Assembly: GCF_014651715.1 (NCBI RefSeq)
Contig: NZ_BMXK01000001.1
Coordinates: forward strand, 372,001 to 436,000
Length of the DNA: 64,000 bases
Origin: Zhihengliuella salsuginis
GTDB taxonomy: Bacteria; Actinomycetota; Actinomycetes; Actinomycetales; Micrococcaceae
Direction of reading: 5' to 3'
Part shown: positions 1 to 64,000 of the stretch, in pieces
Position numbering within the stretch: the first letter of the stretch is position 1
Layout of the letters: every line of letters starts with the position of its first letter
Translations under genes and position numbers: made by a program
The notes under the pieces: generated by a model
The model's database searches: none
The model's input: the letters and a program-made list of their open reading frames with translations, nothing else
Told to the model about the DNA's origin: nothing

Positions 1-1081
1 GGGCGAAGCGGACCGGCTCGCCGGTGCGCGCCGCCTCGTAGACGGCGAGCAGGATGCGCAGGGAGGTGGTGGCGGTCCGGCCGGTGACGGCCGGGGCGTC
101 GTGGCGGGCGAGCGCCTCGACGAAGTCGCGGATCTGGCTCGTGTGGTGCGGGACCAGCGCGGCGTTGATCGTGGACAGGTCGACGTCGGGTGCGGCGTCC
201 GCGGGGTGCGCCGGGCTGGACCGGACCGTGCCGTCCGCGGCCATCAGGGTGACCCGGCCGTCGGACCCCTCGGGGAATTCGCTGAGCTCCGCCGTCGCGC
301 CGGTGGAACCGGTGATGCGGATCTGGACGCCCAGGGCCGGCGAAGCGGCGGTGGAGGCGGCCAGCGTGGCCATGGCCCCGGACGTGAACTTGATGACCGC
401 GGCGGCCGAGTCCTCGACGTCGATGTGCTCCCCGTGCTTGAACGTGTTGATGGCGCCGTAGACCTCGGCGACCTCGCCCATGTACCACTGGAGCAGGTCG
501 ATGTAGTGGATGGCCTGCGTCATCAGGACGCCGCCGCCGTCGGACTCCCAGGTGCCGCGCCAGGCGTCCTGCGCGTAGTACCCCGGATCGCGGTGCAGCA
601 GGACGGAGACGTGCCCGAGGACCGGGGTGCCCAGGGAGCCGTCGTCGATCGCGGCCCGCACGCGCTGCGCGGCGGGCCAGAAGCGGCGCTGGAACAGCAC
701 GCCGAGTTCGACCCCGGCAGAGTCGCACGCGGCGGTCATCCGCTCGGCGGCGGCCATGTCGACGGCGACGGGCTTCTCGCACAGCACGTGGACGCCCGCG
801 GCCGCGGACTCGAGGACCACCGCCTCGTGCGTCGGGTGCGGCGTGCACACCGAGACCACATCCAGCCCCAGGGCCAGCAGCGCGGGGACGGAGTCGACGG
901 CGTGCTCGACGTCCCAGGCCTCGGCGGTGGCTTGGGCGCGGGCCGGGTCGACGTCGCACACGCCCACCACCCGGGCCCCGTCCAGCCCGGCGAAGGCCTC
1001 CAGGTGGTTGCGGCTGATCCTGCCGCAGCCGACGATGCCGACGCGGAGCGTGCGGGAGGTGGCGGACGGGGGCAGGTGCAC
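1..1081 (-). CDS. Gfo/Idh/MocA family NAD(P)-dependent oxidoreductase, 3' end cut by window edge
   Basis: Reading the minus strand gives an N-terminal Rossmann fold with a GCGRISRNH-type dinucleotide motif near residues 16-24, followed by the CEKPVAVD motif that carries the family's catalytic lysine and by DGGGVLMTQAIHYIDLLQW in the substrate-binding half. Family members oxidise or reduce sugars, inositols and related polyols in the cytoplasm; the substrate cannot be told from sequence. The start is a GTG preceded at 7 bases by AAAGG; no ATG fits. About 360 residues are present and the family is usually 340-390, so little is missing. An IclR-type regulator lies just upstream on the same strand and probably controls it. 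A sugar or inositol catabolic locus continuing beyond the left edge is inferred. Confidence 0.88.
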   Translation of the reverse strand, partial: MHLPPSATSRTLRVGIVGCGRISRNHLEAFAGLDGARVVGVCDVDPARAQATAEAWDVEHAVDSVPALLALGLDVVSVCTPHPTHEAVVLESAAAGVHVLCEKPVAVDMAAAERMTAACDSAGVELGVLFQRRFWPAAQRVRAAIDDGSLGTPVLGHVSVLLHRDPGYYAQDAWRGTWESDGGGVLMTQAIHYIDLLQWYMGEVAEVYGAINTFKHGEHIDVEDSAAAVIKFTSGAMATLAASTAASPALGVQIRITGSTGATAELSEFPEGSDGRVTLMAADGTVRSSPAHPADAAPDVDLSTINAALVPHHTSQIRDFVEALARHDAPAVTGRTATTSLRILLAVYEAARTGEPVRFA

Positions 1082-1200
1082 GGCGGGGCCTTTCGAAGCG
1101 GATCCGGCCGGGGTGTGTTTCCGGCCGCCGTTCGAGCCTAGGGACCGTGTGGCGACGATGGGCCGTATTGCCCGTTGAACGGAATTAGGTCCCCGCGGTG

Positions 1201-2001
1201 TTACGGCCCGAGGCGCAGCCAGGGCCTCGATCCGCCGGTCCGCCGCTCGGCGCCCATCGACCGGGACAGCGACCGACCGGCGGCGACGAGTACCGGGACC
1301 ACCAGCTGGGCGTTGTCCTCGAGCAGCGGCACGACGACGGTGATCGCGCCGATGACGGCGTTGCCCGCCCCGAAGACGGGGACGGCGTAGGCCACGTTCT
1401 CGTCCACCAGCACGCCAGGCAGCCGGATGCAGCCGTGCTCGCGGATCTCGGCCAGCCGGGCGCGGATCCTGCCGGGATCCGTCTCGGTCCGCGGCGTCGT
1501 CCGCTCCAGCGGCGCGGCCAGGAAGCGCTCCTGGACGTCCGCCGGGGCGTGGGCGGCCATGGCGAGGCCGGCCGAGGTCGTGTGCATGTCCAGCCGGCCC
1601 GCGACCTCGGCGAGATCCACGGCGCTGCCGTGCCGGTCCAGCACTTCGAGGTACAGGACCGTGAAGTTCTCGAAGCGCGGCACGGAGAGCGAGACGTGCT
1701 GACGCAGCGCCGCGTGGACGCCGTCGAGCACGGGCAGGCCGAGCCGGCGGAACTCCTCCGCCGGGTTCGAGCGGGCGGCGAGCTCCCACATCCGCACGCC
1801 CACGCCGAATCGTCCCTCGCGGTCCCGCTCGAGCAGGCCCGCGGACAGCAGCTCGGTGGTGAGCCGGTGCGTGGTCGTGTTGGGCAGGCCGGCGGCCCGT
1901 GCCAGCTCGCTGACCGTCAGCCGCGGGGCGTCCCGTTCGAAGGCGCCCAGAATCCTGACGATCCGGTCGATGACCGATTCGCCCGATGCCGAATTGGCCA
2001 C
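1201..2001 (-). CDS. IclR family transcriptional regulator
   Basis: The 266-residue product has an N-terminal winged helix-turn-helix (about residues 8-65, with LTVSELARAAGLPNTTTHRL as the recognition region) and an IclR effector-binding domain (about 80-250). Such proteins repress or activate catabolic operons in response to small acids or sugars. I chose the GTG start because GAGGGGGT lies about 7 bases upstream and translation then begins right before the helix-turn-helix; an open frame extends further upstream but its residues look like non-coding GC-rich translation. The gene precedes the truncated oxidoreductase on the same strand with a 119-base gap, so it is likely its regulator. The effector is unknown. 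Confidence 0.9.
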   Translation of the reverse strand: MANSASGESVIDRIVRILGAFERDAPRLTVSELARAAGLPNTTTHRLTTELLSAGLLERDREGRFGVGVRMWELAARSNPAEEFRRLGLPVLDGVHAALRQHVSLSVPRFENFTVLYLEVLDRHGSAVDLAEVAGRLDMHTTSAGLAMAAHAPADVQERFLAAPLERTTPRTETDPGRIRARLAEIREHGCIRLPGVLVDENVAYAVPVFGAGNAVIGAITVVVPLLEDNAQLVVPVLVAAGRSLSRSMGAERRTGGSRPWLRLGP

Positions 2002-2209
2002 GGTGCAGACCCCCTCGCTCGTCGTCGGCCCGGCGTGGTCCCTCCGGGGCGCCGGACAGGCCCCGCCGGGCGGCGCCGTCCCGACCAGCCTAGTCCGCGT
2101 TCGAAGACCTTCCCTGCCGGCAGGCGAAGGGCGATGCGACGAAGAACTCCGGCGCCGAGGTGTTCCGCGGCGCATGGCCAGAACCGGGCGCACCGGAGAG
2201 GATGGGGGC

Positions 2210-2602
2210 ATGGACATCCTCTCCAGCCGCATCCTGCTCCGGCCCGTCGACCTCGTCGCGACCCGGGAGTTCTACCGCGACGTGCTCGGCCTGGCGGTCG
2301 CCCGCGAGTTCGGCCCGGAGGGGAGCGGGGGCGTGGTGTTCTTCCTGGGCAGCGGCCAGCTCGAGATCTCGGGCTCCCGCGCGCCGGGCACGCCGTCCAC
2401 CCTGATGCTGTGGTTGCAGGTCCGGGACGTGCGGGCCGAACTCGTGCGGCTGGCGGGCAGCGGTCTGGCCCCCAAGCGAGAGGCCCGGACCGAGCCGTGG
2501 GGCCTGGTCGAGGCGTGGATCGAGGACCCGGACGGCACCCGGATCGTGCTGGTCCAGGTACCCGAGGACCACCCGATCCGGCGGGACCAGAGGGACCTTT
2601 AA
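2210..2602 (+). CDS. VOC (glyoxalase/bleomycin resistance-type) family protein
   Basis: This 130-residue protein has the paired beta-alpha-beta-beta-beta layout of a single vicinal-oxygen-chelate domain: RPVDLVATREFYRDVLGLAV at the start, a middle strand rich in FFLGSGQLEIS, and the C-terminal EDPDGTRIVLVQ strand whose glutamate-type position commonly binds metal. Members are glyoxalases, extradiol dioxygenases, epimerases or antibiotic-binding proteins, so the activity is open. The ATG start has GGAGAGG eight bases upstream. The gene stands alone, convergent with the tct operon, and its stop codon runs straight into a long hairpin terminator. Confidence 0.85.
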   Translation: MDILSSRILLRPVDLVATREFYRDVLGLAVAREFGPEGSGGVVFFLGSGQLEISGSRAPGTPSTLMLWLQVRDVRAELVRLAGSGLAPKREARTEPWGLVEAWIEDPDGTRIVLVQVPEDHPIRRDQRDL

Positions 2603-2655
2603 CGACGGCGGTGCGCCCGCCACGCGTGGGAGCGTGACGGGCGCACCGCCGTCGT
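2602..2655. terminator. Bidirectional hairpin between VOC gene and tctA
   Basis: A perfect 18-base inverted repeat (2602-2619 with 2638-2655, arm beginning ACGACGGCGGTG) encloses an 18-base loop between two convergent genes. There is no good T-run on either side, so it may need a factor or act mainly as an RNA-stabilising hairpin. Its ACGACGGC core recurs in other terminators of this window. Confidence 0.75.
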
Positions 2656-2673
2656 GCTGGAGAATTCCGTGCC

Positions 2674-4206
2674 TCAGGCGTCCTCGAGGACCTTCGCCGA
2701 GGCCCGGTTCGCGCGGCGCTGGGCCGCGTGCTTGAACGCCGCGTAGGCGACGGCGACGAGCAGCAGGGCGTACATGATGACCGTCGCGGGCGAGGCGACG
2801 AGGTAGCCGAGGTCTCCCTCGGAGATCGTCAGGGCGTTGCGCAGATTCGTCTCCGCCAGCGGGCCCAGGATGACCGCGATCAGCACGGGTGCCACCGGGA
2901 AGTGGTAGCGGCGCATCACGAAGCCCAGAATGCCGATCGCCAGCAGGAACCAGAGGTCCACCACGGAGGAGCTCACGGCGTAGACGCCCAGCATGGACAG
3001 GACGGTGATGCCCGCGTACAGGTACTGGCGCGGGACCAGCAGCAGCTTGGCCCAGAGCCCCGCGAACTGCATGTTGATGATGAGCAGGATGACCAGACCG
3101 ATGAACAGCGAGGCCAGCAGCGTCCAGACCATGTCTCCCGAGCGCTCGAAGAGCAGCGGTCCCGGCTGCATGCCGTACTGCTGGAACGCGGCGATCATGA
3201 GGGCCGCAGTCGCCGAGACCGGCAGGCCCAGGGCGAGCAGGGCGCCCATGGCCATGCCGGCGGTCGAGTTGCCGGCGGCCTCCGGGGCGGCGACGCCGTT
3301 GATCGAACCCGTCGTTCCGAAGTCCGTGTCGCCGCGCTTGGCGGCCAGGCGCTTCTCCGTTCCGTAGGCGAGGAAGGTGGGGATCTCCGCGCCGCCGGCG
3401 GGGATGACGCCGAAGGGCACGCCGAACGCGGTGCCGCGCAGCCAGGCCGGCAGCGCCTTGCGGAAATCGGCGCGGCTGAGCAGGGCGCGCCCGCTGGCCG
3501 GGATCTTGACCGCGTTCGGGTCGCGGTGGATGCGCGAGGCCACGTGGATGACCTCGCCCAGGGCCAGCAGGCCGACCGTGATGACGATGATCGACAGGCC
3601 GTCGAAGAGCTCCGGCAGGCCGAGGGTGTAGCGGGTCGTGCCGGACTGGCCGTCCACGCCGATGAGCGCCAGCACCAGGCCGATGCCCAGAGCGGTGAGG
3701 CCCTTGATGATCGAGTCGGAGACCACGGAGGAGATCGCGACGAACGCGAAGACGGCCAGGGCGAAGTACTCCGCGGGACCGAAGGCCGTCGCGAGTTTCA
3801 CCAGAGTAGGGGCGAAGAACACCACCAGGGTCGTGGCGATGAGGCCGCCGATGAAGGCGCCCATGGCGGCGGTCGCCAGCGCGCGGGCGGCCTGGCCGCT
3901 CTTGGCCAGGCGGTGGCCCTCGAACGTCGTCGCAATGGCCGAGGAGGCACCCGGGGTGTTGAGCAGGATGCCCGCGGTCGAATCGCCGAACATCCCGCCG
4001 AAGTAGATGCCGGCGAACATGATGAACGCCGCCGTCGGATCGAGGCTGAAGGTCACGGGCAGCAGCAGGGCCACCGCCATCGAGGAGCCGAGGCCCGGCA
4101 GGACGCCGACCGCCGTGCCGAGCAGGGCCCCGACGAAGACCCACAGGAGGTTCGCGAGCGTCAGAGCGCCGGCGAAGCCCTGCATCAGGTGTGTGAGCTG
4201 ATCCAT
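2674..4206 (-). CDS. tctA: Tripartite tricarboxylate transporter, large permease subunit TctA
   Basis: The 510-residue hydrophobic protein matches TctA over its full length: the conserved GVLPGLGSSMAVALLLP segment near residues 37-53, the FGDSTAGILLNTPG signature near residue 80, and about a dozen transmembrane helices. Together with TctB and the extracytoplasmic binding protein TctC it forms a secondary, ion-gradient-driven importer of citrate-like carboxylates. It is the last gene of a tctC-tctB-tctA operon: its ATG lies one base past the tctB stop and its AGGAG ribosome site sits inside the end of tctB, so the two are translationally coupled. A hairpin terminator follows. The divergent CitA/CitB-type two-component system probably controls it. 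Substrate identity is inferred. Confidence 0.95.
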   Translation of the reverse strand: MDQLTHLMQGFAGALTLANLLWVFVGALLGTAVGVLPGLGSSMAVALLLPVTFSLDPTAAFIMFAGIYFGGMFGDSTAGILLNTPGASSAIATTFEGHRLAKSGQAARALATAAMGAFIGGLIATTLVVFFAPTLVKLATAFGPAEYFALAVFAFVAISSVVSDSIIKGLTALGIGLVLALIGVDGQSGTTRYTLGLPELFDGLSIIVITVGLLALGEVIHVASRIHRDPNAVKIPASGRALLSRADFRKALPAWLRGTAFGVPFGVIPAGGAEIPTFLAYGTEKRLAAKRGDTDFGTTGSINGVAAPEAAGNSTAGMAMGALLALGLPVSATAALMIAAFQQYGMQPGPLLFERSGDMVWTLLASLFIGLVILLIINMQFAGLWAKLLLVPRQYLYAGITVLSMLGVYAVSSSVVDLWFLLAIGILGFVMRRYHFPVAPVLIAVILGPLAETNLRNALTISEGDLGYLVASPATVIMYALLLVAVAYAAFKHAAQRRANRASAKVLEDA

Positions 4207-4207
4207 G

Positions 4208-4855
4208 TCAGAGTGCTCCTTCCAGGAAGCCGGCCGGCAGGTTCAGGCCGAGACCCACGTTGAACGCGACGTAGGTGATCGAGGCGAAGAGCAGGGCGAC
4301 GCCGACGTCGAAGACGGGGCGTTTGCTGCCGAAGGCCTTGCAGATCACCCAGAACAGGCCGGCGGACGCGAAGACCCAGCCGAGGACGGGCAGGGTGAGG
4401 ATGAAGGCCGCGGCCCCGCCGACCACCCAGGCGATCGTCTTCCAGTCCGAGTACGCGCGCACGCGGCCCGTGGTCCGGGGGCGCTGGCCGGTGGAACCGA
4501 AGACGGTGTCGCGTCCGGTGTCGCCGAATTCGGCGAGCATGTCGGGGGAGAAGTCGTGGCTGCGCGGGTCGGCGCCCTGCGGGAAGCGGCGGGTGCGCAG
4601 CACCGAGACCGCGTGGACGACGCCGAGCACGTAGAGCAGGATGCAGACGATCGTCGGGAAGAACTGCGGGCCCGGGATCGTGTCGCCCATGACGTTCATC
4701 GTGGCGGTGCCGACGGTGACGGCCGCGGCCAGCGCCAGGATCAGCGCCGAGACCACGAGCTCGCTGCGGCCGGACCAGAAACTGGTGATGCGGATGGCCT
4801 CGTCGCCGTCCCGGCCGGTCTGACCGGCTTCTGTTTGGATGTCGGTGGTGCTCAC
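4208..4855 (-). CDS. tctB: Tripartite tricarboxylate transporter, small subunit TctB
   Basis: The 215-residue protein has the four predicted membrane helices of TctB, at roughly residues 33-52, 65-83, 140-165 and 180-205, with a charged cytoplasmic stretch between the second and third. TctB packs against the large permease and is needed for uptake, although its exact role is not well defined. Its ATG overlaps the tctC stop by four bases (ATGA), and tctA follows one base after its own stop, so all three are expected to be made together. The N-terminal 30 residues are polar and look cytoplasmic. Confidence 0.92.
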   Translation of the reverse strand: MSTTDIQTEAGQTGRDGDEAIRITSFWSGRSELVVSALILALAAAVTVGTATMNVMGDTIPGPQFFPTIVCILLYVLGVVHAVSVLRTRRFPQGADPRSHDFSPDMLAEFGDTGRDTVFGSTGQRPRTTGRVRAYSDWKTIAWVVGGAAAFILTLPVLGWVFASAGLFWVICKAFGSKRPVFDVGVALLFASITYVAFNVGLGLNLPAGFLEGAL

Positions 4856-5835
4856 AGTCCCAGTCCTTCCACGAGGTCCTTGGTGGTGACGATCTCCTCT
4901 GCGAGGAAGGCGTCGAATTCCTCGCCCACCATGAAGCTGTCCGTCCAGTTGTTCCGCTCGACGGCGTCCTGCCAGTGCTCCGTGGCGTGGAATTCGGTCA
5001 GGATGTCCACAAGCTCGGCCTTCTCCTCCTCGGTGATGCCGGGAGCGGCGACGTAGCCGCGCCAGTTGGCCATCGCCGCGTCGACGCCGGCCTCCTTGAA
5101 GGTCGGGACGTCCACGCCCGGCAGGCGCTCCTCGGAGGAGATCGCCAGCGCGCGGAGGCTGCCGTTCTCGATCTGGTCCGAGAGCTCGTTGTAGCCGGAG
5201 ACGGCCGCCGCCGTCGTGCCGGAGAGCACCGAGGTGATGGCCTCGCCGCCGCCGGAGTACGGGATGTAGTTCACGTCCTGCGGGTCGATGCCGACGTTCT
5301 CCGCGGCCATGCCCATCAGGAGGTGGTCGATGCCGCCGAGGGAGCCGCCGGCGATCGCCGTGCCGCCCGGGTCCTGCTTCCAGGCCGCGACGAAGTCGTC
5401 GAGGGTCTCGATGTCCGAGTCGCCGGGGACGACGATCACGGAGTAGTCGTCGGAGAGCCGCGCGATGGGCTCGACGTCGTCGAGCGACGTGCCGGCGTCG
5501 GCCAGCTCGATCGCGCCGATCATCACGCCGCCGGTGACCATCAGCATGTCGGAGCGGCCTTCCATCTGCGCGAACTGGCTCAGGCCGATGGTTCCACCGG
5601 CGCCCGGGACGTTGACGACCTGGACGTTGTTGCTGATGCCGTCCGATTTGATGGCCTGCTGCGCCTCGCGGGCGAACCCGTCCCAGCCGCCGCCGGGGGA
5701 GGCGGGGGCCATCAGGACGAGCTTGGACCGGGCGGTCGATTCACCGCCGGACGCCGCGGCGTTCACGAGCGCGAGCGCCGTGACGGCCGCGACGGCGACG
5801 CCGAAGACCGTTCTCTTGATGTTTTGCTTACTCAT
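4852..5835 (-). CDS. tctC: Tripartite tricarboxylate transporter, substrate-binding protein TctC
   Basis: The 327-residue protein has an N-terminal secretion signal (positively charged start, hydrophobic stretch about residues 11-28) and the TctC/Bug fold, with a PASPGGGWDGFAR motif near residue 44 and an IPYSGGGEAITSVLSG motif near residue 190 that line the carboxylate pocket. It captures substrate outside the membrane for TctA/TctB. Unusually for a Gram-positive organism it has no lipobox cysteine, and I see no cysteine anywhere in it, so either the signal is uncleaved and anchors it or the protein is held otherwise. It is first in the operon and divergent from the sensor kinase gene. The ribosome site is weak (GGACACCC). 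Confidence 0.93.
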   Translation of the reverse strand: MSKQNIKRTVFGVAVAAVTALALVNAAASGGESTARSKLVLMAPASPGGGWDGFAREAQQAIKSDGISNNVQVVNVPGAGGTIGLSQFAQMEGRSDMLMVTGGVMIGAIELADAGTSLDDVEPIARLSDDYSVIVVPGDSDIETLDDFVAAWKQDPGGTAIAGGSLGGIDHLLMGMAAENVGIDPQDVNYIPYSGGGEAITSVLSGTTAAAVSGYNELSDQIENGSLRALAISSEERLPGVDVPTFKEAGVDAAMANWRGYVAAPGITEEEKAELVDILTEFHATEHWQDAVERNNWTDSFMVGEEFDAFLAEEIVTTKDLVEGLGL

Positions 5836-5882
5836 GGGTGTCCGTAAAGTCGAGGGATGGTCGGTCGTATATGACCGGATCA

Positions 5883-5952
5883 GTCACAACAAGATCGCAG
5901 GAAAGTGACCCCGAACACAGGCCGAAAGCGGTTTGGGTCATAGTGGTCACAA
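5883..5952. promoter_or_regulatory. Direct GTCACAA repeats in the tct / two-component divergent region
   Basis: GTCACAA occurs at 5883-5889 and again at 5946-5952, both followed by an A-rich tail and spaced 63 bases, close to six helical turns. They lie between tctC and the divergent sensor kinase gene, where a CitB-type response regulator would be expected to bind. The assignment rests only on repeat and position. Confidence 0.35.
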
Positions 5953-5984
5953 GAAAAGTAAAGTCAACGGTCGAGAGGAGGGGC

Positions 5985-7586
5985 ATGCCGAACGCCGAGA
6001 GCCCACGTCCGCGCCGCCGGTTGCGCCTGCGCCTGGCCGGGCTGCAGGTCGCGATCGTGCTCGGGCTGGTGGTCGTCGTGGCCGCCGTCGTCATGGCCTT
6101 CGAGGACCGGCGCATCCAGGAGGCCGCCTACGAGCGGGCGCGCACCGTCGCGCTCGAGGTCGCCGACGAGCCACACGTGATCGACGCGCTGAACACGGAC
6201 GACGACGTCGGCACCATCGCGCCCCTGGCCCGGCTCGCGCGGGAGACCAGCGGCGTCGACTACGTGGTGGTCGTCGGCCTCGACGACATCCGCGTCTCCC
6301 ACCCCGACCCCGAGCGCATCGGCGAGCCCGTCTCCACCGACCACTCCCTCATCCGCGAGGGCCAGTCGTTCCGCGGCGTGGAGCGCGGCACCATCGGCGT
6401 GACCCTGCGCGTGAAGGAGCCGATCTACGACGGCGAGGAGATCGTCGGCACCATCTCGGTCGGCATCCTGCAGTCCGCGGTGCGCGCCGACCTCGCCTCC
6501 GTCGTGCTCGGCTTCGCCCCGTGGATCCTCGGCGCGGCCGGCGCCGGAACGCTCGTCAGCCTCGCGGCCGCCCGCTCGATCCGCCGCCGCATCTTCGGGG
6601 TCGAGCCGGACGAGGTCGCCGCCCTGCTCCAATCCCAGAACGCGCTGCTCTACTCCGTGCGCGACGGGGTGGTCGGCATCGACGACGCCGGCGCCATCAC
6701 CCTGCTCAACGCCGAGGCCATGCGCCTGCTCGGTCTCGGCGGCGACGCCGTCGGGCGCGACGCGGGCGAGGTCCTCGACCCGGTCGTGGGCCGGCTGGAC
6801 GACGACGGCGCCCGCCAGGTGCTCGTCGGCGAGCGGGTGCTGGTGGTCTCGCGGCGCACGGCGTTCGACTCCGCCGGCGGCGACGCGGTCGGCTACACGC
6901 TGACCCTGCAGGACCGGACCGTGCTCGAATCCACCCTGCGGGAGCTGGCCGGCCAGCGCGGGCTCGCGGACGCCCTGCGCTCGCAGACGCACGAGTTCGC
7001 CAACCGGCTGCACGTGCTCTCCGGCTACCTCTCCGTCGGCGCGCACGCCGAAGCGGAGGAGTACATCCGCCGGATCGCCGGACCCGCGGAGGCGGGCGCC
7101 GCCGTCGTGTCCGAGCCCGGCGTCGCCGGGGTGCTCGCCGCGAACGCCGCGGTCGCCCGCGAGCACGGCGTCGAGTTCGCCGCCGATCCGGACTCCCGGA
7201 CCGAGGCCGGCTGGACGGCGGACGACGACGTGCTCACCGTGCTGTCCAACCTGCTCAGCAACGCGATCGAGGCGGCGGGCGACGGCGGGCGCGTCGAGGC
7301 GCATGTCGTCGCGGGGGAGCAGGGCGTCCGGCTGCGCGTCGGCGACAGCGGGCCCGGAATCGCGCCCGCCGACGTCGACCGCGTCTTCGAGCGCGGCGTC
7401 ACCACCAAGGACGAGACCGACGTGCCGCACGGGATCGGACTGGCCCTCGTGGACCGGATCGTCGCCCGGCGCCGCGGGAGGATCGACGTGCGCCGCTCCC
7501 ACCTGGGCGGGGCCGAGTTCGCGCTCGACTGGCCCGCGGGAGCGGACCGCCCGACCGCCACCGACCAGGAGGACCCGAGGCCATGA
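5985..7586 (+). CDS. Sensor histidine kinase, CitA/DcuS type
   Basis: The 533-residue protein has a first membrane helix (about 18-39), an extracytoplasmic PAS-like sensor of the kind that binds citrate or C4-dicarboxylates (about 40-170), a second helix (about 175-197), a cytoplasmic PAS domain (about 205-300), a dimerisation helix with phospho-accepting histidine in SQTHEFANRLHVLSG, and a catalytic ATPase domain with NLLSNAIEA (N box) and DSGPGIA (G1 box). This order is that of the CitA/DcuS family. I start it at the ATG preceded by GAGGAGGGG; upstream in-frame starts add a non-conserved tail. The response-regulator gene overlaps its stop by four bases. Divergence from tctCBA suggests it senses the transported carboxylate. 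Confidence 0.92.
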   Translation: MPNAESPRPRRRLRLRLAGLQVAIVLGLVVVVAAVVMAFEDRRIQEAAYERARTVALEVADEPHVIDALNTDDDVGTIAPLARLARETSGVDYVVVVGLDDIRVSHPDPERIGEPVSTDHSLIREGQSFRGVERGTIGVTLRVKEPIYDGEEIVGTISVGILQSAVRADLASVVLGFAPWILGAAGAGTLVSLAAARSIRRRIFGVEPDEVAALLQSQNALLYSVRDGVVGIDDAGAITLLNAEAMRLLGLGGDAVGRDAGEVLDPVVGRLDDDGARQVLVGERVLVVSRRTAFDSAGGDAVGYTLTLQDRTVLESTLRELAGQRGLADALRSQTHEFANRLHVLSGYLSVGAHAEAEEYIRRIAGPAEAGAAVVSEPGVAGVLAANAAVAREHGVEFAADPDSRTEAGWTADDDVLTVLSNLLSNAIEAAGDGGRVEAHVVAGEQGVRLRVGDSGPGIAPADVDRVFERGVTTKDETDVPHGIGLALVDRIVARRRGRIDVRRSHLGGAEFALDWPAGADRPTATDQEDPRP

Positions 7587-8290
7587 CGGACCAGATCCGC
7601 ACGCTCATCGTCGACGACGACCCCGACGTGCTGCGCATGCACCAGCTCTTCGTCGAATCCCTCGACGGGTTCGCCGTCGCCGGCACCGCCGCCCGGGCGG
7701 CCGAGGTGGTGCCCGCGATGGAGGCGGACCCGGGCATCGGGCTGGTCCTGCTGGACGTCCACCTGCCGGACGGCAACGGCGTCGACGTCCTCACCGAGCT
7801 GCGCGCCCGCTTCCCGCGCGCCGGCGTCGTCATGATCACCGCGGCGGCCGAGGCCGAGACCGTGCGCGCGGCGATCGGCCGCGGGATCGACGGGTACCTG
7901 GTCAAGCCGTTCACGGTCGACGACTTCCGGGGCCGGCTCGCCGCCTTCCGCGCGGCCCGGGCGCAGGAGCCGGGGCGGCTGGCCCAGGCCGAGATCGACG
8001 CCCTCATGGGCGGGACGACGACGGCGCCTCCCGCCGCCGTCGCGCCCCCTGCGCCGCTGCCCAAGGGGTTCTCGCAGCCGACGCTCGAGCTCGTCGCCTC
8101 GGCCGTCCGGGCCGCGGCCGAGGACGTCTCCGCGGCCCAGGTGGCCCAGACGTGCGGGATCTCGCGGGTGAGCGCGCGGCGCTACCTCGATCTGCTGACG
8201 CGGCGGGGCGAGGCCGAGCTGAGACCGCGGTACGGGTCGGCGGGCCGGCCCGAGCACCGGTACCGCTGGATCAAGCACGCGGGCGCGTGA
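7583..8290 (+). CDS. CitB/DcuR-type response regulator
   Basis: The 235-residue protein starts with a receiver domain (about 1-125) with the acidic DDDPDV pocket, a phospho-accepting aspartate in VLLDVHLPDG, a conserved threonine in MITAAAE and lysine in LVKPF. After a proline- and alanine-rich linker, a C-terminal helix-turn-helix (VSAAQVAQTCGISRVSARRY, about 175-200) resembles the DNA-binding end of CitB/DcuR regulators. It is the partner of the overlapping CitA-type kinase (ATGA overlap) and is expected to activate the divergent tctCBA operon when phosphorylated. Neighbour and architecture agree; the target is inferred. Confidence 0.92.
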   Translation: MTDQIRTLIVDDDPDVLRMHQLFVESLDGFAVAGTAARAAEVVPAMEADPGIGLVLLDVHLPDGNGVDVLTELRARFPRAGVVMITAAAEAETVRAAIGRGIDGYLVKPFTVDDFRGRLAAFRAARAQEPGRLAQAEIDALMGGTTTAPPAAVAPPAPLPKGFSQPTLELVASAVRAAAEDVSAAQVAQTCGISRVSARRYLDLLTRRGEAELRPRYGSAGRPEHRYRWIKHAGA

Positions 8291-8401
8291 TGCCGCGTAC
8301 GACGGCCGCTGGTAGGCTGGCAGTAGACTTCCCGCGTCATTCGGCGCGCCTTGGACGATTTCGGTCGCCCTGCATTCAAGAAAATCCAATATAAGGATGA
8401 G

Positions 8402-10078
8402 ATGACAAAACGTCACCCCCGCAAAACCCCGCCGCAGCTGAAGAAGGGCGCGATGCGCTGGGTCGCCCTCGGCGGCCTCGGTGAGATCGGCCGCAACATG
8501 ATGGTCTTCGAGTACAGCGGCAAGCTGCTCATCGTCGACTGCGGCGTCCTCTTCCCCGAAGAGCAGCACCCCGGCGTCGACCTGATCCTGCCGGACTTCA
8601 GCTACCTGCGCGGCCGCTGGAAGGACGTCGTCGGGCTCGTGCTCACGCACGGCCACGAGGACCACATCGGCGGTGTCCCGTACCTGCTCAAGGAGCACCG
8701 CGAGATCCCGATCTACTCGGCCAAGCTGACGCTCGCGTTCCTGAAGAACAAGCTGACCGAGCACCGCATCAACAACGTCAAGCTGAACCAGGTCAAGGAG
8801 GGCGACAAGCGCAAGCTCGGCCCGTTCGACCTCGAGTTCCTGGCCGTGAACCACTCCATCCCGGACGGCCTCGCCGTCTCGGTCAAGACGCCCGCCGGCT
8901 CCACGCTGGTCACCGGCGACTTCAAGATGGACCAGTTCCCGCTGGACAAGCGCATCACCGACCTGGCCGGCTTCGCGCGTCTGGGCGAGGAGGGCGTGGA
9001 CCTGTTCCTGCCCGACTCCACCAACGCCGAGGTTCCGGGCTTCATGGCCGCCGAGGCCGACCTGGTGCCAGCGATCGACAACGTGATCCGCACGGCCCCG
9101 CGCCGCGTGATCGTCTCCTCGTTCGCCTCCCACGTGCACCGCATGCAGCAGGTCATCGACGTCGCCCACAAGTACGGCCGCAAGATCGCCTTCCTGGGCC
9201 GCTCGATGGTCCGCAACATGGGCCTGGCGGACGAGCTCGGCTACCTGAACATCCCCAAGGGCATGCTCGTCGACTTCAAGGAGCTCGACAAGCTGCCGCC
9301 GAACAAGGCCGTCATCATCTGCACCGGCTCGCAGGGCGAGCCGATGGCGGCGCTGGCGCGCATGGCCAACCAGGACCACATGGTCGACCTCGTCGAGGGC
9401 GACACCGTCCTGCTGGCCTCCTCGCTGATCCCGGGCAACGAGTCGGGCATCTACCGCCTGATCAACGACCTGACCAAGCTAGGCGCCAACGTGGTCCACA
9501 AGGGCAACGCCAAGGTGCACGTCTCCGGCCACGCCTCCGCGGGCGAGCTGGTGTACTGCTACAACCTGGTGCGGCCCAAGAACGTCATCCCCGTGCACGG
9601 CGAGCACCGCCACCTCAAGGCGAACGCCGACCTGGCGATCCGCACCGGTGTCGACGCACGCAACGCCCTGATCATCGAGGACGGCGTGACCGTCGACCTC
9701 GAGAACGGTATCGCCCGCGTCTCCGGCTCCGTTCCGGCGTCGTACGTGTACGTCGAGAACAACGTCGCCGGTGCCGCGACGGAGGAGGAGCTCGCGCACC
9801 GCGTGCGCCTCTCCGAGGACGGCGCCGTGACCGTGCTGGCGATCATCGACCCGGACACCGGGGAGATGGAGGACGATCCGGAGTTCTTCCCGGTCGGCTT
9901 CGACCTGACGGACGCGCAGATCGAGAAGGCCGCCGGCATCGTCGAGAAGGCGCTGGTCCGCCTCAACGAGAAGACCGGCCCCGAGGCCGAGAAGCAGATC
10001 GCCAAAGCGCTGGTCCGCTGGGCCGACCGCTCGATCCGCCGCCGCCCGCACTTCACGGTCATCACCGTCGACGCGTAG
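8402..10078 (+). CDS. rnj: Ribonuclease J
   Basis: The 558-residue protein is a metallo-beta-lactamase/beta-CASP nuclease. It shows GGLGEIGRNM near the start, the zinc motif HGHEDHIGG (about residues 80-88), further ligands in NHSIPDG and TGDFKMD, a beta-CASP insert, and the distal HVSGHAS and PVHGEHRH motifs, then a C-terminal dimerisation domain. RNase J cuts RNA internally and degrades from the 5' end, and takes part in rRNA maturation and mRNA decay in the cytoplasm. I prefer the ATG after AAGGATGAG over an upstream in-frame TTG. It is followed by a hairpin terminator. In many actinobacteria dapA precedes it; here a two-component system does. Confidence 0.96.
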   Translation: MTKRHPRKTPPQLKKGAMRWVALGGLGEIGRNMMVFEYSGKLLIVDCGVLFPEEQHPGVDLILPDFSYLRGRWKDVVGLVLTHGHEDHIGGVPYLLKEHREIPIYSAKLTLAFLKNKLTEHRINNVKLNQVKEGDKRKLGPFDLEFLAVNHSIPDGLAVSVKTPAGSTLVTGDFKMDQFPLDKRITDLAGFARLGEEGVDLFLPDSTNAEVPGFMAAEADLVPAIDNVIRTAPRRVIVSSFASHVHRMQQVIDVAHKYGRKIAFLGRSMVRNMGLADELGYLNIPKGMLVDFKELDKLPPNKAVIICTGSQGEPMAALARMANQDHMVDLVEGDTVLLASSLIPGNESGIYRLINDLTKLGANVVHKGNAKVHVSGHASAGELVYCYNLVRPKNVIPVHGEHRHLKANADLAIRTGVDARNALIIEDGVTVDLENGIARVSGSVPASYVYVENNVAGAATEEELAHRVRLSEDGAVTVLAIIDPDTGEMEDDPEFFPVGFDLTDAQIEKAAGIVEKALVRLNEKTGPEAEKQIAKALVRWADRSIRRRPHFTVITVDA

Positions 10079-10088
10079 GCGCAAGGCC

Positions 10089-10128
10089 GAATCGCCCGCA
10101 CCCGGAGGAATCCGGAGGCGGGCGATTC
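10089..10128 (+). terminator. Terminator after RNase J gene
   Basis: An 11-base perfect stem (10089-10099 with 10118-10128, GAATCGCCCGC) is followed by GTCGTTT just past the RNase J stop. It lies between convergent genes and may serve both strands. Confidence 0.75.
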
Positions 10129-10151
10129 GTCGTTTAAGCGGATGTGCGGGC

Positions 10152-11435
10152 CTACGCGAGCTCGGCGAGGGACTCGGCCAGACGGTCGACGAGGATCTCG
10201 GCCTGCGCCTGCTCGATCACCATCGGCGGGCGCATCTTCAGCACGTTGTCGTCGCGGCCGATCTTGCTGATCAGCACGCCCTTCTCCCGCATCTTCTCGG
10301 TGAGCGCGCGGGCGGTGCCGGCGGCCGGCGCCCCGTCGTCGTGCACCAGATCGATGCCGAAGAACAGGCCGCGCCCGCGCACCGACGCGACCAGCGGGCT
10401 CTCGGCGGCGAGCCCGTGCAGGCGCGAGGCGATGTAGGCGCCCGTCTCGTGGGCCCGGGGCAGCAGGCGCTCGTGCTCCATCACCTCGAGCACGGCGAGC
10501 CCGGCGGCCGAGGAGACCGGGCTGCCGGCGAACGTGTTGAAGTACATGTTGCGGCGGCCGAACTCGTCGAGGAGCTCCGCCGTCGTGACGACGCCGCCGA
10601 CGGGGTGCCCGTTGCCCATCGGCTTGCCGAGGGTGACCAGCTCGGGCGAGAGGTCGAAGAGCTCGTGGCCCCACATCGCGTCCCCGAGGCGGCCGAACCC
10701 CGACTGCACCTCGTCGGCGACGACGAGCCCCCCGGCGGCGCGGACCCGCCGGGCCAACCCCTCGATGTAGCCGTCGGGCGGCGTGAGCAGGCCCTCGGTG
10801 GAGAAGAGCGGGTCGAACAGGGCCGCCGAGACGCCGTGGCCGGCCTCCTGCAGCGAGGCGATGGCCGCGTCGACCTCGCCGAGGGCGCGCACGCAGAGGT
10901 CCCGCGCCGCGGTCTCGGTCAGCCCGGTGGCATCCGGGATGCGCAGGGTGCGGACGTGGCCGCCGAGCGGTTCGTGGACGGTCAGCCCCGTGGTCAGCTC
11001 GGCCAGCGAGGTGGTGTTGCCGTGGTAGCTGAAGTCGGAGACGAGCACCCCGGTGCTGCCGGTGTGCTGCCGGGCCACCCGCAGCGCCAGCTCGTTCGCC
11101 TCGGAGCCGCTGTTGACCAGGAAGAGCCGGTCGAGTCGGTCGTCGAAGGCCGCCAGGAGCGCCTCCGCGTAGTCGACCACCAGGTGGTTGAGGTAGCGCG
11201 TGTGCAGGTTCAGGGTGCGCAGCTGCCGGTGCACGGCGTCAGCGACCACGGGGTTCGCGTGGCCGACGTGGGGGACGTTGTTGTAGCCGTCGAGGTAGGT
11301 GCGGCCCTGCGCATCCGTCAGCCAGACGCCCTCGCCGGAGACCAGCTCGAGCGGTTCGCGGTAGAAGAGCGGGGAGTGCTCGCCGAGGGTGGCGTAGCGG
11401 CGGGCGAGCAGCTCGGAGGTTCCCGGGGTGGTCAT
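10152..11435 (-). CDS. Class III PLP-dependent aminotransferase-fold enzyme, ethanolamine-phosphate/phosphohydroxylysine phospho-lyase-like
   Basis: The 427-residue protein is a fold-type I class III PLP enzyme. Visible motifs are YNNVPHVGHANP near residue 46, NSGSEANELALR near 110, ADEVQSGFGR near 225 and TLGKPMGNGHPVG with the PLP-binding lysine near 260. These, and NVLKMRPPM at the C-terminus, resemble the AGXT2L phospho-lyases more than ordinary acetylornithine or GABA aminotransferases. Those enzymes cleave phosphoethanolamine or phosphohydroxylysine to an aldehyde, ammonia and phosphate. A small-molecule kinase gene lies two genes away, divergent across a TetR operator, as expected if kinase and lyase act in sequence. 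The ATG has GAAAGG five bases upstream. A plain transaminase role cannot be excluded. Confidence 0.85.
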   Translation of the reverse strand: MTTPGTSELLARRYATLGEHSPLFYREPLELVSGEGVWLTDAQGRTYLDGYNNVPHVGHANPVVADAVHRQLRTLNLHTRYLNHLVVDYAEALLAAFDDRLDRLFLVNSGSEANELALRVARQHTGSTGVLVSDFSYHGNTTSLAELTTGLTVHEPLGGHVRTLRIPDATGLTETAARDLCVRALGEVDAAIASLQEAGHGVSAALFDPLFSTEGLLTPPDGYIEGLARRVRAAGGLVVADEVQSGFGRLGDAMWGHELFDLSPELVTLGKPMGNGHPVGGVVTTAELLDEFGRRNMYFNTFAGSPVSSAAGLAVLEVMEHERLLPRAHETGAYIASRLHGLAAESPLVASVRGRGLFFGIDLVHDDGAPAAGTARALTEKMREKGVLISKIGRDDNVLKMRPPMVIEQAQAEILVDRLAESLAELA

Positions 11436-11449
11436 GGCGGCCTTTCGGT

Positions 11450-12064
11450 TCAGTGGCTGGGTGCGGCGAGCAGCCCGCAGGCGAGGGAGCGGACGGCGCC
11501 GACCTGGGCGTCGACGGTCTCCGGGGCGGCGGCCGTCCGGGCCGCCGAGGCGCGCAGCGCGCCGGACAACGCTGTGGTCAGCGCGTCGAGATCGGACCCG
11601 CGGGGCAGGTCGCCGGCGGTGCGGGCGTCCGCGAGGTCTGTGCGGATGAGCGCCTCGAACGCGGCCGAGGTCCCGCCGGCGATGTCGGCCAGGACGGGCA
11701 CGACGTCGGCCGCGGTGCTCCCGTAGAACCGGCCCGACGGCGTCGCGGTGCGTTCGGTCAGGGCGCGCGCCAGCGCGGCGATCCGGTCCGGCGCCCCGGT
11801 CTCGCGCCCGCGGAGGGTGCGACCGCGCTCGTCGACCTCCTCGGCGATGCGCAGGTACACGGCGCGGACGATCTCCTCGCGGCCGCCGGGGAAATGCGCG
11901 TAGAGGGTCCCCCGGGCCAGGCCGGCGCGGCGGCTGAGCTCTTCGAGCGTGGTGGCGGCGTAGCCGCCGTCGCCCAGGGCTTCGGCGGCCGCGTCCAGGA
12001 TGTCGGCTCGGGTGCGCCGGCGGTTCCGCTCCCTCAGGGGGAGCGGCTGCGTCAGGGTGCTCAT
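11450..12064 (-). CDS. TetR family transcriptional regulator of the phospho-lyase/kinase locus
   Basis: The 204-residue protein has a TetR helix-turn-helix at about residues 14-60 (RADILDAAAEALGDGGYAAT, LARGTLYAHFPG) and a variable ligand-binding C-terminal domain. The ATG start has GAGGAG upstream; an open frame extends 29 residues further but through a sequence that carries the promoter. It sits directly upstream of the PLP enzyme (14-base gap, likely cotranscribed) and is divergent from the kinase gene. A TGAACA-N4-TGTTCA operator overlaps both promoters, so it probably represses both directions. The ligand is unknown. Confidence 0.9.
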   Translation of the reverse strand: MSTLTQPLPLRERNRRRTRADILDAAAEALGDGGYAATTLEELSRRAGLARGTLYAHFPGGREEIVRAVYLRIAEEVDERGRTLRGRETGAPDRIAALARALTERTATPSGRFYGSTAADVVPVLADIAGGTSAAFEALIRTDLADARTAGDLPRGSDLDALTTALSGALRASAARTAAAPETVDAQVGAVRSLACGLLAAPSH

Positions 12065-12104
12065 GGGTTCTCCTCGGAGGTCGGCGAGGTGCGTTGGGCA
12101 CCAG

Positions 12105-12173
12105 CATAGACGCAACGGAGGGAAAATTGAACAGTCTTGTTCAGTTGACATGCGCGATGTTCAGTTTTACTTT
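12105..12173. promoter_or_regulatory. Divergent promoters and TetR operator (TGAACA-N4-TGTTCA)
   Basis: An inverted repeat, TGAACA (12128-12133) and TGTTCA (12138-12143), lies between the TetR gene and the kinase gene. On the plus strand TTGACA (12145-12150) is followed after 17 bases by TACTTT (12168-12173), a good promoter for the kinase. On the minus strand TTCAAT, overlapping the left operator arm, is followed after 17 bases by TATGCT, a promoter for the TetR-PLP enzyme operon. A repressor bound to the repeat would block both. Confidence 0.6.
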
Positions 12174-12205
12174 TAGGTGACCGGCACCACACGAAGGGGT
12201 AGATC

Positions 12206-13219
12206 ATGAGACTGCAGGCCGCCACCGATCTCGTCGACCGGGCACTCGGGCGCTACGGACTCCGCGGGTCCGGCGACGTCGAACTGGTCAAGTACCGGGA
12301 GAACTACGTCTTCAAGCTGAGCCGGCCCGCCGGCTCCTACGCCGTCCGGGTGCACCGGACCGGCTACCGCGGCGAGGACGAGATCCGCACCGAGATGGCC
12401 TACCTCGACGCGCTCGCCGAGCGCGGGCTCCCCGTGCCGCGGCTCGTGCGCACGCTGGACGGCGAGCTGCTGTGCAGCGAGGAGCTGGAGGGGGAGGACG
12501 TCTACGTCGACGTGCTCCACTGGGTCGAGGGGGCGTCGCCGCTGGGCGACATCGCCTCCGGGCTCGATGGCACCAGCACCCTGGCGCCCGCCGACTTCCG
12601 CGCCCTGGGCGAGCGGCTCGGCGAGCTGCACCTGGCCCTCATCGACCTCGGGCGGCTGCCCGGGTTCGCGCGCGGGGCCTGGAACACCCCCGGTCTGGCG
12701 GGCCGCAGGCCGCTGTGGGGCGACCCCCGCCGCGTCGACCGGCTCGCCGGCCGGGACGCGGAGACACTGGGGCTGGCGCTCGCGGCCCTCGAGCGGGACC
12801 TCGCGGACCTGCCGGGCGACGAGCAGCACTTCGGGGTGATCCACGCCGACCTGACGCCCGAGAACGTGCTGGTCAGCGGGTCGGGGATGACGCTGATCGA
12901 CTTCGACGACTTCGGCGAGGGGTGGCACCTGTTCGACCTGGCGACGGCGCTGTTCTTCTACACGCCGCACCCGCGCTACGAGGACTTCCGCACGGCTCTG
13001 TTCGGCGGATACCAGTCGGTGCGCGGCGTCCCCTCCGGCTTCTTCGCCGCGTGGGACGTCCTCCTGCTGGCGCGGGCGACGACCTACCTCGGCTGGGCGG
13101 GTCAGCGGGCCGGCGACCCGGAGGCGGACTTCATCGCCGACCGCGTGGCCCCGCACGTGGTGAGGATGGCCCAGGACTATCTGCGGTCCCGGGCGCACGG
13201 ACACACGGTCGAGGCCTGA
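12206..13219 (+). CDS. APH-fold small-molecule kinase (hydroxylysine/ethanolamine kinase-like)
   Basis: The 337-residue protein has the aminoglycoside-phosphotransferase kinase fold: an N-lobe with YVFKLSRP and the ATP-binding lysine or arginine region AVRVH (about residues 45-52), the catalytic loop VIHADLTPENVL (about 212-223) and the metal-binding LIDFDDFGEGW (about 231-241). Members phosphorylate hydroxyl groups on choline, ethanolamine, hydroxylysine, homoserine or antibiotics. The divergent gene pair with an AGXT2L-like PLP enzyme points to phosphorylation of ethanolamine or hydroxylysine before lyase cleavage; in some bacteria the two are one fused protein. The start ATG has GAAGGGG upstream. 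The substrate is inferred from neighbours only. Confidence 0.85.
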   Translation: MRLQAATDLVDRALGRYGLRGSGDVELVKYRENYVFKLSRPAGSYAVRVHRTGYRGEDEIRTEMAYLDALAERGLPVPRLVRTLDGELLCSEELEGEDVYVDVLHWVEGASPLGDIASGLDGTSTLAPADFRALGERLGELHLALIDLGRLPGFARGAWNTPGLAGRRPLWGDPRRVDRLAGRDAETLGLALAALERDLADLPGDEQHFGVIHADLTPENVLVSGSGMTLIDFDDFGEGWHLFDLATALFFYTPHPRYEDFRTALFGGYQSVRGVPSGFFAAWDVLLLARATTYLGWAGQRAGDPEADFIADRVAPHVVRMAQDYLRSRAHGHTVEA

Positions 13220-13275
13220 CCGGGCGGGTGTCGGCGGGGCCATGTTGATATCGCGCCCTGGTGTCGGTAGGTTGA

Positions 13276-13294
13276 TAAGGTAAGGCTTACTTAA
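13276..13294. promoter_or_regulatory. Iron box (IdeR/DtxR-type operator) before siderophore uptake genes
   Basis: TAAGGTAAGGCTTACTTAA is a 19-base imperfect palindrome with 7 of 9 arm positions matching, and it fits the actinobacterial iron-box pattern of TTAGG-type arms around a central CT/AG. It ends 46 bases before the binding-protein gene, which predicts repression by an iron-loaded IdeR/DtxR regulator. Confidence 0.75.
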
Positions 13295-13340
13295 GCGGAT
13301 TAGGCTTGAGAAGTTTTCCCTATCATTCCGAAAGGCCATC

Positions 13341-14402
13341 ATGCCACTCGTGCGCCCTGCCCTGCTGCGCTCCCGCAGCGCCTCCGCGACCCGCCCCGCC
13401 CGGCGCGGCGGCCTCCTGGCCGCGGCGGCCGCCGTCGTGCTGCTCGCCTCGGCCTGCACCCCGGGCCAGGCCGCGTCCGGCGGCGGGGAACCGGGCGAGG
13501 ACGCCCTCACGATCGAGCACGCGTTCGGCGAGACGGTGATCGAGGGGACTCCGGAGCGGGTTGCGACCGTCGCGTGGGGCAACCACGAGGTGCCGCTCGC
13601 GCTCGGCGTCGTGCCCGTCGGCATGGCGGCCACGACCTGGGGCGACAACAACGGCGACGGCGTCATGCCGTGGGTCGAGGAGCGGCTCGAGGAGCTGGGC
13701 GCCGAAACGCCGGTCCTCTTCGACGAGTCCGACGGCATCGACTTCGAGGCCGTGGCCGACTCCGACCCGGACGTCATCCTCGCCGCCTACTCCGGACTCA
13801 GCCAGGAGGACTACGAGACCCTGAGCGAGATCGCCCCGGTCGTGGCGTTCCCGGAGAACGCCTGGGGCACCGACTGGCGCGACACGATCACCATGAACGC
13901 CGCCGGCATGGGCCTGGCCGAGGAGGGCGACGAGCTCGTCGCCGAGTACGAGGACCTCATCGCCGAGAAGACGGCGGAACACCCGGAGCTCGACGGCACG
14001 GCCGCGATGTTCCTGACCCACGTCGACGAGTCCGACCTGTCCACGGTCAGCTACTACTCGGCGCTGGACACCCGTGTGAAGTACTTCGGCGACCTCGGTC
14101 TCACGTCCCCCGAGGCCGTCATCGCCGAGTCCGAGGCCAACGGCACCTACTCGGTCCAGCAGTCGGCGGAGACCGCCGACGAGTTCGCCGACGCCGAGCT
14201 GATCGTCACCTACGGCGGCGAAGAACTGCTCGAAGCGCTGCAGGCGGACCCGATCCTCTCGCAGATGCCGGCCGTCGAGAACGAGGCCGTCGTGGCCCTG
14301 CCCGGTGACGGCCCCCTCGGCAACGCGGCCAACCCGACGGCGCTCTCGCTGCCGTGGCACCTGGACGCCTACCTGAAGCTGCTCTCCGACGCTGTTGAGT
14401 AG
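13341..14402 (+). CDS. Iron-siderophore ABC transporter substrate-binding lipoprotein
   Basis: The 353-residue precursor has an N-terminal signal with a hydrophobic run about residues 24-36 and a lipobox LLASAC whose cysteine would be lipidated. The mature part is a cluster-A (FepB/FhuD-type) binding protein: ERVATVAWGNHEVPLALGVVPVG begins the first lobe, DPDVILAAYSGL lies near residue 145, and a long helical backbone joins the second lobe. It captures ferric siderophores at the cell surface. The iron box upstream and two FecCD permeases downstream, with overlapping reading frames, define an iron uptake operon. The sequence is strongly acidic, typical of the rest of this genome. Confidence 0.93.
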   Translation: MPLVRPALLRSRSASATRPARRGGLLAAAAAVVLLASACTPGQAASGGGEPGEDALTIEHAFGETVIEGTPERVATVAWGNHEVPLALGVVPVGMAATTWGDNNGDGVMPWVEERLEELGAETPVLFDESDGIDFEAVADSDPDVILAAYSGLSQEDYETLSEIAPVVAFPENAWGTDWRDTITMNAAGMGLAEEGDELVAEYEDLIAEKTAEHPELDGTAAMFLTHVDESDLSTVSYYSALDTRVKYFGDLGLTSPEAVIAESEANGTYSVQQSAETADEFADAELIVTYGGEELLEALQADPILSQMPAVENEAVVALPGDGPLGNAANPTALSLPWHLDAYLKLLSDAVE

Positions 14403-15429
14403 CCCGGCCGCCACCGCCCACCCGGGCGTCCGGCGGAGCGCGTGGGCACTGGCGCTCGTCGGCGCCCTCGCGCTCCTCGCCGTGCTCTCCGTGGCGTTCG
14501 GAGCCCGCGTCGTCAGCCCCGGCGAGGTGTGGGGCGGGCTCGCAGGCTCCACCGACGGGTTCGGCGAGGCCGCCGTCGCCAAGCGCGTGCCCAGGACCGC
14601 CCTGGCCCTGCTGGCCGGGGCGGCCCTCGCGGTGTCCGGGGTGGTGATGCAGGGCGTGACGCGCAACCCGCTCGCGGACCCCGGCATCCTCGGCGTCAAC
14701 ATGGGCGCCGCGCTCGCCGTCGTGGTCGGCATCGCCCACTTCGGCCTCGTGTCGGCGACGAGCTTCGTCTGGGTCGCGATCGCCGGAGCCGCCGTCGCGG
14801 CACTGGTCGTCTACGCGATCGCCTCGCTCGGCCCGGGCGGCTTCCACGCCGGCGCCGCGACCCCGTTGAAGCTCGCGCTCTCCGGGGCGGCCGTCTCCGC
14901 GGCTCTGGCCTCGTTCATCTCGGCCGTGGTCCTCGGCCGCAACGACATCGCCTCCGGCGTGCGCTCGTGGCAGATCGGCGGCGTCGGCGGCGCGGACTTC
15001 GCGTCGATGGCCGCCGTGGCGCCGTTCCTGGCCGGCGGCCTGGCGATCAGCCTGCTCGCGGCCAAGGCGCTGAACTCGCTGGCCCTCGGCGACGAACTCG
15101 CCGCGGGCCTGGGCGAGCGGGTCGGTCTGGCCCGCGGTCTGGCCTCGCTGGGCGCGATCGTCCTCGCCGGCGCGGTCACGGCGCTCACGGGCCCGATCGG
15201 CTTCGTGGGCCTCGTCGTGCCGCACGTCGTCCGCCTGCTCATCGGGTCCGACCACCGCTGGCTGCTGCCGCTCTCCGCGCTCGCCGGCGCCGTGCTGCTC
15301 ACGGCCGCCGACATCGTCGGCCGCGTCGTGGCCCGCCCCGCCGAGATCGACGTCGGCATCGTCACCGCGCTCGTCGGCGCCCCGTTCTTCATATACATCG
15401 TCCGGAGGCAGAAGGTGCGGGAGCTGTGA
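14395..15429 (+). CDS. FecCD-family iron-siderophore ABC permease (first)
   Basis: The 344-residue protein has about ten membrane helices and FecCD landmarks: RTALALLAGAALAVSGVVMQ near residue 66, NPLADPGILGVNMGAA near 90, and GPIGFVGLVVPHVVRLLIG near 263, the ATPase-contacting loop. It pairs with the next permease as a heterodimer. The only start that reaches all conserved residues is a TTG that lies before the binding-protein stop codon and overlaps it by 8 bases; no strong ribosome site is visible, so translation is probably coupled. No ATPase gene follows in this operon. Confidence 0.9.
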   Translation: MSSPAATAHPGVRRSAWALALVGALALLAVLSVAFGARVVSPGEVWGGLAGSTDGFGEAAVAKRVPRTALALLAGAALAVSGVVMQGVTRNPLADPGILGVNMGAALAVVVGIAHFGLVSATSFVWVAIAGAAVAALVVYAIASLGPGGFHAGAATPLKLALSGAAVSAALASFISAVVLGRNDIASGVRSWQIGGVGGADFASMAAVAPFLAGGLAISLLAAKALNSLALGDELAAGLGERVGLARGLASLGAIVLAGAVTALTGPIGFVGLVVPHVVRLLIGSDHRWLLPLSALAGAVLLTAADIVGRVVARPAEIDVGIVTALVGAPFFIYIVRRQKVREL

Positions 15430-16427
15430 GTACGACGTCGTCGCGCACCCGCCCCGTCGCGGTGGTGGCCGCGCTGGGCGCCGCCGTCGTCGCGCTGTAC
15501 CTGCTGAACCTGATGGTGGGCCGCACGTTCTACCCGCTGGACGACGTCGTGGCGGTCGCGCTCGGGGCCGACGTGGACGGCGCGGGCTTCACCGTGGGGC
15601 GCCTGCGCCTGCCGCGGGCGAGCCTCGGGCTGGTGGCCGGGGCGGCGTTCGGGCTGGCCGGCGTCTGCTTCCAGACCCTGCTGCGCAACCCGCTCGCGAG
15701 CCCGGACGTCATCGGCATCAGCGCCGGCGCGAGCACGGCGGCCGTGCTCGGGATCGTGTTCTTCGGCCTGTCCGGGGCGTCCGTCGCCGGCCTGGCGGTG
15801 GCCGCCGCGCTGGTGGTGGCCGCCGCCATCTACGCGCTCTCCTCGCGAGGCGGGGCGACCGGAACGCGCCTGATCCTCATCGGCATCGGCGTCGCCGCGA
15901 TGCTCGAATCGCTGACCACCTACGTCCTCTCCAAGGCCGGGGCCTGGGACCTGCAGGAGGCCATGCGCTGGCTCACGGGCAGCCTCAACGGGGTCGGATG
16001 GGAGCAGGTGGTGCCGGTCGCCGTCGCGCTGGGGATCCTGGGGCCGCTGCTGCTCGCGCAGGCCGGGCCCCTGTCCATGCTGGCGTTGGGCGAGGACACG
16101 GCGGCCGGCCTCGGGGTCGCCGTCGGCCGGACCCGGCTGCTCCTGGTGCTGGCCGCCGTGGGCCTCGTCGCGTTCGCGACGGCGGCCGCCGGGCCCATCG
16201 CGTTCGTGGCCTTCCTCTCGGGTCCGATCGCCGGAGGGCTCGTCGGCCACGGCCGGTCGCTGCTGCTGCCGGCGGCGCTCGTCGGGGCGGTCCTCGTGCT
16301 CGGCGCGGACTTCGCAGGTCAGAACGCGTTCGCGACGCGCTATCCGGTCGGCATCGTCACGGGCGTGGTGGGAGCGCCCTACCTCGTGTACCTGATCATG
16401 CGCAGCAACAGGACCGGTGCGATGTGA
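15426..16427 (+). CDS. FecCD-family iron-siderophore ABC permease (second)
   Basis: The 333-residue membrane protein is the second permease subunit, with PRASLGLVAGAAFGLAGVCF near residue 60, RNPLASPDVIGISAGAS near 87 and GPIAFVAFLSGPIAGGLVG near 256. About nine or ten helices are predicted. Its GTG start overlaps the TGA of the first permease by three bases, which indicates a polycistronic, coupled unit. A cytoplasmic ATPase would normally come next; instead a TetR gene follows, so a shared ATPase elsewhere is needed. Confidence 0.93.
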   Translation: MSTTSSRTRPVAVVAALGAAVVALYLLNLMVGRTFYPLDDVVAVALGADVDGAGFTVGRLRLPRASLGLVAGAAFGLAGVCFQTLLRNPLASPDVIGISAGASTAAVLGIVFFGLSGASVAGLAVAAALVVAAAIYALSSRGGATGTRLILIGIGVAAMLESLTTYVLSKAGAWDLQEAMRWLTGSLNGVGWEQVVPVAVALGILGPLLLAQAGPLSMLALGEDTAAGLGVAVGRTRLLLVLAAVGLVAFATAAAGPIAFVAFLSGPIAGGLVGHGRSLLLPAALVGAVLVLGADFAGQNAFATRYPVGIVTGVVGAPYLVYLIMRSNRTGAM

Positions 16428-16460
16428 GGGCTCACATCCCGCCGGGATAGGATGTCCGGC

Positions 16461-17042
16461 ATGCCTGTTGCTGAAGTGGAACACCCCGAGCTCTCCGAAG
16501 CCGTCACCGCCGTCGTCGCCCGCCGCGGGTTCGACGAGTTGACCCTGAACGACGTGGCGGAGGAGGCCGGCCTGGCCGTGACGTCGCTGGCGCGGATCTA
16601 CCCGACCAAGTCGGCGCTCGCGCGGGCCACGTTCGCCCACGTGTTCGAGCAATCCAGCGAGGGAATCAACGCCGCGATCGACGGCCGCTATGGCGTCGAC
16701 GCCATCCGCTCGTTCGTCATGGCCGTCCTGCCGGACGACGAGACGAAGGTCGCCGCCGCGCGCGTCCTGCTCCCGTTCTGGCAGCTGGCCCTGCACGACG
16801 ACGAGCTCGCCGCCGCCAGCGCGAGCGCGTCCGACGCCTGGCGCACCCTGCTGCGCACGTGGCTGCGCGAGGCGATGGCGGACGGCGACGTCCGCGCGGA
16901 CGTCCAGGTCGACGTCGTCACCGAGATGGTCCTGAACTGGATCGCCGGAACGCAGGCCGCCGCGATCGGCGAAGCGCGGCACAATGCGCCGCAGCAGCTG
17001 CGCGCCCAGGTCGACGCGCTGCTCGACCTCCTCCACGGCTAG
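16461..17042 (+). CDS. TetR-like transcriptional regulator (paralogue of the one at 22467)
   Basis: The 193-residue protein has a TetR-type helix-turn-helix at about residues 8-52 (LTLNDVAEEAGLAVTSLARI then YPTKSALARATFAHVFEQ). The C-terminal half, with VLLPFWQLALHDDE near residue 110 and a final region VLNWIAGTQ, closely matches the protein encoded at 22467-23057, so the two are paralogues with the same unusual effector domain. TAGGAT at 16448-16453 ends 7 bases before the ATG, suggesting a leaderless transcript; an in-frame ATG 9 bases earlier is less likely because the paralogue aligns to the chosen start. It follows the iron permease genes but its target is unknown. Confidence 0.85.
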   Translation: MPVAEVEHPELSEAVTAVVARRGFDELTLNDVAEEAGLAVTSLARIYPTKSALARATFAHVFEQSSEGINAAIDGRYGVDAIRSFVMAVLPDDETKVAAARVLLPFWQLALHDDELAAASASASDAWRTLLRTWLREAMADGDVRADVQVDVVTEMVLNWIAGTQAAAIGEARHNAPQQLRAQVDALLDLLHG

Positions 17043-17079
17043 CGGTCCGTCCGCAGGCCCTGCGGCAGAACGGCCTGCA

Positions 17080-17115
17080 ATCTGGTGGATGAAAGCTGAC
17101 TTCCATCCACCAGAT
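17080..17115. terminator. Bidirectional hairpin between TetR and MHS transporter genes
   Basis: A perfect 12-base inverted repeat, ATCTGGTGGATG (17080-17091) and its complement (17104-17115), extends by three more pairs past one mismatch. It lies between convergent genes and is much less GC-rich than its surroundings. Confidence 0.7.
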
Positions 17116-17147
17116 CGCAAGCCCGTTGCCTCGGCAGGGACGTTGGG

Positions 17148-18476
17148 CTACGTCTCTCGGACGAGATTGCTGTTCTTGGTCTCCTTCATGAGGATGCCGG
17201 TGAGCAGGGTGATGCCCGCGACGCCGATCAGGTAGTAGAGGAACCAGTTCTGGTGGCCGTTCTGCGTCAGCAGCGCGTTCATGTACGGTGCCGTACCGCC
17301 GAAGATCGCCGTGGCCAAGGACAACGGGCCGGCGACTCCGGCAGCCCGGACATGGGTCGGGAACACCTCGGCCCATACCGCGCCGTTGACGCCGAAAAGC
17401 AGAGCCATGGCGGTCAGGGAGGCGAGCATCGCCAGAACCAGTCGGCCGAAACTGCCGTCGACGAGCCCGTAGATGGGGATGGTCAGGACGACGAAAGCGA
17501 CGCCGAAGGCGATGATCATGGGTTTGCGGCCGATGCGGTCGCCGAGCCATCCGGCGGCGAGGACCGCGACGAGGAAGTAGACCTGTGCGATGAGGCTGGC
17601 GGCCAGCGCGCTGGAGGGGGACTGGCCGTGCTGGACCTGCGCGTGGGTGGGCATGAAGATCAGCCACGTGTAGAACATGATGGACCCGCCGGCCGACAGG
17701 CCGAAGACGATGAGGATCGCCCTCCAGTGGTGCAGGAGTCCCCGCTTGCGGGGCGCGGATGCTGCGGTTTCCCGGCCCGGGGCGGTGTCCTTGGAGGTCT
17801 CCTCGAACGCGTCCGTTTCCGTGATCCGGCGCCGCAGATACAGGGCGTACAGGCCCAGCACGCCACCGATGCCGAAGGCCACACGCCATCCCCACTCGCG
17901 GATGTCGGTGTCGGAGAGGTTGGCGGTAAGGACGAGCCCGGTCACGGTGGCGAGGATGGTCCCGAGCACCACGCTGAACCACGAGGTGGCCCCGAACAGG
18001 GCGCGCCGTCCGCGCGGTGCCCGCTCCACCAGATACGTGACGGACGTGCCCATCTCCCCGCCGTGGGCGAGCCCCTGGACGAGGCGGGCGACAAGCAGGA
18101 TCACCGAGGCGGCGAGACCGACGGCGCCGTAGGTCGGGGCGAAGGCGATGACGAGGCTGCCTAGCGCGGTCACCATCATGGCCAGCGTCAGGCTCTTGCG
18201 CCGTCCGACCCGGTCGGCGTAGGCGCCGAAGAGGAAGCCGCCCAGGGGGCGCGTCACGAATCCGACGGCGAAGACGGCCAGGGTCGCGAGCAGTGCGGAA
18301 GCCGGGTTGTCGGGTTGGAAGAACTGGACCGCGAAGTAGGGCGCGAAGATCGAGTAGATCGTCCAGTCGTACCACTCGAGCGAGTTGCCGAAGTTGACCG
18401 CGATGAGGTCGCGGACGCGCCGGGCGGACGTCGCGGCAACCCGCGTCTCCTGTGCTGTGGTGCCGGTGCCGCTCAT
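17148..18476 (-). CDS. MFS transporter, metabolite:H+ symporter (MHS) family
   Basis: The 442-residue protein has 12 predicted helices and the MHS signature: NFGNSLEWYDWTIYSIFAPYF-type first helix near residues 30-48, RPLGGFLFGAYADRVGRRK near 80-98 (the major-facilitator loop 2-3 motif) and its half-repeat WLGDRIGRKPM near 300. MHS proteins import dicarboxylates, shikimate, aromatic acids or betaines with protons. Its ATG overlaps the flavin reductase stop (ATGA), so the two form one operon, divergent from a GntR regulator. The coupling to a flavin reductase suggests import of an aromatic or sulfonated compound that an oxygenase then attacks, but no oxygenase gene is present. Confidence 0.92.
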   Translation of the reverse strand: MSGTGTTAQETRVAATSARRVRDLIAVNFGNSLEWYDWTIYSIFAPYFAVQFFQPDNPASALLATLAVFAVGFVTRPLGGFLFGAYADRVGRRKSLTLAMMVTALGSLVIAFAPTYGAVGLAASVILLVARLVQGLAHGGEMGTSVTYLVERAPRGRRALFGATSWFSVVLGTILATVTGLVLTANLSDTDIREWGWRVAFGIGGVLGLYALYLRRRITETDAFEETSKDTAPGRETAASAPRKRGLLHHWRAILIVFGLSAGGSIMFYTWLIFMPTHAQVQHGQSPSSALAASLIAQVYFLVAVLAAGWLGDRIGRKPMIIAFGVAFVVLTIPIYGLVDGSFGRLVLAMLASLTAMALLFGVNGAVWAEVFPTHVRAAGVAGPLSLATAIFGGTAPYMNALLTQNGHQNWFLYYLIGVAGITLLTGILMKETKNSNLVRET

Positions 18477-19129
18477 GCCGGCTGCCCTTCGAGCCCCATC
18501 CGGGCCTCCTTGTCTGCGCCGGGCACCCGCATCTCGAAGGTGTCCCGGACGACCGTGTAGTCGAAGTATCCCAGACGGGCGATGGGTTCGATCTTGCTGA
18601 TGTCCAGCCTGCCGTCGACGGTGATGACCTCGTCGTCGATGTGGATGGTTTCGACGGTTGCGAAGATGATGTCGACGGTGCCCACGGGCGAGTTGCCGGG
18701 CACCCGGTGCGTCGAGTGGTACTTGCATTCGAACTTGACCGGGCTCTCCTGCACCATCGGCACCGGTGCGTTGTCGGCGTAGGCCCGGGTCAGGCCGAGG
18801 TGCTCGAATTCGCTCTCGTCCGGTTCGAGCGCCATGGCGCTGGTGTTCACGGCGTCGCGCAGAGCGAATGTGGCCATGTTCCACACGAACCAGCCGGTGG
18901 TTTCCGCATTGACGACAGTGTCCTTGCGGCGCCCGTCCGGGTACTGGTTCGCCGAGAACATCACCATGGGCGGGTCGAAGGTGAGGTTCTGCCACTGGCT
19001 GTACGGGGCGATGTTCTCCACTCCTTCCGCGCTGACGCTGGAGAGCCAGCCGATCGGGCGCGGTACGGTGCAGCTCTTGAACGGCGAGAACGGGAGCGGG
19101 CTGGACTCCTGGTTGGGGCGGTACTTCAT
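18473..19129 (-). CDS. Flavin reductase-like domain protein
   Basis: The 218-residue protein has the flavin reductase fold that binds FMN: VPRPIGWLSSVSAEGVENIA near residues 22-41 and WFVWNMATFALRDAVNTSA near 85-103. Relatives supply reduced flavin to monooxygenases or act as independent FMN oxidoreductases. I use the ATG directly after GGAGGAACCA rather than an ATG 12 bases earlier. It is the first gene of a two-gene operon with an MHS transporter. An operator-like inverted repeat and an AT-rich promoter region separate it from the divergent GntR gene. No partner oxygenase is visible nearby. Confidence 0.9.
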   Translation of the reverse strand: MKYRPNQESSPLPFSPFKSCTVPRPIGWLSSVSAEGVENIAPYSQWQNLTFDPPMVMFSANQYPDGRRKDTVVNAETTGWFVWNMATFALRDAVNTSAMALEPDESEFEHLGLTRAYADNAPVPMVQESPVKFECKYHSTHRVPGNSPVGTVDIIFATVETIHIDDEVITVDGRLDISKIEPIARLGYFDYTVVRDTFEMRVPGADKEARMGLEGQPA

Positions 19130-19184
19130 TGGTTCCTCCATGTGATCGGTGTCACGACGACATGGTCAGCGTAGAGGATATACG

Positions 19185-19207
19185 CTGAATATATCAAGAG
19201 TATTCAG
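19185..19207. promoter_or_regulatory. Inverted repeat CTGAATA-N9-TATTCAG, probable GntR operator
   Basis: Perfect 7-base arms (19185-19191 and 19201-19207) lie midway between the divergent flavin reductase and GntR genes, in an unusually AT-rich patch for this genome. On the minus strand TTGATA followed after about 18 bases by TACGCT could be the flavin reductase promoter and overlaps the repeat. Confidence 0.55.
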
Positions 19208-19245
19208 ACGTCTATTGTGTAGGCTGGGCGGCAAAAGGGAGTGTG

Positions 19246-19908
19246 ATGACGAAGGCCGACGAAGCGTACGTGCTACTGGCAGAGATGATCGAGACTGGAC
19301 GGCTCTCGCCGGGAACCTTTCATACCGAGAGCGGACTCGTGGACGAGGTGGGCATCGGCCGCACCCCGTTGCGCGAGGCGGTCCAGCGTCTGGACCGTGA
19401 CCGCCTGGTGCGGATCCGCCCCGGACGCGGCATCGAGATCCCGACCAACTCGGTCGAAGACCAGTTGCGCCGGCTCGAGGTGCGACGGGCGATGGAGCCG
19501 CTCGCGGTGGCGTTGGCCTGTGAGCGCGCAACCGCAGCAGATCTGGCCCGCGTTCAGGTCCTGGCGGAGGAACTGGCCGGAATGGACGAGCTCGAGTCCT
19601 ACGTCGCCGCCGTCCGGGAGACCCACCGACTGCTTTGCGAGGCCTCGTACAACGAGTACCTGGCTGACGCCATGACCCCGCTGCAGGGGCTGTCCCGCAG
19701 GTTCTGGCTGGCGCACATCCTCGATCCCGTTCAGGAGGTCCAGGCGGGCAAGGGCCTGCACCTGGAGCTGCTGCGGGCCATCGTCGACCGCGACGCCGAG
19801 GCCGCCCAGCGGGCCTCCATCCGCCTCAACGACTACCTCGTCGATTTCGCGCTCGGCGTCGCCTCCCGCAAGGCGCGGGTGGGCAGTCGCTCGGTGCCCG
19901 GGTACTAG
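19246..19908 (+). CDS. GntR family regulator, FadR/FCD subfamily
   Basis: The 220-residue protein has a winged helix-turn-helix (about 8-68, with GLVDEVGIGRTPLREAVQRL) and an all-helical FCD effector domain (about 80-205) with the metal-binding histidines expected in ETHRLL and in the later helices. FCD regulators usually repress catabolic operons until a carboxylic acid binds. The chosen ATG follows AAAAGGGAG; a GTG one codon earlier is also possible. It is divergent from the flavin reductase-MHS operon and very likely controls it through the CTGAATA inverted repeat. Its stop overlaps the stop of the convergent membrane-protein gene. Confidence 0.92.
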   Translation: MTKADEAYVLLAEMIETGRLSPGTFHTESGLVDEVGIGRTPLREAVQRLDRDRLVRIRPGRGIEIPTNSVEDQLRRLEVRRAMEPLAVALACERATAADLARVQVLAEELAGMDELESYVAAVRETHRLLCEASYNEYLADAMTPLQGLSRRFWLAHILDPVQEVQAGKGLHLELLRAIVDRDAEAAQRASIRLNDYLVDFALGVASRKARVGSRSVPGY

Positions 19909-20333
19909 GCGTCCGGCGACAGGACTGGTTGCCGGAGGGCGAGGCGGCGCAGAGCCGCCGCAGCCGCCGCGGCGACCACGATCTCCAGGGGGATCAGCGC
20001 CAGCATCATCAGTGACGACGACGGGACGCCCGCCGCCGAGCCCGCCACCATCGCGCCGTGGCCGGCGTGCGCCCCGCCGAGGCCGGGCAGCCCCAGCATC
20101 AGTGCCGCGTGCGCCAGGGCCATCGCGCTGGAGATCGCGAGCATCGCCGTCAGCTCGGCCCGGCGGGCCCGCGGCGAGCGCGCCCGCCAGAGCCCCAGCG
20201 CGCACTTGAGGCATACGGCCGTCATGACCAGCAGTGCCGCCGACAGCCAGAGCCCGTGGGGGCCGGCGTGCGCGGCGAGAACCCACACATGGAGCGCCGC
20301 CACGGCCGTGGCGAGTGCCGCCGTCGTCCGCAT
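19905..20333 (-). CDS. Small His-rich four-helix membrane protein coupled to copper amine oxidase
   Basis: I do not recognise a named family. The 142-residue protein has about four hydrophobic segments (roughly 4-22, 28-48, 66-86 and 105-128), with histidines at the membrane edges in HVWVLAAHAGPHG and in a loop GGAHAGHGAM. Its ATG lies 5 bases after the amine oxidase stop, so it is translated with it. Histidine and methionine near the membrane surface, together with a copper enzyme upstream, suggest a role in copper handling, but this is only inference. The 3' end overlaps the stop of the convergent GntR gene by four bases. Confidence 0.75.
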   Translation of the reverse strand: MRTTAALATAVAALHVWVLAAHAGPHGLWLSAALLVMTAVCLKCALGLWRARSPRARRAELTAMLAISSAMALAHAALMLGLPGLGGAHAGHGAMVAGSAAGVPSSSLMMLALIPLEIVVAAAAAAALRRLALRQPVLSPDA

Positions 20334-20338
20334 GATCT

Positions 20339-22279
20339 CTAGTGGCAGCCGGTCTCGGTGTGGCAGGCGCCCGGGGTGGGGGCCGGCACGTCGAGCACGG
20401 GGGAGCGGTCGAAGAAGCCGTCCGGTCGCAGCGTGAACCCGGCGGTGTCGACCGGCATGATCGGCCAGTCCTCCACGCGCGGGTAGTGCGTCAGGCCGAA
20501 GGTGTGCCAGAGGACCAGGTCCTTGCCGTCGAGGCTGCGGTCCGCCGCGATCCAGGACGGCAGGCCCGCGCCGCCGGAGTGCTGGTTGACGAAGTCGCCG
20601 GTCGGGTAGCGCTCCTCTTCGGCGTACTGGGTGACCCACAAGGCGTTCTGCGTGAACGAGGCGCGCTTGGCCACCGAGGACTCCGGGTCGGCCAGCAGCG
20701 TCGGGTGCCCCTCGGGCATCAGCTTGTAGCCGACCGGGGAGCCGAGGCGGTTGGTCGATCCCGGGTTCTGCACGATCCAGGTCCGGCCCGCCTCCATCTT
20801 CGTCTGTCGGATGGCCTCGGACTCGCGGGCCAGGACGGTGTGCTTGCGGGTGAAGGCGTTGCCGCGCGGATTGTTCTCACCCATGGGAACGCGCACGGCC
20901 TCCTCCTCGACGACGCGCGACGGGCCGTCGTCGAGCGCGAAGTCCAGGCGGGCGCCGAAGAGGTGCTGGTGGAACGGGGCGCCGAGGCCCGGGGCCATCT
21001 CGGAGCTGTACGGGTACGGCTCGCCGTCGGCCCCCGCCTCCGGCTGCGCGGACGTGAACACGATGCCGGTGGCCTTGGCCTCGAACTCGATCGTGCCGTC
21101 CAAGTAGAGGTACCAGTAGAAGCCGTAGTCGTAGTTGCCGACCGTGGTGAAGAAGCTGATCACCAGGCGGCGGTTGCGGCGCGTGTAGTCGATCCCGCTC
21201 CACAGGTCCGAGTGCTTCGCCAGGATCGAGGCGTCCTCCTCGTGCATGCAGATGCCGTTGTGGATGGTGCGCGCGTTGCCGAAGTTGTCGGAGATGACGG
21301 GGGAGAAATAGGTGATCTCGCCGAGGCAGTCGCAGCCGAGCTCGAGCGAGTTGGCGCAGGAGCCGATCATGTACTCGCCCGTGTCGAAGTAGTTCTGCCA
21401 GTTGCGCACCGGCGACGGGTCGCCGTAGGGGACCACCATCTCCGCGATCGAGGCGCGGTTGAGGATCTTGCGGCGGCGGGTCCCGCCGTCGGGTGCCTTG
21501 TCGTCGAAGGCGATGTTGTGCAGGACCAGGCCCTCGCGCATGTCGAACCCGATGTCCAGGCTCCAGTGCTCCCATTCGACGTGGTTGCCGCCGGTGACGT
21601 CGAAGGAGGGGCCCTCCGGCTGGGTGATGCTGATGGGCTTCTGCGTGGTCCGCAGCTCGCCCGTCAGCGACGGGTCCGTGTAGTTGCCGTGCTCGGCGGG
21701 CACGGGCACGACGTCGAAGTCGAGGATGCGCGTCGCCTTCCGGGCCGCGACGTCGACGTACGCGACGAGCCCGTCGATGGGGTGCGCCCACGCGGAGTCC
21801 GTCTCGTGCTCCTGGTAGAACGCCAGCCCGCGCAGCATGCGCGTCCCGCGCTCCTCGGGGTAGTCGTAGAACCCGGCCGACAGGGGCGCGACCCGCACCT
21901 TCTCCAGGTCCAGCCCGCGCTTGGCGATCGCCGCCTTCCACTCGTCGTCCTCGGCGAGGACCTCCTCGACGGCGGCGAACTCCTCCTCCATCACCGGCAG
22001 CTCGCCGGTCTCGGCGGTGTCGAGCACGACGACGGACTCGACCGCCCGGGTGCCCGGGTTCACCGTCGCGTCGAACGGCGCCTCGCCGGCGACGTCGAGC
22101 GCGAAGACGCGGAAGCGCCGGTCGGCGACGGCGTCGCCGGCGGTGCCGCGCGGCGGGTCGAGCAGCCCGAGGTAGGCGATGCGGGAGCTCTCGCGCAGGT
22201 GGCCGGCCTCCGTCAGCAGGGTCTTGACGGCCTCGATCTCCTCGGCGGTCGGCAGCGAGTAGGCGGTGGGGTGACTCAT
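20339..22279 (-). CDS. tynA: Copper-containing primary amine oxidase (topaquinone enzyme)
   Basis: The 646-residue protein matches Arthrobacter-type copper amine oxidases in length and layout. The cofactor tyrosine is the first Tyr of VGNYDYGFY (about residue 385); the catalytic-base aspartate lies in YFDTGEYM (about 300); copper ligands are the HQH of [12 protein letters not shown] (about 430) and the histidine of [11 protein letters not shown] (about 595). It oxidises primary amines such as phenethylamine or tyramine to aldehydes, releasing ammonia and hydrogen peroxide. There is no secretion signal, as in Arthrobacter globiformis. The C-terminus ends in a Cys/His-rich CHTETGCH. A shared CTCTACG-N3-AGAG motif precedes it, and the aldehyde dehydrogenase and permease nearby complete a pathway. 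Confidence 0.96.
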
Positions 22280-22337
22280 GGGGTTCCTCGGTGTTCGTAG
22301 CAGGCGGGGTGCGATGTGATGCGACCCACTTTATTTT

Positions 22338-22351
22338 CTCTTAACGTAGAG
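22338..22351. promoter_or_regulatory. Palindromic motif CTCTACG-N3-AGAG before amine oxidase
   Basis: On the minus strand the sequence CTCTACGTTAAGAG is followed by AAAATAAAGTGGGTC and lies about 59 bases before the amine oxidase start. The same element, with the same A-rich tail, occurs before the amine permease at 24192. It is a candidate binding site for the AraC/FeaR-like or TetR regulator encoded between them. Confidence 0.55.
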
Positions 22352-22466
22352 AATAAGCTGAACGTGAACCGGACCACAAGGGGTGGGGCCGAGAAATTGC
22401 CGGCGGCCCGTCGTCGCCCGTCGCCCGTCCCGCGGCCCGCCGCCCGCCAGTCGATAGGATGGCGTC

Positions 22467-23057
22467 ATGCCGAAGATCGTCGATCACGACGCCCGCCGCG
22501 AGCAGATCGCCCGGGCCGCCTGCCGCGTCGTCGCCAGGAGCGGGCTCGAGAGCCTGACGCTGCGGGACGTCGCTGCTGAGATCGGCTTCGCCAACGGCGC
22601 GCTCAAGCCGTACTTCCCGACGAAGGCCGCGCTGTCCCAGGCGGCGTTCACGTACGTCTTCGAGCAGACGGGCCGCCGCGTGGAGCGCGAGACGGCCGGG
22701 AAACGGGGGGCCGCCGCCCTGCGGGCCTTCGCGCTCGAAGTGCTTCCGCTCGACGCCGCCCGGCTCGACGAGGCGCGCGTGGTCCTGCCGTTCTGGCAGC
22801 TCGCGATCCACGACCCCGCGCAGGCCCGCGTCAACGACCGGGCCATGCTGTCCTGGCGCTCGTCGATGCGGACCTGGCTGGCGGAGGGATGCGACGACGG
22901 CGACATCCGGCCGGATCTGGACCTGACGGCGGCAGCGGAATCCTTCCTCAATTTCCTGCTCGGCGCCCAGGGCACGGGCGTTCTCGACGCGGAGTACAAC
23001 GGCCCACGTCAGCTGCAGGCGCAGCTCGAGGTGCAGCTGCGCGGCCTCCGGCCCTGA
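22467..23057 (+). CDS. TetR-like transcriptional regulator in amine locus
   Basis: The 196-residue protein has a TetR-type helix-turn-helix (about 10-55, LTLRDVAAEIGFANGALKPY then FPTKAALSQAAFTYVFEQ) and a C-terminal half with VVLPFWQLAIHDPAQ near residue 110. It is clearly paralogous to the regulator at 16461-17042, including the length and spacing of motifs. The -10-like TAGGAT ends 6 bases before the ATG, and no ribosome site is visible, so the mRNA is probably leaderless. It is divergent from the amine oxidase gene, which is the obvious target, but the effector is unknown. Confidence 0.87.
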   Translation: MPKIVDHDARREQIARAACRVVARSGLESLTLRDVAAEIGFANGALKPYFPTKAALSQAAFTYVFEQTGRRVERETAGKRGAAALRAFALEVLPLDAARLDEARVVLPFWQLAIHDPAQARVNDRAMLSWRSSMRTWLAEGCDDGDIRPDLDLTAAAESFLNFLLGAQGTGVLDAEYNGPRQLQAQLEVQLRGLRP

Positions 23058-23185
23058 GGGCGGCTCGCCGCCGGGCGCCGGAGGGGCGGCGACGTGACAT
23101 TGCCGGCCGGTCGGCCTACATTGGGGCCATCGGCCGGGGTGCGTGAACCACGTCACCCGACGCGCCCGCCGCCTGAGGAAGAGTC

Positions 23186-24118
23186 ATGTATCAAGTCCAG
23201 TATGCCGACGACTTCGCCGCCTGGAAGCAGGTCGTCTCCAACTCGTTCGTCCCGCTCGACGCGAAGGCCGTGACGACCGGCCCCTTCTCCGGTCAGGTCG
23301 GCGGCGGCACCGTGTACGACGTCGGGCTCATGCGGGTCTCCGCGTCCGCCCACGAGGTCGTCCGCACGGAGAGTCTCATCGCGAAGACGGACGGGGCGTT
23401 CTACAAGCTCGGCGTCCAGATGTCCGGGCACGGGCTCCTAGCGCAAGACGGCCGCGAGACGCTGCTGCGCCCGGGCGACCTGGCGATCTACGACACCCAG
23501 CGTCCCTACACGCTCGGCTTCGACGAGGACTTCTCGACGCTCGTTCTCATGTTCCCGCAGCACATGCTGGGTCTCTCGCCCGAGGACGTGTCCGAGCTGA
23601 CGGCGGTGCGCATGGGCGAGGACCAGCGGATCGGGCGGGCGGTCCTGCCCTTCCTGCGCGAGATCGCCGACCTGCTGCCGACCATCGACGGCCCCATCGG
23701 CCACCGGCTGGCGATGAACACCGTCGACCTGCTGGCGACGCTGCTCGCGGACGAGATCGGCCGGCGCGGGCCGGCCGACAATCTGGACCGCGCGCGGCAG
23801 CTGCGCCGCATCCAGCACTTCATCGACGGGCAGCTCGCGGACTCGACACTCGCGCCCGGGCGCATCGCCGCCGCGCACTTCATGTCGACGCGCAGCCTCC
23901 ACAAGCTCTTCTCCGACTCGGGGCACACGGTGGCCGGCTGGATCCGCGAGCGCAGGCTCGAGAACTGCCGCCGCGACCTGGGCGACCCGCTGCAGGCCCA
24001 CGTGCCGGTCGGGGCGATCGGCGCCCGCTGGGGGCTGCCCGACGCCGCGCATTTCAGCCGGGCCTTCCGGGCGGCCTACGGCTGCTCGCCGGCGCAGTAC
24101 CGCAGGTCCGGCGGCTGA
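23186..24118 (+). CDS. AraC family regulator, FeaR-like
   Basis: The 310-residue protein has an N-terminal AraC-binding-like sensor domain (about 1-180) and a C-terminal pair of helix-turn-helix motifs (about 205-305), the first containing RIAAAHFMSTRSLHKLF and the second ARWGLPDAAHFSRAFRAAYG. The layout matches FeaR, which in E. coli activates the tyramine oxidase and phenylacetaldehyde dehydrogenase genes when aromatic amines are present. Its position between an amine oxidase gene and a permease-aldehyde dehydrogenase pair supports the same job here. The start is an ATG after GAGGAAGAG. FeaR function is inferred by architecture and neighbours. Confidence 0.88.
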   Translation: MYQVQYADDFAAWKQVVSNSFVPLDAKAVTTGPFSGQVGGGTVYDVGLMRVSASAHEVVRTESLIAKTDGAFYKLGVQMSGHGLLAQDGRETLLRPGDLAIYDTQRPYTLGFDEDFSTLVLMFPQHMLGLSPEDVSELTAVRMGEDQRIGRAVLPFLREIADLLPTIDGPIGHRLAMNTVDLLATLLADEIGRRGPADNLDRARQLRRIQHFIDGQLADSTLAPGRIAAAHFMSTRSLHKLFSDSGHTVAGWIRERRLENCRRDLGDPLQAHVPVGAIGARWGLPDAAHFSRAFRAAYGCSPAQYRRSGG

Positions 24119-24191
24119 TCGGACGCGCCGGGGGTGGGTCGGCGGCGCGTCCGTCCCGGCCGGGTCTGCACGCATCGGCAACTCTCGTTCG

Positions 24192-24205
24192 CTCTACGGC
24201 TAGAG
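24192..24205. promoter_or_regulatory. Palindromic motif CTCTACG-N3-AGAG before amine permease
   Basis: CTCTACGGCTAGAG followed by AATAAAAAGTG lies about 69 bases before the permease start. It matches the element before the amine oxidase at 11 of 14 positions, and all three differences fall in the three-base spacer. Shared use implies coordinated control of oxidase and uptake genes. Confidence 0.55.
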
Positions 24206-24273
24206 AATAAAAAGTGAAGTGAGTCACCATGGAGGTGTCGGGGGGATCGTCCGCCCGGTGCAAGGAGGCCATC

Positions 24274-25728
24274 ATGGACACCAAGACGAACGGCGCGCTC
24301 GGCAGGCGCCGGATCGGCATCCCCGCGCTCGTCTGCATGATCATCGCGGCGTCGGCGCCGCTGACCGTCGTCGGCGGCGGTGTGACCAGCAACTACGCGG
24401 TCACGGGCCTGCTCGGGATCCCGCTCTCGTTCGTGGTCCTCGGCGTCGTGCTGCTCGTCTTCGCCGTCGGGTACACGGCCATGAGCCGCCACATCCACAA
24501 TGCCGGCGCGTTCTACGCGTACATCGCGCAGGGGCTCGGCGCCTGGGCCGGCATCGGCGCCGCCTGGGTCGCTCTGATCGCCTACAACGCCCTCCAGATC
24601 GGCATCTACGGGATGTTCGGGTTCGTGCTCTCGTCCTTCGCCGCCGCAAGCCTCGGCGTGGCCATCCCGTGGTGGGCGACCGCCCTCGCCGGCTGGGTCG
24701 TCGTCGGCCTGCTCGGCATCAACAAGGTCGACCTGTCGGCCAAGGTGCTCGGCATCATCGTCGCCCTCGAGTTCCTCGTCGTCATCGTGTACGACGTCGT
24801 CGCCGTGGGAGCCGCACCGGAGGGCGTCACCTTCGGCTCCCTCGAGCCGGGCTCCCTCTTCGCCGCCGGCGTGGGCGCCGCCCTCGTCTTCAGCATCGCC
24901 GCCTTCATGGGCTTCGAGTCGGGCGCGATCTACAACGAGGAGGTCAAGGACCCGAAGAACACGGCCCGCCGCGCCACCCTCATCGCGATCGTGATCATCT
25001 CCCTCTTCTACGCGTTCTCCGCCTGGGCCATGGCCGTGGGCGAGGGCGACTCGCAGGTCGTGGCCCGCTCCGTGGAATTCGGCCCGGACCTGATGTTCGT
25101 CTTCCTCGAGGGGCGCGTCGCCGGCTGGTTCATCGTCCTCGGCAACCTGCTCTTCATCACCAGCGTGCTCGCCGCGCTCATCGCCTTCCACAACGTGATC
25201 GCCCGCTACATCTTCGCGATGGGGCGCGAGGGCGCCCTGCCGCGCGCCCTCGCCGCGACCAACCGCGCGCAGGCGCCCGTGGCCGGCTCGCTCGTCCAGT
25301 CGGTGTTCGCCCTGGTGGTGCTCGTGATCTTCGCGATCGCCGGCGCTGGCCACGCGACCGGGGAGCTCTTCCCGGTCCTGACCCTGTTCACGTGGCTGAC
25401 GAACACCGGCGCGTTCGGGCTCGTGCTGCTCATGCTGCTGACCTCCTTCGCCGTGTTCGGGTTCTTCCGCCGCCGGGAGCACACCGAGAACGCCTGGGTC
25501 GCCTCGATCGCCCCGCTGCTGGCCGGCGGCGCCCTGCTGGTCCTCTTCGGCCTGATCATCGCCAACTTCGGCGTGCTGATCGGCCTCGAGGAGGCCGGGG
25601 TCCTCGCCTGGCTGCTGCCGGCCGTCGTGATCGTGCCCGGCATCGCCGCCTCCCTCTGGGGCCGGAGCCTGCGCGCCCGCCGGCCCGACGTCTACGCCGG
25701 CATCGGCGCGGGGGCGCCCGTCGACTGA
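24274..25728 (+). CDS. APC-superfamily amino acid/amine permease
   Basis: The 484-residue protein has about 12 membrane helices. The first unwound helix reads IIAASAPLTVVGGG (about residues 22-35), the substrate-contacting region of APC transporters, and helix 6 contains FSIAAFMGFESGAIYNEE (about 207-224). It imports an amine or amino acid. Its AAGGAGG ribosome site lies 5 bases before the ATG; an upstream in-frame ATG lacks a site. It is followed after 110 bases by an aldehyde dehydrogenase gene and is preceded by the same palindromic motif found before the amine oxidase, so uptake of the amine substrate of that oxidase is the likely role. Confidence 0.9.
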   Translation: MDTKTNGALGRRRIGIPALVCMIIAASAPLTVVGGGVTSNYAVTGLLGIPLSFVVLGVVLLVFAVGYTAMSRHIHNAGAFYAYIAQGLGAWAGIGAAWVALIAYNALQIGIYGMFGFVLSSFAAASLGVAIPWWATALAGWVVVGLLGINKVDLSAKVLGIIVALEFLVVIVYDVVAVGAAPEGVTFGSLEPGSLFAAGVGAALVFSIAAFMGFESGAIYNEEVKDPKNTARRATLIAIVIISLFYAFSAWAMAVGEGDSQVVARSVEFGPDLMFVFLEGRVAGWFIVLGNLLFITSVLAALIAFHNVIARYIFAMGREGALPRALAATNRAQAPVAGSLVQSVFALVVLVIFAIAGAGHATGELFPVLTLFTWLTNTGAFGLVLLMLLTSFAVFGFFRRREHTENAWVASIAPLLAGGALLVLFGLIIANFGVLIGLEEAGVLAWLLPAVVIVPGIAASLWGRSLRARRPDVYAGIGAGAPVD

Positions 25729-25838
25729 CCGCGCCGCACGCGTCCAGAGGCAACATCCGGGCGCTCCACGACAAGCAATCCCCGCCGAACTTCGACACGA
25801 TGAATGCAGTGCACGCCACACCCGACCAAGGAGTTGTC

Positions 25839-27266
25839 ATGACCGCAGAGACCGCAACGTTCGCCACGGCCGCCGACCTGCTGGATGCCGTCCAGCCGGC
25901 CACCGGCGGCCGCGAGATCCTCGACCCGGCCACCGGGGCCGTCGTCGGACGCGCCCCGGAGGCCACTGCCGCGGACCTGGAGGCGGCGATCGCCGCCGCG
26001 CGCGCCGCCCAGCCGGCGTGGGGCGCCCGCGGCCACGCCGAGCGCAGCGCGGCCATGAATGCCGCCGCGGACGCCATCGAGGCCAACGCCGAGGCGCTCG
26101 CCGAGCTGCTCTCCCGCGAGCAGGGCAAGCCGCTCAACGGCCCGAACGCCCGCTTCGAGGTAGGGGCCTGCGTCGCCTGGCTGCGGGCCACCGCGGCCTT
26201 CGAACTCGAGCCCGAGGTCCTGTTCGACGACGATTCCGGCCGCGCCGAGCTGCACTACCGCCCCATCGGGGTCGTCGGCGCGGTGGGACCGTGGAACTGG
26301 CCCATGATGATCTCCGTCTGGCAGATCGCCCCCGCGCTGCGCATGGGCAACACGATCGTCCTCAAGCCCAGCGAATACACGCCCCTGTCCGTCCTCGCGC
26401 TGGCGCACGTCATGAACACGGCGCTCCCGGCGGATCTGCTGCACGTTGTCGCCGGCGGGCGGGAGGTCGGCGCCGCGCTGACGAGCCACGCCGACATCGG
26501 CAAGATCATGTTCACCGGCTCCACCGCGACGGGCAAGGCGATCATCGAGTCCTCCGCGGGTACCGTCAAGCGCCTGACCATGGAGCTCGGCGGCAACGAC
26601 GCCGGCATCGTCCTGCCCGACGTCGACGCGCAGGCGATCGCCGAGGACCTGTTCTGGGGCGCGTTCATCAACACCGGCCAGACCTGCGCGGCGCTCAAGC
26701 GCCTCTACGTCCACGAGGACGTGTACGACGACGTCTGCGCGGCGCTCACCGAGGTGGCCCGCAACGTGCCCATGGGCGTGGGCCTCGACGAGAACAACGT
26801 GCTGGGCCCGCTGCAGAACAAGAGCCAGTACGACATCGTCGCGGGTCTGGTCCAGAACGCGAAGGACTCCGGCGCCCGCGTGCTGATCGGCGGCGATCCC
26901 GACGAATCGGCGCCCGGCTACTTCTACCCGACGACCCTCGTGGCGGACATCGACAACGACAACCCGCTGGTCGCCGAGGAGCAGTTCGGCCCGGCGCTGC
27001 CGATCGTCAAGTACTCGGACCTGGACGCCGTGATCGAGCAGGCGAACGGCCTCGACGTCGGGCTCGGCGGTTCCGTGTGGAGCGCCGACCGCGACCGCGC
27101 CGTCGAGGTGGCCGCCCGCGTCCAGGCCGGCACGGTCTGGATCAACAAGCACGGGGCCGTGGACCCGCGCATGCCGTTCGGCGGGATGAAGCAGTCCGGC
27201 TTCGGTCTCGAGTTCGGCGTCGAGGGCCTGAAGCACCTCGGCGCGCCGCAGGTCATCAACTACTGA
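25839..27266 (+). CDS. NAD(P)-dependent aldehyde dehydrogenase
   Basis: The 475-residue protein has all parts of the ALDH superfamily: GPWNWPMMISVWQIAPALRM near residue 150, KPSEYTPLS near 180, the nucleotide-binding FTGSTATGKAI near 227, the general-base glutamate in MELGGNDAG near 250, and the catalytic cysteine in NTGQTCAALKR near 284. It would oxidise the aldehyde made by the copper amine oxidase to an acid, such as phenylacetate or 4-hydroxyphenylacetate. The start ATG has AAGGAG upstream. The permease gene precedes it, likely in one operon, and a strong hairpin terminator follows. Aldehyde identity is inferred from neighbours. Confidence 0.95.
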   Translation: MTAETATFATAADLLDAVQPATGGREILDPATGAVVGRAPEATAADLEAAIAAARAAQPAWGARGHAERSAAMNAAADAIEANAEALAELLSREQGKPLNGPNARFEVGACVAWLRATAAFELEPEVLFDDDSGRAELHYRPIGVVGAVGPWNWPMMISVWQIAPALRMGNTIVLKPSEYTPLSVLALAHVMNTALPADLLHVVAGGREVGAALTSHADIGKIMFTGSTATGKAIIESSAGTVKRLTMELGGNDAGIVLPDVDAQAIAEDLFWGAFINTGQTCAALKRLYVHEDVYDDVCAALTEVARNVPMGVGLDENNVLGPLQNKSQYDIVAGLVQNAKDSGARVLIGGDPDESAPGYFYPTTLVADIDNDNPLVAEEQFGPALPIVKYSDLDAVIEQANGLDVGLGGSVWSADRDRAVEVAARVQAGTVWINKHGAVDPRMPFGGMKQSGFGLEFGVEGLKHLGAPQVINY

Positions 27267-27297
27267 CGTCAGGCACCGGCCCGCACGGGGCCGATCG

Positions 27298-27329
27298 GGC
27301 GGCCCGCGGCATCCACGCCGCGGGCCGCC
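27298..27329 (+). terminator. Terminator after aldehyde dehydrogenase gene
   Basis: A perfect 13-base GC stem (27298-27310 with 27317-27329) with a 6-base loop is followed by TTCGTTTCT. It ends the permease-aldehyde dehydrogenase operon and separates it from the thioesterase gene. Confidence 0.85.
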
Positions 27330-27408
27330 TTCGTTTCTGGCGGGACAACTCGCCGCGCGTCGCCCGAATCGAAGGCAACGCGGCCCTGGAACCGCATAGG
27401 ATGCCGCC

Positions 27409-27828
27409 ATGGCCTTCACCGACGTCCCCCTCGCCCTGCGCTGGTCCGACCAGGACGCCAACGGGCACCTCAACAACGCCCGCATCGTCACCCTCATGGA
27501 GGAGTCGCGGGTGCGCTGGATGCGGCGCCTGTCGGGACTGGACACGTTCCGCGGCGGAGGGGGCGCCGTCGTCGCCTCGCTCACCGTCGACTACCTGGCC
27601 CAGGGCGAGTACGTGCCCGAGATGGTGGTGCGCGTCGGCGTCGAGCGCATCGGCGCGAAGTCGTTCACGATCCGCCACGTCGGGGTGCAGGGCGGCACGA
27701 CGGTGTTCGACGGCAGCACCGTCGTCGTGCCACTGGCGGAGGACCGCGTGACCGCGCGTGAACTGACCGCGACGGAGCGCGGGACACTCTCCGAGCACGA
27801 GGTGGAACCGCGCGAACGCCGGGGTTAG
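27409..27828 (+). CDS. Acyl-CoA thioesterase, 4HBT hot-dog family
   Basis: The 139-residue protein begins with the 4-hydroxybenzoyl-CoA/YbgC-type signature RWSDQDANGHLNNARI (residues 10-25), whose aspartate is catalytic, and continues with VDYLAQGEYVPEMVVRV typical of the hot-dog strand pair. Such enzymes hydrolyse acyl-CoA thioesters. TAGGAT (27397-27402) ends 6 bases before the ATG and there is no ribosome site, so a leaderless mRNA is likely. It has its own promoter after the terminator, so a link to the amine cluster (for example removing phenylacetyl-CoA) is only possible, not shown. Confidence 0.88.
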   Translation: MAFTDVPLALRWSDQDANGHLNNARIVTLMEESRVRWMRRLSGLDTFRGGGGAVVASLTVDYLAQGEYVPEMVVRVGVERIGAKSFTIRHVGVQGGTTVFDGSTVVVPLAEDRVTARELTATERGTLSEHEVEPRERRG

Positions 27829-27869
27829 GCCATCGGCAGCCGGATCTGAAAGAGATGTATTCTTTAGCC

Positions 27870-28541
27870 ATGGAGAAACCCCCGCTGCCGATGCATGCCC
27901 GACGCCGCGAGCTGGGCGAGGTCTCACGGCAGAACATCCTGGACGTCGCATCGCGGCTCATGTCGGAGCGGGGCTACGACGGCACGTCGATGTCCGCCCT
28001 GAGCCGCGAGACCGGACTGCCGTCCAGCTCGATCTACTGGCACTTCGGCTCCAAGGAGGGCGTGCTGGCGGCCGTCATGGAGCGGGGCGCGGACGACTTC
28101 TTCTCCTCCTTCCCGGATCCCGGCGACGAGGACGAGGCGCCCGCCGAGAAGCTGCGCTGCTTCGTCCGCTCGACCGGCGCCTGGCTGTTGGAGGAATCTC
28201 GCAACGGCCAGTTCCTGCAGCTGCAGCTGCGCTTCCGGCTGGGCCGCAGCGGCCCCCTCGCCGCGAAATTCTCCGGCATCGCCGACGCCGGGCTGCGCAA
28301 GAGCATCGCCTACATGAAGGCGTGGATCGCGTACGCCTACGCGAGCGAGGGTGCGGACGCGGCCGAACGCGTCGCGGAGGAGACCGCCCGGTTCGGCGTC
28401 GCCATGATGGACGGGGTCTTCCTGATGGCCTACGGCGACGAGGACGTCGACTCCGAGCGGATGGTCGACGACGCCGCCGAAGCGCTGGTGAGCAGGGTCG
28501 AGGCGCGCCTCGCCGCACTGAAGGCGCCCGGCGGGCGGTAG
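27870..28541 (+). CDS. TetR family transcriptional regulator
   Basis: The 223-residue protein has a TetR DNA-binding domain at about residues 15-62 (RQNILDVASRLMSERGYDGT, LPSSSIYWHFGSKEGVL) and a TetR C-terminal domain beginning near residue 85. TATTCT ends 6 bases before this ATG, which suggests a leaderless start; an in-frame ATG 15 bases upstream (with poorly placed AAAGAG) would add five residues. It follows the thioesterase gene by 41 bases and could regulate it or an unlinked lipid gene. The target is unknown. Confidence 0.87.
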   Translation: MEKPPLPMHARRRELGEVSRQNILDVASRLMSERGYDGTSMSALSRETGLPSSSIYWHFGSKEGVLAAVMERGADDFFSSFPDPGDEDEAPAEKLRCFVRSTGAWLLEESRNGQFLQLQLRFRLGRSGPLAAKFSGIADAGLRKSIAYMKAWIAYAYASEGADAAERVAEETARFGVAMMDGVFLMAYGDEDVDSERMVDDAAEALVSRVEARLAALKAPGGR

Positions 28542-28569
28542 CCGGACGGCCGGCTCCGCGGACGTCGCG

Positions 28570-29382
28570 TCAGGCGTCGAGCCGCCTGTTCTCGTCGGTG
28601 TGGATGTCGACGTGGTCTTCTGCCTCGGCGGGCCAGCAGACGGCCCAGAGCATGGAGGCATCCGTCTTGTCCTCGGAGACCACGCGGCCGTCTGAGTCGA
28701 GGATGCGGCAGGAGATCACCCCTTCGTCGCCGCCGTCGGGGGTCACGGTGATGCTCCCGGCATGGTCGTCGGCTCGGACGCTCACCGAGAAGGTCTCGCC
28801 CGCCTCGATCTCCTCCGTCCGGTAGGCGTCCCCGTCCAGGCCGGTGTAGAGCTCGACCTCGGCCTGGACCTCGGCGAAGGCTTCGAAGGTGTAGGTCTCC
28901 GGCGCGCCCTGCCCGTTCCACCGGTCCGGTGCGCCGAAGTCGTCGTCGAACTCCTCGAACGCGGAGAACGCGGCCGCGAACGCGAGGGTCCACAGCGCGG
29001 CGAAGAGCAGGGCCGCGATGCCCGTCGCGAGGCCCGCGATGGCGAGGGCCCTGCTGTGGAGCTTCCGGGCCATCGCGATTCCGGCGACCACGACCGCCGC
29101 CAGCGCGACGGGGAACGCCGCGAAGTGGACGAACGGGACGAGGGCCAGGCACACCGCCGCGATGCCCAGGACCAGCGCCGCGATGGTCAGGCCGGCCGCC
29201 CTCGGCGGCCCCGGGAGCGGTGCGCCGGGAGGCGGCCACGTCGACCCGCCGGGCACCGGCTGCCCGGGGCCCGGGTACGTGTAGTCAGGATGCGGCTGCT
29301 CGGGGCGCGGAGCGGACGGGCCGTAGGGGTTCCGGGGAGCGTGCGGGCTGTTCTGCTCGGGGTCCGGCGTCGTGTCGTTCAC
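28570..29382 (-). CDS. DUF4190-like membrane protein with proline-rich N-terminus
   Basis: The 270-residue protein has a Pro/Gly/Tyr-rich cytoplasmic N-terminus (about 1-60), two adjacent membrane helices (about 63-83 and 100-125, AAGLTIAALVLGIAAVCLAL and the next) as in DUF4190 proteins, and an exported C-terminal domain with acidic and aromatic residues, two cysteines (in ISCRILD and WAVCWPAE) and no recognised motif. The GTG start has GGAGGG upstream. Function is unknown; such proteins are common in actinobacteria and are sometimes envelope-associated. It is convergent with the TetR gene and divergent from umuD. Confidence 0.75.
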   Translation of the reverse strand: MNDTTPDPEQNSPHAPRNPYGPSAPRPEQPHPDYTYPGPGQPVPGGSTWPPPGAPLPGPPRAAGLTIAALVLGIAAVCLALVPFVHFAAFPVALAAVVVAGIAMARKLHSRALAIAGLATGIAALLFAALWTLAFAAAFSAFEEFDDDFGAPDRWNGQGAPETYTFEAFAEVQAEVELYTGLDGDAYRTEEIEAGETFSVSVRADDHAGSITVTPDGGDEGVISCRILDSDGRVVSEDKTDASMLWAVCWPAEAEDHVDIHTDENRRLDA

Positions 29383-29458
29383 GTGCGCCCTCCTGACGGG
29401 GTGTCGACGAGTCCTCACATTTTATCCCCCGAGTCGCCGCCGGGCATCCGGTGGGGGC

Positions 29459-29483
29459 TAGACTTGCCTCGAAAGTATGTTCG
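29459..29483 (+). promoter_or_regulatory. SOS box and -10 element before umuDC
   Basis: CGAAAGTATGTTCG (29470-29483) matches the actinobacterial LexA site CGAAC-N4-GTTCG at all but one arm position. TAGACT (29459-29464) lies just upstream, so the start of transcription falls inside the box. This predicts DNA-damage induction through LexA. Confidence 0.65.
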
Positions 29484-29501
29484 GATCCGGGAGGTGGGCT
29501 G

Positions 29502-29912
29502 ATGGCTGACTCGACCGACGGCGCGGAGACGTCCGGGGTCGTCCGCCCGCGCCCGGCCACCGGGTTCGCGTCGCCCGCCGGCGACTACTACGACGGCGGC
29601 ATCGACCTCAACCGGCATCTCATCCCGGACCGGACCAGCACCTTCGTGATGCGCGTGTCCGGCCACTCGATGGCCGGCGCCGGCGCGGCCGACGGGGACG
29701 AGCTCATCGTCGAGCGGGCGCGCACGCCGCGCGACGGCAACGTCGTGGTCGCCGTCCTCGACGGCGAGCTGATGGTCCGCCGGCTCCGGCTCGAGGAGGC
29801 CGGCCCCGTCCTGCAGACCGAGCCGCTGCCGCCGAACCCGCCGGTCCGCACCCGCATCGACGGCGAGCTGGACGTGTGGGGCGTGGCCACCAGAAGCCTG
29901 CACCGGCTGTGA
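29502..29912 (+). CDS. umuD: UmuD-like S24 protein with the catalytic lysine replaced
   Basis: The 136-residue protein aligns with Umu[13 protein letters not shown] corresponds to the cleavage region (residues 20-31), the nucleophile is Ser56 in VSGHSM, and the partner position 37 residues later, Lys97 in E. coli, is Arg93 in GELMVRRL. The protein contains no lysine at all. UmuD normally cleaves itself with RecA and then joins UmuC as DNA polymerase V. Here the Ser-Lys dyad is missing, so self-cleavage is doubtful. The start ATG has GGGAGGTGGG upstream; an SOS box precedes it. Its stop overlaps umuC. Confidence 0.9.
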
Positions 29913-31252
29913 GCATCGGAACCGAGGCGGCGACAGGGCACCGGTTCGCGCTGGTCGACGTCAACAACTTCTACGTCTCGTGCGAGCGCGTGTTCGATCC
30001 GCGGCTGGCGGACCGCCCCGTCGTCGTGCTCTCCAACAACGACGGCTGCGTCGTCGCGCGCAGCTCCGAGGCCAAGGAGCTCGGCATCAAGACGGGCACG
30101 CCGTGGTTCCAGCTCGCCCCGCAGGCCGAGCGGATGAACCTGGTGGCCCGGTCCAGCAACTACGAGCTCTACGGGGACATGTCCGCGCGGGTGATGGAGG
30201 TGATCGGCCGGTTCGGGGCGTGGCAGGAGGTCTACTCGATCGACGAGTCGTTCCTGGGCCTGCCCGCCGCCGACGAGGCAGCGCTCGCCGGGACGGCCCG
30301 CGCCGTTCGCGCGGCCGTGCGCCGGCTCGTGGGCGTGCCGGTCTGCGTCGGCGTGGCGCCGTCCAAGACGCTGGCGAAGTTCGCGAACCACATCGCCAAG
30401 CGCAACGACCACCTCGCCGGCGTCTGCTCGCTGGGTTCCATGCCGCCCGCGGAGCTCGAGCGCCTCGCCGCGCGTCTGCCGGCCACGGAGCTCTGGGGCG
30501 TCGGCGCGCGCACCGGCGACAAGCTCGCGGGGCAGGGGATCCAGACCATCGCCGACCTCGCCGCCGCCGACCCGGCGCGCATCCGCAAGAAGTTCTCGGT
30601 GAACCTGCAGCGCACGGTCCTCGAGCTGCGCGGCACCGCCTGCATCCCGCCGATCGACGAGCGCGCCGACGCCCACCAGATCATGTTCTCCCGCTCGTTC
30701 TCCACGCCCGTCGACACCGCGGCCGCGATGGCCGACGTCATGACGGTCTACGCCCAGTCGGCCGCCTCGCGCCTGAGCGCCCGCGGGCTGCAGGCCGAGG
30801 TCGTCACCGCGTTCGCCGGCACCAGCCGCTTCGCCGCCGGCGAGGCCTCCAACCCGTCCGTCTCCGTCCCGCTGCCGGCGCCCACCGACGACCCCATCGC
30901 GATCGTCCGCACCGCCGTCGCCGCGCTCGAGGCGCGCCTGGTGCCGGGCGCGCGGTACGCGCGCGCCGGCGTCGTGCTCTCCGGGCTCACCCGGGCGGGC
31001 GCGGCCCGCCAGGGCGAGCTCGACCTGTTCGCGGCCCAGCACGACGACGGCGGCCCGGCGGACGGGCGCGGGGCCGGGCCGGCGGCGAACCTCGGATCGC
31101 TGCTGGGCGAGGTGAAGACGCGGTTCGGCAAGGGCGCGATCGGGCTGGGCTCCGGCGGGGTGCAGGCCCCGGCCGAGTGGTCCATGAAGCGGCAGTACTC
31201 GTCGCCGAAGTACACGACCGAGTGGAAGGACCTGCCGGTCGTCAGCGCCTGA
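29909..31252 (+). CDS. umuC: Y-family DNA polymerase UmuC
   Basis: The 447-residue protein is a Y-family translesion polymerase. The first catalytic motif is [15 protein letters not shown] (about residues 15-29), the second [10 protein letters not shown] (about 107-116) carries the paired acidic residues, and [18 protein letters not shown] (about 147) is the conserved palm region. The C-terminal extension has a sliding-clamp-binding peptide QGELDLF near residue 370. It replicates past damaged bases. Its GTG start overlaps the umuD stop by three bases, so the pair is one operon, presumably SOS-induced. Its last 11 bases overlap the convergent glycosyltransferase gene. Confidence 0.94.
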
Positions 31253-32516
31253 CGGAGCCGGAGGGCGCCGCCTGCCGGTCGACGGGCTCGAGACCAGCAG
31301 CCGCCGGCGATGTTCCGCGTTCGCCGAAGGCCAGCACGCCCAAGACGATGAGCGACAGGAGCAGGCCCAGGCTCGAGAGCAGTTCCCAGGCCACCGGGCC
31401 GTGCCCCCGGATCTCCCCGGTGAGCAGGATGGTCAGGGCGAACGAGGAGAGCAGGAACGCCGGATACAGGGCCGCGGCGAGCAGGCCGACCCGGAACCGG
31501 CGCGCTCCATGGCAGCGGCGGGCCGCGACCCACGCGACCGGGATGATGAGCGCCGCCCACACCCAGTGGTGGAACCACGAGACCGGCGAGATCGCGACCA
31601 TCACGATCCCGTTGGCCGCGATGGCAGCCACTGTGTCGCCGCGGCCGTCGGCGGCCCGGATGGCGAGGTACCCGACGCCGATCACGGCCAGGCAGGCCAG
31701 CGCCCAGGCCGCGCGCTGATCAGCGCCTTCAAGGCCGAGATGCATGGTCAAGCTGTTCAGGGACATGTTGTACATGATCGACGGATCGCCGACGCGCTCG
31801 GAGGCGCCGAGCAGGCCCGACCAGAACGTTCGGGATTCCTCGGCGGCGACGGTCCAGCCGAGGGCGGCGGTTCCGGCGAAGCCCGCCCCGGTCGCGAGGA
31901 TGGCGCGCCAGTCGCGCCGGGCCAGGAAGATCAGGCCGAAGGCCAGGGGCGTGAGCTTGATGCCGGCCGCGATCCCGATGAGGATGCCGCGCGGGATCCG
32001 GCCCGCCGGCCGCATCAGGTCGGCGACCACCAGGGCCATGATCATGGCGTTGACCTGGCCGAAGTCCAGGCTGTCCCGCCACGGCGCGGAGAACCCGATG
32101 AGCACGGTCGCCAGGACCAGCGCGGCGCCGTGCCCCGCCGCGCCGCGCCCGAGGACGCCGGACCGGGCCAGGTAGTCGACCGCGACCACGGCCGTTCCCA
32201 GCAGGCAGAGAATCGACGTCGCCGTGAGCAGCCCGAGCCCCAGGGGAATCGGCAGGTATGCGAAGGGCAGGAAGACGAGTGCCGCGAACGGGGGATACGT
32301 GAACGGGAGGCCGCGCGTGCCGACGTCGTGCGGCACCGGGTCGTACAGGGAGCGCTCGCCGTCCGCGGCGAACAGCACGGAGGCGCCCTCGCGGTAGACC
32401 GTGAAGTCCAACCCGTGCACGGGGGTGATCATCAACAGCGCCGCGACGGCCGCAGCAAGCCCCACCGCCGTCCACGGGCCGGCTGCCGTTCGAAACCACG
32501 CGACCATCCGGCCCAT
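31242..32516 (-). CDS. GT87 family membrane glycosyltransferase
   Basis: The 424-residue protein has about ten to twelve helices and GT87/DUF2029 features: [15 protein letters not shown] with the catalytic-type aspartate near residue 37, [15 protein letters not shown] near 72-86, and [17 protein letters not shown] near 151. GT87 enzymes transfer mannose or arabinose from a polyprenyl phosphate outside the membrane, for example in phosphatidylinositol mannoside synthesis. The ATG follows a G-rich ribosome site; a TTG one codon earlier is also in frame. The 3' end overlaps umuC by 11 bases. Which glycan it builds is not visible. Confidence 0.85.
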
Positions 32517-32625
32517 CAAGATCCCCCCTGCTGTACGATCGTCCGCCCAACGACACTATGCGACGTCGGGGGCGATCGACTACTCGGGCTCCTAATTGTC
32601 AGGCGACGGGGGCGCAGCCGGAAAC

Positions 32626-32663
32626 AGCGCCGGCCGGGCCCCCGAAGGGACCCGGCCGGCGCT
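32626..32663 (-). terminator. Terminator after subtilase gene
   Basis: A perfect 13-base GC stem (32626-32638 with 32651-32663, AGCGCCGGCCGGG) with a 12-base loop lies just downstream of the subtilase stop, followed on the minus strand by GTTTCC. Confidence 0.75.
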
Positions 32664-32679
32664 GCTCACGCGGTGCGGA

Positions 32680-35600
32680 CTACTTGAACTCGACCACCTC
32701 GGCGCGGTCGCCCGACGCGTTGTGGTGGTGCAGCAGCAGCGCCGAACCGCTGGGCTTCTGCTTGCCGCTGCCCTTCTTGCCGGCGCCCTCGGTGGCCACC
32801 TCGGCCTGGAGGGCCGTGCCCGGAAGGTCGGCGAAGAGCAGTCCGTCGCCCTCGCCGGCGAACGAGACGTCCGGGTTCACGGGGTTGTAGCCGATCCACT
32901 CGGTGGTGTCGACGGGGATGATGTTCCCGGAGTCGTCCGTGTTGTAGTAGCTGTACGTCGCGACGCGGTAGGAGATCTCCGCGTCGCCCTCGATGCCGAG
33001 TGCCGCCAGCGAGACCGGCAGCGTGGCGACGTTCGAGTCGAACAGGTTGGAGTCCGTGTCGCCCATGACCACGTTCACGGCCCAGGCGTCCACGCTCTCG
33101 CCCGTGGACACGTCCACGGTCGAGGCGATGTCCAGGTCGACGCCGTCGAACCGGGTCGTGTAGGTCGCGAAGTCGGCGGCGCCGTCGTTGTCGACGTCGA
33201 TCTGGACCTCGATCTCCGTGCCCCCGGCCAGGTGCGCCCAGTCCTCGTGGGTCGCGATGCCGAAGTTCAGCAGCCCGTCGGCGGCGCCGACGGCGGCGGC
33301 ATCGGAGTTGGCGCCGACGTAGGCGAGATCCATCTCGGCGACGCCGGCCGCCGTCGTGTCGGCGAGGACGTCCGAGGTGGCGCCGAGCTCGAAGGCCGAG
33401 ACCAGCGAAGTGATGTTCTGCGCGCCCTCGCCGGCGTCCACGCCGCGCCCGCTGAGCGGGATCGTCGTCTCGCCGTCGCGCACCTTGGCCTTCTTGCCCG
33501 CGGCCATGTCGGCCACCGGCTTCGGCGCGGCCTGGACGGGCACGCGCAGGGTCGGGGCCTCGGGGCTCGCCAGCTCGATGCGGCCGGTCGCGTCGGCGAT
33601 CCACTGCCGCGCCAGACCGGACTGGGCCGAGTCGAGCGTCGGGTCCATGGTCTTCGCGAACTGGGCCGGATCGACGGTCAGCGTGACCTCGAACTCGGCG
33701 GTGCCGCCGGCCGGGACCGAGACCTCGTCCGTGCTCAGCGTGTAGGTCGCGCCGGGGATCTCCGACGACGGCGCGTAGGAGACTGCGTAGGTGGCGTCGG
33801 CGTCGGACTGGTTCTCGACCGTGACCGACTTCGTGGCCGTGTAGGTCTCCGTGCCCAGCTCGATCACGCCGAAGACCAGGCTGGTCGCCTCGGGGGCCTC
33901 GGTGGCGTAGGCGATGGCCGGGGTCTGGAGGGCGGCGTCGCCGAGGACCCGGCCGGAGCCGACCCGGTTGGGGCCGAAGACCTCGCCGTTGCCGGCGATG
34001 ACGTCCGCCGTTGCGGTGTTCATCAGGCGGGACTTCACCTCGTTGGACGTGAAGTCGCCCGAGCCGTAGACCAGGGCGGCCAGGCCCGCGACGTGCGGGG
34101 TCGCCATCGACGTGCCCGACATGACGGCCGCGCCGTCGCCCGCGGCGACGCCGACCGAGCCGATCAGCGTGCCCGGCGCGGCGACGTCCGGCTTCACGAT
34201 GCCGTCCGATCCGTGCACCCCGCGGGACGAGCTGGGGTTGAGCGTATCGAGTGCGCCGGAGGCGGCCTTGGTGGAGCCGATCAGATCCTGGGACAGCTGG
34301 ACCTCGAGGGTCCCGGCCTCTGCGTCGGCCCGCAGGGCATCGGAGTGGGTCTTGTTGAGCTGGATGCCCGGGATCGTCGCGTTCCCGGCAATGCCCGAGG
34401 AGAAGACCAGCCGCGGGGAGTCGAGGACGACGCCGGCGCCGCCGGCCGCCTCGATGTTGTCGAAGCGGGTGGCCGAGCCGCACGGGAAGGAGCCGTCCTC
34501 CTCCCACTGGATCCAGACCCAGCTGCCGCCGAGGTCCGTGCCGTCCGGCCACGCGTCGCAGCCGAACCTGTTGTCGGCCGGGGCCATCGTGACGGTGCCC
34601 GTCAGCTGCTCGGCGGAGGCCGCGGAGTAGTCGAAGTTGACCGAGTACTGTCCGGCCGCGCGGCCCGCCGATGCGGCCGGGGCGAGGATCTCGGCGCCGT
34701 CGAGGGTGACGGTCGAGCCCACGGAGTTGGCGACCGTCAGCGCGGACGCCGCGTTGCCCGGCGAGCCGCCCACGTTGGTCACGTCGGAGGCGTTGCCGGA
34801 GGCGACCACGGAGAGGATGCCGAGCTCGCTGAGCGAGTCGACGATGTCGTTCTCCGGGTCGTCGACGGGGGAGTGGTCGGAGCCGAGCGACATGTTGACC
34901 ACGTCGGCGCGGTCGGAGAAGTCGCCGTCGCCGTTGGGGTCGAGCACGTAGTCCAGGGCCTGGCCGACGACGGCGGAGGAGCCGGCGCAGCCGAAGACGC
35001 GGATGCCGATGACCTCCGCCAGCGGCGCCGAGCCCGGACCGACCTTCATCTCGGCGACCTGCGCCGCGGTCAGCGACGAGTAGTCGCCGTCGAACGTGCT
35101 GCCGTCCGCGTTCACGCCGTACGCGGCGGCGGAGCCCGCGACGTGCGAGCCGTGGCCGGCCGTGGCGCAGTCGAGCGGGTTGGGGTCCGGGTTCGGGACC
35201 GGCTGGTAGGTGTCGGCGCTCGGGTCGGCGTTGTAGTCGTCGCCGGTGAGGTCCCAGCCGCCGATGAACTTCTCGGCATCGAGCAGGCCGGAGTCGGCCG
35301 CGGGCAGCTCGGTGGAGGCCTGGGCGGCGTCGTAGGCCTCGCGCGTGCCGGGACCGCCGAAGCCCGCGTGGGTGTAGTCGACGCCGGTGTCGAGGACGGC
35401 GATCTTCACGCCCTCGCCCGTCTGGCCGAGGTCCTGCCAGGCGTTGAGCGCGCGCGTGTCGACGACGGCGCCCGAGTTCGACGGCTTCTTCGGGGAGATG
35501 GCGCTGACCTTGACGACGTCGTCGCGGTCGGCGAGCGTGCGGAGCTTCTTCGCATTGCCGCGCAGGGCCACGCCGGGCAGCGTGTTCGTCGTCGTGTAGA

Positions 35601-35967
35601 TGACGTCGGCGGCGGCCTGCGCGGCCGCGGACCGGCCCTTGGCCTCGATGTCCTTGCGGACCTTCTTGACCTTGTCCTTCGCCTTGACGGGCTTGCCGTT
35701 GCCCTTGGTCACGGACTCGGGCTGGGTCTGCTCGTAGGCGCCGTCGCCCGCGAACTGCACGTAGACGGAGACCTCTCCGTCGGCCGACGCCAGCGACGGC
35801 GAGACCTTCAGGTCCGTGCCCGACAGCGAGGTGCCGCTGAAGGCCTCCGCCAGCGGTTCGGACGACGTCGTCGCCGCCGCCGGCAGCGCCGCGGTCGCGG
35901 CGAGGGCCAGACCGGCGGACGTCGCGACGACGGCCCGGGACAGCCGGTATCGATGCGAGTTGCTCAT
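32680..35967 (-). CDS. Secreted S8 subtilisin-like serine protease with PA domain
   Basis: The 1095-residue precursor has a signal peptide (about 1-33), an I9-type propeptide (about 50-165), and a subtilase domain with the catalytic triad: Asp in VLDTGVDYTH (about 193), His in GHGSHVAGS (about 272) and Ser in SGTSMATPHVAG (about 625), plus oxyanion Asn in VASGNASD. A protease-associated domain is inserted between His and Ser (about 430-570). Beyond about residue 690 are beta-rich domains that probably anchor or bind substrate. The last 40 residues are basic and end in LLLHHHNASGD, with no LPXTG sorting signal. It has a very good promoter and an AAGGAG ribosome site. Confidence 0.95.
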   Translation of the reverse strand: MSNSHRYRLSRAVVATSAGLALAATAALPAAATTSSEPLAEAFSGTSLSGTDLKVSPSLASADGEVSVYVQFAGDGAYEQTQPESVTKGNGKPVKAKDKVKKVRKDIEAKGRSAAAQAAADVIYTTTNTLPGVALRGNAKKLRTLADRDDVVKVSAISPKKPSNSGAVVDTRALNAWQDLGQTGEGVKIAVLDTGVDYTHAGFGGPGTREAYDAAQASTELPAADSGLLDAEKFIGGWDLTGDDYNADPSADTYQPVPNPDPNPLDCATAGHGSHVAGSAAAYGVNADGSTFDGDYSSLTAAQVAEMKVGPGSAPLAEVIGIRVFGCAGSSAVVGQALDYVLDPNGDGDFSDRADVVNMSLGSDHSPVDDPENDIVDSLSELGILSVVASGNASDVTNVGGSPGNAASALTVANSVGSTVTLDGAEILAPAASAGRAAGQYSVNFDYSAASAEQLTGTVTMAPADNRFGCDAWPDGTDLGGSWVWIQWEEDGSFPCGSATRFDNIEAAGGAGVVLDSPRLVFSSGIAGNATIPGIQLNKTHSDALRADAEAGTLEVQLSQDLIGSTKAASGALDTLNPSSSRGVHGSDGIVKPDVAAPGTLIGSVGVAAGDGAAVMSGTSMATPHVAGLAALVYGSGDFTSNEVKSRLMNTATADVIAGNGEVFGPNRVGSGRVLGDAALQTPAIAYATEAPEATSLVFGVIELGTETYTATKSVTVENQSDADATYAVSYAPSSEIPGATYTLSTDEVSVPAGGTAEFEVTLTVDPAQFAKTMDPTLDSAQSGLARQWIADATGRIELASPEAPTLRVPVQAAPKPVADMAAGKKAKVRDGETTIPLSGRGVDAGEGAQNITSLVSAFELGATSDVLADTTAAGVAEMDLAYVGANSDAAAVGAADGLLNFGIATHEDWAHLAGGTEIEVQIDVDNDGAADFATYTTRFDGVDLDIASTVDVSTGESVDAWAVNVVMGDTDSNLFDSNVATLPVSLAALGIEGDAEISYRVATYSYYNTDDSGNIIPVDTTEWIGYNPVNPDVSFAGEGDGLLFADLPGTALQAEVATEGAGKKGSGKQKPSGSALLLHHHNASGDRAEVVEFK

Positions 35968-36022
35968 GGGTGCTCCTTGGATTCGGTAGCCGGACGCAGA
36001 GTGATGTGCGTCTCACTGAGTC

Positions 36023-36050
36023 AGCCTAGGTGAGCTGGCCGACTTGTCAA
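36023..36050 (-). promoter_or_regulatory. Promoter of the subtilase gene
   Basis: On the minus strand TTGACA (36050-36045) is followed after 16 bases by TAGGCT (36028-36023), a near-ideal housekeeping sigma promoter. It gives a leader of about 50 bases before the subtilase ATG. Confidence 0.7.
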
Positions 36051-36119
36051 GGAGTTGTTAAATAATTCCGGCGGGGCGTTGTCCTTCACCACCGCGTGCG
36101 GGGAGGGCCGCGGGCGCCG

Positions 36120-36935
36120 TCAGCCCTGCCAGAGGGCGTCGAACGGGGCGGCCGAGGCGACGCGGTTGCGGATGCCGCGGGTGACGAACGCCTTCGCCGT
36201 CCGCGCGGCCTCGAGCGGGGTCGCGCCCTTGGCCAGCTCCGCGGTGACGGCGGCGGCGAGGGAGCAGCCCGCGCCGGAGACGGCGACCTCGCCGATCTTC
36301 TCCTCGCGCAGGACCTCCAGGGTCTCGCCGTCGTAGAACACGTCGATCGCGTCGGCGCCGCTCAGGCGGACGCCGCCCTTCGCGAGCACGGCCGCGCCGG
36401 AGGCCTCGTGGATCCGCTGGGCGGCCTCGATCAACGAGGCCTCGTCCGTGATGGAGATCCCGGAGAGCTGCTCGGCCTCGAAGTGGTTCGGCGTCACGAA
36501 GGTCGCCAGGGGCAGCAGGTTGGCCGTCAGCGCCTGGTCGGTGTCGAGCGCGTGGCCCGGCTCCTGGCCCTTGCAGATCAGCACGGGGTCCAGGACCACG
36601 TTCCTCCACGCCTGGCTCCTGAGGGCGGTCGCGACGGTGTCGATCGTGGTCGGCGAGCCCATCATGCCGAGCTTGACGGTGTCGAGCGCGTCCGCGTAGC
36701 AGGTCTGCGCGGCCTCGAGCTGGTCGGCGATGACACCCGCCTCCACCGGCACGAACCGGTGGTTCCAGCTGTCCTTCGGGTCGAACGAGACGATGCAGGT
36801 CAGCGCCACGATGCCGTAGGTGCCGAGCTGCTGGAACGTCTTCAGATCGGCCTGCGCGCCCGCGCCGCCGGTCGCCTCGGATCCGGCGATCGTGAGCGTG
36901 ATGGCGGGGGCTGGTGCGTATTCGGTGGAAGTCAT
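36120..36935 (-). CDS. pdxK: Pyridoxine/pyridoxal kinase, ThiD-like PdxK type
   Basis: The 271-residue ribokinase-fold protein starts TIAGSEATGGAGAQADLKTF (about 13-32) and has SFDPKDSWNHRF near residue 50, DPVLICKG near 118, NHFEAEQLSG near 148, and the anion-hole GAGCSLAAA near 220 with the catalytic-region cysteine. The SWNH and VCKG-like motifs and GAGC match the Bacillus PdxK (YjbV-like) group of vitamin B6 kinases rather than true ThiD, though hydroxymethylpyrimidine kinase activity is possible. It makes pyridoxal 5'-phosphate. The TetR gene upstream ends 10 bases before this ATG, so the two are cotranscribed; an ATG nine bases earlier would also be in frame. Confidence 0.85.
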   Translation of the reverse strand: MTSTEYAPAPAITLTIAGSEATGGAGAQADLKTFQQLGTYGIVALTCIVSFDPKDSWNHRFVPVEAGVIADQLEAAQTCYADALDTVKLGMMGSPTTIDTVATALRSQAWRNVVLDPVLICKGQEPGHALDTDQALTANLLPLATFVTPNHFEAEQLSGISITDEASLIEAAQRIHEASGAAVLAKGGVRLSGADAIDVFYDGETLEVLREEKIGEVAVSGAGCSLAAAVTAELAKGATPLEAARTAKAFVTRGIRNRVASAAPFDALWQG

Positions 36936-36945
36936 GCCCACCATT

Positions 36946-37581
36946 TTAGGACCCGGCGTGCCGGGGTGCGACCGCGCGGACGAGGCCCAGCAGCTCGTCC
37001 AGGAGGGTGCGGACCACGGGCAGGCGGGAGAGGACCGCGACCCGCGAGGTCAGCGGCGCGGCGCGGCGGACGAGCAGGCGGGACCGGCGCTTGCCCGGCG
37101 ACGTGTCGGACGCCCAGAACGCGAGGATCGCGTGCGTGACCAGACCGACCAGTTTCGGCAGGTCCTGCCGGATCGGGAGCGGTGCCTGCGGGCGGGCGGA
37201 GTCGATCGCGGACTCGATGGCGGCGCCGCCGTCCGGCGGCAGGGTGGGGCGGGAGCGCAGGAAGGCGACGCCGCAGTCGGGGTACGGCTCGACGGCGTCG
37301 AGCAGGCCGTCCCAGAGGGTGCGCAGGTTGTGCTCGAGCGTGTTCCCCTCGGCCAGCGCGGAGGCGAGGCCGGCGCGGAGTTCGGAGACGAGCTCGTCGA
37401 AGAGCTCGCGGGCGAGGTCGTCTTTGGACTCGACGTAGTAGTACGCGCTGCCGAGGGAGAGACCGCTTTCGGAGGCGATGGCTCGCAAAGTGGTATTGGA
37501 AAACCCGTCTTCACGAAAAAGCTTGAAGGCTGTACTTTTCAAGCGGGCGCGGGTGCGGGCCGACTTGGGTCCCTGCTGCAC
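36946..37581 (-). CDS. TetR family regulator upstream of pyridoxine kinase
   Basis: The 211-residue protein has a TetR helix-turn-helix (about 10-55, TTLRAIASESGLSLGSAYYYV) and a C-terminal domain with conserved WDGLLDAVEPYPD near residue 92, as in TetR proteins linked to lipid or stress genes. I start at the GTG preceded by AAGGGG; a GTG 21 bases earlier is less well placed. It is the first gene of an operon with pdxK. A perfect 20-base palindrome lies 44 bases upstream, in the divergent region with the queuosine-precursor transporter gene, and is its probable operator. The ligand is not predictable. Confidence 0.87.
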   Translation of the reverse strand: MQQGPKSARTRARLKSTAFKLFREDGFSNTTLRAIASESGLSLGSAYYYVESKDDLARELFDELVSELRAGLASALAEGNTLEHNLRTLWDGLLDAVEPYPDCGVAFLRSRPTLPPDGGAAIESAIDSARPQAPLPIRQDLPKLVGLVTHAILAFWASDTSPGKRRSRLLVRRAAPLTSRVAVLSRLPVVRTLLDELLGLVRAVAPRHAGS

Positions 37582-37625
37582 GGTCTCACCCCTTGGAATC
37601 ACTGGGAACCAGGCCAGTCTACTTC

Positions 37626-37645
37626 TTTTTGAACATGTTCAAAAA
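37626..37645. promoter_or_regulatory. Perfect 20-base palindrome, probable TetR operator
   Basis: TTTTTGAACATGTTCAAAAA is fully self-complementary and lies between the divergent TetR-pdxK operon and the queuosine-precursor transporter gene. Its length and place suit a TetR dimer site. The half-site TTGAACA is shared with the operator at 12128. Confidence 0.75.
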
Positions 37646-37781
37646 ATTGAGCACATTCGGCCCGCCGGCGGCGCGGAGGGGCGCCTCGTGGGAGAATCGG
37701 AGGGCAAGTGCTAATACAGCCGGCCGCGACCGGGAGGACTCCGGCGGCCAGGCGAACCACTTTTCGACGAATCGAGACCCC

Positions 37782-38492
37782 ATGGCTACAGCTGATCCCG
37801 AACCCACCTCTGCCCCGACGACGGGCGCGCGCGCCAGGAGCGCGGCCTTCGCGGCCACCGGCAGCCCCTACTTCTCCAGCGTCCTGGCGCTCATGGCGAT
37901 CGTCGTGGTGCTCTCCAACATCGGCGCCACCAAGGGCGTGACGTTCGGCCCGATCGTCACCGACGGCGGGTTCTTCCTGTTCCCGCTGGCCTACATCCTC
38001 GGCGACGTCGTCTCGGAGGTCTACGGGTTCAAGGCCGCCCGCCGCGCCATCATCACGACGTTCGGGCTCTCGGTCTTCGCGACGCTGTGCTTCTGGGTCA
38101 TCATCATCCTGCCCGGTGCCGAGTGGTACGAGGGGCAGGAGGCGCTGGCCGCGACCCTGGGTCCGGTGTGGCAGATCGTCGCCGCCTCGCTGCTCGGCTT
38201 CGCGGTCGGGCAGCTGCTGAACTCGTACGTGCTCGTCCGCATGAAGGCCCGCTTCGGCGAGAAGGCGCTCGTCGGGCGGCTGCTCGGCTCCACCGGCGTC
38301 GGCGAGTTCGCGGACACCCTCATCTTCTGCTCGATCGCCGCGCCGGTCATCGGCATCTCCGACGCCCCGACGTTCGCCAACTACGTGGTCGTCGGGTTCC
38401 TCTACAAGACGGCGGTCGAGGTGCTCTTCGTGCCCGTCACCACCGCCGTCATCGCCTGGTTCAAGCGCCGCGAGCCGACCTACGCCGCCTGA
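37782..38492 (+). CDS. Queuosine precursor transporter, YhhQ/VUT family
   Basis: The 236-residue protein has about six helices and the YhhQ signature: LSNIGATKGVTFGP (about 45-58), FFLFPLAYILGDVVSEVYGF (about 66-85), KAARRAI next to it, and STGVGEFADTLIF near residue 168. YhhQ imports queuosine precursors such as preQ0 or preQ1 for tRNA modification. The ATG is preceded by a weak site. It is divergent from the TetR-pdxK operon across a perfect palindrome. A tgt gene lies 4 kb further on, so a salvage route to queuosine in tRNA is plausible. No preQ1 riboswitch was recognised in the 136-base leader. Confidence 0.9.
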   Translation: MATADPEPTSAPTTGARARSAAFAATGSPYFSSVLALMAIVVVLSNIGATKGVTFGPIVTDGGFFLFPLAYILGDVVSEVYGFKAARRAIITTFGLSVFATLCFWVIIILPGAEWYEGQEALAATLGPVWQIVAASLLGFAVGQLLNSYVLVRMKARFGEKALVGRLLGSTGVGEFADTLIFCSIAAPVIGISDAPTFANYVVVGFLYKTAVEVLFVPVTTAVIAWFKRREPTYAA

Positions 38493-38528
38493 GTCGCCGC
38501 GCCGGCTGCTACTGGCGGTCGCAGGACT

Positions 38529-39434
38529 TCAGGTGCGGCAGCCCGGGTCGTCGAGGATGCGCGACAGCGTGGATCGGCCGAGCTTGCTCATCGTGGGATT
38601 CGTCGTCCGGTAGTACCAGACCAAGCCCATCGCCTGCACGAACGCCCACGCGGCCCCGCGCCTCCAATCGATCGCGGTGCAGCCCAACTCCTGGCGGACG
38701 ATCTCGCGCCGCTCGGCGTCGAGATGGTGCCACGCTGCGACCAGGTCGAGGGACGGATCGGCCGCGGCGAAACCGCCGCCGTCCAGGACGCCGATGAGCC
38801 GGTTCTCTGCGACGAGCAGATTGCCGGGGATGAGATCGCCGTGCGTCATCACGTCCGGTCCGGCAGGCGGCAAGGCCCGAAACACCTCCCAGAGCACGCG
38901 AAGCCGATCGACTGGCAGCAACCCTCCGCTGCGCCGGAAGCACACATCCATCCACGCATCGGCGTCCGTCAATTCACCTCCGCGGCCGGTGCCTGCAAAC
39001 CGACGGCCCTTCGTATCGGCGGCGCGAAACGAGCGGATGAGGTCAACGAGGTCACGGGCGAACGTTCCGGAATCCTCAGAGGCGGTGGGCGTCGCGACGT
39101 CCCCGGGGATCCACGTCTGCACCGACCAGGGCTGCGGGTAGCCGCGACCGGGCCGGCCCACGGCAACGGGTGCCGGTGAGGCGACGGGGCAGTGAACGGC
39201 AAGTTCGCGGAGTGCGGCGGCTTCGCGAGCCAAGCTGGCGCCCAGATCCGAGGCTCCGGCCGGCTGGAGCGGAAAGCGTGCCGCGAGGCCGGAACCGATT
39301 CTAAAGATGGCGTTGACGGTGCCGTTGGTCCCAACGCGGTGGATGCGTTCCTCGCGCCACGCAGGGAACTGGTCAATGATCAAGCGGCGGGCGAGAGCAT
39401 CGTCCAGAAGTAGCTCGTCATCATGCATCGCCAT
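38529..39434 (-). CDS. Aminoglycoside phosphotransferase (APH) family kinase
   Basis: The 301-residue protein has the APH fold: an N-lobe with NAIFRIGSGLAARFP near residues 41-55 in place of the usual Lys-containing strand, the catalytic HGDLIPGNLLV near 198, and the metal-binding LDGGGFAAADPSLDL near 215, where many relatives read DFGG. Members phosphorylate antibiotics or metabolites; this group is often annotated as aminoglycoside phosphotransferase without proven activity. TAGCCT ends 7 bases before the ATG with no ribosome site, suggesting a leaderless mRNA; a second in-frame ATG lies 6 bases later. Resistance should not be assumed. Confidence 0.82.
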   Translation of the reverse strand: MAMHDDELLLDDALARRLIIDQFPAWREERIHRVGTNGTVNAIFRIGSGLAARFPLQPAGASDLGASLAREAAALRELAVHCPVASPAPVAVGRPGRGYPQPWSVQTWIPGDVATPTASEDSGTFARDLVDLIRSFRAADTKGRRFAGTGRGGELTDADAWMDVCFRRSGGLLPVDRLRVLWEVFRALPPAGPDVMTHGDLIPGNLLVAENRLIGVLDGGGFAAADPSLDLVAAWHHLDAERREIVRQELGCTAIDWRRGAAWAFVQAMGLVWYYRTTNPTMSKLGRSTLSRILDDPGCRT

Positions 39435-39514
39435 GGCGTCGAGGCTAGCCCATTCGGCGTCGCGGGCCGACCCCGGGCGCGGGCCTCACGGTGTGGCCGC
39501 ACGCGACTACGGAA

Positions 39515-39555
39515 ACGGCGCGGCACCAGCACACAGTGTGCTGGCGCCGCGCCGT
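39515..39555. terminator. Long hairpin terminator after PEP carboxylase gene
   Basis: A 19-base stem with one G-T pair (39515-39533 with 39537-39555, right arm ending GCGCCGTCGT) and a 3-base loop lies between the PEP carboxylase stop and the upstream end of the APH gene. It shares the GCCGTCGTGC sequence with other terminators in this window. Confidence 0.8.
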
Positions 39556-39574
39556 CGTGCGGGGTGGGCGAGCC

Positions 39575-42271
<2,697 letters not shown>

Positions 42272-42422
42272 GGGAATCTCCTTGCTGGATGACTTCCGCG
42301 ACCCCGTCGTCACGCTGAATCGGAACTCACGCTACCAAGAATGCGCGTGTGATGATGCAGTTCACAGGGTGCCGGGGAAATATGCAAGATTCCGGTGCGC
42401 GCCCGTGTAACACACGACGGCG

Positions 42423-43778
<1,356 letters not shown>

Positions 43779-43879
43779 CTACGGCCGGCGCCCCGGTGCG
43801 ACGGGAGGCGGAGTTGGCTCGTTCACATTCGGCCCCCGCGGCACCCCTCCCGGGCCGGGGACCGGGTAGAACTGTGGGT

Positions 43880-44965
43880 ATGGACGATCCTCTGCACTGG
43901 AAGCGGCTCTTCACGCTCGGGCCGGCCCAGAAGGACCACCGCGCCGCGCTGCGCGCCGGCTTCGGCGTGTTCATCCCGCTGCTCGTCCTGGTCGGGATCG
44001 ACCGGATCGACCTGGCACTGTTCGCCGTCTTCGCCGCTTTCACCAACATCTACGGCCGCGGGCCCAGCTTCGGCCTGCGCCTGCGGGCGCAGCTGCGCGG
44101 CGGCGGGCTCATGTGGCTGGTCATCCTGGCCGCGCTCCTGGCCGGCAGCGTCCTGGACACGGACACCGACGCCGGAATGTGGATCGCGATCGCGCTGACG
44201 ACCCTGATCTCCGGCGCCTGCTCGGTGGCGACCGGACTGCTCCAGATCCGGCCGGCCGGGTCCCTGTTCCACATCTTCGCGTTCGCCGCCGTCGCCACGC
44301 TGCCGTTCGACGTGCACCTCGGCGAGGCGCTCATCACCGCGACGGCCACGTTCGCGCTGGGGCTGCTCCTGGGGCAGACCGGCCGCTGGTGGCAGCCCGA
44401 GGGCGACCGGCTCCGGGCCGAGGCGCAGCCGAACCCGTTCGGCGTCCGCGTGAAGGACACCGTCCGGAAGGCGGTCTGGATCGAGTCGGTCGGGTATCTC
44501 GTGGCGGCCGCGGCCGCCGGCGCCCTCGCGCACGCGCTGCAGCCGGTGCTGTCGACCGACCACACCTACTGGGCGATGGTCGCCGCCGTCGTCCCGCTCG
44601 TCGGCCACACGACGCGGGACCGCGTCGCCCGCGGCGTCCACCGCGTCCTCGGGACCGTGGTCGGCCTCGGCCTCATGGCGGCCGTCATCTGGGCCGGCCC
44701 GCCGACGTGGATCCTGCTGCTGATCATCGGGCTCCTCCAGTTCGGCACGGAGATGCTCATCATCCGCAACTACTTCTGGGCGCAGGTCTGCGTCACGCCC
44801 CTGGCGCTGATCGGCGTCTCGCTCGCGCAGGGGCTGCAGACGAGCCTGCTCTACGACCGCATCATCGAGACGGCGATCGGCTCGGCCGTGGGCATCGCGG
44901 TCGTGCTGGCGGGGTCGGCGTACGGCCGGTTCCTGCTGCGCCGGGGCCGCGAAACCGGCGACTAG
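43880..44965 (+). CDS. FUSC family (aromatic acid exporter-like) membrane protein
   Basis: The 361-residue protein has two sets of membrane helices (about 25-165 and 205-350) separated by a short cytoplasmic stretch (about 175-200, GRWWQPEGDRLRAEAQPNPF), the repeat layout of FUSC/AaeB-like proteins. AAFTNIYGRGPSFGLRLRAQ (about 50-70) and VVPLVGHTTRDRVARGVHRV (about 235-255) are corresponding segments of the two halves. Relatives export aromatic acids. TAGAAC ends 7 bases before the ATG with no clear ribosome site. The gene is divergent from tgt and convergent with the DUF6707-like gene; the substrate is unknown. Confidence 0.85.
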   Translation: MDDPLHWKRLFTLGPAQKDHRAALRAGFGVFIPLLVLVGIDRIDLALFAVFAAFTNIYGRGPSFGLRLRAQLRGGGLMWLVILAALLAGSVLDTDTDAGMWIAIALTTLISGACSVATGLLQIRPAGSLFHIFAFAAVATLPFDVHLGEALITATATFALGLLLGQTGRWWQPEGDRLRAEAQPNPFGVRVKDTVRKAVWIESVGYLVAAAAAGALAHALQPVLSTDHTYWAMVAAVVPLVGHTTRDRVARGVHRVLGTVVGLGLMAAVIWAGPPTWILLLIIGLLQFGTEMLIIRNYFWAQVCVTPLALIGVSLAQGLQTSLLYDRIIETAIGSAVGIAVVLAGSAYGRFLLRRGRETGD

Positions 44966-45031
44966 AAGAGCGAGACGAACATGCCGCCGATCTGGGCGGC
45001 GACGGCACCTTGCGTCACGAGGCGAGCCCGC

Positions 45032-45952
45032 CTACGAGGACTGCTGCCAGGGCGCGTCGCCTCTGGCCGGGCGCAGCGCCGCGAGCTCGTGCTGGATCCG
45101 GCGCCGCAGCTCCGTCGCGTCCAGCGACCGCGAGCCGCCGTGCGCCAGGAGGTAGAGCAGGGTGCCGAGGCGCTGGACGCGCCACGGCCGCTCGGCCGCC
45201 GCGTCACGCGAGGCGACCGCGCGGTGGATCTCCCGGTCGAACAGGTTCGGCTCGTCGAGCTGGCGCTGCCGGAACTCCGCCGTCAGCTTGATCTGGAGGG
45301 GGTCCGTCTCCTCCTGCTCGGCCGAACGGAGCGCCGCGCTGAACCGGTCCGCGGCGTCGATGTCGCCGCCGTCGTACGCCATGAACGCCGCCAGCGCGAG
45401 GGCCGCCTCGACCCACTTCCAGCGGCCGAAGTTCCCGTCGAACGGCAGTTCCGTCAGGAGGTCGAGGACGCGCCATGCGCTGGCGCGGTCGTCGAGGTCG
45501 ACGACGAACAGGTGCGCCAGGTTGTAGACGTCCTCCAGGTGCGCGCCCGCCTTCAGGTTCAGGCCGCGGGCCAGCCGCGCGGTCGGCTCGAGGACGCGCG
45601 GGTCGTCGGGGTAGGCCTCGGCGATCGAGAGCAGGACGGCCTCGGGCGACTCCGGCTCGACGGGCAGCGACTGCAGGTCGTCGTAGCTGAGGGCGGGGGC
45701 CGGCGCCCTGGTGTGCACGCGGATCGAGGACCCGTAGGCGATCGTCGCCTTCTGCCCGCTGGCGAGCGTCGCCTCCACGAGGGCCGGGGTGCCGAAGCTG
45801 TCCGGGATGACGCGCAGCTTTTTCACCTCGGCGCTGGGGGTGCCGTGCCGGGTGATGAACTGGTCGCCCTCGTGCACCTGCTCCGCGCGGACGTTGCGGA
45901 TGCGGACGGCGGGGTCGTCGGGCTGTCGGGCGGGGGAGGAGTGCTGCGGCAT
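45032..45952 (-). CDS. DUF6707-like cytoplasmic protein
   Basis: The 306-residue protein is soluble, with no signal or membrane segment. The N-terminal 70 residues look beta-rich (VRIRNVRAEQVHEGDQFITR then KKLRVIPDS), and the remainder is helical with repeat-like segments (EAVLLSIAEAYPDDPRVLEP, DRASAWRVLDLLTELPF, DIDAADRFSAALRSAEQEE) that could form a helical-repeat scaffold. I recognise it only as a conserved actinobacterial hypothetical of DUF6707 type. AGGACT lies before the ATG. It follows the DUF4916 gene by 35 bases and is probably its operon partner. Confidence 0.7.
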   Translation of the reverse strand: MPQHSSPARQPDDPAVRIRNVRAEQVHEGDQFITRHGTPSAEVKKLRVIPDSFGTPALVEATLASGQKATIAYGSSIRVHTRAPAPALSYDDLQSLPVEPESPEAVLLSIAEAYPDDPRVLEPTARLARGLNLKAGAHLEDVYNLAHLFVVDLDDRASAWRVLDLLTELPFDGNFGRWKWVEAALALAAFMAYDGGDIDAADRFSAALRSAEQEETDPLQIKLTAEFRQRQLDEPNLFDREIHRAVASRDAAAERPWRVQRLGTLLYLLAHGGSRSLDATELRRRIQHELAALRPARGDAPWQQSS

Positions 45953-45987
45953 GGAGTCCTGGATCGTGTGGTGGGGCAAAGGTGGTA

Positions 45988-46527
45988 CTACGCGCACCAG
46001 CCCACGTGGGCCAGTGCCTGCTTGATGAGATTGCCGCGGCCCCCCGGCAGCTCGGACTGGACGTCCGCGCCCAGCGCGGCGTCCGGGCTCATCCACGTCA
46101 GGTCGAGCGCGTCCCGGCGCGGGTTGCATTCGCCGCGCACGGGGACGATGTAGCAGAGCGCGATCGCGTGCTGGCGCTCGTCCGTCAGGCCGGTCTCCGA
46201 CGGGGACGGGAAGTACTCCGCCACGGTGAAGGGGGCCGGCGACGGCGGCAGCTGCGGCATCGCCATCGGCCCGAGGTCCTGCTCGATGTGCCGGGTGAGC
46301 GCGGCGCGGACCGTCTCCCGGTACATCACCCGGCCGGAGACGAACGCGAACCTGAACTGCGCATCGGCGTCCGCCGTGTACAGGAGGCCGACGTCGGTCA
46401 CGTAGCCCAGCGGGTCCACGCGGACCGGGATCGCCTCCACGTAGGCGATCGGGAGCCGCTGGCGGGCCTCGAAGAGATCCTCGTCTGACAGCCACCCGGG
46501 GTACGGGTCAGGGGTGCGTACGCTCAT
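45988..46527 (-). CDS. DUF4916 / Nudix-like protein with degenerate Nudix box
   Basis: The 179-residue protein has the Nudix fold layout: a first strand with YVEAIPVRVDPLGYVTDVGL (about 28-48) and the Nudix-box region GRVMYRETVRAALTRHIEQD (about 65-84). The canonical box needs G-x5-E-x7-R-E-U-x-E-E; here G, first E and R fit but the next E is His and the E-E pair is Glu-Gln, so metal binding and pyrophosphatase activity are doubtful. DUF4916 proteins are common in actinobacteria with unknown function. The DUF6707-like gene follows in the same operon. A divergent region leads to the drug exporter. Confidence 0.82.
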   Translation of the reverse strand: MSVRTPDPYPGWLSDEDLFEARQRLPIAYVEAIPVRVDPLGYVTDVGLLYTADADAQFRFAFVSGRVMYRETVRAALTRHIEQDLGPMAMPQLPPSPAPFTVAEYFPSPSETGLTDERQHAIALCYIVPVRGECNPRRDALDLTWMSPDAALGADVQSELPGGRGNLIKQALAHVGWCA

Positions 46528-46594
46528 ACTCCATGTTTAGCGCATCCGGACCCGAACCGGCACCAGCCGCCCCGAGCGGAACCGAAATGAGTGG

Positions 46595-46623
46595 TTGGGG
46601 AATACGAATCGGTGCTCTATTGT
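46595..46623 (+). promoter_or_regulatory. Promoter of the drug exporter leader
   Basis: TTGGGG (46595-46600) and TATTGT (46618-46623) are separated by exactly 17 bases. Transcription would begin at about 46630, giving a leader of about 140 bases before the exporter start, with a short open frame at its very 5' end. Confidence 0.6.
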
Positions 46624-46631
46624 TGAAGGGG

Positions 46632-46664
46632 ATGCGATACCGTGGGTTCCTGCCCGCGCGTTGA
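46632..46664 (+). CDS. Putative 10-residue leader peptide MRYRGFLPAR upstream of drug exporter
   Basis: An ATG 8 bases after the -10 element opens a 10-codon frame ending in TGA, reading MRYRGFLPAR. Its place at or near the predicted transcription start matches the leaderless pattern seen at other genes here. It is followed by hairpins and a terminator-like element directly before the exporter ribosome site. By analogy with leader peptides of antibiotic-inducible genes, ribosome stalling on it could switch on the exporter. No homologue is known to me, and its translation is unproven. Confidence 0.5.
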   Translation: MRYRGFLPAR

Positions 46665-46668
46665 AGCA

Positions 46669-46761
46669 GGGGCGCCGACGCCCCGCGTCGACGATGGCGC
46701 ACCCGTCACCACACCCAGAGGCAACACCCCCGCCGAAGCCGGCCCCCGGCGTCGTATTTTT
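46669..46761 (+). promoter_or_regulatory. Putative transcription attenuator before drug exporter gene
   Basis: Between the short frame and the exporter start are a GGGGCG-CCGA-CGCCCC hairpin (46669-46684), then a GC-rich hairpin GCCGG-CCC-CCGGC (46738-46750) followed by GTCG and the T-run TATTTTT (46755-46761), the shape of an intrinsic terminator. CGACGCC (46676-46682) can instead pair with GGCGTCG (46748-46754), which would break both hairpins. The exporter ribosome site AAGGA starts right after the T-run. These are mutually exclusive structures, as in attenuators. Confidence 0.5.
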
Positions 46762-46771
46762 AAGGACCCCT

Positions 46772-48307
46772 GTGCACAACGAATCCGCACCCGAAACCAC
46801 TGCGCCGCACCCGGTCGCATCGGGTCACGCCCCGAGAGCCGCGCCTCCTGAGAACCAGAAACTCGCGCCCGCCGCGCGGACCACCATCCTGGTCCTCCTG
46901 ATCGCCGCGTTCGTGGTGATCTTGAACGAGACCATCATGAACGTCGCCCTGCCCCGGCTGCAGGAGACCTTCGGCGTGACCGCCGACACCGTGCAGTGGC
47001 TCGTCACCGCCTTCATGCTGACGATGGCCGTGGTCATCCCGACCACCGGCTACCTGCTGCGCCGGCTCTCCATCCGGACCGCGTTCATCCTGGCGATGAG
47101 CCTCTTCTCCGCGGGAACCCTGCTCGCCGCGCTCGCCCCGACCTTCGAAATCCTGTTGGTCGGGCGCGTCATCCAGGCCTCGGGCACGGCCATCATGATG
47201 CCGCTGCTGATGACCACCATCCTGGACATCGTCCCGCCGGCCAAGCGCGGTTCGATGATGGGCAACGTCTCGATCGTCATCTCCGTGGCCCCGGCGATCG
47301 GCCCGACGGTCTCCGGCCTCATCCTGCAGTACCTGCAGTGGCGGATGATCTTCTTCATCGTCCTGCCGATCGCGATCGTCGCGCTCGTCCTCGGCGCCCG
47401 CATGCTCGGCCGCCTCACCGAGGAGACCGAGCAGTCGGCCACGCCGCTGTCCTTCCCGTCCCTGCTGGTCGCGATCCCGGGCTTCGGCCTGCTGGTCTAC
47501 GGCCTCAGCTCCCTCGGCGGCGGCCACGGCGCCGAGCCGGGTGCCGCGGCGACCGGTCCGGGGGCCACGCCGTTCGTGGCGCTGGGCATCGCCGTCGTCG
47601 CCCTGACGGTGTTCACCTTCATGCAGCTGCGCCTGCAGCGGACCGACCGCGCCCTGCTGGACCTGCGCCCGTTCACCTACCGGCCGTTCACCGTCTCCCT
47701 GCTGCTCATGGTCATGGCGATGGTGGCGCTGTTCGGCGTGATCATCCTGCTGCCGATGTACCTGCAGACCGTCCGCGGCCTGGACCCGCTCGGCACCGGC
47801 CTGCTGCTGCTGCCGGGCGGCCTGCTCATGGGCCTGCTGGCCCCGTTCGTCGGCCGCGCGTACGACAGGGTGGGCCCGCGCCCGCTGATGATCCCCGGCG
47901 GCGCGCTCCTGGTCCTCGTGCTCGCCGGCTACACCCAGCTGACCGCCGAGACCCCGGTGTGGCTGCTGGTCGTCGCCCACCTGGTGATGTCGCTGAGCTT
48001 CGCGCTGCTGTTCACACCGGCCTTCACGACCGGTCTGAACCCGCTGCCGCACCACCTGCACTCGCACGGCTCGGCCGTGCTCAGCACGCTGCAGCAGCTC
48101 GGCGGCGCCGCGGGCACGGCCCTGCTGGTGGGCATCATGGCCTCCGGCACGGCCTCGGCGATGGCCTCCGGCGCCCAGGAGCTGGACGCGGCGGTGGAGG
48201 GCTTCCAAGCCGGCTTCCTCACGGCGGCGTTCTTCGCGGTCGCCGTCTTCGTGCTGACGTTCCTGATGCGCAAGCCGGTCTACGAGGAGCTCGCCGACTC
48301 GCACTAG
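46772..48307 (+). CDS. DHA2-family (EmrB/QacA-type) MFS multidrug exporter
   Basis: The 511-residue protein has about 14 membrane helices. Helix 1 carries VVILNETIMNVALPRL (about 48-63), the DHA2 signature with an acidic residue, TAFMLTMAVVIPTTGYLLRR lies near 84-103, and GTAIMMPLL with VAPAIGPTVSGLI (about 141-182) matches motif C of antiporters. It would expel drugs or toxic metabolites with protons. I start at the GTG with AAGGA six bases upstream; an ATG 78 bases earlier is in frame but its extension would cross the T-run through a rare TTA codon. A leader peptide and attenuator precede it; a strong terminator follows. Confidence 0.92.
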   Translation: MHNESAPETTAPHPVASGHAPRAAPPENQKLAPAARTTILVLLIAAFVVILNETIMNVALPRLQETFGVTADTVQWLVTAFMLTMAVVIPTTGYLLRRLSIRTAFILAMSLFSAGTLLAALAPTFEILLVGRVIQASGTAIMMPLLMTTILDIVPPAKRGSMMGNVSIVISVAPAIGPTVSGLILQYLQWRMIFFIVLPIAIVALVLGARMLGRLTEETEQSATPLSFPSLLVAIPGFGLLVYGLSSLGGGHGAEPGAAATGPGATPFVALGIAVVALTVFTFMQLRLQRTDRALLDLRPFTYRPFTVSLLLMVMAMVALFGVIILLPMYLQTVRGLDPLGTGLLLLPGGLLMGLLAPFVGRAYDRVGPRPLMIPGGALLVLVLAGYTQLTAETPVWLLVVAHLVMSLSFALLFTPAFTTGLNPLPHHLHSHGSAVLSTLQQLGGAAGTALLVGIMASGTASAMASGAQELDAAVEGFQAGFLTAAFFAVAVFVLTFLMRKPVYEELADSH

Positions 48308-48324
48308 ACATCGCGTGAACGACC

Positions 48325-48358
48325 GAGGGGCCGATCTCCAGCAGGAGATCGGCCCCTC
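48325..48358. terminator. Terminator between exporter and Old Yellow Enzyme genes
   Basis: A perfect 15-base stem (48325-48339 with 48344-48358, GAGGGGCCGATCTCC) with a 4-base loop is followed by GTCGCGTTTTA. It lies between convergent genes and probably stops transcription from both sides. Confidence 0.88.
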
Positions 48359-48380
48359 GTCGCGTTTTATGCGCGCCGGC

Positions 48381-49484
48381 CTACCAGCGGCCGCGCCAGA
48401 GCTGCTTGGCACGCGGGTTCTCATCGCGCGGCACGTCCAGCTCGCTCGCGGCGACGGCGGCCCAGTGCGGGTTCACCAGGGCCGCGCGGGCGATCGCGAC
48501 GCCGTCGGCCTGCCCCGTCGCCAGGATGTGCTCGGCCTGGACGCCGGTGGTGACCCCGCCGACGGCCGTGACGAACGCCCCGGTGCCCTCCAGCCCCTCC
48601 TTGACGGCGGCGGCCAGCGGCGTCTGGTAGCCGGGTCCGGTGCGCGGGCCGCGGTACGGGCCGATGCCCGAGGAGGAGAGGTCGAACGCGACGACGCCCA
48701 GCTCGTGCAGCTCGCGGGCCAGCTGCACGGTCTCGCGCAGCGTCCACCCGTCGTCGACCCAGTCGGTTCCGGAGAAGCGGATGCCGAGGACCTTGTCCGC
48801 CGGCCACACCTCGCGCACGGCCGCGACGACCTCCTTGACGAACCGTGTGCGGTTCTCGTAGGAGCCGCCGTACTGGTCGGTGCGCCGGTTCACCAGCGGG
48901 GAGAGGAACTGGTGCAGCAGGTAGCCGTGGGCGGCGTGGATCTGGATCATGTCGAACCCGGCGGCGTCGGCACGCCGGGCGGCCTCGGCCCAGTCCTGCA
49001 CGGACTCGGCGATCTCCTCCGCGGAGAGCTCGCGGTTCTCGGCGTACCCGAAGATGTCGGTCGCCGACGCGGACACCGTCGGCCAGCCGCCGTCCGCGGC
49101 CGGGACGGAGCCGTCCTCGAAGCCGGGCAGCATCGGCCAGGTCGAAGCCTTCGCGCCGGCGTGGGCCAGCTGCAGCCCCGCGGCGGAGCCGTTGGCGTGC
49201 ACCAGGTCCACGATCCGCGCCCAGGCGCCCTGCTGGTCGTCGTTCCAGATGCCGGTGTCGCGCGGGGAGATGCGGCCCGCCGGGTTCACGGCGGTCGCCT
49301 CCGCGACGACCAGGCCGAAGCCGCCGGCGGCCAGCGCGCCCAGGTGGGAGAGGTGCCAGTCGGTGGGGACGCCGTCCTCCGCATCGACCGAATACTGGCA
49401 CATGGGGGCCACGACGGCGCGGTTGCGCAGCGTGAACCCTCCGTTGTTGGTGGACAGGGTCACTGGTTCGAACAGAATACTCAC
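48381..49484 (-). CDS. NADH:flavin oxidoreductase, Old Yellow Enzyme family
   Basis: The 367-residue protein is an FMN-dependent TIM-barrel ene-reductase: PMCQYSVDAEDGVPTDWHLS (about 32-51) holds the YqjM-type cysteine and tyrosine, LQLAHAGAKA near 99 a conserved histidine, and IHAAHGYLLHQFLSPLVNRR near 175-194 the family signature with the paired active-site histidine. The cysteine/tyrosine pattern marks the thermophilic-like (YqjM) class. It reduces activated C=C bonds in unsaturated carbonyls; physiological substrate unknown. The GTG start lies after a GGAGG placed rather far upstream. It is divergent from the M23-like gene. Confidence 0.93.
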   Translation of the reverse strand: MSILFEPVTLSTNNGGFTLRNRAVVAPMCQYSVDAEDGVPTDWHLSHLGALAAGGFGLVVAEATAVNPAGRISPRDTGIWNDDQQGAWARIVDLVHANGSAAGLQLAHAGAKASTWPMLPGFEDGSVPAADGGWPTVSASATDIFGYAENRELSAEEIAESVQDWAEAARRADAAGFDMIQIHAAHGYLLHQFLSPLVNRRTDQYGGSYENRTRFVKEVVAAVREVWPADKVLGIRFSGTDWVDDGWTLRETVQLARELHELGVVAFDLSSSGIGPYRGPRTGPGYQTPLAAAVKEGLEGTGAFVTAVGGVTTGVQAEHILATGQADGVAIARAALVNPHWAAVAASELDVPRDENPRAKQLWRGRW

Positions 49485-49567
49485 GTCAGGACCAACCTCC
49501 CCCGCGGCACCCGTATTCCCGGACGGCGTCTCTGGACACCGGCCGCGCCCGCGGGTAGACAGGGAGC

Positions 49568-50200
49568 ATGCCGAGCCGACCCCTGCCGCTGCTGGTGCCG
49601 TTGGCGGGCCGCTTCCGCGTCGAGAACAGCCCGGCCGACCGCGTGCCCAGCCACGGCACGCACGCCTTCGGCTCGGGCTACGCCATCGACTTCGTCCCCG
49701 TCGACGCGTCGGGGCGTTCGGCGCTGCCCGGTCTCCGGCGCCGTTGGGGGTCCGAGCCGCCCGAGGACTTCGTCGGGTTCGGGGCGCCCGTCCTCGCCCC
49801 CGTCTCCGGCCGGGTGGTCGAGGTGCACGACGGCGCCGCGGACCACCCCGCGCACCGGTCGCCGCTCGCGAGGCTGGCCTACGCGGCCGGGCAGGCGGGC
49901 CGGGCTCGCGACGGCGCATCGGGTCTGGCCGGCAACCGGGTGGTCATCGCGGTCGGCGACGCCGGGCCCTTCGTGCTGATCGCGCATCTGCGGTGCGGCA
50001 GCGCCGTCGTCGCAGTCGGAGACCGGGTCCGGGCGGGCCAGCAGGTGGGTGCGTGCGGGAACACGGGCAACAGCACGGAACCGCACGTGCACGTCCAGGC
50101 CAGCGACAGCACCGACTGGGAGCGCGCGGCCGGGGTGCCGATCGCGTTCCGGCTGCCCGGCGGGGTGAGAGTGCCCGGAACCGGGGAGATCGTGCCCTAA
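49568..50200 (+). CDS. M23-like metallopeptidase-fold protein without signal peptide
   Basis: The 210-residue protein has an M23/LysM-associated peptidase fold: PSHGTHAFGSGYAIDF (about 27-42) supplies the first histidine and aspartate, VLIAHLRCGS near 138 a further histidine, and EPHVHVQ near 177 the HxH zinc pair. M23 enzymes cut peptidoglycan cross-links, but this one lacks a secretion signal and has no membrane segment, so it would act in the cytoplasm or has another role. A similar M23 domain is fused between the kinase and PLP domains of some bacterial phosphohydroxylysine-type proteins; here it is about 37 kb from that pair. TAGACA ends 6 bases before the ATG. Confidence 0.82.
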   Translation: MPSRPLPLLVPLAGRFRVENSPADRVPSHGTHAFGSGYAIDFVPVDASGRSALPGLRRRWGSEPPEDFVGFGAPVLAPVSGRVVEVHDGAADHPAHRSPLARLAYAAGQAGRARDGASGLAGNRVVIAVGDAGPFVLIAHLRCGSAVVAVGDRVRAGQQVGACGNTGNSTEPHVHVQASDSTDWERAAGVPIAFRLPGGVRVPGTGEIVP

Positions 50201-51024
50201 CGGGACAGCGGGGAGCTCTCGCCGGCGGTGACGGGGATCTCCAGCGCGTTGCCGGCGGGAGGGGCCGGGCAGACGGCGTGCGCGGAGAAGGCGAACGGGA
50301 ACACGAGCGTGCGGTTGAAGTCGACGCGCAGGCTCCCGTCGGCCGCCGGGGCCGGGGCGTTCACGAAGCGCCAGGCCGGCGTCGAATCATTGCTGGTCGC
50401 GTCGGCGAAGACGATCGTGAGCGAGCCGTCGGGGCCCTGCTCCGCCGCCAGCCGCGCGCCCTCGGCCGGGCCCGCGCCGAAGACGACGTCGCCGGCCAGC
50501 TCGGCGGTCAGCCGCGTGTCCTCGCGGTAGCTGCCGATCTCCACGGTGCGGGGCGCCCCGTACGGCTCGAAGCGGGCCTCGAGGACCCACGCCGGGTCGT
50601 AGCCGAAGGTGGGGACGCCGGCGAAGGAATCGCGCAGGCCCGTGCTGCGGGCGCGCGTGCGGATCATGTAGCGCCCGCCGCGCACGCCGAGCTCGACGAC
50701 GGTCTCGTCCGCGCCGTCGTCGCGCCGGGCCGGGACGCGCAGCCAGTAGCGGGACTCGTCCTCGCCGAGGGCGGCGCTCAGGGGTTCGACGACGGGCGTG
50801 CCGGCGTCGTAGTCGTAGACGGTCGCGCCGGGTGCGGGCGTGTACACGGCGGTCCCGCCCGCGGCGGAGAACCCGCCCGGGACGAGATCGAGCGGTCCCG
50901 GAGCGGACGGCAGCCACTGGTACGACGTCAGCGTCAACCAGCCGAACTCGGCGGCCAGCCCCTCCTCCCGGAGCCGGTGCCACTGCTGCCAGGCGGTCTC
51001 TTCGCTGCTCGTCTGCTGCTGCAT
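50197..51024 (-). CDS. DUF1684 domain protein
   Basis: The 275-residue protein matches DUF1684: WQQWHRLREEGLAAEFGWLT at the N-terminus (about 11-30), LDLVPGGFSAAGGTAVY near 46-62, a conserved FGYDPAWVLEARF near 137, and the C-terminal VDFNRTLVFPFAFSAHAVCP with LPPAGN-like end, typical of the family. No enzymatic activity is known to me. It is soluble. TATGCT ends 6 bases before the ATG with GGAGGC between, so initiation may be leaderless. The 3' end overlaps the convergent M23-like gene by four bases. Confidence 0.85.
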   Translation of the reverse strand: MQQQTSSEETAWQQWHRLREEGLAAEFGWLTLTSYQWLPSAPGPLDLVPGGFSAAGGTAVYTPAPGATVYDYDAGTPVVEPLSAALGEDESRYWLRVPARRDDGADETVVELGVRGGRYMIRTRARSTGLRDSFAGVPTFGYDPAWVLEARFEPYGAPRTVEIGSYREDTRLTAELAGDVVFGAGPAEGARLAAEQGPDGSLTIVFADATSNDSTPAWRFVNAPAPAADGSLRVDFNRTLVFPFAFSAHAVCPAPPAGNALEIPVTAGESSPLSR

Positions 51025-51065
51025 GCCTCCAGCATAGGCGCGCGGCCGGGGCGGTGCGGAACGGC

Positions 51066-51656
51066 CTACGTGCGCCGGCGGCGCTTGGTCCAGGCGAGGA
51101 ACGCGGCGAGCCCGGCGCCGATGAGGGCCCCGAGTCCCATCGACAGCAGCGTCGCCGACCAGGTGGGCCAGCCCGTGAGCGCCTGCGTGAAGTAGCCGAG
51201 CAGCATCATCCAGGCCGCCCACAGGGCCGCGCCGAGGCCCGCGAGCGCCGCGAACACCCCGGGTGGCACGCCCGCGATCCCGGCGGCGGCGACCGAGGCG
51301 GTGCGCCCGCCGGTGACGAAGCGGATGCCCAGCAGGGAGGCGTACGTGGTCTCGCGGCCGACCCTGTTCATCAGGGCGACCGTGTTGCGGTGCACCCAGC
51401 GGCCCCACCGGAACCGGTCGAGCCACTGCGTCAAGCCGCGCCGGAACACCCAGTAGAGGCCCATGTCGCCGAGCCAGCAGCCGGCCGCCGCGGCCAGCCA
51501 GGCGAGCACGGGGTTCAGGTGCCCGGCCGCGACCATCGGGCCGGACCCGAGGACCAGCAGCTCGGAGGGGACGGGCGGGAACGGCGCGTCCAGGGCCACC
51601 AGGAACAGGGTGATCAGGTAGTACAGGGGCGCGTTGGTTCCGAGCGCGTCAGGCAT
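51066..51656 (-). CDS. DedA family membrane protein
   Basis: The 196-residue protein has four to five helices and the DedA/SNARE-associated layout: FLVALDAPFPPVPSELLVLG near residues 18-37 with the conserved acidic residue and proline, GDMGLYWVFRRG near 63, and GIRFVTGGRTASVAAAGIAG near 110 with the essential arginine. DedA proteins are undecaprenyl-phosphate or phospholipid flippases, and affect envelope stress and antibiotic tolerance. The first 8 bases of the frame overlap the end of the pseudouridine synthase gene, so the two are coupled. Confidence 0.9.
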   Translation of the reverse strand: MPDALGTNAPLYYLITLFLVALDAPFPPVPSELLVLGSGPMVAAGHLNPVLAWLAAAAGCWLGDMGLYWVFRRGLTQWLDRFRWGRWVHRNTVALMNRVGRETTYASLLGIRFVTGGRTASVAAAGIAGVPPGVFAALAGLGAALWAAWMMLLGYFTQALTGWPTWSATLLSMGLGALIGAGLAAFLAWTKRRRRT

Positions 51657-52620
51657 GCGGTCCGTCCGCGGCGGGGCGTTCGGCGAGCTCGAGCTGCGAG
51701 GAGAACCGGACGTCGTTGCCGGTGACGGGGTCCCGGAACTCGATGGCGCGGGCCAGCAGCTGCAGGGGGCGCGCGTAGTCGTCCGGGGCCTTGTCCCAGA
51801 GCCTCGGGTAGAAGGCGTCGTTGAGGATCCCGAGCCCGAGCGCGGCCATGTGCACGCGCAGCTGGTGGGTCTTGCCGGAGTGCGGCTTCAGGAGGAAGCG
51901 TCCGACGGCGGTGCCGGCGTGGGCGCCCAGGCTCGCCCCCGTGCCCAGCACGTCGATCCAGGACTCGGCGTTCGGCTCGCCGGATTCGACGATCGCGCGC
52001 AGCTGGCCCTTCACCTTGGTCATCCGGTTCCGGTAGACGAGCGGGAAGCCGTGCGCCTCGCGCAGCTCCTCGGCACCCGCGGCCGGGGCGTCGAGCGCGG
52101 AGACGCACTCGTACTCCTTGCGGATCTCGCGCCGCTCGAACAGCGTCTGGTAGGTGCCGCGGGTGGCGGGGTTCGTGGAGAAGAGCAGGATGCCGGCGGT
52201 GGCCCGGTCGAGGCGGTGCATCGGGATGAGGTCGGGGATGCCGAGGCGGTTGCGCAGCCGCACGAGCGCGGACTCCTGCACGAACCGGCCGCCCGGGGTC
52301 GTCGGCAGGAAGTGGGGCTTGTCGACGGCGAGGAGGTGCTCGTCCTGGTAGACGATCGACTCGGTGAACGGGATGGGGTCCTCGTGCGGGACCTCCCGGT
52401 AGTACCAGAGGAACTCGTGGTCGGACAGCGGGGTGTCGCGCCGGATGGGGTCGCCGTCGATGCCGACGACCTCGCCGTCGTCGAACCGGCGCAGCAGCCC
52501 GTCCGGGTCGACGTGGCCGAACCGGTGCATCACGTAGTCCAGCACGGTGTCCCAGCCGGTCTCCGGCAGGTGCAGGCGGGTAGCGCCGACCCCGTTGCGC
52601 ACTGGGAGGGGAGACTTCAT
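51649..52620 (-). CDS. RluA-family pseudouridine synthase
   Basis: The 323-residue protein has the RluA catalytic motif IPMHRLDRATAGILLFS with the nucleophilic aspartate (about residue 140), the conserved LLAVDKPHFLPTTPGG near 98 and KPHSGKTHQLRVHMAALG near 250. It isomerises uridine in rRNA or tRNA. The exact target is not determined by sequence. An in-frame GTG six bases upstream of this ATG is a possible alternative start. It overlaps the dedA gene by 8 bases and follows the unknown membrane-protein gene. Confidence 0.92.
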   Translation of the reverse strand: MKSPLPVRNGVGATRLHLPETGWDTVLDYVMHRFGHVDPDGLLRRFDDGEVVGIDGDPIRRDTPLSDHEFLWYYREVPHEDPIPFTESIVYQDEHLLAVDKPHFLPTTPGGRFVQESALVRLRNRLGIPDLIPMHRLDRATAGILLFSTNPATRGTYQTLFERREIRKEYECVSALDAPAAGAEELREAHGFPLVYRNRMTKVKGQLRAIVESGEPNAESWIDVLGTGASLGAHAGTAVGRFLLKPHSGKTHQLRVHMAALGLGILNDAFYPRLWDKAPDDYARPLQLLARAIEFRDPVTGNDVRFSSQLELAERPAADGPHA

Positions 52621-52688
52621 GGCCACCGCACCAGTCTCTCACGGCGGCGGCTCCCGGCCCGTGCGCCCTGGACCCGCCGGCCCGGCGC

Positions 52689-53801
52689 CTATTCCGCGGC
52701 GTCGGAGCTGCGCTGCTCGGCGTCGTTGCGCTGCTGCCGCTGCCAGGCCCGGCGGCTGTAGGTGGCTTCGCGGATGGCGGAATCGCTGTCGAAATTGGAG
52801 CCGAGGGACCCGGCCATCGTTCCCAGCGACGCCGCGAGCCAGGACAGCGTCGCGTAGTCCCCGGGGTCCACCGGGTGCCCGAGCTGCGCTTCCAGGTATC
52901 CGGAGTCGACGATGGCGTAGGCACCGACGAACAGCACGCTGAAGATCACGCCGTACATCAGAACCACGGAGGAGACCACCGTCGCGATCGTGGACGCGTT
53001 GTCCAGCGCGGCCTGGTTGGTCGCGGTGCCGACCCCGACGCCCGGGCCACCGGATTGCTCGATGCTCGATCGACGGGTCCACAGGTTGTTGCGCATGATC
53101 AGCCACGTGCTCAACGTCAGCACGGCGACCAGGCTGATCAGCACGAGGCGCCGCGTCGGCAGGACGTCGGACATGTTCCAGATGCTCGAGTAGAAGATGC
53201 CGAAGGCGCCGGCCGCGGCGGCGGTCGCGATGCAGGTCGAGAGCGCCGTGAGCAGCCGGCCGGGCCGGTTGTTCCTGACCATGCCCGCCCAGAGCCGCAG
53301 CGTGGAGACGCGGGAGTCGAGCGTCACGAAGAGCCCGCCGGAGTCGGGGGCGTGGTGCGCGGTGCGGACGCCCGGGGTGTGGACGCCGCCCTCGCGATCC
53401 GATTCCTCTTCGGGGCCCTGCTGCCGGTGCAGGGTGAGCGCCAGATCGGTCAGCATGGTCCGCAGGCGCGCCGAGAGCCGCCAGAACCCGAAGGCCGGCA
53501 GCGACAGGAGGGCCGCTCCCCGGGAGCGGTCCAGCTCGTAGGCGAGCGGCTGCCCCTCGTAGGTGCGGGGGAGGTCCGTCACGTAGATGAGGTAGTCCCA
53601 GCCGCGCTCGCCGAGCAGCGTCTCGGCCCGGTCCATCAGCGGGATGTCGCCGTTGGGGTCGAGGGGCAGCGCACCGCGCTCGACGGCGACGACCCAGTCC
53701 TCGCCGTCGGCCCCGCCGAGGCTCTGCTCGACGGCGTCGCGGGCCCGCCGGGAGACGGATTCCGGCAGGCCCGGATCGGCCATGATGCCAAGCGTGGGCA
53801 T
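52689..53801 (-). CDS. Actinobacterial membrane protein of unknown function
   Basis: I do not recognise this 370-residue protein. Its N-terminal half (1-180) is soluble, with a conserved-looking WDYLIYVTDLPRTYEGQPLA stretch near residue 88 and RSRGAALLSLPAFGF near 112. The C-terminal half has four helices in two pairs (about 188-212, 222-244, 284-308, 325-345) joined by a Gly-rich loop, and ends in a polar charged tail. A regulatory N-domain on a small membrane core is one possibility. RBS GAGGAG precedes the ATG. It lies between the nei2 and pseudouridine synthase genes on the same strand, 33 bases from the former. Confidence 0.75.
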   Translation of the reverse strand: MPTLGIMADPGLPESVSRRARDAVEQSLGGADGEDWVVAVERGALPLDPNGDIPLMDRAETLLGERGWDYLIYVTDLPRTYEGQPLAYELDRSRGAALLSLPAFGFWRLSARLRTMLTDLALTLHRQQGPEEESDREGGVHTPGVRTAHHAPDSGGLFVTLDSRVSTLRLWAGMVRNNRPGRLLTALSTCIATAAAAGAFGIFYSSIWNMSDVLPTRRLVLISLVAVLTLSTWLIMRNNLWTRRSSIEQSGGPGVGVGTATNQAALDNASTIATVVSSVVLMYGVIFSVLFVGAYAIVDSGYLEAQLGHPVDPGDYATLSWLAASLGTMAGSLGSNFDSDSAIREATYSRRAWQRQQRNDAEQRSSDAAE

Positions 53802-53834
53802 GGATTCGCTCCTCGGGTCGGGGGGCCGGTCGCG

Positions 53835-54659
53835 TCAGACGGCTGTCTTGGCGGCGGACTCCTTCGCGTCGCGGTAGGGGACCGGCTGGCAGGACGGGCA
53901 GAAGAACGTGAGGCGCTCCTGGCCGTTCTCGGGCGGGCCCAGGGGCATCTGCTCCACCGGGGTCTGGCACAGGTAGCAGCACCGCCCCGTCCGCTGGTAG
54001 ACCCAGTACGGATCGGTCAGCTCGGTCGGGGTCGTCTTGCGCCGGTTCCGGTCTTTGTTGGCGTGCAGCAGCAGGAAGCAGCGCTCGATGATCCGGCCCA
54101 GGTCCGGCACGGCGCCGACCGGCATGAGCGGGTGCACCTTGCAGATGAACAGCGTCTCCGCCCGGAAGATGTTCCCGATGCCGGTCAGGTTCCGCTGGTC
54201 CATCAGGGCCAGCCCGATCGGCAGCTCGGGCCGCATCAGGATCCGCTCGCGCACCTCGTCGGGGTCCCACCCGTGGCCGAGCGGGTCCGGCCCCAGATGC
54301 CCGACGGCCTTGTGCTCCAGCCGCGTCGGGAAGACGCGCAGCAGCCCGAGGTCGATGCCGATCGCCTCGAACGACTCGTTCGCCAGCACGCACCGGACCT
54401 TGTGGGCGGGCGTCCGCCAGCGCTCGCCGGGCGCGTACACGTCCCACCGCCCGTCCATCATCAGGTGCGTGTGCACGGTCAGGTCGGCGACCCGGATCAG
54501 CAGGTGCTTGCCGCGCGAGGCGACGGAGTCCACCCGGTACCCGGACAGGTCCAGCGTGGCGCACTGCGGGACCCGGAAGTCGCTCTTGGTCAGTTGATGT
54601 CCGGTCAGCGTCGCATCCAGCATGCGCGCGGTGCGGAAGACAGAATCGCCCTCAGGCAC
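53835..54659 (-). CDS. nei2: Fpg/Nei-family DNA glycosylase, Nei2 type
   Basis: The 274-residue enzyme begins MPEGDSVFR, where Pro2 is the catalytic amine and Glu3 the acid; GKHLLIRV near 50 and NLTGIGNIFRAE near 160 are the helix-two-turn-helix DNA-binding region; and CCYLCQTP with FFCPSCQP form the C-terminal zinc finger, with the arginine before FFC replaced by LT. It removes oxidised bases. MPEGDS-type starts mark Nei2, common in actinobacteria. Its ATG overlaps the lhr stop region by 8 bases, so the two are cotranscribed, a pairing also seen in mycobacteria. Confidence 0.92.
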   Translation of the reverse strand: MPEGDSVFRTARMLDATLTGHQLTKSDFRVPQCATLDLSGYRVDSVASRGKHLLIRVADLTVHTHLMMDGRWDVYAPGERWRTPAHKVRCVLANESFEAIGIDLGLLRVFPTRLEHKAVGHLGPDPLGHGWDPDEVRERILMRPELPIGLALMDQRNLTGIGNIFRAETLFICKVHPLMPVGAVPDLGRIIERCFLLLHANKDRNRRKTTPTELTDPYWVYQRTGRCCYLCQTPVEQMPLGPPENGQERLTFFCPSCQPVPYRDAKESAAKTAV

Positions 54660-57600
54660 GGAATCTCACCCCGTTCGGTGCTGCGTAGAATCCGGCCGCG
54701 CGGAGTGCGTCGGCCAGTGCGGTGCCGCCTATCGGCTGCCCGCCAACTCGTTCGATCCCCAACTTCTCGATGCGCGCCAGCTTCAGCGCGCCCACCAGCG
54801 AGGTCGCGGCGGCGTCGAGCACCGCCGGCTCCTCGCTGAAGCTCAACATGGTCTTCCCGCCGCGCTCCAGGTAGAGCGTCAGCATCCCGTCCACCAGCAC
54901 GACGACGGCGCCCGCCTTCCGTCCCGGGCGGTGCCGCCCGGTTCCGGCCGTCTCGGACGCGGCCGGGGGTGGTTCGGGCCAGGGCAGCGCCGCCCCGTAC
55001 GGGTTCGCCGGGTCGGTGGCCGCGAGGGCCACGGCGTGCCGGCGGCGGGCGGGCCCGGCAGCAGCGGCGTCGTCGTGCCCGCCCGCGTGGGTGCGCAGCC
55101 GGTCGATCGTCGACGAGAGCGCGAACTGCGCGGCGCCGAGGTGCTCGATGAAGTAGCCGCGGCGGACCTGGCCCGACTCCTCCAGCTTGGCCAGCACCTT
55201 GTAGACGAGCGCGAAGCCGCCGGCCACGTCCTCGCTCATGACGGGTCCGCGGGTGACGACGCCGTAGCGTTCGAGCAGCAGCTCGGCGGTGGCGTGCGTG
55301 CGGATCGTCGGGTCCGCCTCGCCGCGCGGCACGAGGGACCAGCGCCCGGTGGCCTTCGCCGCCTGGGCGGGGGTGAGGAGGCCGGTCGTGGAGGCCTGGG
55401 CGTCCGCCGGGTTCCCGCCGGTGCGCAGGCCGGAGGGCGAATCGCCGCCGAGCCGGTGCCGCAGCCCCGAGCGCGGCCCCAGCCGCGTGGGGCGGCCGAG
55501 GCGCGCCCGCGGCGTGGACGTGCGCCGGCGGTGGGCCGTCCGCCCGCCGTCGAGCAGGCCGCGGACGGCGGCGAAGGTGTCGTTGGTGACGCGCCCGGCG
55601 AAGAACAGCTCCCAGAGCGCCTCGACCAGCTCGCCCTGCGGCACGTCGGGCGCGGCCTCGGCGAGCTGCCGGAAGAAGTACGCGCCGCCGCCGGAGAGCG
55701 TCTCCAGCAGCCGCTCCTGCGTCGCGGTGGTCTCGGGCGCCGCCGCGTCGCCGGCGGGCAGGGTCAGGTCGGCGGTCGCGGCCGGGTGGAACGCGAGCCA
55801 GCCGTCGGTGCCGGCGAGTGCCCCGGCGCCGGTCACCATGACCTCGCCCGTGGAGAGCAGCTGGTCCAGCAGGCCGGGCTGGTAGTCGGCGACCCGGGAC
55901 GGGAGGATGTGGGACTCCCAGGCGCTCGCCGGGGCCGGGTAGCAGGCCAGTTGCTCGAGCACCGCGGCTACGCCGTCGATTCCGCGCAGCGCCGGCGCCG
56001 GCGAGGCGCCGTCGCCGACGAACTGCCATTCGGGCAGGAAGCGGGCGAACGCGGCGGGGTCCACGGGTTCGACCTCGGCGCGCAGGGCGGCCAGCGACCG
56101 GCGGCGGATCCTGCGCAGCACCTCCGTGTCGCACCATTCGAGGCCGGCGGAGTCGGCGTCGAGGCCGTCGTGCCCGGCGGCCGTGTGGTGCTCGTCGGCG
56201 AGCAGCTCGGGCGGGCGGAAGGCGCCGTCGTTCACCCGGCCGTCCTGGCCCAGGCGCTGCAGCGCGACCCGCACGACGCCGACGCCGAGGCCGAGCGCGG
56301 CGGCCGCCTCGTCCGCGGTGAAGGGTCCGTGGGTGCGCGCGTACCGGCCGACGAGGTCGCCGAGCGGGTCGTCGACGGGTTCGACGAACGCCAGCGGGAC
56401 CCCGATCGGCAGCGGGACCCCGAGGGCGTCGCGCAGCCGGGCCGCGTCCTCGACGGCGGCGTAGACCTCGCGCCCGGTGACCTGCACCTTCAGGGCGCGC
56501 ACGCTGCGCACCAGAGCCCCGGCCCACGCGGCCGCCTGCTCCGCGGCCGGCTCGGGGTCCAGTCGCACGGCGAGCTGGGACGCGTCGAGCGGGCCGAGCA
56601 GCCGCAGCAGGTCGGCGACGGCCTCGACGCCGCGCTCGTCCGTGTCCGCGCGGAGCCGGTATCCCTCCGCGGTGCGCTGCAGCTCCGCGGCGGTCCGGGT
56701 GATGACGCCGGCGTCGAGCAGCTCGCGCAGCTCGGTGCGCCCGAGCAGGTCGTTGAGCAGCGTCGGGTCCAGCGAGAGGGCGGCGGCCCGGCGCTCGGCC
56801 AGGGGCGAGTCGCCCTCGTAGAGGAACTGGGCGACGTAGCCGAACAGCAGGGACTGGGCGAACGGGGACGGCTGCCGTGTGGTCGTCTCGAGGACCCGGA
56901 TGCTGCGGGACTGCACGGCGCCGGCGATCTTCGCCAGAGCGTCCAGGTCGTAGACGTCCTGGAGGCACTCGCGGGCGGTCTCGAGGATGATCGGGAACGT
57001 GGGGAACTTCTTTGCGACGTCGAGCAGCTGGGCGGAGCGCTGGCGCTGCTGCCAGAGCGGGCTGCGCTGGGACGGGTTCTGGCGCGGCAGCAGCAGGGCG
57101 CGCGCGGCGCACTCGCGGAAACGGGAGGCGAACAGGGCGGACCCGCCGACCTCTCGGGTGACGATCTCGGACAGCTCGTCCGGGTCGAATTCGAACAGCT
57201 CGGCCCCGGGCGGCTCGTCCTCCATCATCGGCACCCGCAGGACGATCCCGTCGTCCGCGGCCATCGCGGACCCGTCGAGCCCGTACCGCTCCCGCAGTCT
57301 GGCGCCGACGGCGAGGGCCCAGGGCGCGTGCACCGGCATGCCGAAGGGGGAGTGCAGCACGACCCGCCAGTCGCCGAGCTCGTCCTGGAACCGCTCGACG
57401 ACGAGCGCCCGGTCCGTCGGGAGGGCGCCGGTGGCCTCCTGCTGCGCGGCCAGGTAGCTGCGCAGGTTGGCGACGGCCCACGCGTCCAGGCCGGCGGTCG
57501 CGAGGCGGGCGCCGGCGTCGTTCTCGTCGAGGGCGGCGACCTCGCGGCGGAAGGCGCCGACGGCGTACCCGAGCTCGACGGGGCGGCCGGGGCCGTCGCC

Positions 57601-59511
57601 GCGCCAGAACGGCAGCTTCCCGGGCTGGCCGAACGCGGGGGAGACGACCACGCGGTCGTGCGTGATGTCCTCGATCTTCCAGCTGGTCGCGCCGAGCGCG
57701 AAGACGTCGCCGACCCGCGACTCGTAGACCATCTCCTCGTCGAGCTCGCCGACGCGGCGCCCGCCCGTGCGCGCGGACCCCGGCTGCTCGTCCTCGGTGC
57801 CGGCGATGAAGACCCCGAACAGGCCGCGGTCGGGGATGGTGCCGCCGGAGGTGACGGCGAGGCGCTGGGCGCCGGGGCGGCCGGCGAGCGTGCCGGCGTC
57901 GCGGTCCCAGACGATGCGCGGGCGCAGCTCCGCGAACTCGTCGGACGGGTACTTGCCGGCCAGCAGGTCGAGCGTGGCCTCGTACGCCGAGCGGGGCAGG
58001 GCCGCGAACGGGGCCGCCCGCCGGACGACGTCGTACCACTCCTCGGCGTCGATCTCGCCGAGCGCGGTGGCGGCCACGGTCTGCTGGGCGAGGATGTCGA
58101 GCGGGTTCGCCGGGATGCGCAGCGGCTCGATCCGCCCGGCGAGCATGCGCTCGACGGTGACGGCCGTCTCCAGCAGGTCGCCGCGGTGCTTGGGGAAGAA
58201 GAAGCCGGCCGAGGCGGCGCCGACCTGGTGGCCGGCGCGGCCGACCCGCTGCAGGCCCGAGGCCACCGAATTGGGGGACTCGACCTGGATGACGAGGTCG
58301 ACCAGGCCCATGTCGATGCCCAGCTCCAGGGAGCTGGTGGCGACGACGCAGCGCAGCCGCCCGGATTTCAGGCCGTCCTCGATGTCGGCACGCTGCTCCT
58401 TGGACACGGACCCGTGGTGGGCGCGCGCCAGCACGGGGTCGGCGCCTGAGGACTGTCCGGCCTGGGCCATCATCTCCGCGGGCATGCGGGTGCCGCCCCG
58501 TGGGCCGGACTGCTCGCGCACGTGCGCCGGCTCGTCCGGCCCGGCCCCGGCGAGTTCGAGGCGGTCGGCGTGGATCTCGTTGAGCCGGCCGGTCAGCCGT
58601 TCGGCGAGGCGGCGGGAGTTCGCGAAGACGATCGTGGACCGGTTGGCCTCGATGTGGTCGACGATCTGCTCCTCGACGTGCGGCCAGATGCTCGCCTGCG
58701 GCTGCAGCCCGGAGGCCGGCCCGAGGTCGTGGGCTCCGGCGGCCGCGGGCAGGTCGGTCATGTCCTCGACCGGGACGGAGACCGTGAGGTCCCAGGTCTT
58801 CCGGCTCGGGGGCGCGACGACGGTGACGGGCCGGGCGCCGCCCAGGAACCGGGCGACCTCGGCGTGGGGCTCGACGGTCGCCGAGAGCCCGATGCGCTGC
58901 GCCGGCTCGGCCAGCAGGGCGTCGAGCCGCTCGAGCGAGACGGCCAGGTGGGCGCCGCGCTTGGTCCCGGCGACGGCGTGCACCTCGTCGAGGATGACGG
59001 TGTCGACGCCGGCGAGCGTCTCCCGGGCCCGGCTGGTCAGCATGAGGAACAACGACTCGGGGGTGGTGATGAGGATGTCGGGCGGGTGGGTCTGCAGCCG
59101 GCGCCGCTCGTTGGCGGGGGTGTCGCCGGAGCGGACGCCGACCCGGACCTCGGGCGTGGTCTCGCCGATGCGGGCCGCCGTCTGGGCGATGCCGATGAGC
59201 GGGCTGCGCAGGTTGCGTTCGACGTCGACGCCGAGCGCCTTGAGCGGGGAGATGTACAGGACGCGGGTGGAGCGCTTCTGCTCGGCCCGAGCGGCCGGAC
59301 CGGGCGGAGCGGCGTCCTCCGGGGCTCCGCTGCGCACCAGGGAGTCGATGGCCCAGAGGAACGCGGAGAGCGTCTTGCCGGATCCGGTGGGGGCGACGAC
59401 GAGGGCGTTCTCACCCCGGGAGACGGCATCCCACGCCCCGGACTGGGCCTCGGTCGGCGCGGCGAAGGCACCCGCGAACCATTCCCTGGTCGCGGGCGTG
59501 AAGCGGTCCAT
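54652..59511 (-). CDS. lhr: Lhr-family superfamily 2 DNA helicase
   Basis: The 1619-residue protein is an Lhr helicase: Walker A APTGSGKTLSAF (about 41-52), motif DEVH in VILDEVHAVAG (about 180), TTPESLFLML near 158, motif IV-type IVFANSRRLAERL near 302, and VQRVGRAGH-like motif VI (SGLQRVGRAGHQVG near 425) form the core, followed by a winged-helix domain and a long C-terminal domain typical of bacterial Lhr. It unwinds RNA:DNA and DNA duplexes during repair. It is longer than the ~1500 residues of mycobacterial Lhr. It overlaps nei2 by 8 bases, supporting a repair role. Confidence 0.95.
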   Translation of the reverse strand: MDRFTPATREWFAGAFAAPTEAQSGAWDAVSRGENALVVAPTGSGKTLSAFLWAIDSLVRSGAPEDAAPPGPAARAEQKRSTRVLYISPLKALGVDVERNLRSPLIGIAQTAARIGETTPEVRVGVRSGDTPANERRRLQTHPPDILITTPESLFLMLTSRARETLAGVDTVILDEVHAVAGTKRGAHLAVSLERLDALLAEPAQRIGLSATVEPHAEVARFLGGARPVTVVAPPSRKTWDLTVSVPVEDMTDLPAAAGAHDLGPASGLQPQASIWPHVEEQIVDHIEANRSTIVFANSRRLAERLTGRLNEIHADRLELAGAGPDEPAHVREQSGPRGGTRMPAEMMAQAGQSSGADPVLARAHHGSVSKEQRADIEDGLKSGRLRCVVATSSLELGIDMGLVDLVIQVESPNSVASGLQRVGRAGHQVGAASAGFFFPKHRGDLLETAVTVERMLAGRIEPLRIPANPLDILAQQTVAATALGEIDAEEWYDVVRRAAPFAALPRSAYEATLDLLAGKYPSDEFAELRPRIVWDRDAGTLAGRPGAQRLAVTSGGTIPDRGLFGVFIAGTEDEQPGSARTGGRRVGELDEEMVYESRVGDVFALGATSWKIEDITHDRVVVSPAFGQPGKLPFWRGDGPGRPVELGYAVGAFRREVAALDENDAGARLATAGLDAWAVANLRSYLAAQQEATGALPTDRALVVERFQDELGDWRVVLHSPFGMPVHAPWALAVGARLRERYGLDGSAMAADDGIVLRVPMMEDEPPGAELFEFDPDELSEIVTREVGGSALFASRFRECAARALLLPRQNPSQRSPLWQQRQRSAQLLDVAKKFPTFPIILETARECLQDVYDLDALAKIAGAVQSRSIRVLETTTRQPSPFAQSLLFGYVAQFLYEGDSPLAERRAAALSLDPTLLNDLLGRTELRELLDAGVITRTAAELQRTAEGYRLRADTDERGVEAVADLLRLLGPLDASQLAVRLDPEPAAEQAAAWAGALVRSVRALKVQVTGREVYAAVEDAARLRDALGVPLPIGVPLAFVEPVDDPLGDLVGRYARTHGPFTADEAAAALGLGVGVVRVALQRLGQDGRVNDGAFRPPELLADEHHTAAGHDGLDADSAGLEWCDTEVLRRIRRRSLAALRAEVEPVDPAAFARFLPEWQFVGDGASPAPALRGIDGVAAVLEQLACYPAPASAWESHILPSRVADYQPGLLDQLLSTGEVMVTGAGALAGTDGWLAFHPAATADLTLPAGDAAAPETTATQERLLETLSGGGAYFFRQLAEAAPDVPQGELVEALWELFFAGRVTNDTFAAVRGLLDGGRTAHRRRTSTPRARLGRPTRLGPRSGLRHRLGGDSPSGLRTGGNPADAQASTTGLLTPAQAAKATGRWSLVPRGEADPTIRTHATAELLLERYGVVTRGPVMSEDVAGGFALVYKVLAKLEESGQVRRGYFIEHLGAAQFALSSTIDRLRTHAGGHDDAAAAGPARRRHAVALAATDPANPYGAALPWPEPPPAASETAGTGRHRPGRKAGAVVVLVDGMLTLYLERGGKTMLSFSEEPAVLDAAATSLVGALKLARIEKLGIERVGGQPIGGTALADALRAAGFYAAPNGVRFRA

Positions 59512-59525
59512 GACCGCCGTCGGGG

Positions 59526-60152
59526 CTACTGGATCCGATATGGTCCGACCTCCAGTAGCTCGTGCTCGGCGGAGGCGCAGGCCACCCGGCCGTCTCCGGC
59601 CTGATCACCGAGAGCGTAGGCTGCATCGCCCGCGAGCCTCCACCCGACGTAGGTGGACTCGACCGGTTCGCAGGCGGCTGGATCGATCGTGCCCGTCTCA
59701 CGGATCCGGACGTCGACGCTCACGAACTGCCCGGTCTCGACGGTCAGGGGCGAGAACGGCGTTTCCGCTGCGAAGGCGGCGGGGGCTCCGATGACGTCCT
59801 CCGAGTCGTCGAGGAAGGCGACGTCGAACTGCTGCGAGAGCGTGCAGTCGGCGGTGGTCGGACCGAAGTCGAATCTGCGCGTGGTCGCCTCGTCGTCGGT
59901 CCCGGTGGGTTTCCCGATTTTGAACGGCAGGGCCTCGGCCGTGCACTCGGGCGGTCCGGCGGAGGCGAGCGGATCGGGCTCGGTCGGTATCTGCCCGCCG
60001 GTCCCTCCCGTCGGGGACGGCGAGCTGCCTGCGGCGGGATCGCCCGTGCCGGAGGGGGTCTCGACGGCCGGCGATTCGGCCTGCGAGCACGACGCAAGAA
60101 GGAGCGCCGCGACGGCCGCGGCGGCGAGAGTGACCAGCTGGCGAATCTTCAC
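59526..60152 (-). CDS. DUF4232-like secreted lipoprotein
   Basis: The 208-residue precursor has a signal with hydrophobic run about 8-20 and a lipobox LLASC whose cysteine would be lipidated, then a Pro/Ser/Gly-rich linker and a beta-rich domain with two cysteine-linked segments (PPECTAEAL and TADCTLSQQ) typical of DUF4232-type proteins, followed by a TVETGQFVSVDVRI strand. No enzymatic residues are evident. It lies between rlmH and lhr on the same strand, 14 bases from lhr, so it may be cotranscribed with lhr-nei2. Confidence 0.8.
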   Translation of the reverse strand: MKIRQLVTLAAAAVAALLLASCSQAESPAVETPSGTGDPAAGSSPSPTGGTGGQIPTEPDPLASAGPPECTAEALPFKIGKPTGTDDEATTRRFDFGPTTADCTLSQQFDVAFLDDSEDVIGAPAAFAAETPFSPLTVETGQFVSVDVRIRETGTIDPAACEPVESTYVGWRLAGDAAYALGDQAGDGRVACASAEHELLEVGPYRIQ

Positions 60153-60190
60153 GGTTCTCCTCCAGACGTCCTACTCACAACCTACCTGAA

Positions 60191-60649
60191 TTACGTGTGG
60201 TGGTACGGGCGGCCGCCGGAAATCTCCTGGGCGCGGTAGAGCTGCTCGGCCAGGATCAGCCGCACCAGCTGGTGCGGGAACACCAGCTTGGAGAGGCTCC
60301 ACACGAAGTTCGCGCGCTGGTGCACCGAATCGGCCACCCCGTAGGCGCCGCCGATGATGACGGTGACCGGTTTGGACGTGTCGAACTGCCGCTGCAGCTG
60401 GGCCGCGAGCGCCGGCGAATCGACGTTCTTGCCGCGCTCGTCCAGCAGCACCACGTAGTCCTGGGCGCCCACCTTGGCCAGCAGGCGCTCGCTCTCCTCG
60501 GTGCGTGCGGCATCGGCCTCGCGCGACGAGTGCGGGAGCAGCTGCCAGGCGACGTCGTAGGGCTTCTTCATCCGCTTGGCGTAGCGGCCGATGCCCTCCT
60601 CGACCCACGACTCGTGCTTCTTCCCGATCGCCAGTACCCGAATTCCCAT
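60191..60649 (-). CDS. rlmH: 23S rRNA pseudouridine-1915 N3-methyltransferase RlmH
   Basis: The 152-residue protein is a SPOUT methyltransferase. VVLLDERGKNVDSPALA (about 66-82), VTVIIGGAYGVADSV near 95 and LSKLVFPHQLVRLILAEQLY near 119 are the SAM-binding knot motifs, and the C-terminal YHH is the conserved active-site end. RlmH methylates pseudouridine 1915 of 23S rRNA in the ribosome's helix 69. It matches the family's usual length almost exactly. A long hairpin terminator lies upstream, ending the BCCT transcript. Confidence 0.96.
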   Translation of the reverse strand: MGIRVLAIGKKHESWVEEGIGRYAKRMKKPYDVAWQLLPHSSREADAARTEESERLLAKVGAQDYVVLLDERGKNVDSPALAAQLQRQFDTSKPVTVIIGGAYGVADSVHQRANFVWSLSKLVFPHQLVRLILAEQLYRAQEISGGRPYHHT

Positions 60650-60729
60650 GTCCCCATCCTCTCAAGTCCAGCCTGCCACCGGGCGTCCGCATTTCGGCCG
60701 GTCGCCGCCGGCGCCCGCCTCCAGACGAC

Positions 60730-60783
60730 AGAACGACGGCGGCTGCCGCCCCTCGTGCGAGAGGCGGCAGCCGCTGTCGTTCT
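60730..60783. terminator. Long hairpin between BCCT transporter and rlmH
   Basis: A 21-base stem with a single G-T pair (60730-60750 with 60763-60783, left arm beginning AGAACGACGGCGG) and a 12-base loop lies between the two genes, close to the BCCT stop codon. It again carries the ACGACGGC core. Confidence 0.82.
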
Positions 60784-60798
60784 GTTGCGGACTCCGCG

Positions 60799-62745
60799 CT
60801 ACCGGGCCGGCTGCGGGTCCTCGTCGCGGTCCGCGTCGACGGGGGACCGGGCGCCCTGGCCCGCGTCCGACGGGTCCACGGCGCCGATGGCACCGGTCTC
60901 CGGCGTCCAGCCGTCGTCGTACTCGCCGGCGTCGTAGTCGTAGCCGACCGGGTTCCCGTCCTCGTCGTAGCGCTGGTACCACTCGGTGACCTCGTCGGCG
61001 TGGGAGTCGAACTCGGCACCCGCGCCCTCGCCCTCCGGCGTCTTCTCGACGGTGAGGGCGAAATCGTCCCCGTGCTCGTCGATGCCCGACCTCACCGCGT
61101 TCTCGAGTGCGGTCTGCGCGTACTCGGTGCGGATCACGGCCGGGTCGGTCTGCAGGTCCTTGAAGAACGCGAAGATCATCACCAGCAGAATGACCGCGAA
61201 GGGCAGTGCCGAGACGATGATGAGGTTCTGCAGGCCGGAGAGCGCCTCGTTGCCGCCGATCAGCAGCATCACGACGGCGATGCCCATCATGGCCAGGCCC
61301 CAGAAGACGGTGACCTTCTTGTCCGGGGTCGGGTTGCCGCGCTGGGAGAGCGTGCCCATCACCAGGGAGGCCGAGTCGGCGGAGGTGATGAAGAAGATCG
61401 CCAGGCAGAAGATCGCGATCAACGGCGTGATGGATCCCAGCGGCAGCGAATGCAGGACCTCGAACAGCAGGTTCTGCGGCGACATGTCGGCGGTGATCGC
61501 CTCGTTGCCGTTGGCGCGCATCCACAGGGTGGTGCCGCCGAACGTGCCGAAGGCCAAGATGCAGACCATGAAGGGGACGGCCAGGGTGGTGAAGATGTAC
61601 TGCTTCAGTGACCGGCCGCGGGAGATCCGGGCGAGGAAGATGCCGACGAAGGGGGCCCACGAGGCCCACCAGGCCCAGTAGAAGACCGTCCAGGTCTCGG
61701 AGAACGCTGCGGCCTCCGGGCCCCACGAGGCGCTGCGCGTCATCATCTCGAAGAAGTCGCGGAAGTACTCGAACGTGGCGGAGGGCAGGAAGTTCAGCAG
61801 GAACAGGGTCGGGCCCGCGATGAAGATGAAGACGGCCAGGCCGAAGGCGGCGGTCATGTTGATGTTGGACAGCCAGCGGATGCCGCGGCCGACGCCGGAG
61901 ACGGCGGAGAGGATGAACCCGATCGTCAGGACCACGATGATGAGGATCAGGGCCGAGTTGCCGATCGTCCCGATACCGGTGACGATCTCGACGCCGCGGC
62001 CGATCTGCAGCGTGCCGATGCCGAGCGAGGCGGCCGTGCCGAACAGCGTGGCGACGATGGCCAGCATGTCGATGGTCTTGCCCTGCCAGCCGTTGACCCG
62101 GTCCTTGCCGAAGACCGGCGTGAAGATGGAGCTCATGAGGGGCACGCGGCCGCGGCGGTAGGCGCCGTAGGCGACCGCCGCGCCGACGAGCGAGTACAGG
62201 GCCCAGGCGTGGAAACCCCAGTGGTAGAGCGTCTGCGCCATGGCCTTGTGCATGGCCTCGACGGTCTCCGGATCCGCGGCGCCGGGCGCCGGGTTCATGA
62301 AGTAGAAGAGCGGCTCGTAGGGGCCGAAGAAGAAGATGCCGATCCCGACGCCGGCCGAGAACATCATGGTGATCCAGGAGAAGGTCTTGAACTCGGGCTT
62401 CTCGCCGTCGCGTCCTAGGGGGATCTTGCCGTACCGGCTGAGCGCGAGGTAGATCAGGAAGACGAGGACGATCGCCACCAGCACGTTGAAGAGCCAGCCC
62501 GTGTTGGACACCACCCACGTCAGGGCGATGCCGGAGACGGCGGTCAGCGACTCGGTGCTCGCCACGCCCCAGATGATGAACCCGACGATGAGCACGGCCG
62601 CGACGCCGAAGACCAGCCGGTCGGTGCCGTAGCGGACCCGCTGCTCGTCGACGGCGATTCCCGGGACCAGGCCGGGGTGGATGTCGTGAGGGTATGGGGT
62701 GTCGTCGGATTCGACGGGCGTGCTGGTAGGCCGTGGTGCGTCCAC
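60799..62745 (-). CDS. BCCT family betaine/carnitine/choline transporter
   Basis: The 648-residue protein has 12 helices and the BCCT signature FYWAWWASWAPFVGIFLARISRGR-type region near residue 370 (the WAWW and WAPF tryptophans bind the quaternary amine), plus GVGIGIFFFGPYEP near 130 for sodium. The N-terminus is about 55 residues of polar sequence and the C-terminal 110 residues form an acidic, Tyr/Asp-rich tail (YDYDAGEYDDG) not seen in BetP. Betaine uptake protects against osmotic stress. The GTG start has GAGGAGG upstream. Confidence 0.94.
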   Translation of the reverse strand: MDAPRPTSTPVESDDTPYPHDIHPGLVPGIAVDEQRVRYGTDRLVFGVAAVLIVGFIIWGVASTESLTAVSGIALTWVVSNTGWLFNVLVAIVLVFLIYLALSRYGKIPLGRDGEKPEFKTFSWITMMFSAGVGIGIFFFGPYEPLFYFMNPAPGAADPETVEAMHKAMAQTLYHWGFHAWALYSLVGAAVAYGAYRRGRVPLMSSIFTPVFGKDRVNGWQGKTIDMLAIVATLFGTAASLGIGTLQIGRGVEIVTGIGTIGNSALILIIVVLTIGFILSAVSGVGRGIRWLSNINMTAAFGLAVFIFIAGPTLFLLNFLPSATFEYFRDFFEMMTRSASWGPEAAAFSETWTVFYWAWWASWAPFVGIFLARISRGRSLKQYIFTTLAVPFMVCILAFGTFGGTTLWMRANGNEAITADMSPQNLLFEVLHSLPLGSITPLIAIFCLAIFFITSADSASLVMGTLSQRGNPTPDKKVTVFWGLAMMGIAVVMLLIGGNEALSGLQNLIIVSALPFAVILLVMIFAFFKDLQTDPAVIRTEYAQTALENAVRSGIDEHGDDFALTVEKTPEGEGAGAEFDSHADEVTEWYQRYDEDGNPVGYDYDAGEYDDGWTPETGAIGAVDPSDAGQGARSPVDADRDEDPQPAR

Positions 62746-62962
62746 GGTTCCTCCTCGGGTAGGGGATAGATCCGTCCGGGGCGCGGCGTCGAGCGGGGAT
62801 GGTCTGAATCCGCTGCGCTGGCGGCTGGAGGGCTACGCGGCAAAACGTCCGCGGCAACCGCACCGGACAAGAGGAAGAACATACGGATGAAGTGCATCAC
62901 ATGTCAACCCGGCCGGGCGGCCGTGACCTGCCGCACACGGGCTCTGCGGGCCGTTCCGGAGT

Positions 62963-63005
62963 ACGACGGCGGCGGGGTTCAGCGGGGCGTCGGCGCCGCC
63001 GTCGT
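62963..63005 (-). terminator. Hairpin spanning the LacI stop codon
   Basis: A perfect 12-base stem (62963-62974 with 62994-63005, ACGACGGCGGCG) encloses the stop codon of the LacI gene in its loop. The 3' end of the coding sequence therefore forms one arm. It belongs to the same ACGACGGC hairpin group. Confidence 0.6.
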
Positions 63006-63983
63006 GCCCCTCACGATCAGCTCGGGAAGCACCCGCGTGTGGGAGCGGTCGCGGCTCGGCGTCTCGATCTCCCGCGCCAGCCAGCGCATGATCTCGCCGC
63101 CCTGGGCGGCCGGGTCCTGACGCAGCGTGGTCAGGCCGAACGGCTCGGCGAGGCGCTGGTCGTCGGTGCCCACGATCGAGAGGTCGGCCGGGATCGCCAG
63201 GCCGGCGTCCCGCGCGGCCAGGATCAGGCCCATCGCGATGTCGTCCGTGGCGGCGTAGAGCGCCCGCGGCGGCTCGGCCGACCTGAACAGCCGCAGGCCC
63301 TCGGCGTAGGCGGCGTTGAAGTTGGGCTCCACGTGCAGGGCGGGCCGCACGGCGAGGCCGGCCGCGGCCAGGGACTCCGCGTAGCCGCGGTGCCGGGAGT
63401 CCTCGGCGATGTAGAGGGAGAGGTCGGTCTCGCGGCGGCCGCCGGCGAAGACGATCTCCCGGTGGCCCAGCCCGATGAGATGGTCGGTGGCCGCGCGTCC
63501 GGCGGCGACGTCGTCGAGGCACCAGGTCCGGATGCCCTCCGCGGCCGCCCCGATGCCGGCGACGGGCACGTTGAGGTCCCGCAGCTGCTCGATCTCCCCG
63601 GTGGTCAGGGCGAAGTTCCCGGAGAAGACGGCGTCGACGTGCTTCCTCCGCTGGAAATGCTCGAATGCGCGCTGCCGGAGGGTCCCGCGCTCGCCGAGTC
63701 CGTAGAGGACCACATCGAAGTCGCGGTCGAGGGCCGCCTCGGCGATGCCGTCGATCAGGGTGGCGGTGAACCAGGTGTCGAGCGACGGGACGATCGCCGC
63801 GATCATGCCCGACTTCCCCGTCGCGAGGCTCACCGCCGCGGGCGACGCCACGTAGTCGAGCCGGCGTGCCGCCGCGAGGACGCGCTCGCGCGTCTGCTGC
63901 GCCACCTGGCGGCCCGCGAGGGCGCGGGAGGCCGTCGCTTTGGAAACGCCCGCGGCACGGGCGACGTCGGCCAGGGTCGCCAT
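62979..63983 (-). CDS. LacI family transcriptional regulator
   Basis: The 334-residue protein has a LacI helix-turn-helix at the very start (ATLADVARAAGVSKATASRAL, about 2-22, followed by a hinge helix SPAAVSLATG near 47-56) and a periplasmic-binding-protein-like effector domain (about 58-330) with AATDDIAMGLILAARDAG near 240 and SIVGTDDQRLAEPF near 265. It should bind a sugar or nucleoside and control catabolic genes. Its ATG has GGAGGG upstream. Targets probably lie beyond the right edge; it could also touch the BCCT gene, though this is unlikely. Confidence 0.93.
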   Translation of the reverse strand: MATLADVARAAGVSKATASRALAGRQVAQQTRERVLAAARRLDYVASPAAVSLATGKSGMIAAIVPSLDTWFTATLIDGIAEAALDRDFDVVLYGLGERGTLRQRAFEHFQRRKHVDAVFSGNFALTTGEIEQLRDLNVPVAGIGAAAEGIRTWCLDDVAAGRAATDHLIGLGHREIVFAGGRRETDLSLYIAEDSRHRGYAESLAAAGLAVRPALHVEPNFNAAYAEGLRLFRSAEPPRALYAATDDIAMGLILAARDAGLAIPADLSIVGTDDQRLAEPFGLTTLRQDPAAQGGEIMRWLAREIETPSRDRSHTRVLPELIVRGTTAAPTPR

Positions 63984-64000
63984 GGGCTCATCCCTCCTGT

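Follow-up and report, generated by a model that had tools for sequence, protein, structure and literature searches.

A putative SigR/SigH-type promoter and a conserved mini-frame start upstream of a DHA2-family exporter gene in Zhihengliuella salsuginis and related actinobacteria

The exporter locus

We analysed a stretch of 64,000 nucleotides from Zhihengliuella salsuginis, here referred to as the window, with focus on a gene predicted to encode an exporter of the DHA2 family and on the sequence directly upstream of it (Table 1). The predicted protein passes the NCBIfam model for the wider DHA2 family, TIGR00711, with 312 bits (cut-off 230), scores 184 bits against MFS_1, and its 300 bits against the LmrB model NF000060 are below the curated NCBIfam cut-off of 800. 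The exporter is present in all five genomes of the genus that were examined, the four others being 91, 91, 86 and 77% identical to that of the window. The divergent neighbour codes for a DUF4916 protein (Pfam 262 bits, with a weak NUDIX match) and, as judged by eye, its start region is also located 5' of the exporter in the congeners and at several Paeniglutamicibacter and Glutamicibacter loci. No Rfam family matched the 64-kb window at gathering thresholds, the tRNA/tmRNA search found none, and the leader had no match in the plasmid collection.

Table 1. Positions of predicted features at the exporter locus, numbered from the first nucleotide of the window
Feature	Position	Strand	Basis and remarks
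DUF4916 gene, divergent neighbour	45988-46527	-	Pfam match
TTGGGG / TATTGT (N17 spacing), possible overlapping housekeeping promoter	46595-46600 / 46618-46623	+	Present; below the sigma-70 scan threshold
GGAAT, -35 element of putative SigR/SigH-type promoter	46599..46603	+	Published GGAAT-N18-19-GTT; same motif 5' of related exporters
GTT, -10 element of putative SigR/SigH-type promoter	46622..46624	+	Spaced 18 nt from GGAAT; GAA follows, as in the SigH consensus of C. glutamicum
Short frame MRYRGFLPAR, ATG..TGA	46632..46664	+	Start codon probably no more than a few nt from the transcription start; conserved part 46632-46646
GC hairpin (hairpin 1)	46669-46684	+	Present in the window sequence
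CGACGCC, complementary to GGCGTCG	46676-46682, 46748-46754	+	Sequence
Terminator-like stem GCCGGCCCCCGGC	46738-46750	+	Present in the window sequence
T-run TATTTTT	46755-46761	+	Begins 4 nt past the stem
AAGGA, likely ribosome site of the exporter	46762..46766	+	Sequence; kept in the congeners
DHA2-family (LmrB-like) exporter gene	46772..48307	+	GTG start, 511 aa; TIGR00711, LmrB NF000060 and MFS_1 scores

A putative promoter of the SigR/SigH type

SigR, an ECF sigma factor of the thiol-oxidative response that can also be induced by antibiotics, is called SigH in mycobacteria and corynebacteria. The published arrangement of SigR promoters is GGAAT-N18-19-GTT (PMC9205884), that of SigH promoters in C. 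glutamicum is gGGAAta-16-19 nt-[C/T]GTTgaa (PMC3489674), and on sequence grounds the exporter promoter is better explained as one of this ECF type than as a sigma-70 promoter. We prefer the SigR/SigH reading because GGAA[TC]-N18/19-GTT recurs upstream of related exporters (see below). Within the genus, the promoter is kept in four of the five genomes (the window, L003, L004 and L005) and lacking in L006. The -10 region of the exporter reads TATTGTT or TATAGTT rather than the usual CGTT, and a housekeeping promoter may therefore overlap.

An earlier note on this DNA, made from the sequence alone, had drawn the promoter as TTGGGG-N17-TATTGT. The motif is there and, as TTGGGG-N17-TATTGT/TATAGT, it is kept in all four promoter-bearing congeners, as would be expected if the gene had an ordinary housekeeping (sigma-70 type) promoter only and the SigR match were due to chance. 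We regard this as very unlikely: a sigma-70 consensus scan of positions 46000-47200 returned no promoter at its threshold, and the SigR-type motif, with its spacing, recurs across related exporters.

Presence of the motif upstream of related exporters

The first set of loci comprised the best 80 exporter relatives found in named genomes and the five of the genus; L031 was left out, its upstream sequence being too short, which gave 84 loci. The strict motif, GGAA[TC]-N17-20-GTT, was sought up to 260 nt upstream of the match, with 20 nt inside the match included. It was found 5' of 39 of the 84 exporters, with 1.9 expected from shuffles and 1 on the reverse strand, and the spacing peaks at 18 (17 loci) and 19 nt (19 loci), no other length between 10 and 30 being represented by more than 3 loci. 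With the loci assigned by record title, these 39 are among the 69 actinobacterial ones, 30 of which are without the strict form, versus none among the 15 proteobacterial loci (Fisher P 2.5e-5); three control segments of the same size inside the gene gave 0, 1 and 0 of 69. A looser form of the motif is present at 59 of the 69 actinobacterial loci (9.1 of 69 expected) and at 1 of the 15 proteobacterial loci.

A class-wide search matched 73 of 296 genomes, and the best 30 of these 73 loci, L002 included, were used as a second set, that is the locus of the window and 29 others, three of which repeat the first set by exact match. With its own locus excluded, 17 of the 29 among these best 30 of 73 have the strict motif (0.27 expected; 0 on the reverse strand), L153, which has a stop in frame and is probably misplaced, being counted as a miss. 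On a tree of the exporters, computed without L010, L017 and L072 (short translations), the strict motif is patchy with 15 changes, compared to a shuffled mean of 27.2 and none of 500 shuffles as low, and eight sister-clade rows are without it. Since related species were counted separately, the counts overstate the independence of the loci; the narrow peak in spacing and the result of the second set speak against a chance occurrence. That a promoter which, by its sequence, would be of the SigR/SigH type sits on a widespread actinobacterial DHA2 exporter is the better-supported finding of this study. A 5'-proximal hairpin after these promoters gave a weak signal: for the 39 loci the mean z was -0.41, and 9 of them lay below -1.5; in two segments further downstream of the same promoters mean z was +0.54 and -0.02.

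The SigR system in the same genome

The genome of the window carries rsrA (88 bits), which is present in all five congeners, and the gene beside it is sigR (TIGR02947, 360 bits), with a GGGAAT-N18-GTT site directly 5' of it. The SigR-type motif also precedes dnaK, rbpA, msrB, a DsbA-like gene and a quinone-oxidoreductase-like gene (the last named by eye). A non-exhaustive survey of this genome gave 15 hits of the motif, some of them before no recognisable target, and 2 hits of a reversed control pattern; several of the remaining sites look like chance. For a luciferase-like oxidoreductase gene (named by eye; L097, L125, L126 and L131) we noted that the 18-nt spacer of its SigR-type promoter is almost identical in four congeners; together with the largely invariant spacer of the exporter promoter (see Discussion), this hints at an additional DNA-level constraint at some promoters that, by sequence, would be of the SigR type.

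A conserved frame start close to the predicted transcription start

The short frame, which the earlier note had placed at the likely start of transcription 5' of the DHA2 (LmrB-like) exporter gene, is supported by the comparison with the congeners. It reads MRYRGFLPAR in the window, MRYRELLRA in two species and MRYRE in one, such that Arg-x-Arg (M-R-Y-R) is present in all four frames; the first four codons are kept in four of the five congeners, conservation ends after codon 5, and neither the rest of the frame nor its length is conserved. Of the 15 positions that begin with the ATG, 14 are invariant across the four species, whereas this holds for 109 of 281 fourfold sites in the exporter gene. 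The corresponding binomial figure of about 2e-5 is a guide only, as the block was picked with the data already in view. Conservation is interrupted by the 6-7 nt that separate the promoter block from the ATG, which marks the ATG block as a separate unit, and the distance between the two blocks varies by 1 nt. In four of the five genomes of the genus, conservation of the promoter block and of the 15 nt that begin with the ATG goes beyond chance. Of 245 family genomes, taken from a larger group and searched by pattern, four contain the promoter-plus-ATG block, all in this genus, and the 13-mer ATGCGATACCGTG is present as a single copy in four of the five genus genomes, with no further occurrence in them.

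In the four congeners the ATG of the exporter leader is located 7 or 8 nt after GTT, and transcription thus probably starts at or just before it. Having its ATG where transcription should begin, the MRYR frame would probably be leaderless; for translation in mycobacteria, no more than an ATG at the 5' end is needed (PMC4633059). Among the 39 exporter promoters of the SigR type, 11 have an ATG or GTG 5-10 nt after GTT, with MRYR being read in the four congeners only. In the genus, the DsbA-like (4 genomes) and quinone-oxidoreductase-like (5 genomes) genes start with an ATG 9 nt after GTT, cases that prove existence and not frequency, since the search for them required an ATG 5-10 nt after GTT. 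We also noted an ATG 7 nt after a SigR-type GTT in rbpA leaders (L098, L132 and L136), where the mini-frame MS is identical in three species, and in a dnaK leader (L093) with the mini-frame MKLE. Such a start-site ATG is seen in the rbpA and dnaK leaders of the window's own genome (MS and MKLE, respectively), so this feature is not specific for the exporter, and it may be a more general trait of leadered SigR targets.

Hairpins in the leader

According to the earlier note, a GC hairpin, a terminator-like hairpin with its T-run and an antiterminator pairing of CGACGCC with GGCGTCG would together constitute a switch for ribosome-mediated transcription attenuation. Inspection of the sequence confirmed every motif of the note at its coordinates, so all the pieces exist in the window, and a scan for terminator-like sites (46000-47200, both strands) returned two, one of which is the hairpin in question (0.4, sd 0.6, expected from shuffles). 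In addition, the segment GGCGTCGT (46748-46755), shortly 5' of the ribosome site, is by eye retained throughout the five congeners, also in the one that has no mini-frame. On the other side, neither hairpin 1 nor the CGACGCC arm has an equivalent in L003, L004 and L005, the three congeners that keep promoter and frame, the arm being seen in the window species only. At the T-run site the window has GTATTTTT and two relatives have GTACTTTT, while GTTAGTG is found in a further relative and GTACGTT in L006, which leaves two of the five congeners without a T-run.

Folding points in the same direction as conservation: the 161-nt leader has a z of -1.37, with 23 of 200 shuffles equally or more stable, and among eight leader segments none folds clearly better than its shuffles (lowest z -0.83). 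A predicted pairing between GCGATACC and GGCGTCGT has a core probability above 0.5 in two of four leaders and near 0 in the other two. With helices and T-run not conserved and folds no better than those of shuffles, the terminator/antiterminator model is without support and we rejected it; that attenuation of this kind operates here is extremely unlikely, and the motifs are weak evidence for it. Of the features whose lack of conservation in relatives the earlier note had named as refuting its reading, the helices are indeed not conserved, whereas the start of the frame is. Hence, the earlier note had identified a real leader with a real, conserved frame start, but its promoter class is unlikely and its switch is missing in the relatives.

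Discussion

Taken together, it is quite likely that the exporter is a SigR target transcribed from GGAAT-N18-GTT and that its mRNA opens with the MRYR mini-frame. Oxidants, or translation inhibitors as in Streptomyces, would raise the level of free SigR, and RNA polymerase carrying SigR would start from GGAAT-N18-GTT, so that the exporter mRNA would carry a leader of about 140 nt. Within the genus this start would be at or within a few bases of the ATG, and the mRNA would consequently open with a leaderless M-R-Y-R-(G/E) mini-frame.

What the conserved start block does can be understood in more than one way. M-R-x-R is a known macrolide/ketolide stalling context, which makes a drug-sensing leaderless uORF possible on sequence grounds, and an operator or a start-site element would explain the conservation equally well. 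In the uORF reading, which would add to SigR control, a ribosome carrying a macrolide or ketolide would stall on M-R-Y, with Arg entering, at the 5' end of the mRNA, and exporter output would rise through protection of the mRNA or through less premature (e.g. Rho-dependent) termination. Telithromycin-bound ribosomes stall most often at Arg-x-Arg, a context also discussed for short MRLR peptides, and for ErmDL the Arg-x-Arg motif matters less with erythromycin (PMC8298421). The uORF is consistent with conservation that begins at the ATG, after an unconserved gap, and does not extend past codon 5, which would be compatible with a peptide sensor, with the sufficiency of a 5'-end ATG in mycobacteria, and with the rarity of the context, only 22 of the 1154 ATGs of the window preceding [RK]-x-[RK]. 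Moreover, the Arg codons of the mini-frame, CGA and CGT, are both absent among the 21 Arg codons of the exporter itself, and the leaders contain 45 nt that are rich in C (19-25) and poor in G (9-10). Nevertheless, we consider such a uORF unlikely, as the conserved block has no synonymous change that would mark it as coding, there is no conserved structure to switch, and the frame is absent from L006 and from the other genera searched. Stalling at M-R-Y-R is furthermore predicted by analogy, its middle residue being Tyr whereas the published short peptide is MRLR, and the ATGs at the rbpA and dnaK start sites come with other mini-frames.

Alternatively, start block and promoter spacer together might bind a repressor or activator at a DNA site overlapping the promoter, with the mini-frame being incidental, a reading we hold as a tentative possibility. 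In its favour, 13 of the 18 positions of the exporter promoter spacer are invariant in the four species, while by eye the spacer varies freely within the genus in the SigR-type promoters of the DsbA-like and quinone-oxidoreductase-like genes, and inverted repeats are seen by eye near the exporter promoters of L006 and of Glutamicibacter relatives. The 1-nt change in the distance between the two blocks, the lack of a clear inverted repeat within the block (by eye) and the absence of the 13-mer from elsewhere in the genus genomes are less easily reconciled with it. A stress-sigma promoter and a leaderless M-R-x-R mini-frame could also act in combination, in which case the sigma factor would report thiol or translation stress and macrolide-stalled ribosomes on the first codons the drug itself, with no hairpin switch; to us this appears quite unlikely.

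Returning to SigR control, the exporter promoter resembles members of the SigR regulon of Streptomyces coelicolor and the SigH regulons of Corynebacterium and Mycobacterium in its GGAAT-N18-19-GTT arrangement and in the presence, in the same genome, of a sigR-rsrA pair and targets of the dnaK/rbpA/msrB type; it differs in that a DHA2 exporter is here, by sequence, a widespread candidate target. In C. glutamicum, deletion of the anti-sigma gene raises the MFS permease cg1288, which may or may not be an ortholog of the exporter, 3.94-fold (PMC3489674). The SigR regulon of S. coelicolor is induced by antibiotics that inhibit translation, and SigR confers resistance to them, in a report whose text contains neither the word efflux nor the word transporter (PMC4921905). 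For M. abscessus, loss of sigH has been described to result in hypersensitivity to several drugs and in lower expression of ABC-type transporter genes (PMC13340314), and loss of the anti-sigma factor in multidrug tolerance (PMC11619451). Among the matches listed in a search of the open-licence literature on SigR/SigH together with efflux or exporters, a SigR promoter on this exporter family was not apparent. A DHA2 exporter with a SigR-type promoter across actinobacterial families would be a direct and easily tested candidate effector of SigR antibiotic resistance.

The window exporter shares the DHA2 fold and a 300-bit match to the LmrB model with the LmrB lincomycin exporters, but falls short of the 800-bit cut-off of that model. 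Polycysteine attenuators are among the leaderless short ORFs of mycobacteria. Such ORFs resemble the window frame in having an ATG at the predicted 5' end and few codons (PMC4633059), although the latter has no run of one sensed amino acid. As in ErmDL and the short MRLR macrolide leader peptides, Arg-x-Arg follows right after the start and a gene of a drug-export family lies downstream; unlike these, the window frame is predicted to be leaderless, has Tyr in the middle and is without a conserved terminator or ribosome-site switch. The uORF attenuators of whiB7/wblC also consist of a short frame before an antibiotic-response gene in an actinobacterium (PMC13236596), whereas the window leader has no conserved terminator hairpin and is followed by the exporter itself and not by a regulator. 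Should the predicted leaderless MRYR frame be functional, it would be an unusually short drug-sensing leader.

At L006 (reverse complement), L012 and L014, inverted repeats such as CTGATTGA..TCAATCAG or TGATTGGG..CCCAATCA are by eye found in place of the SigR-type promoter, which may reflect a switch to repressor control. Finally, in the exporter leaders of Pseudoclavibacter (L021, L023 and L030) we noted by eye an inverted repeat like GTGCGGGC-GT-GCCCGCAC approximately 10 nt after the SigR-type GTT.
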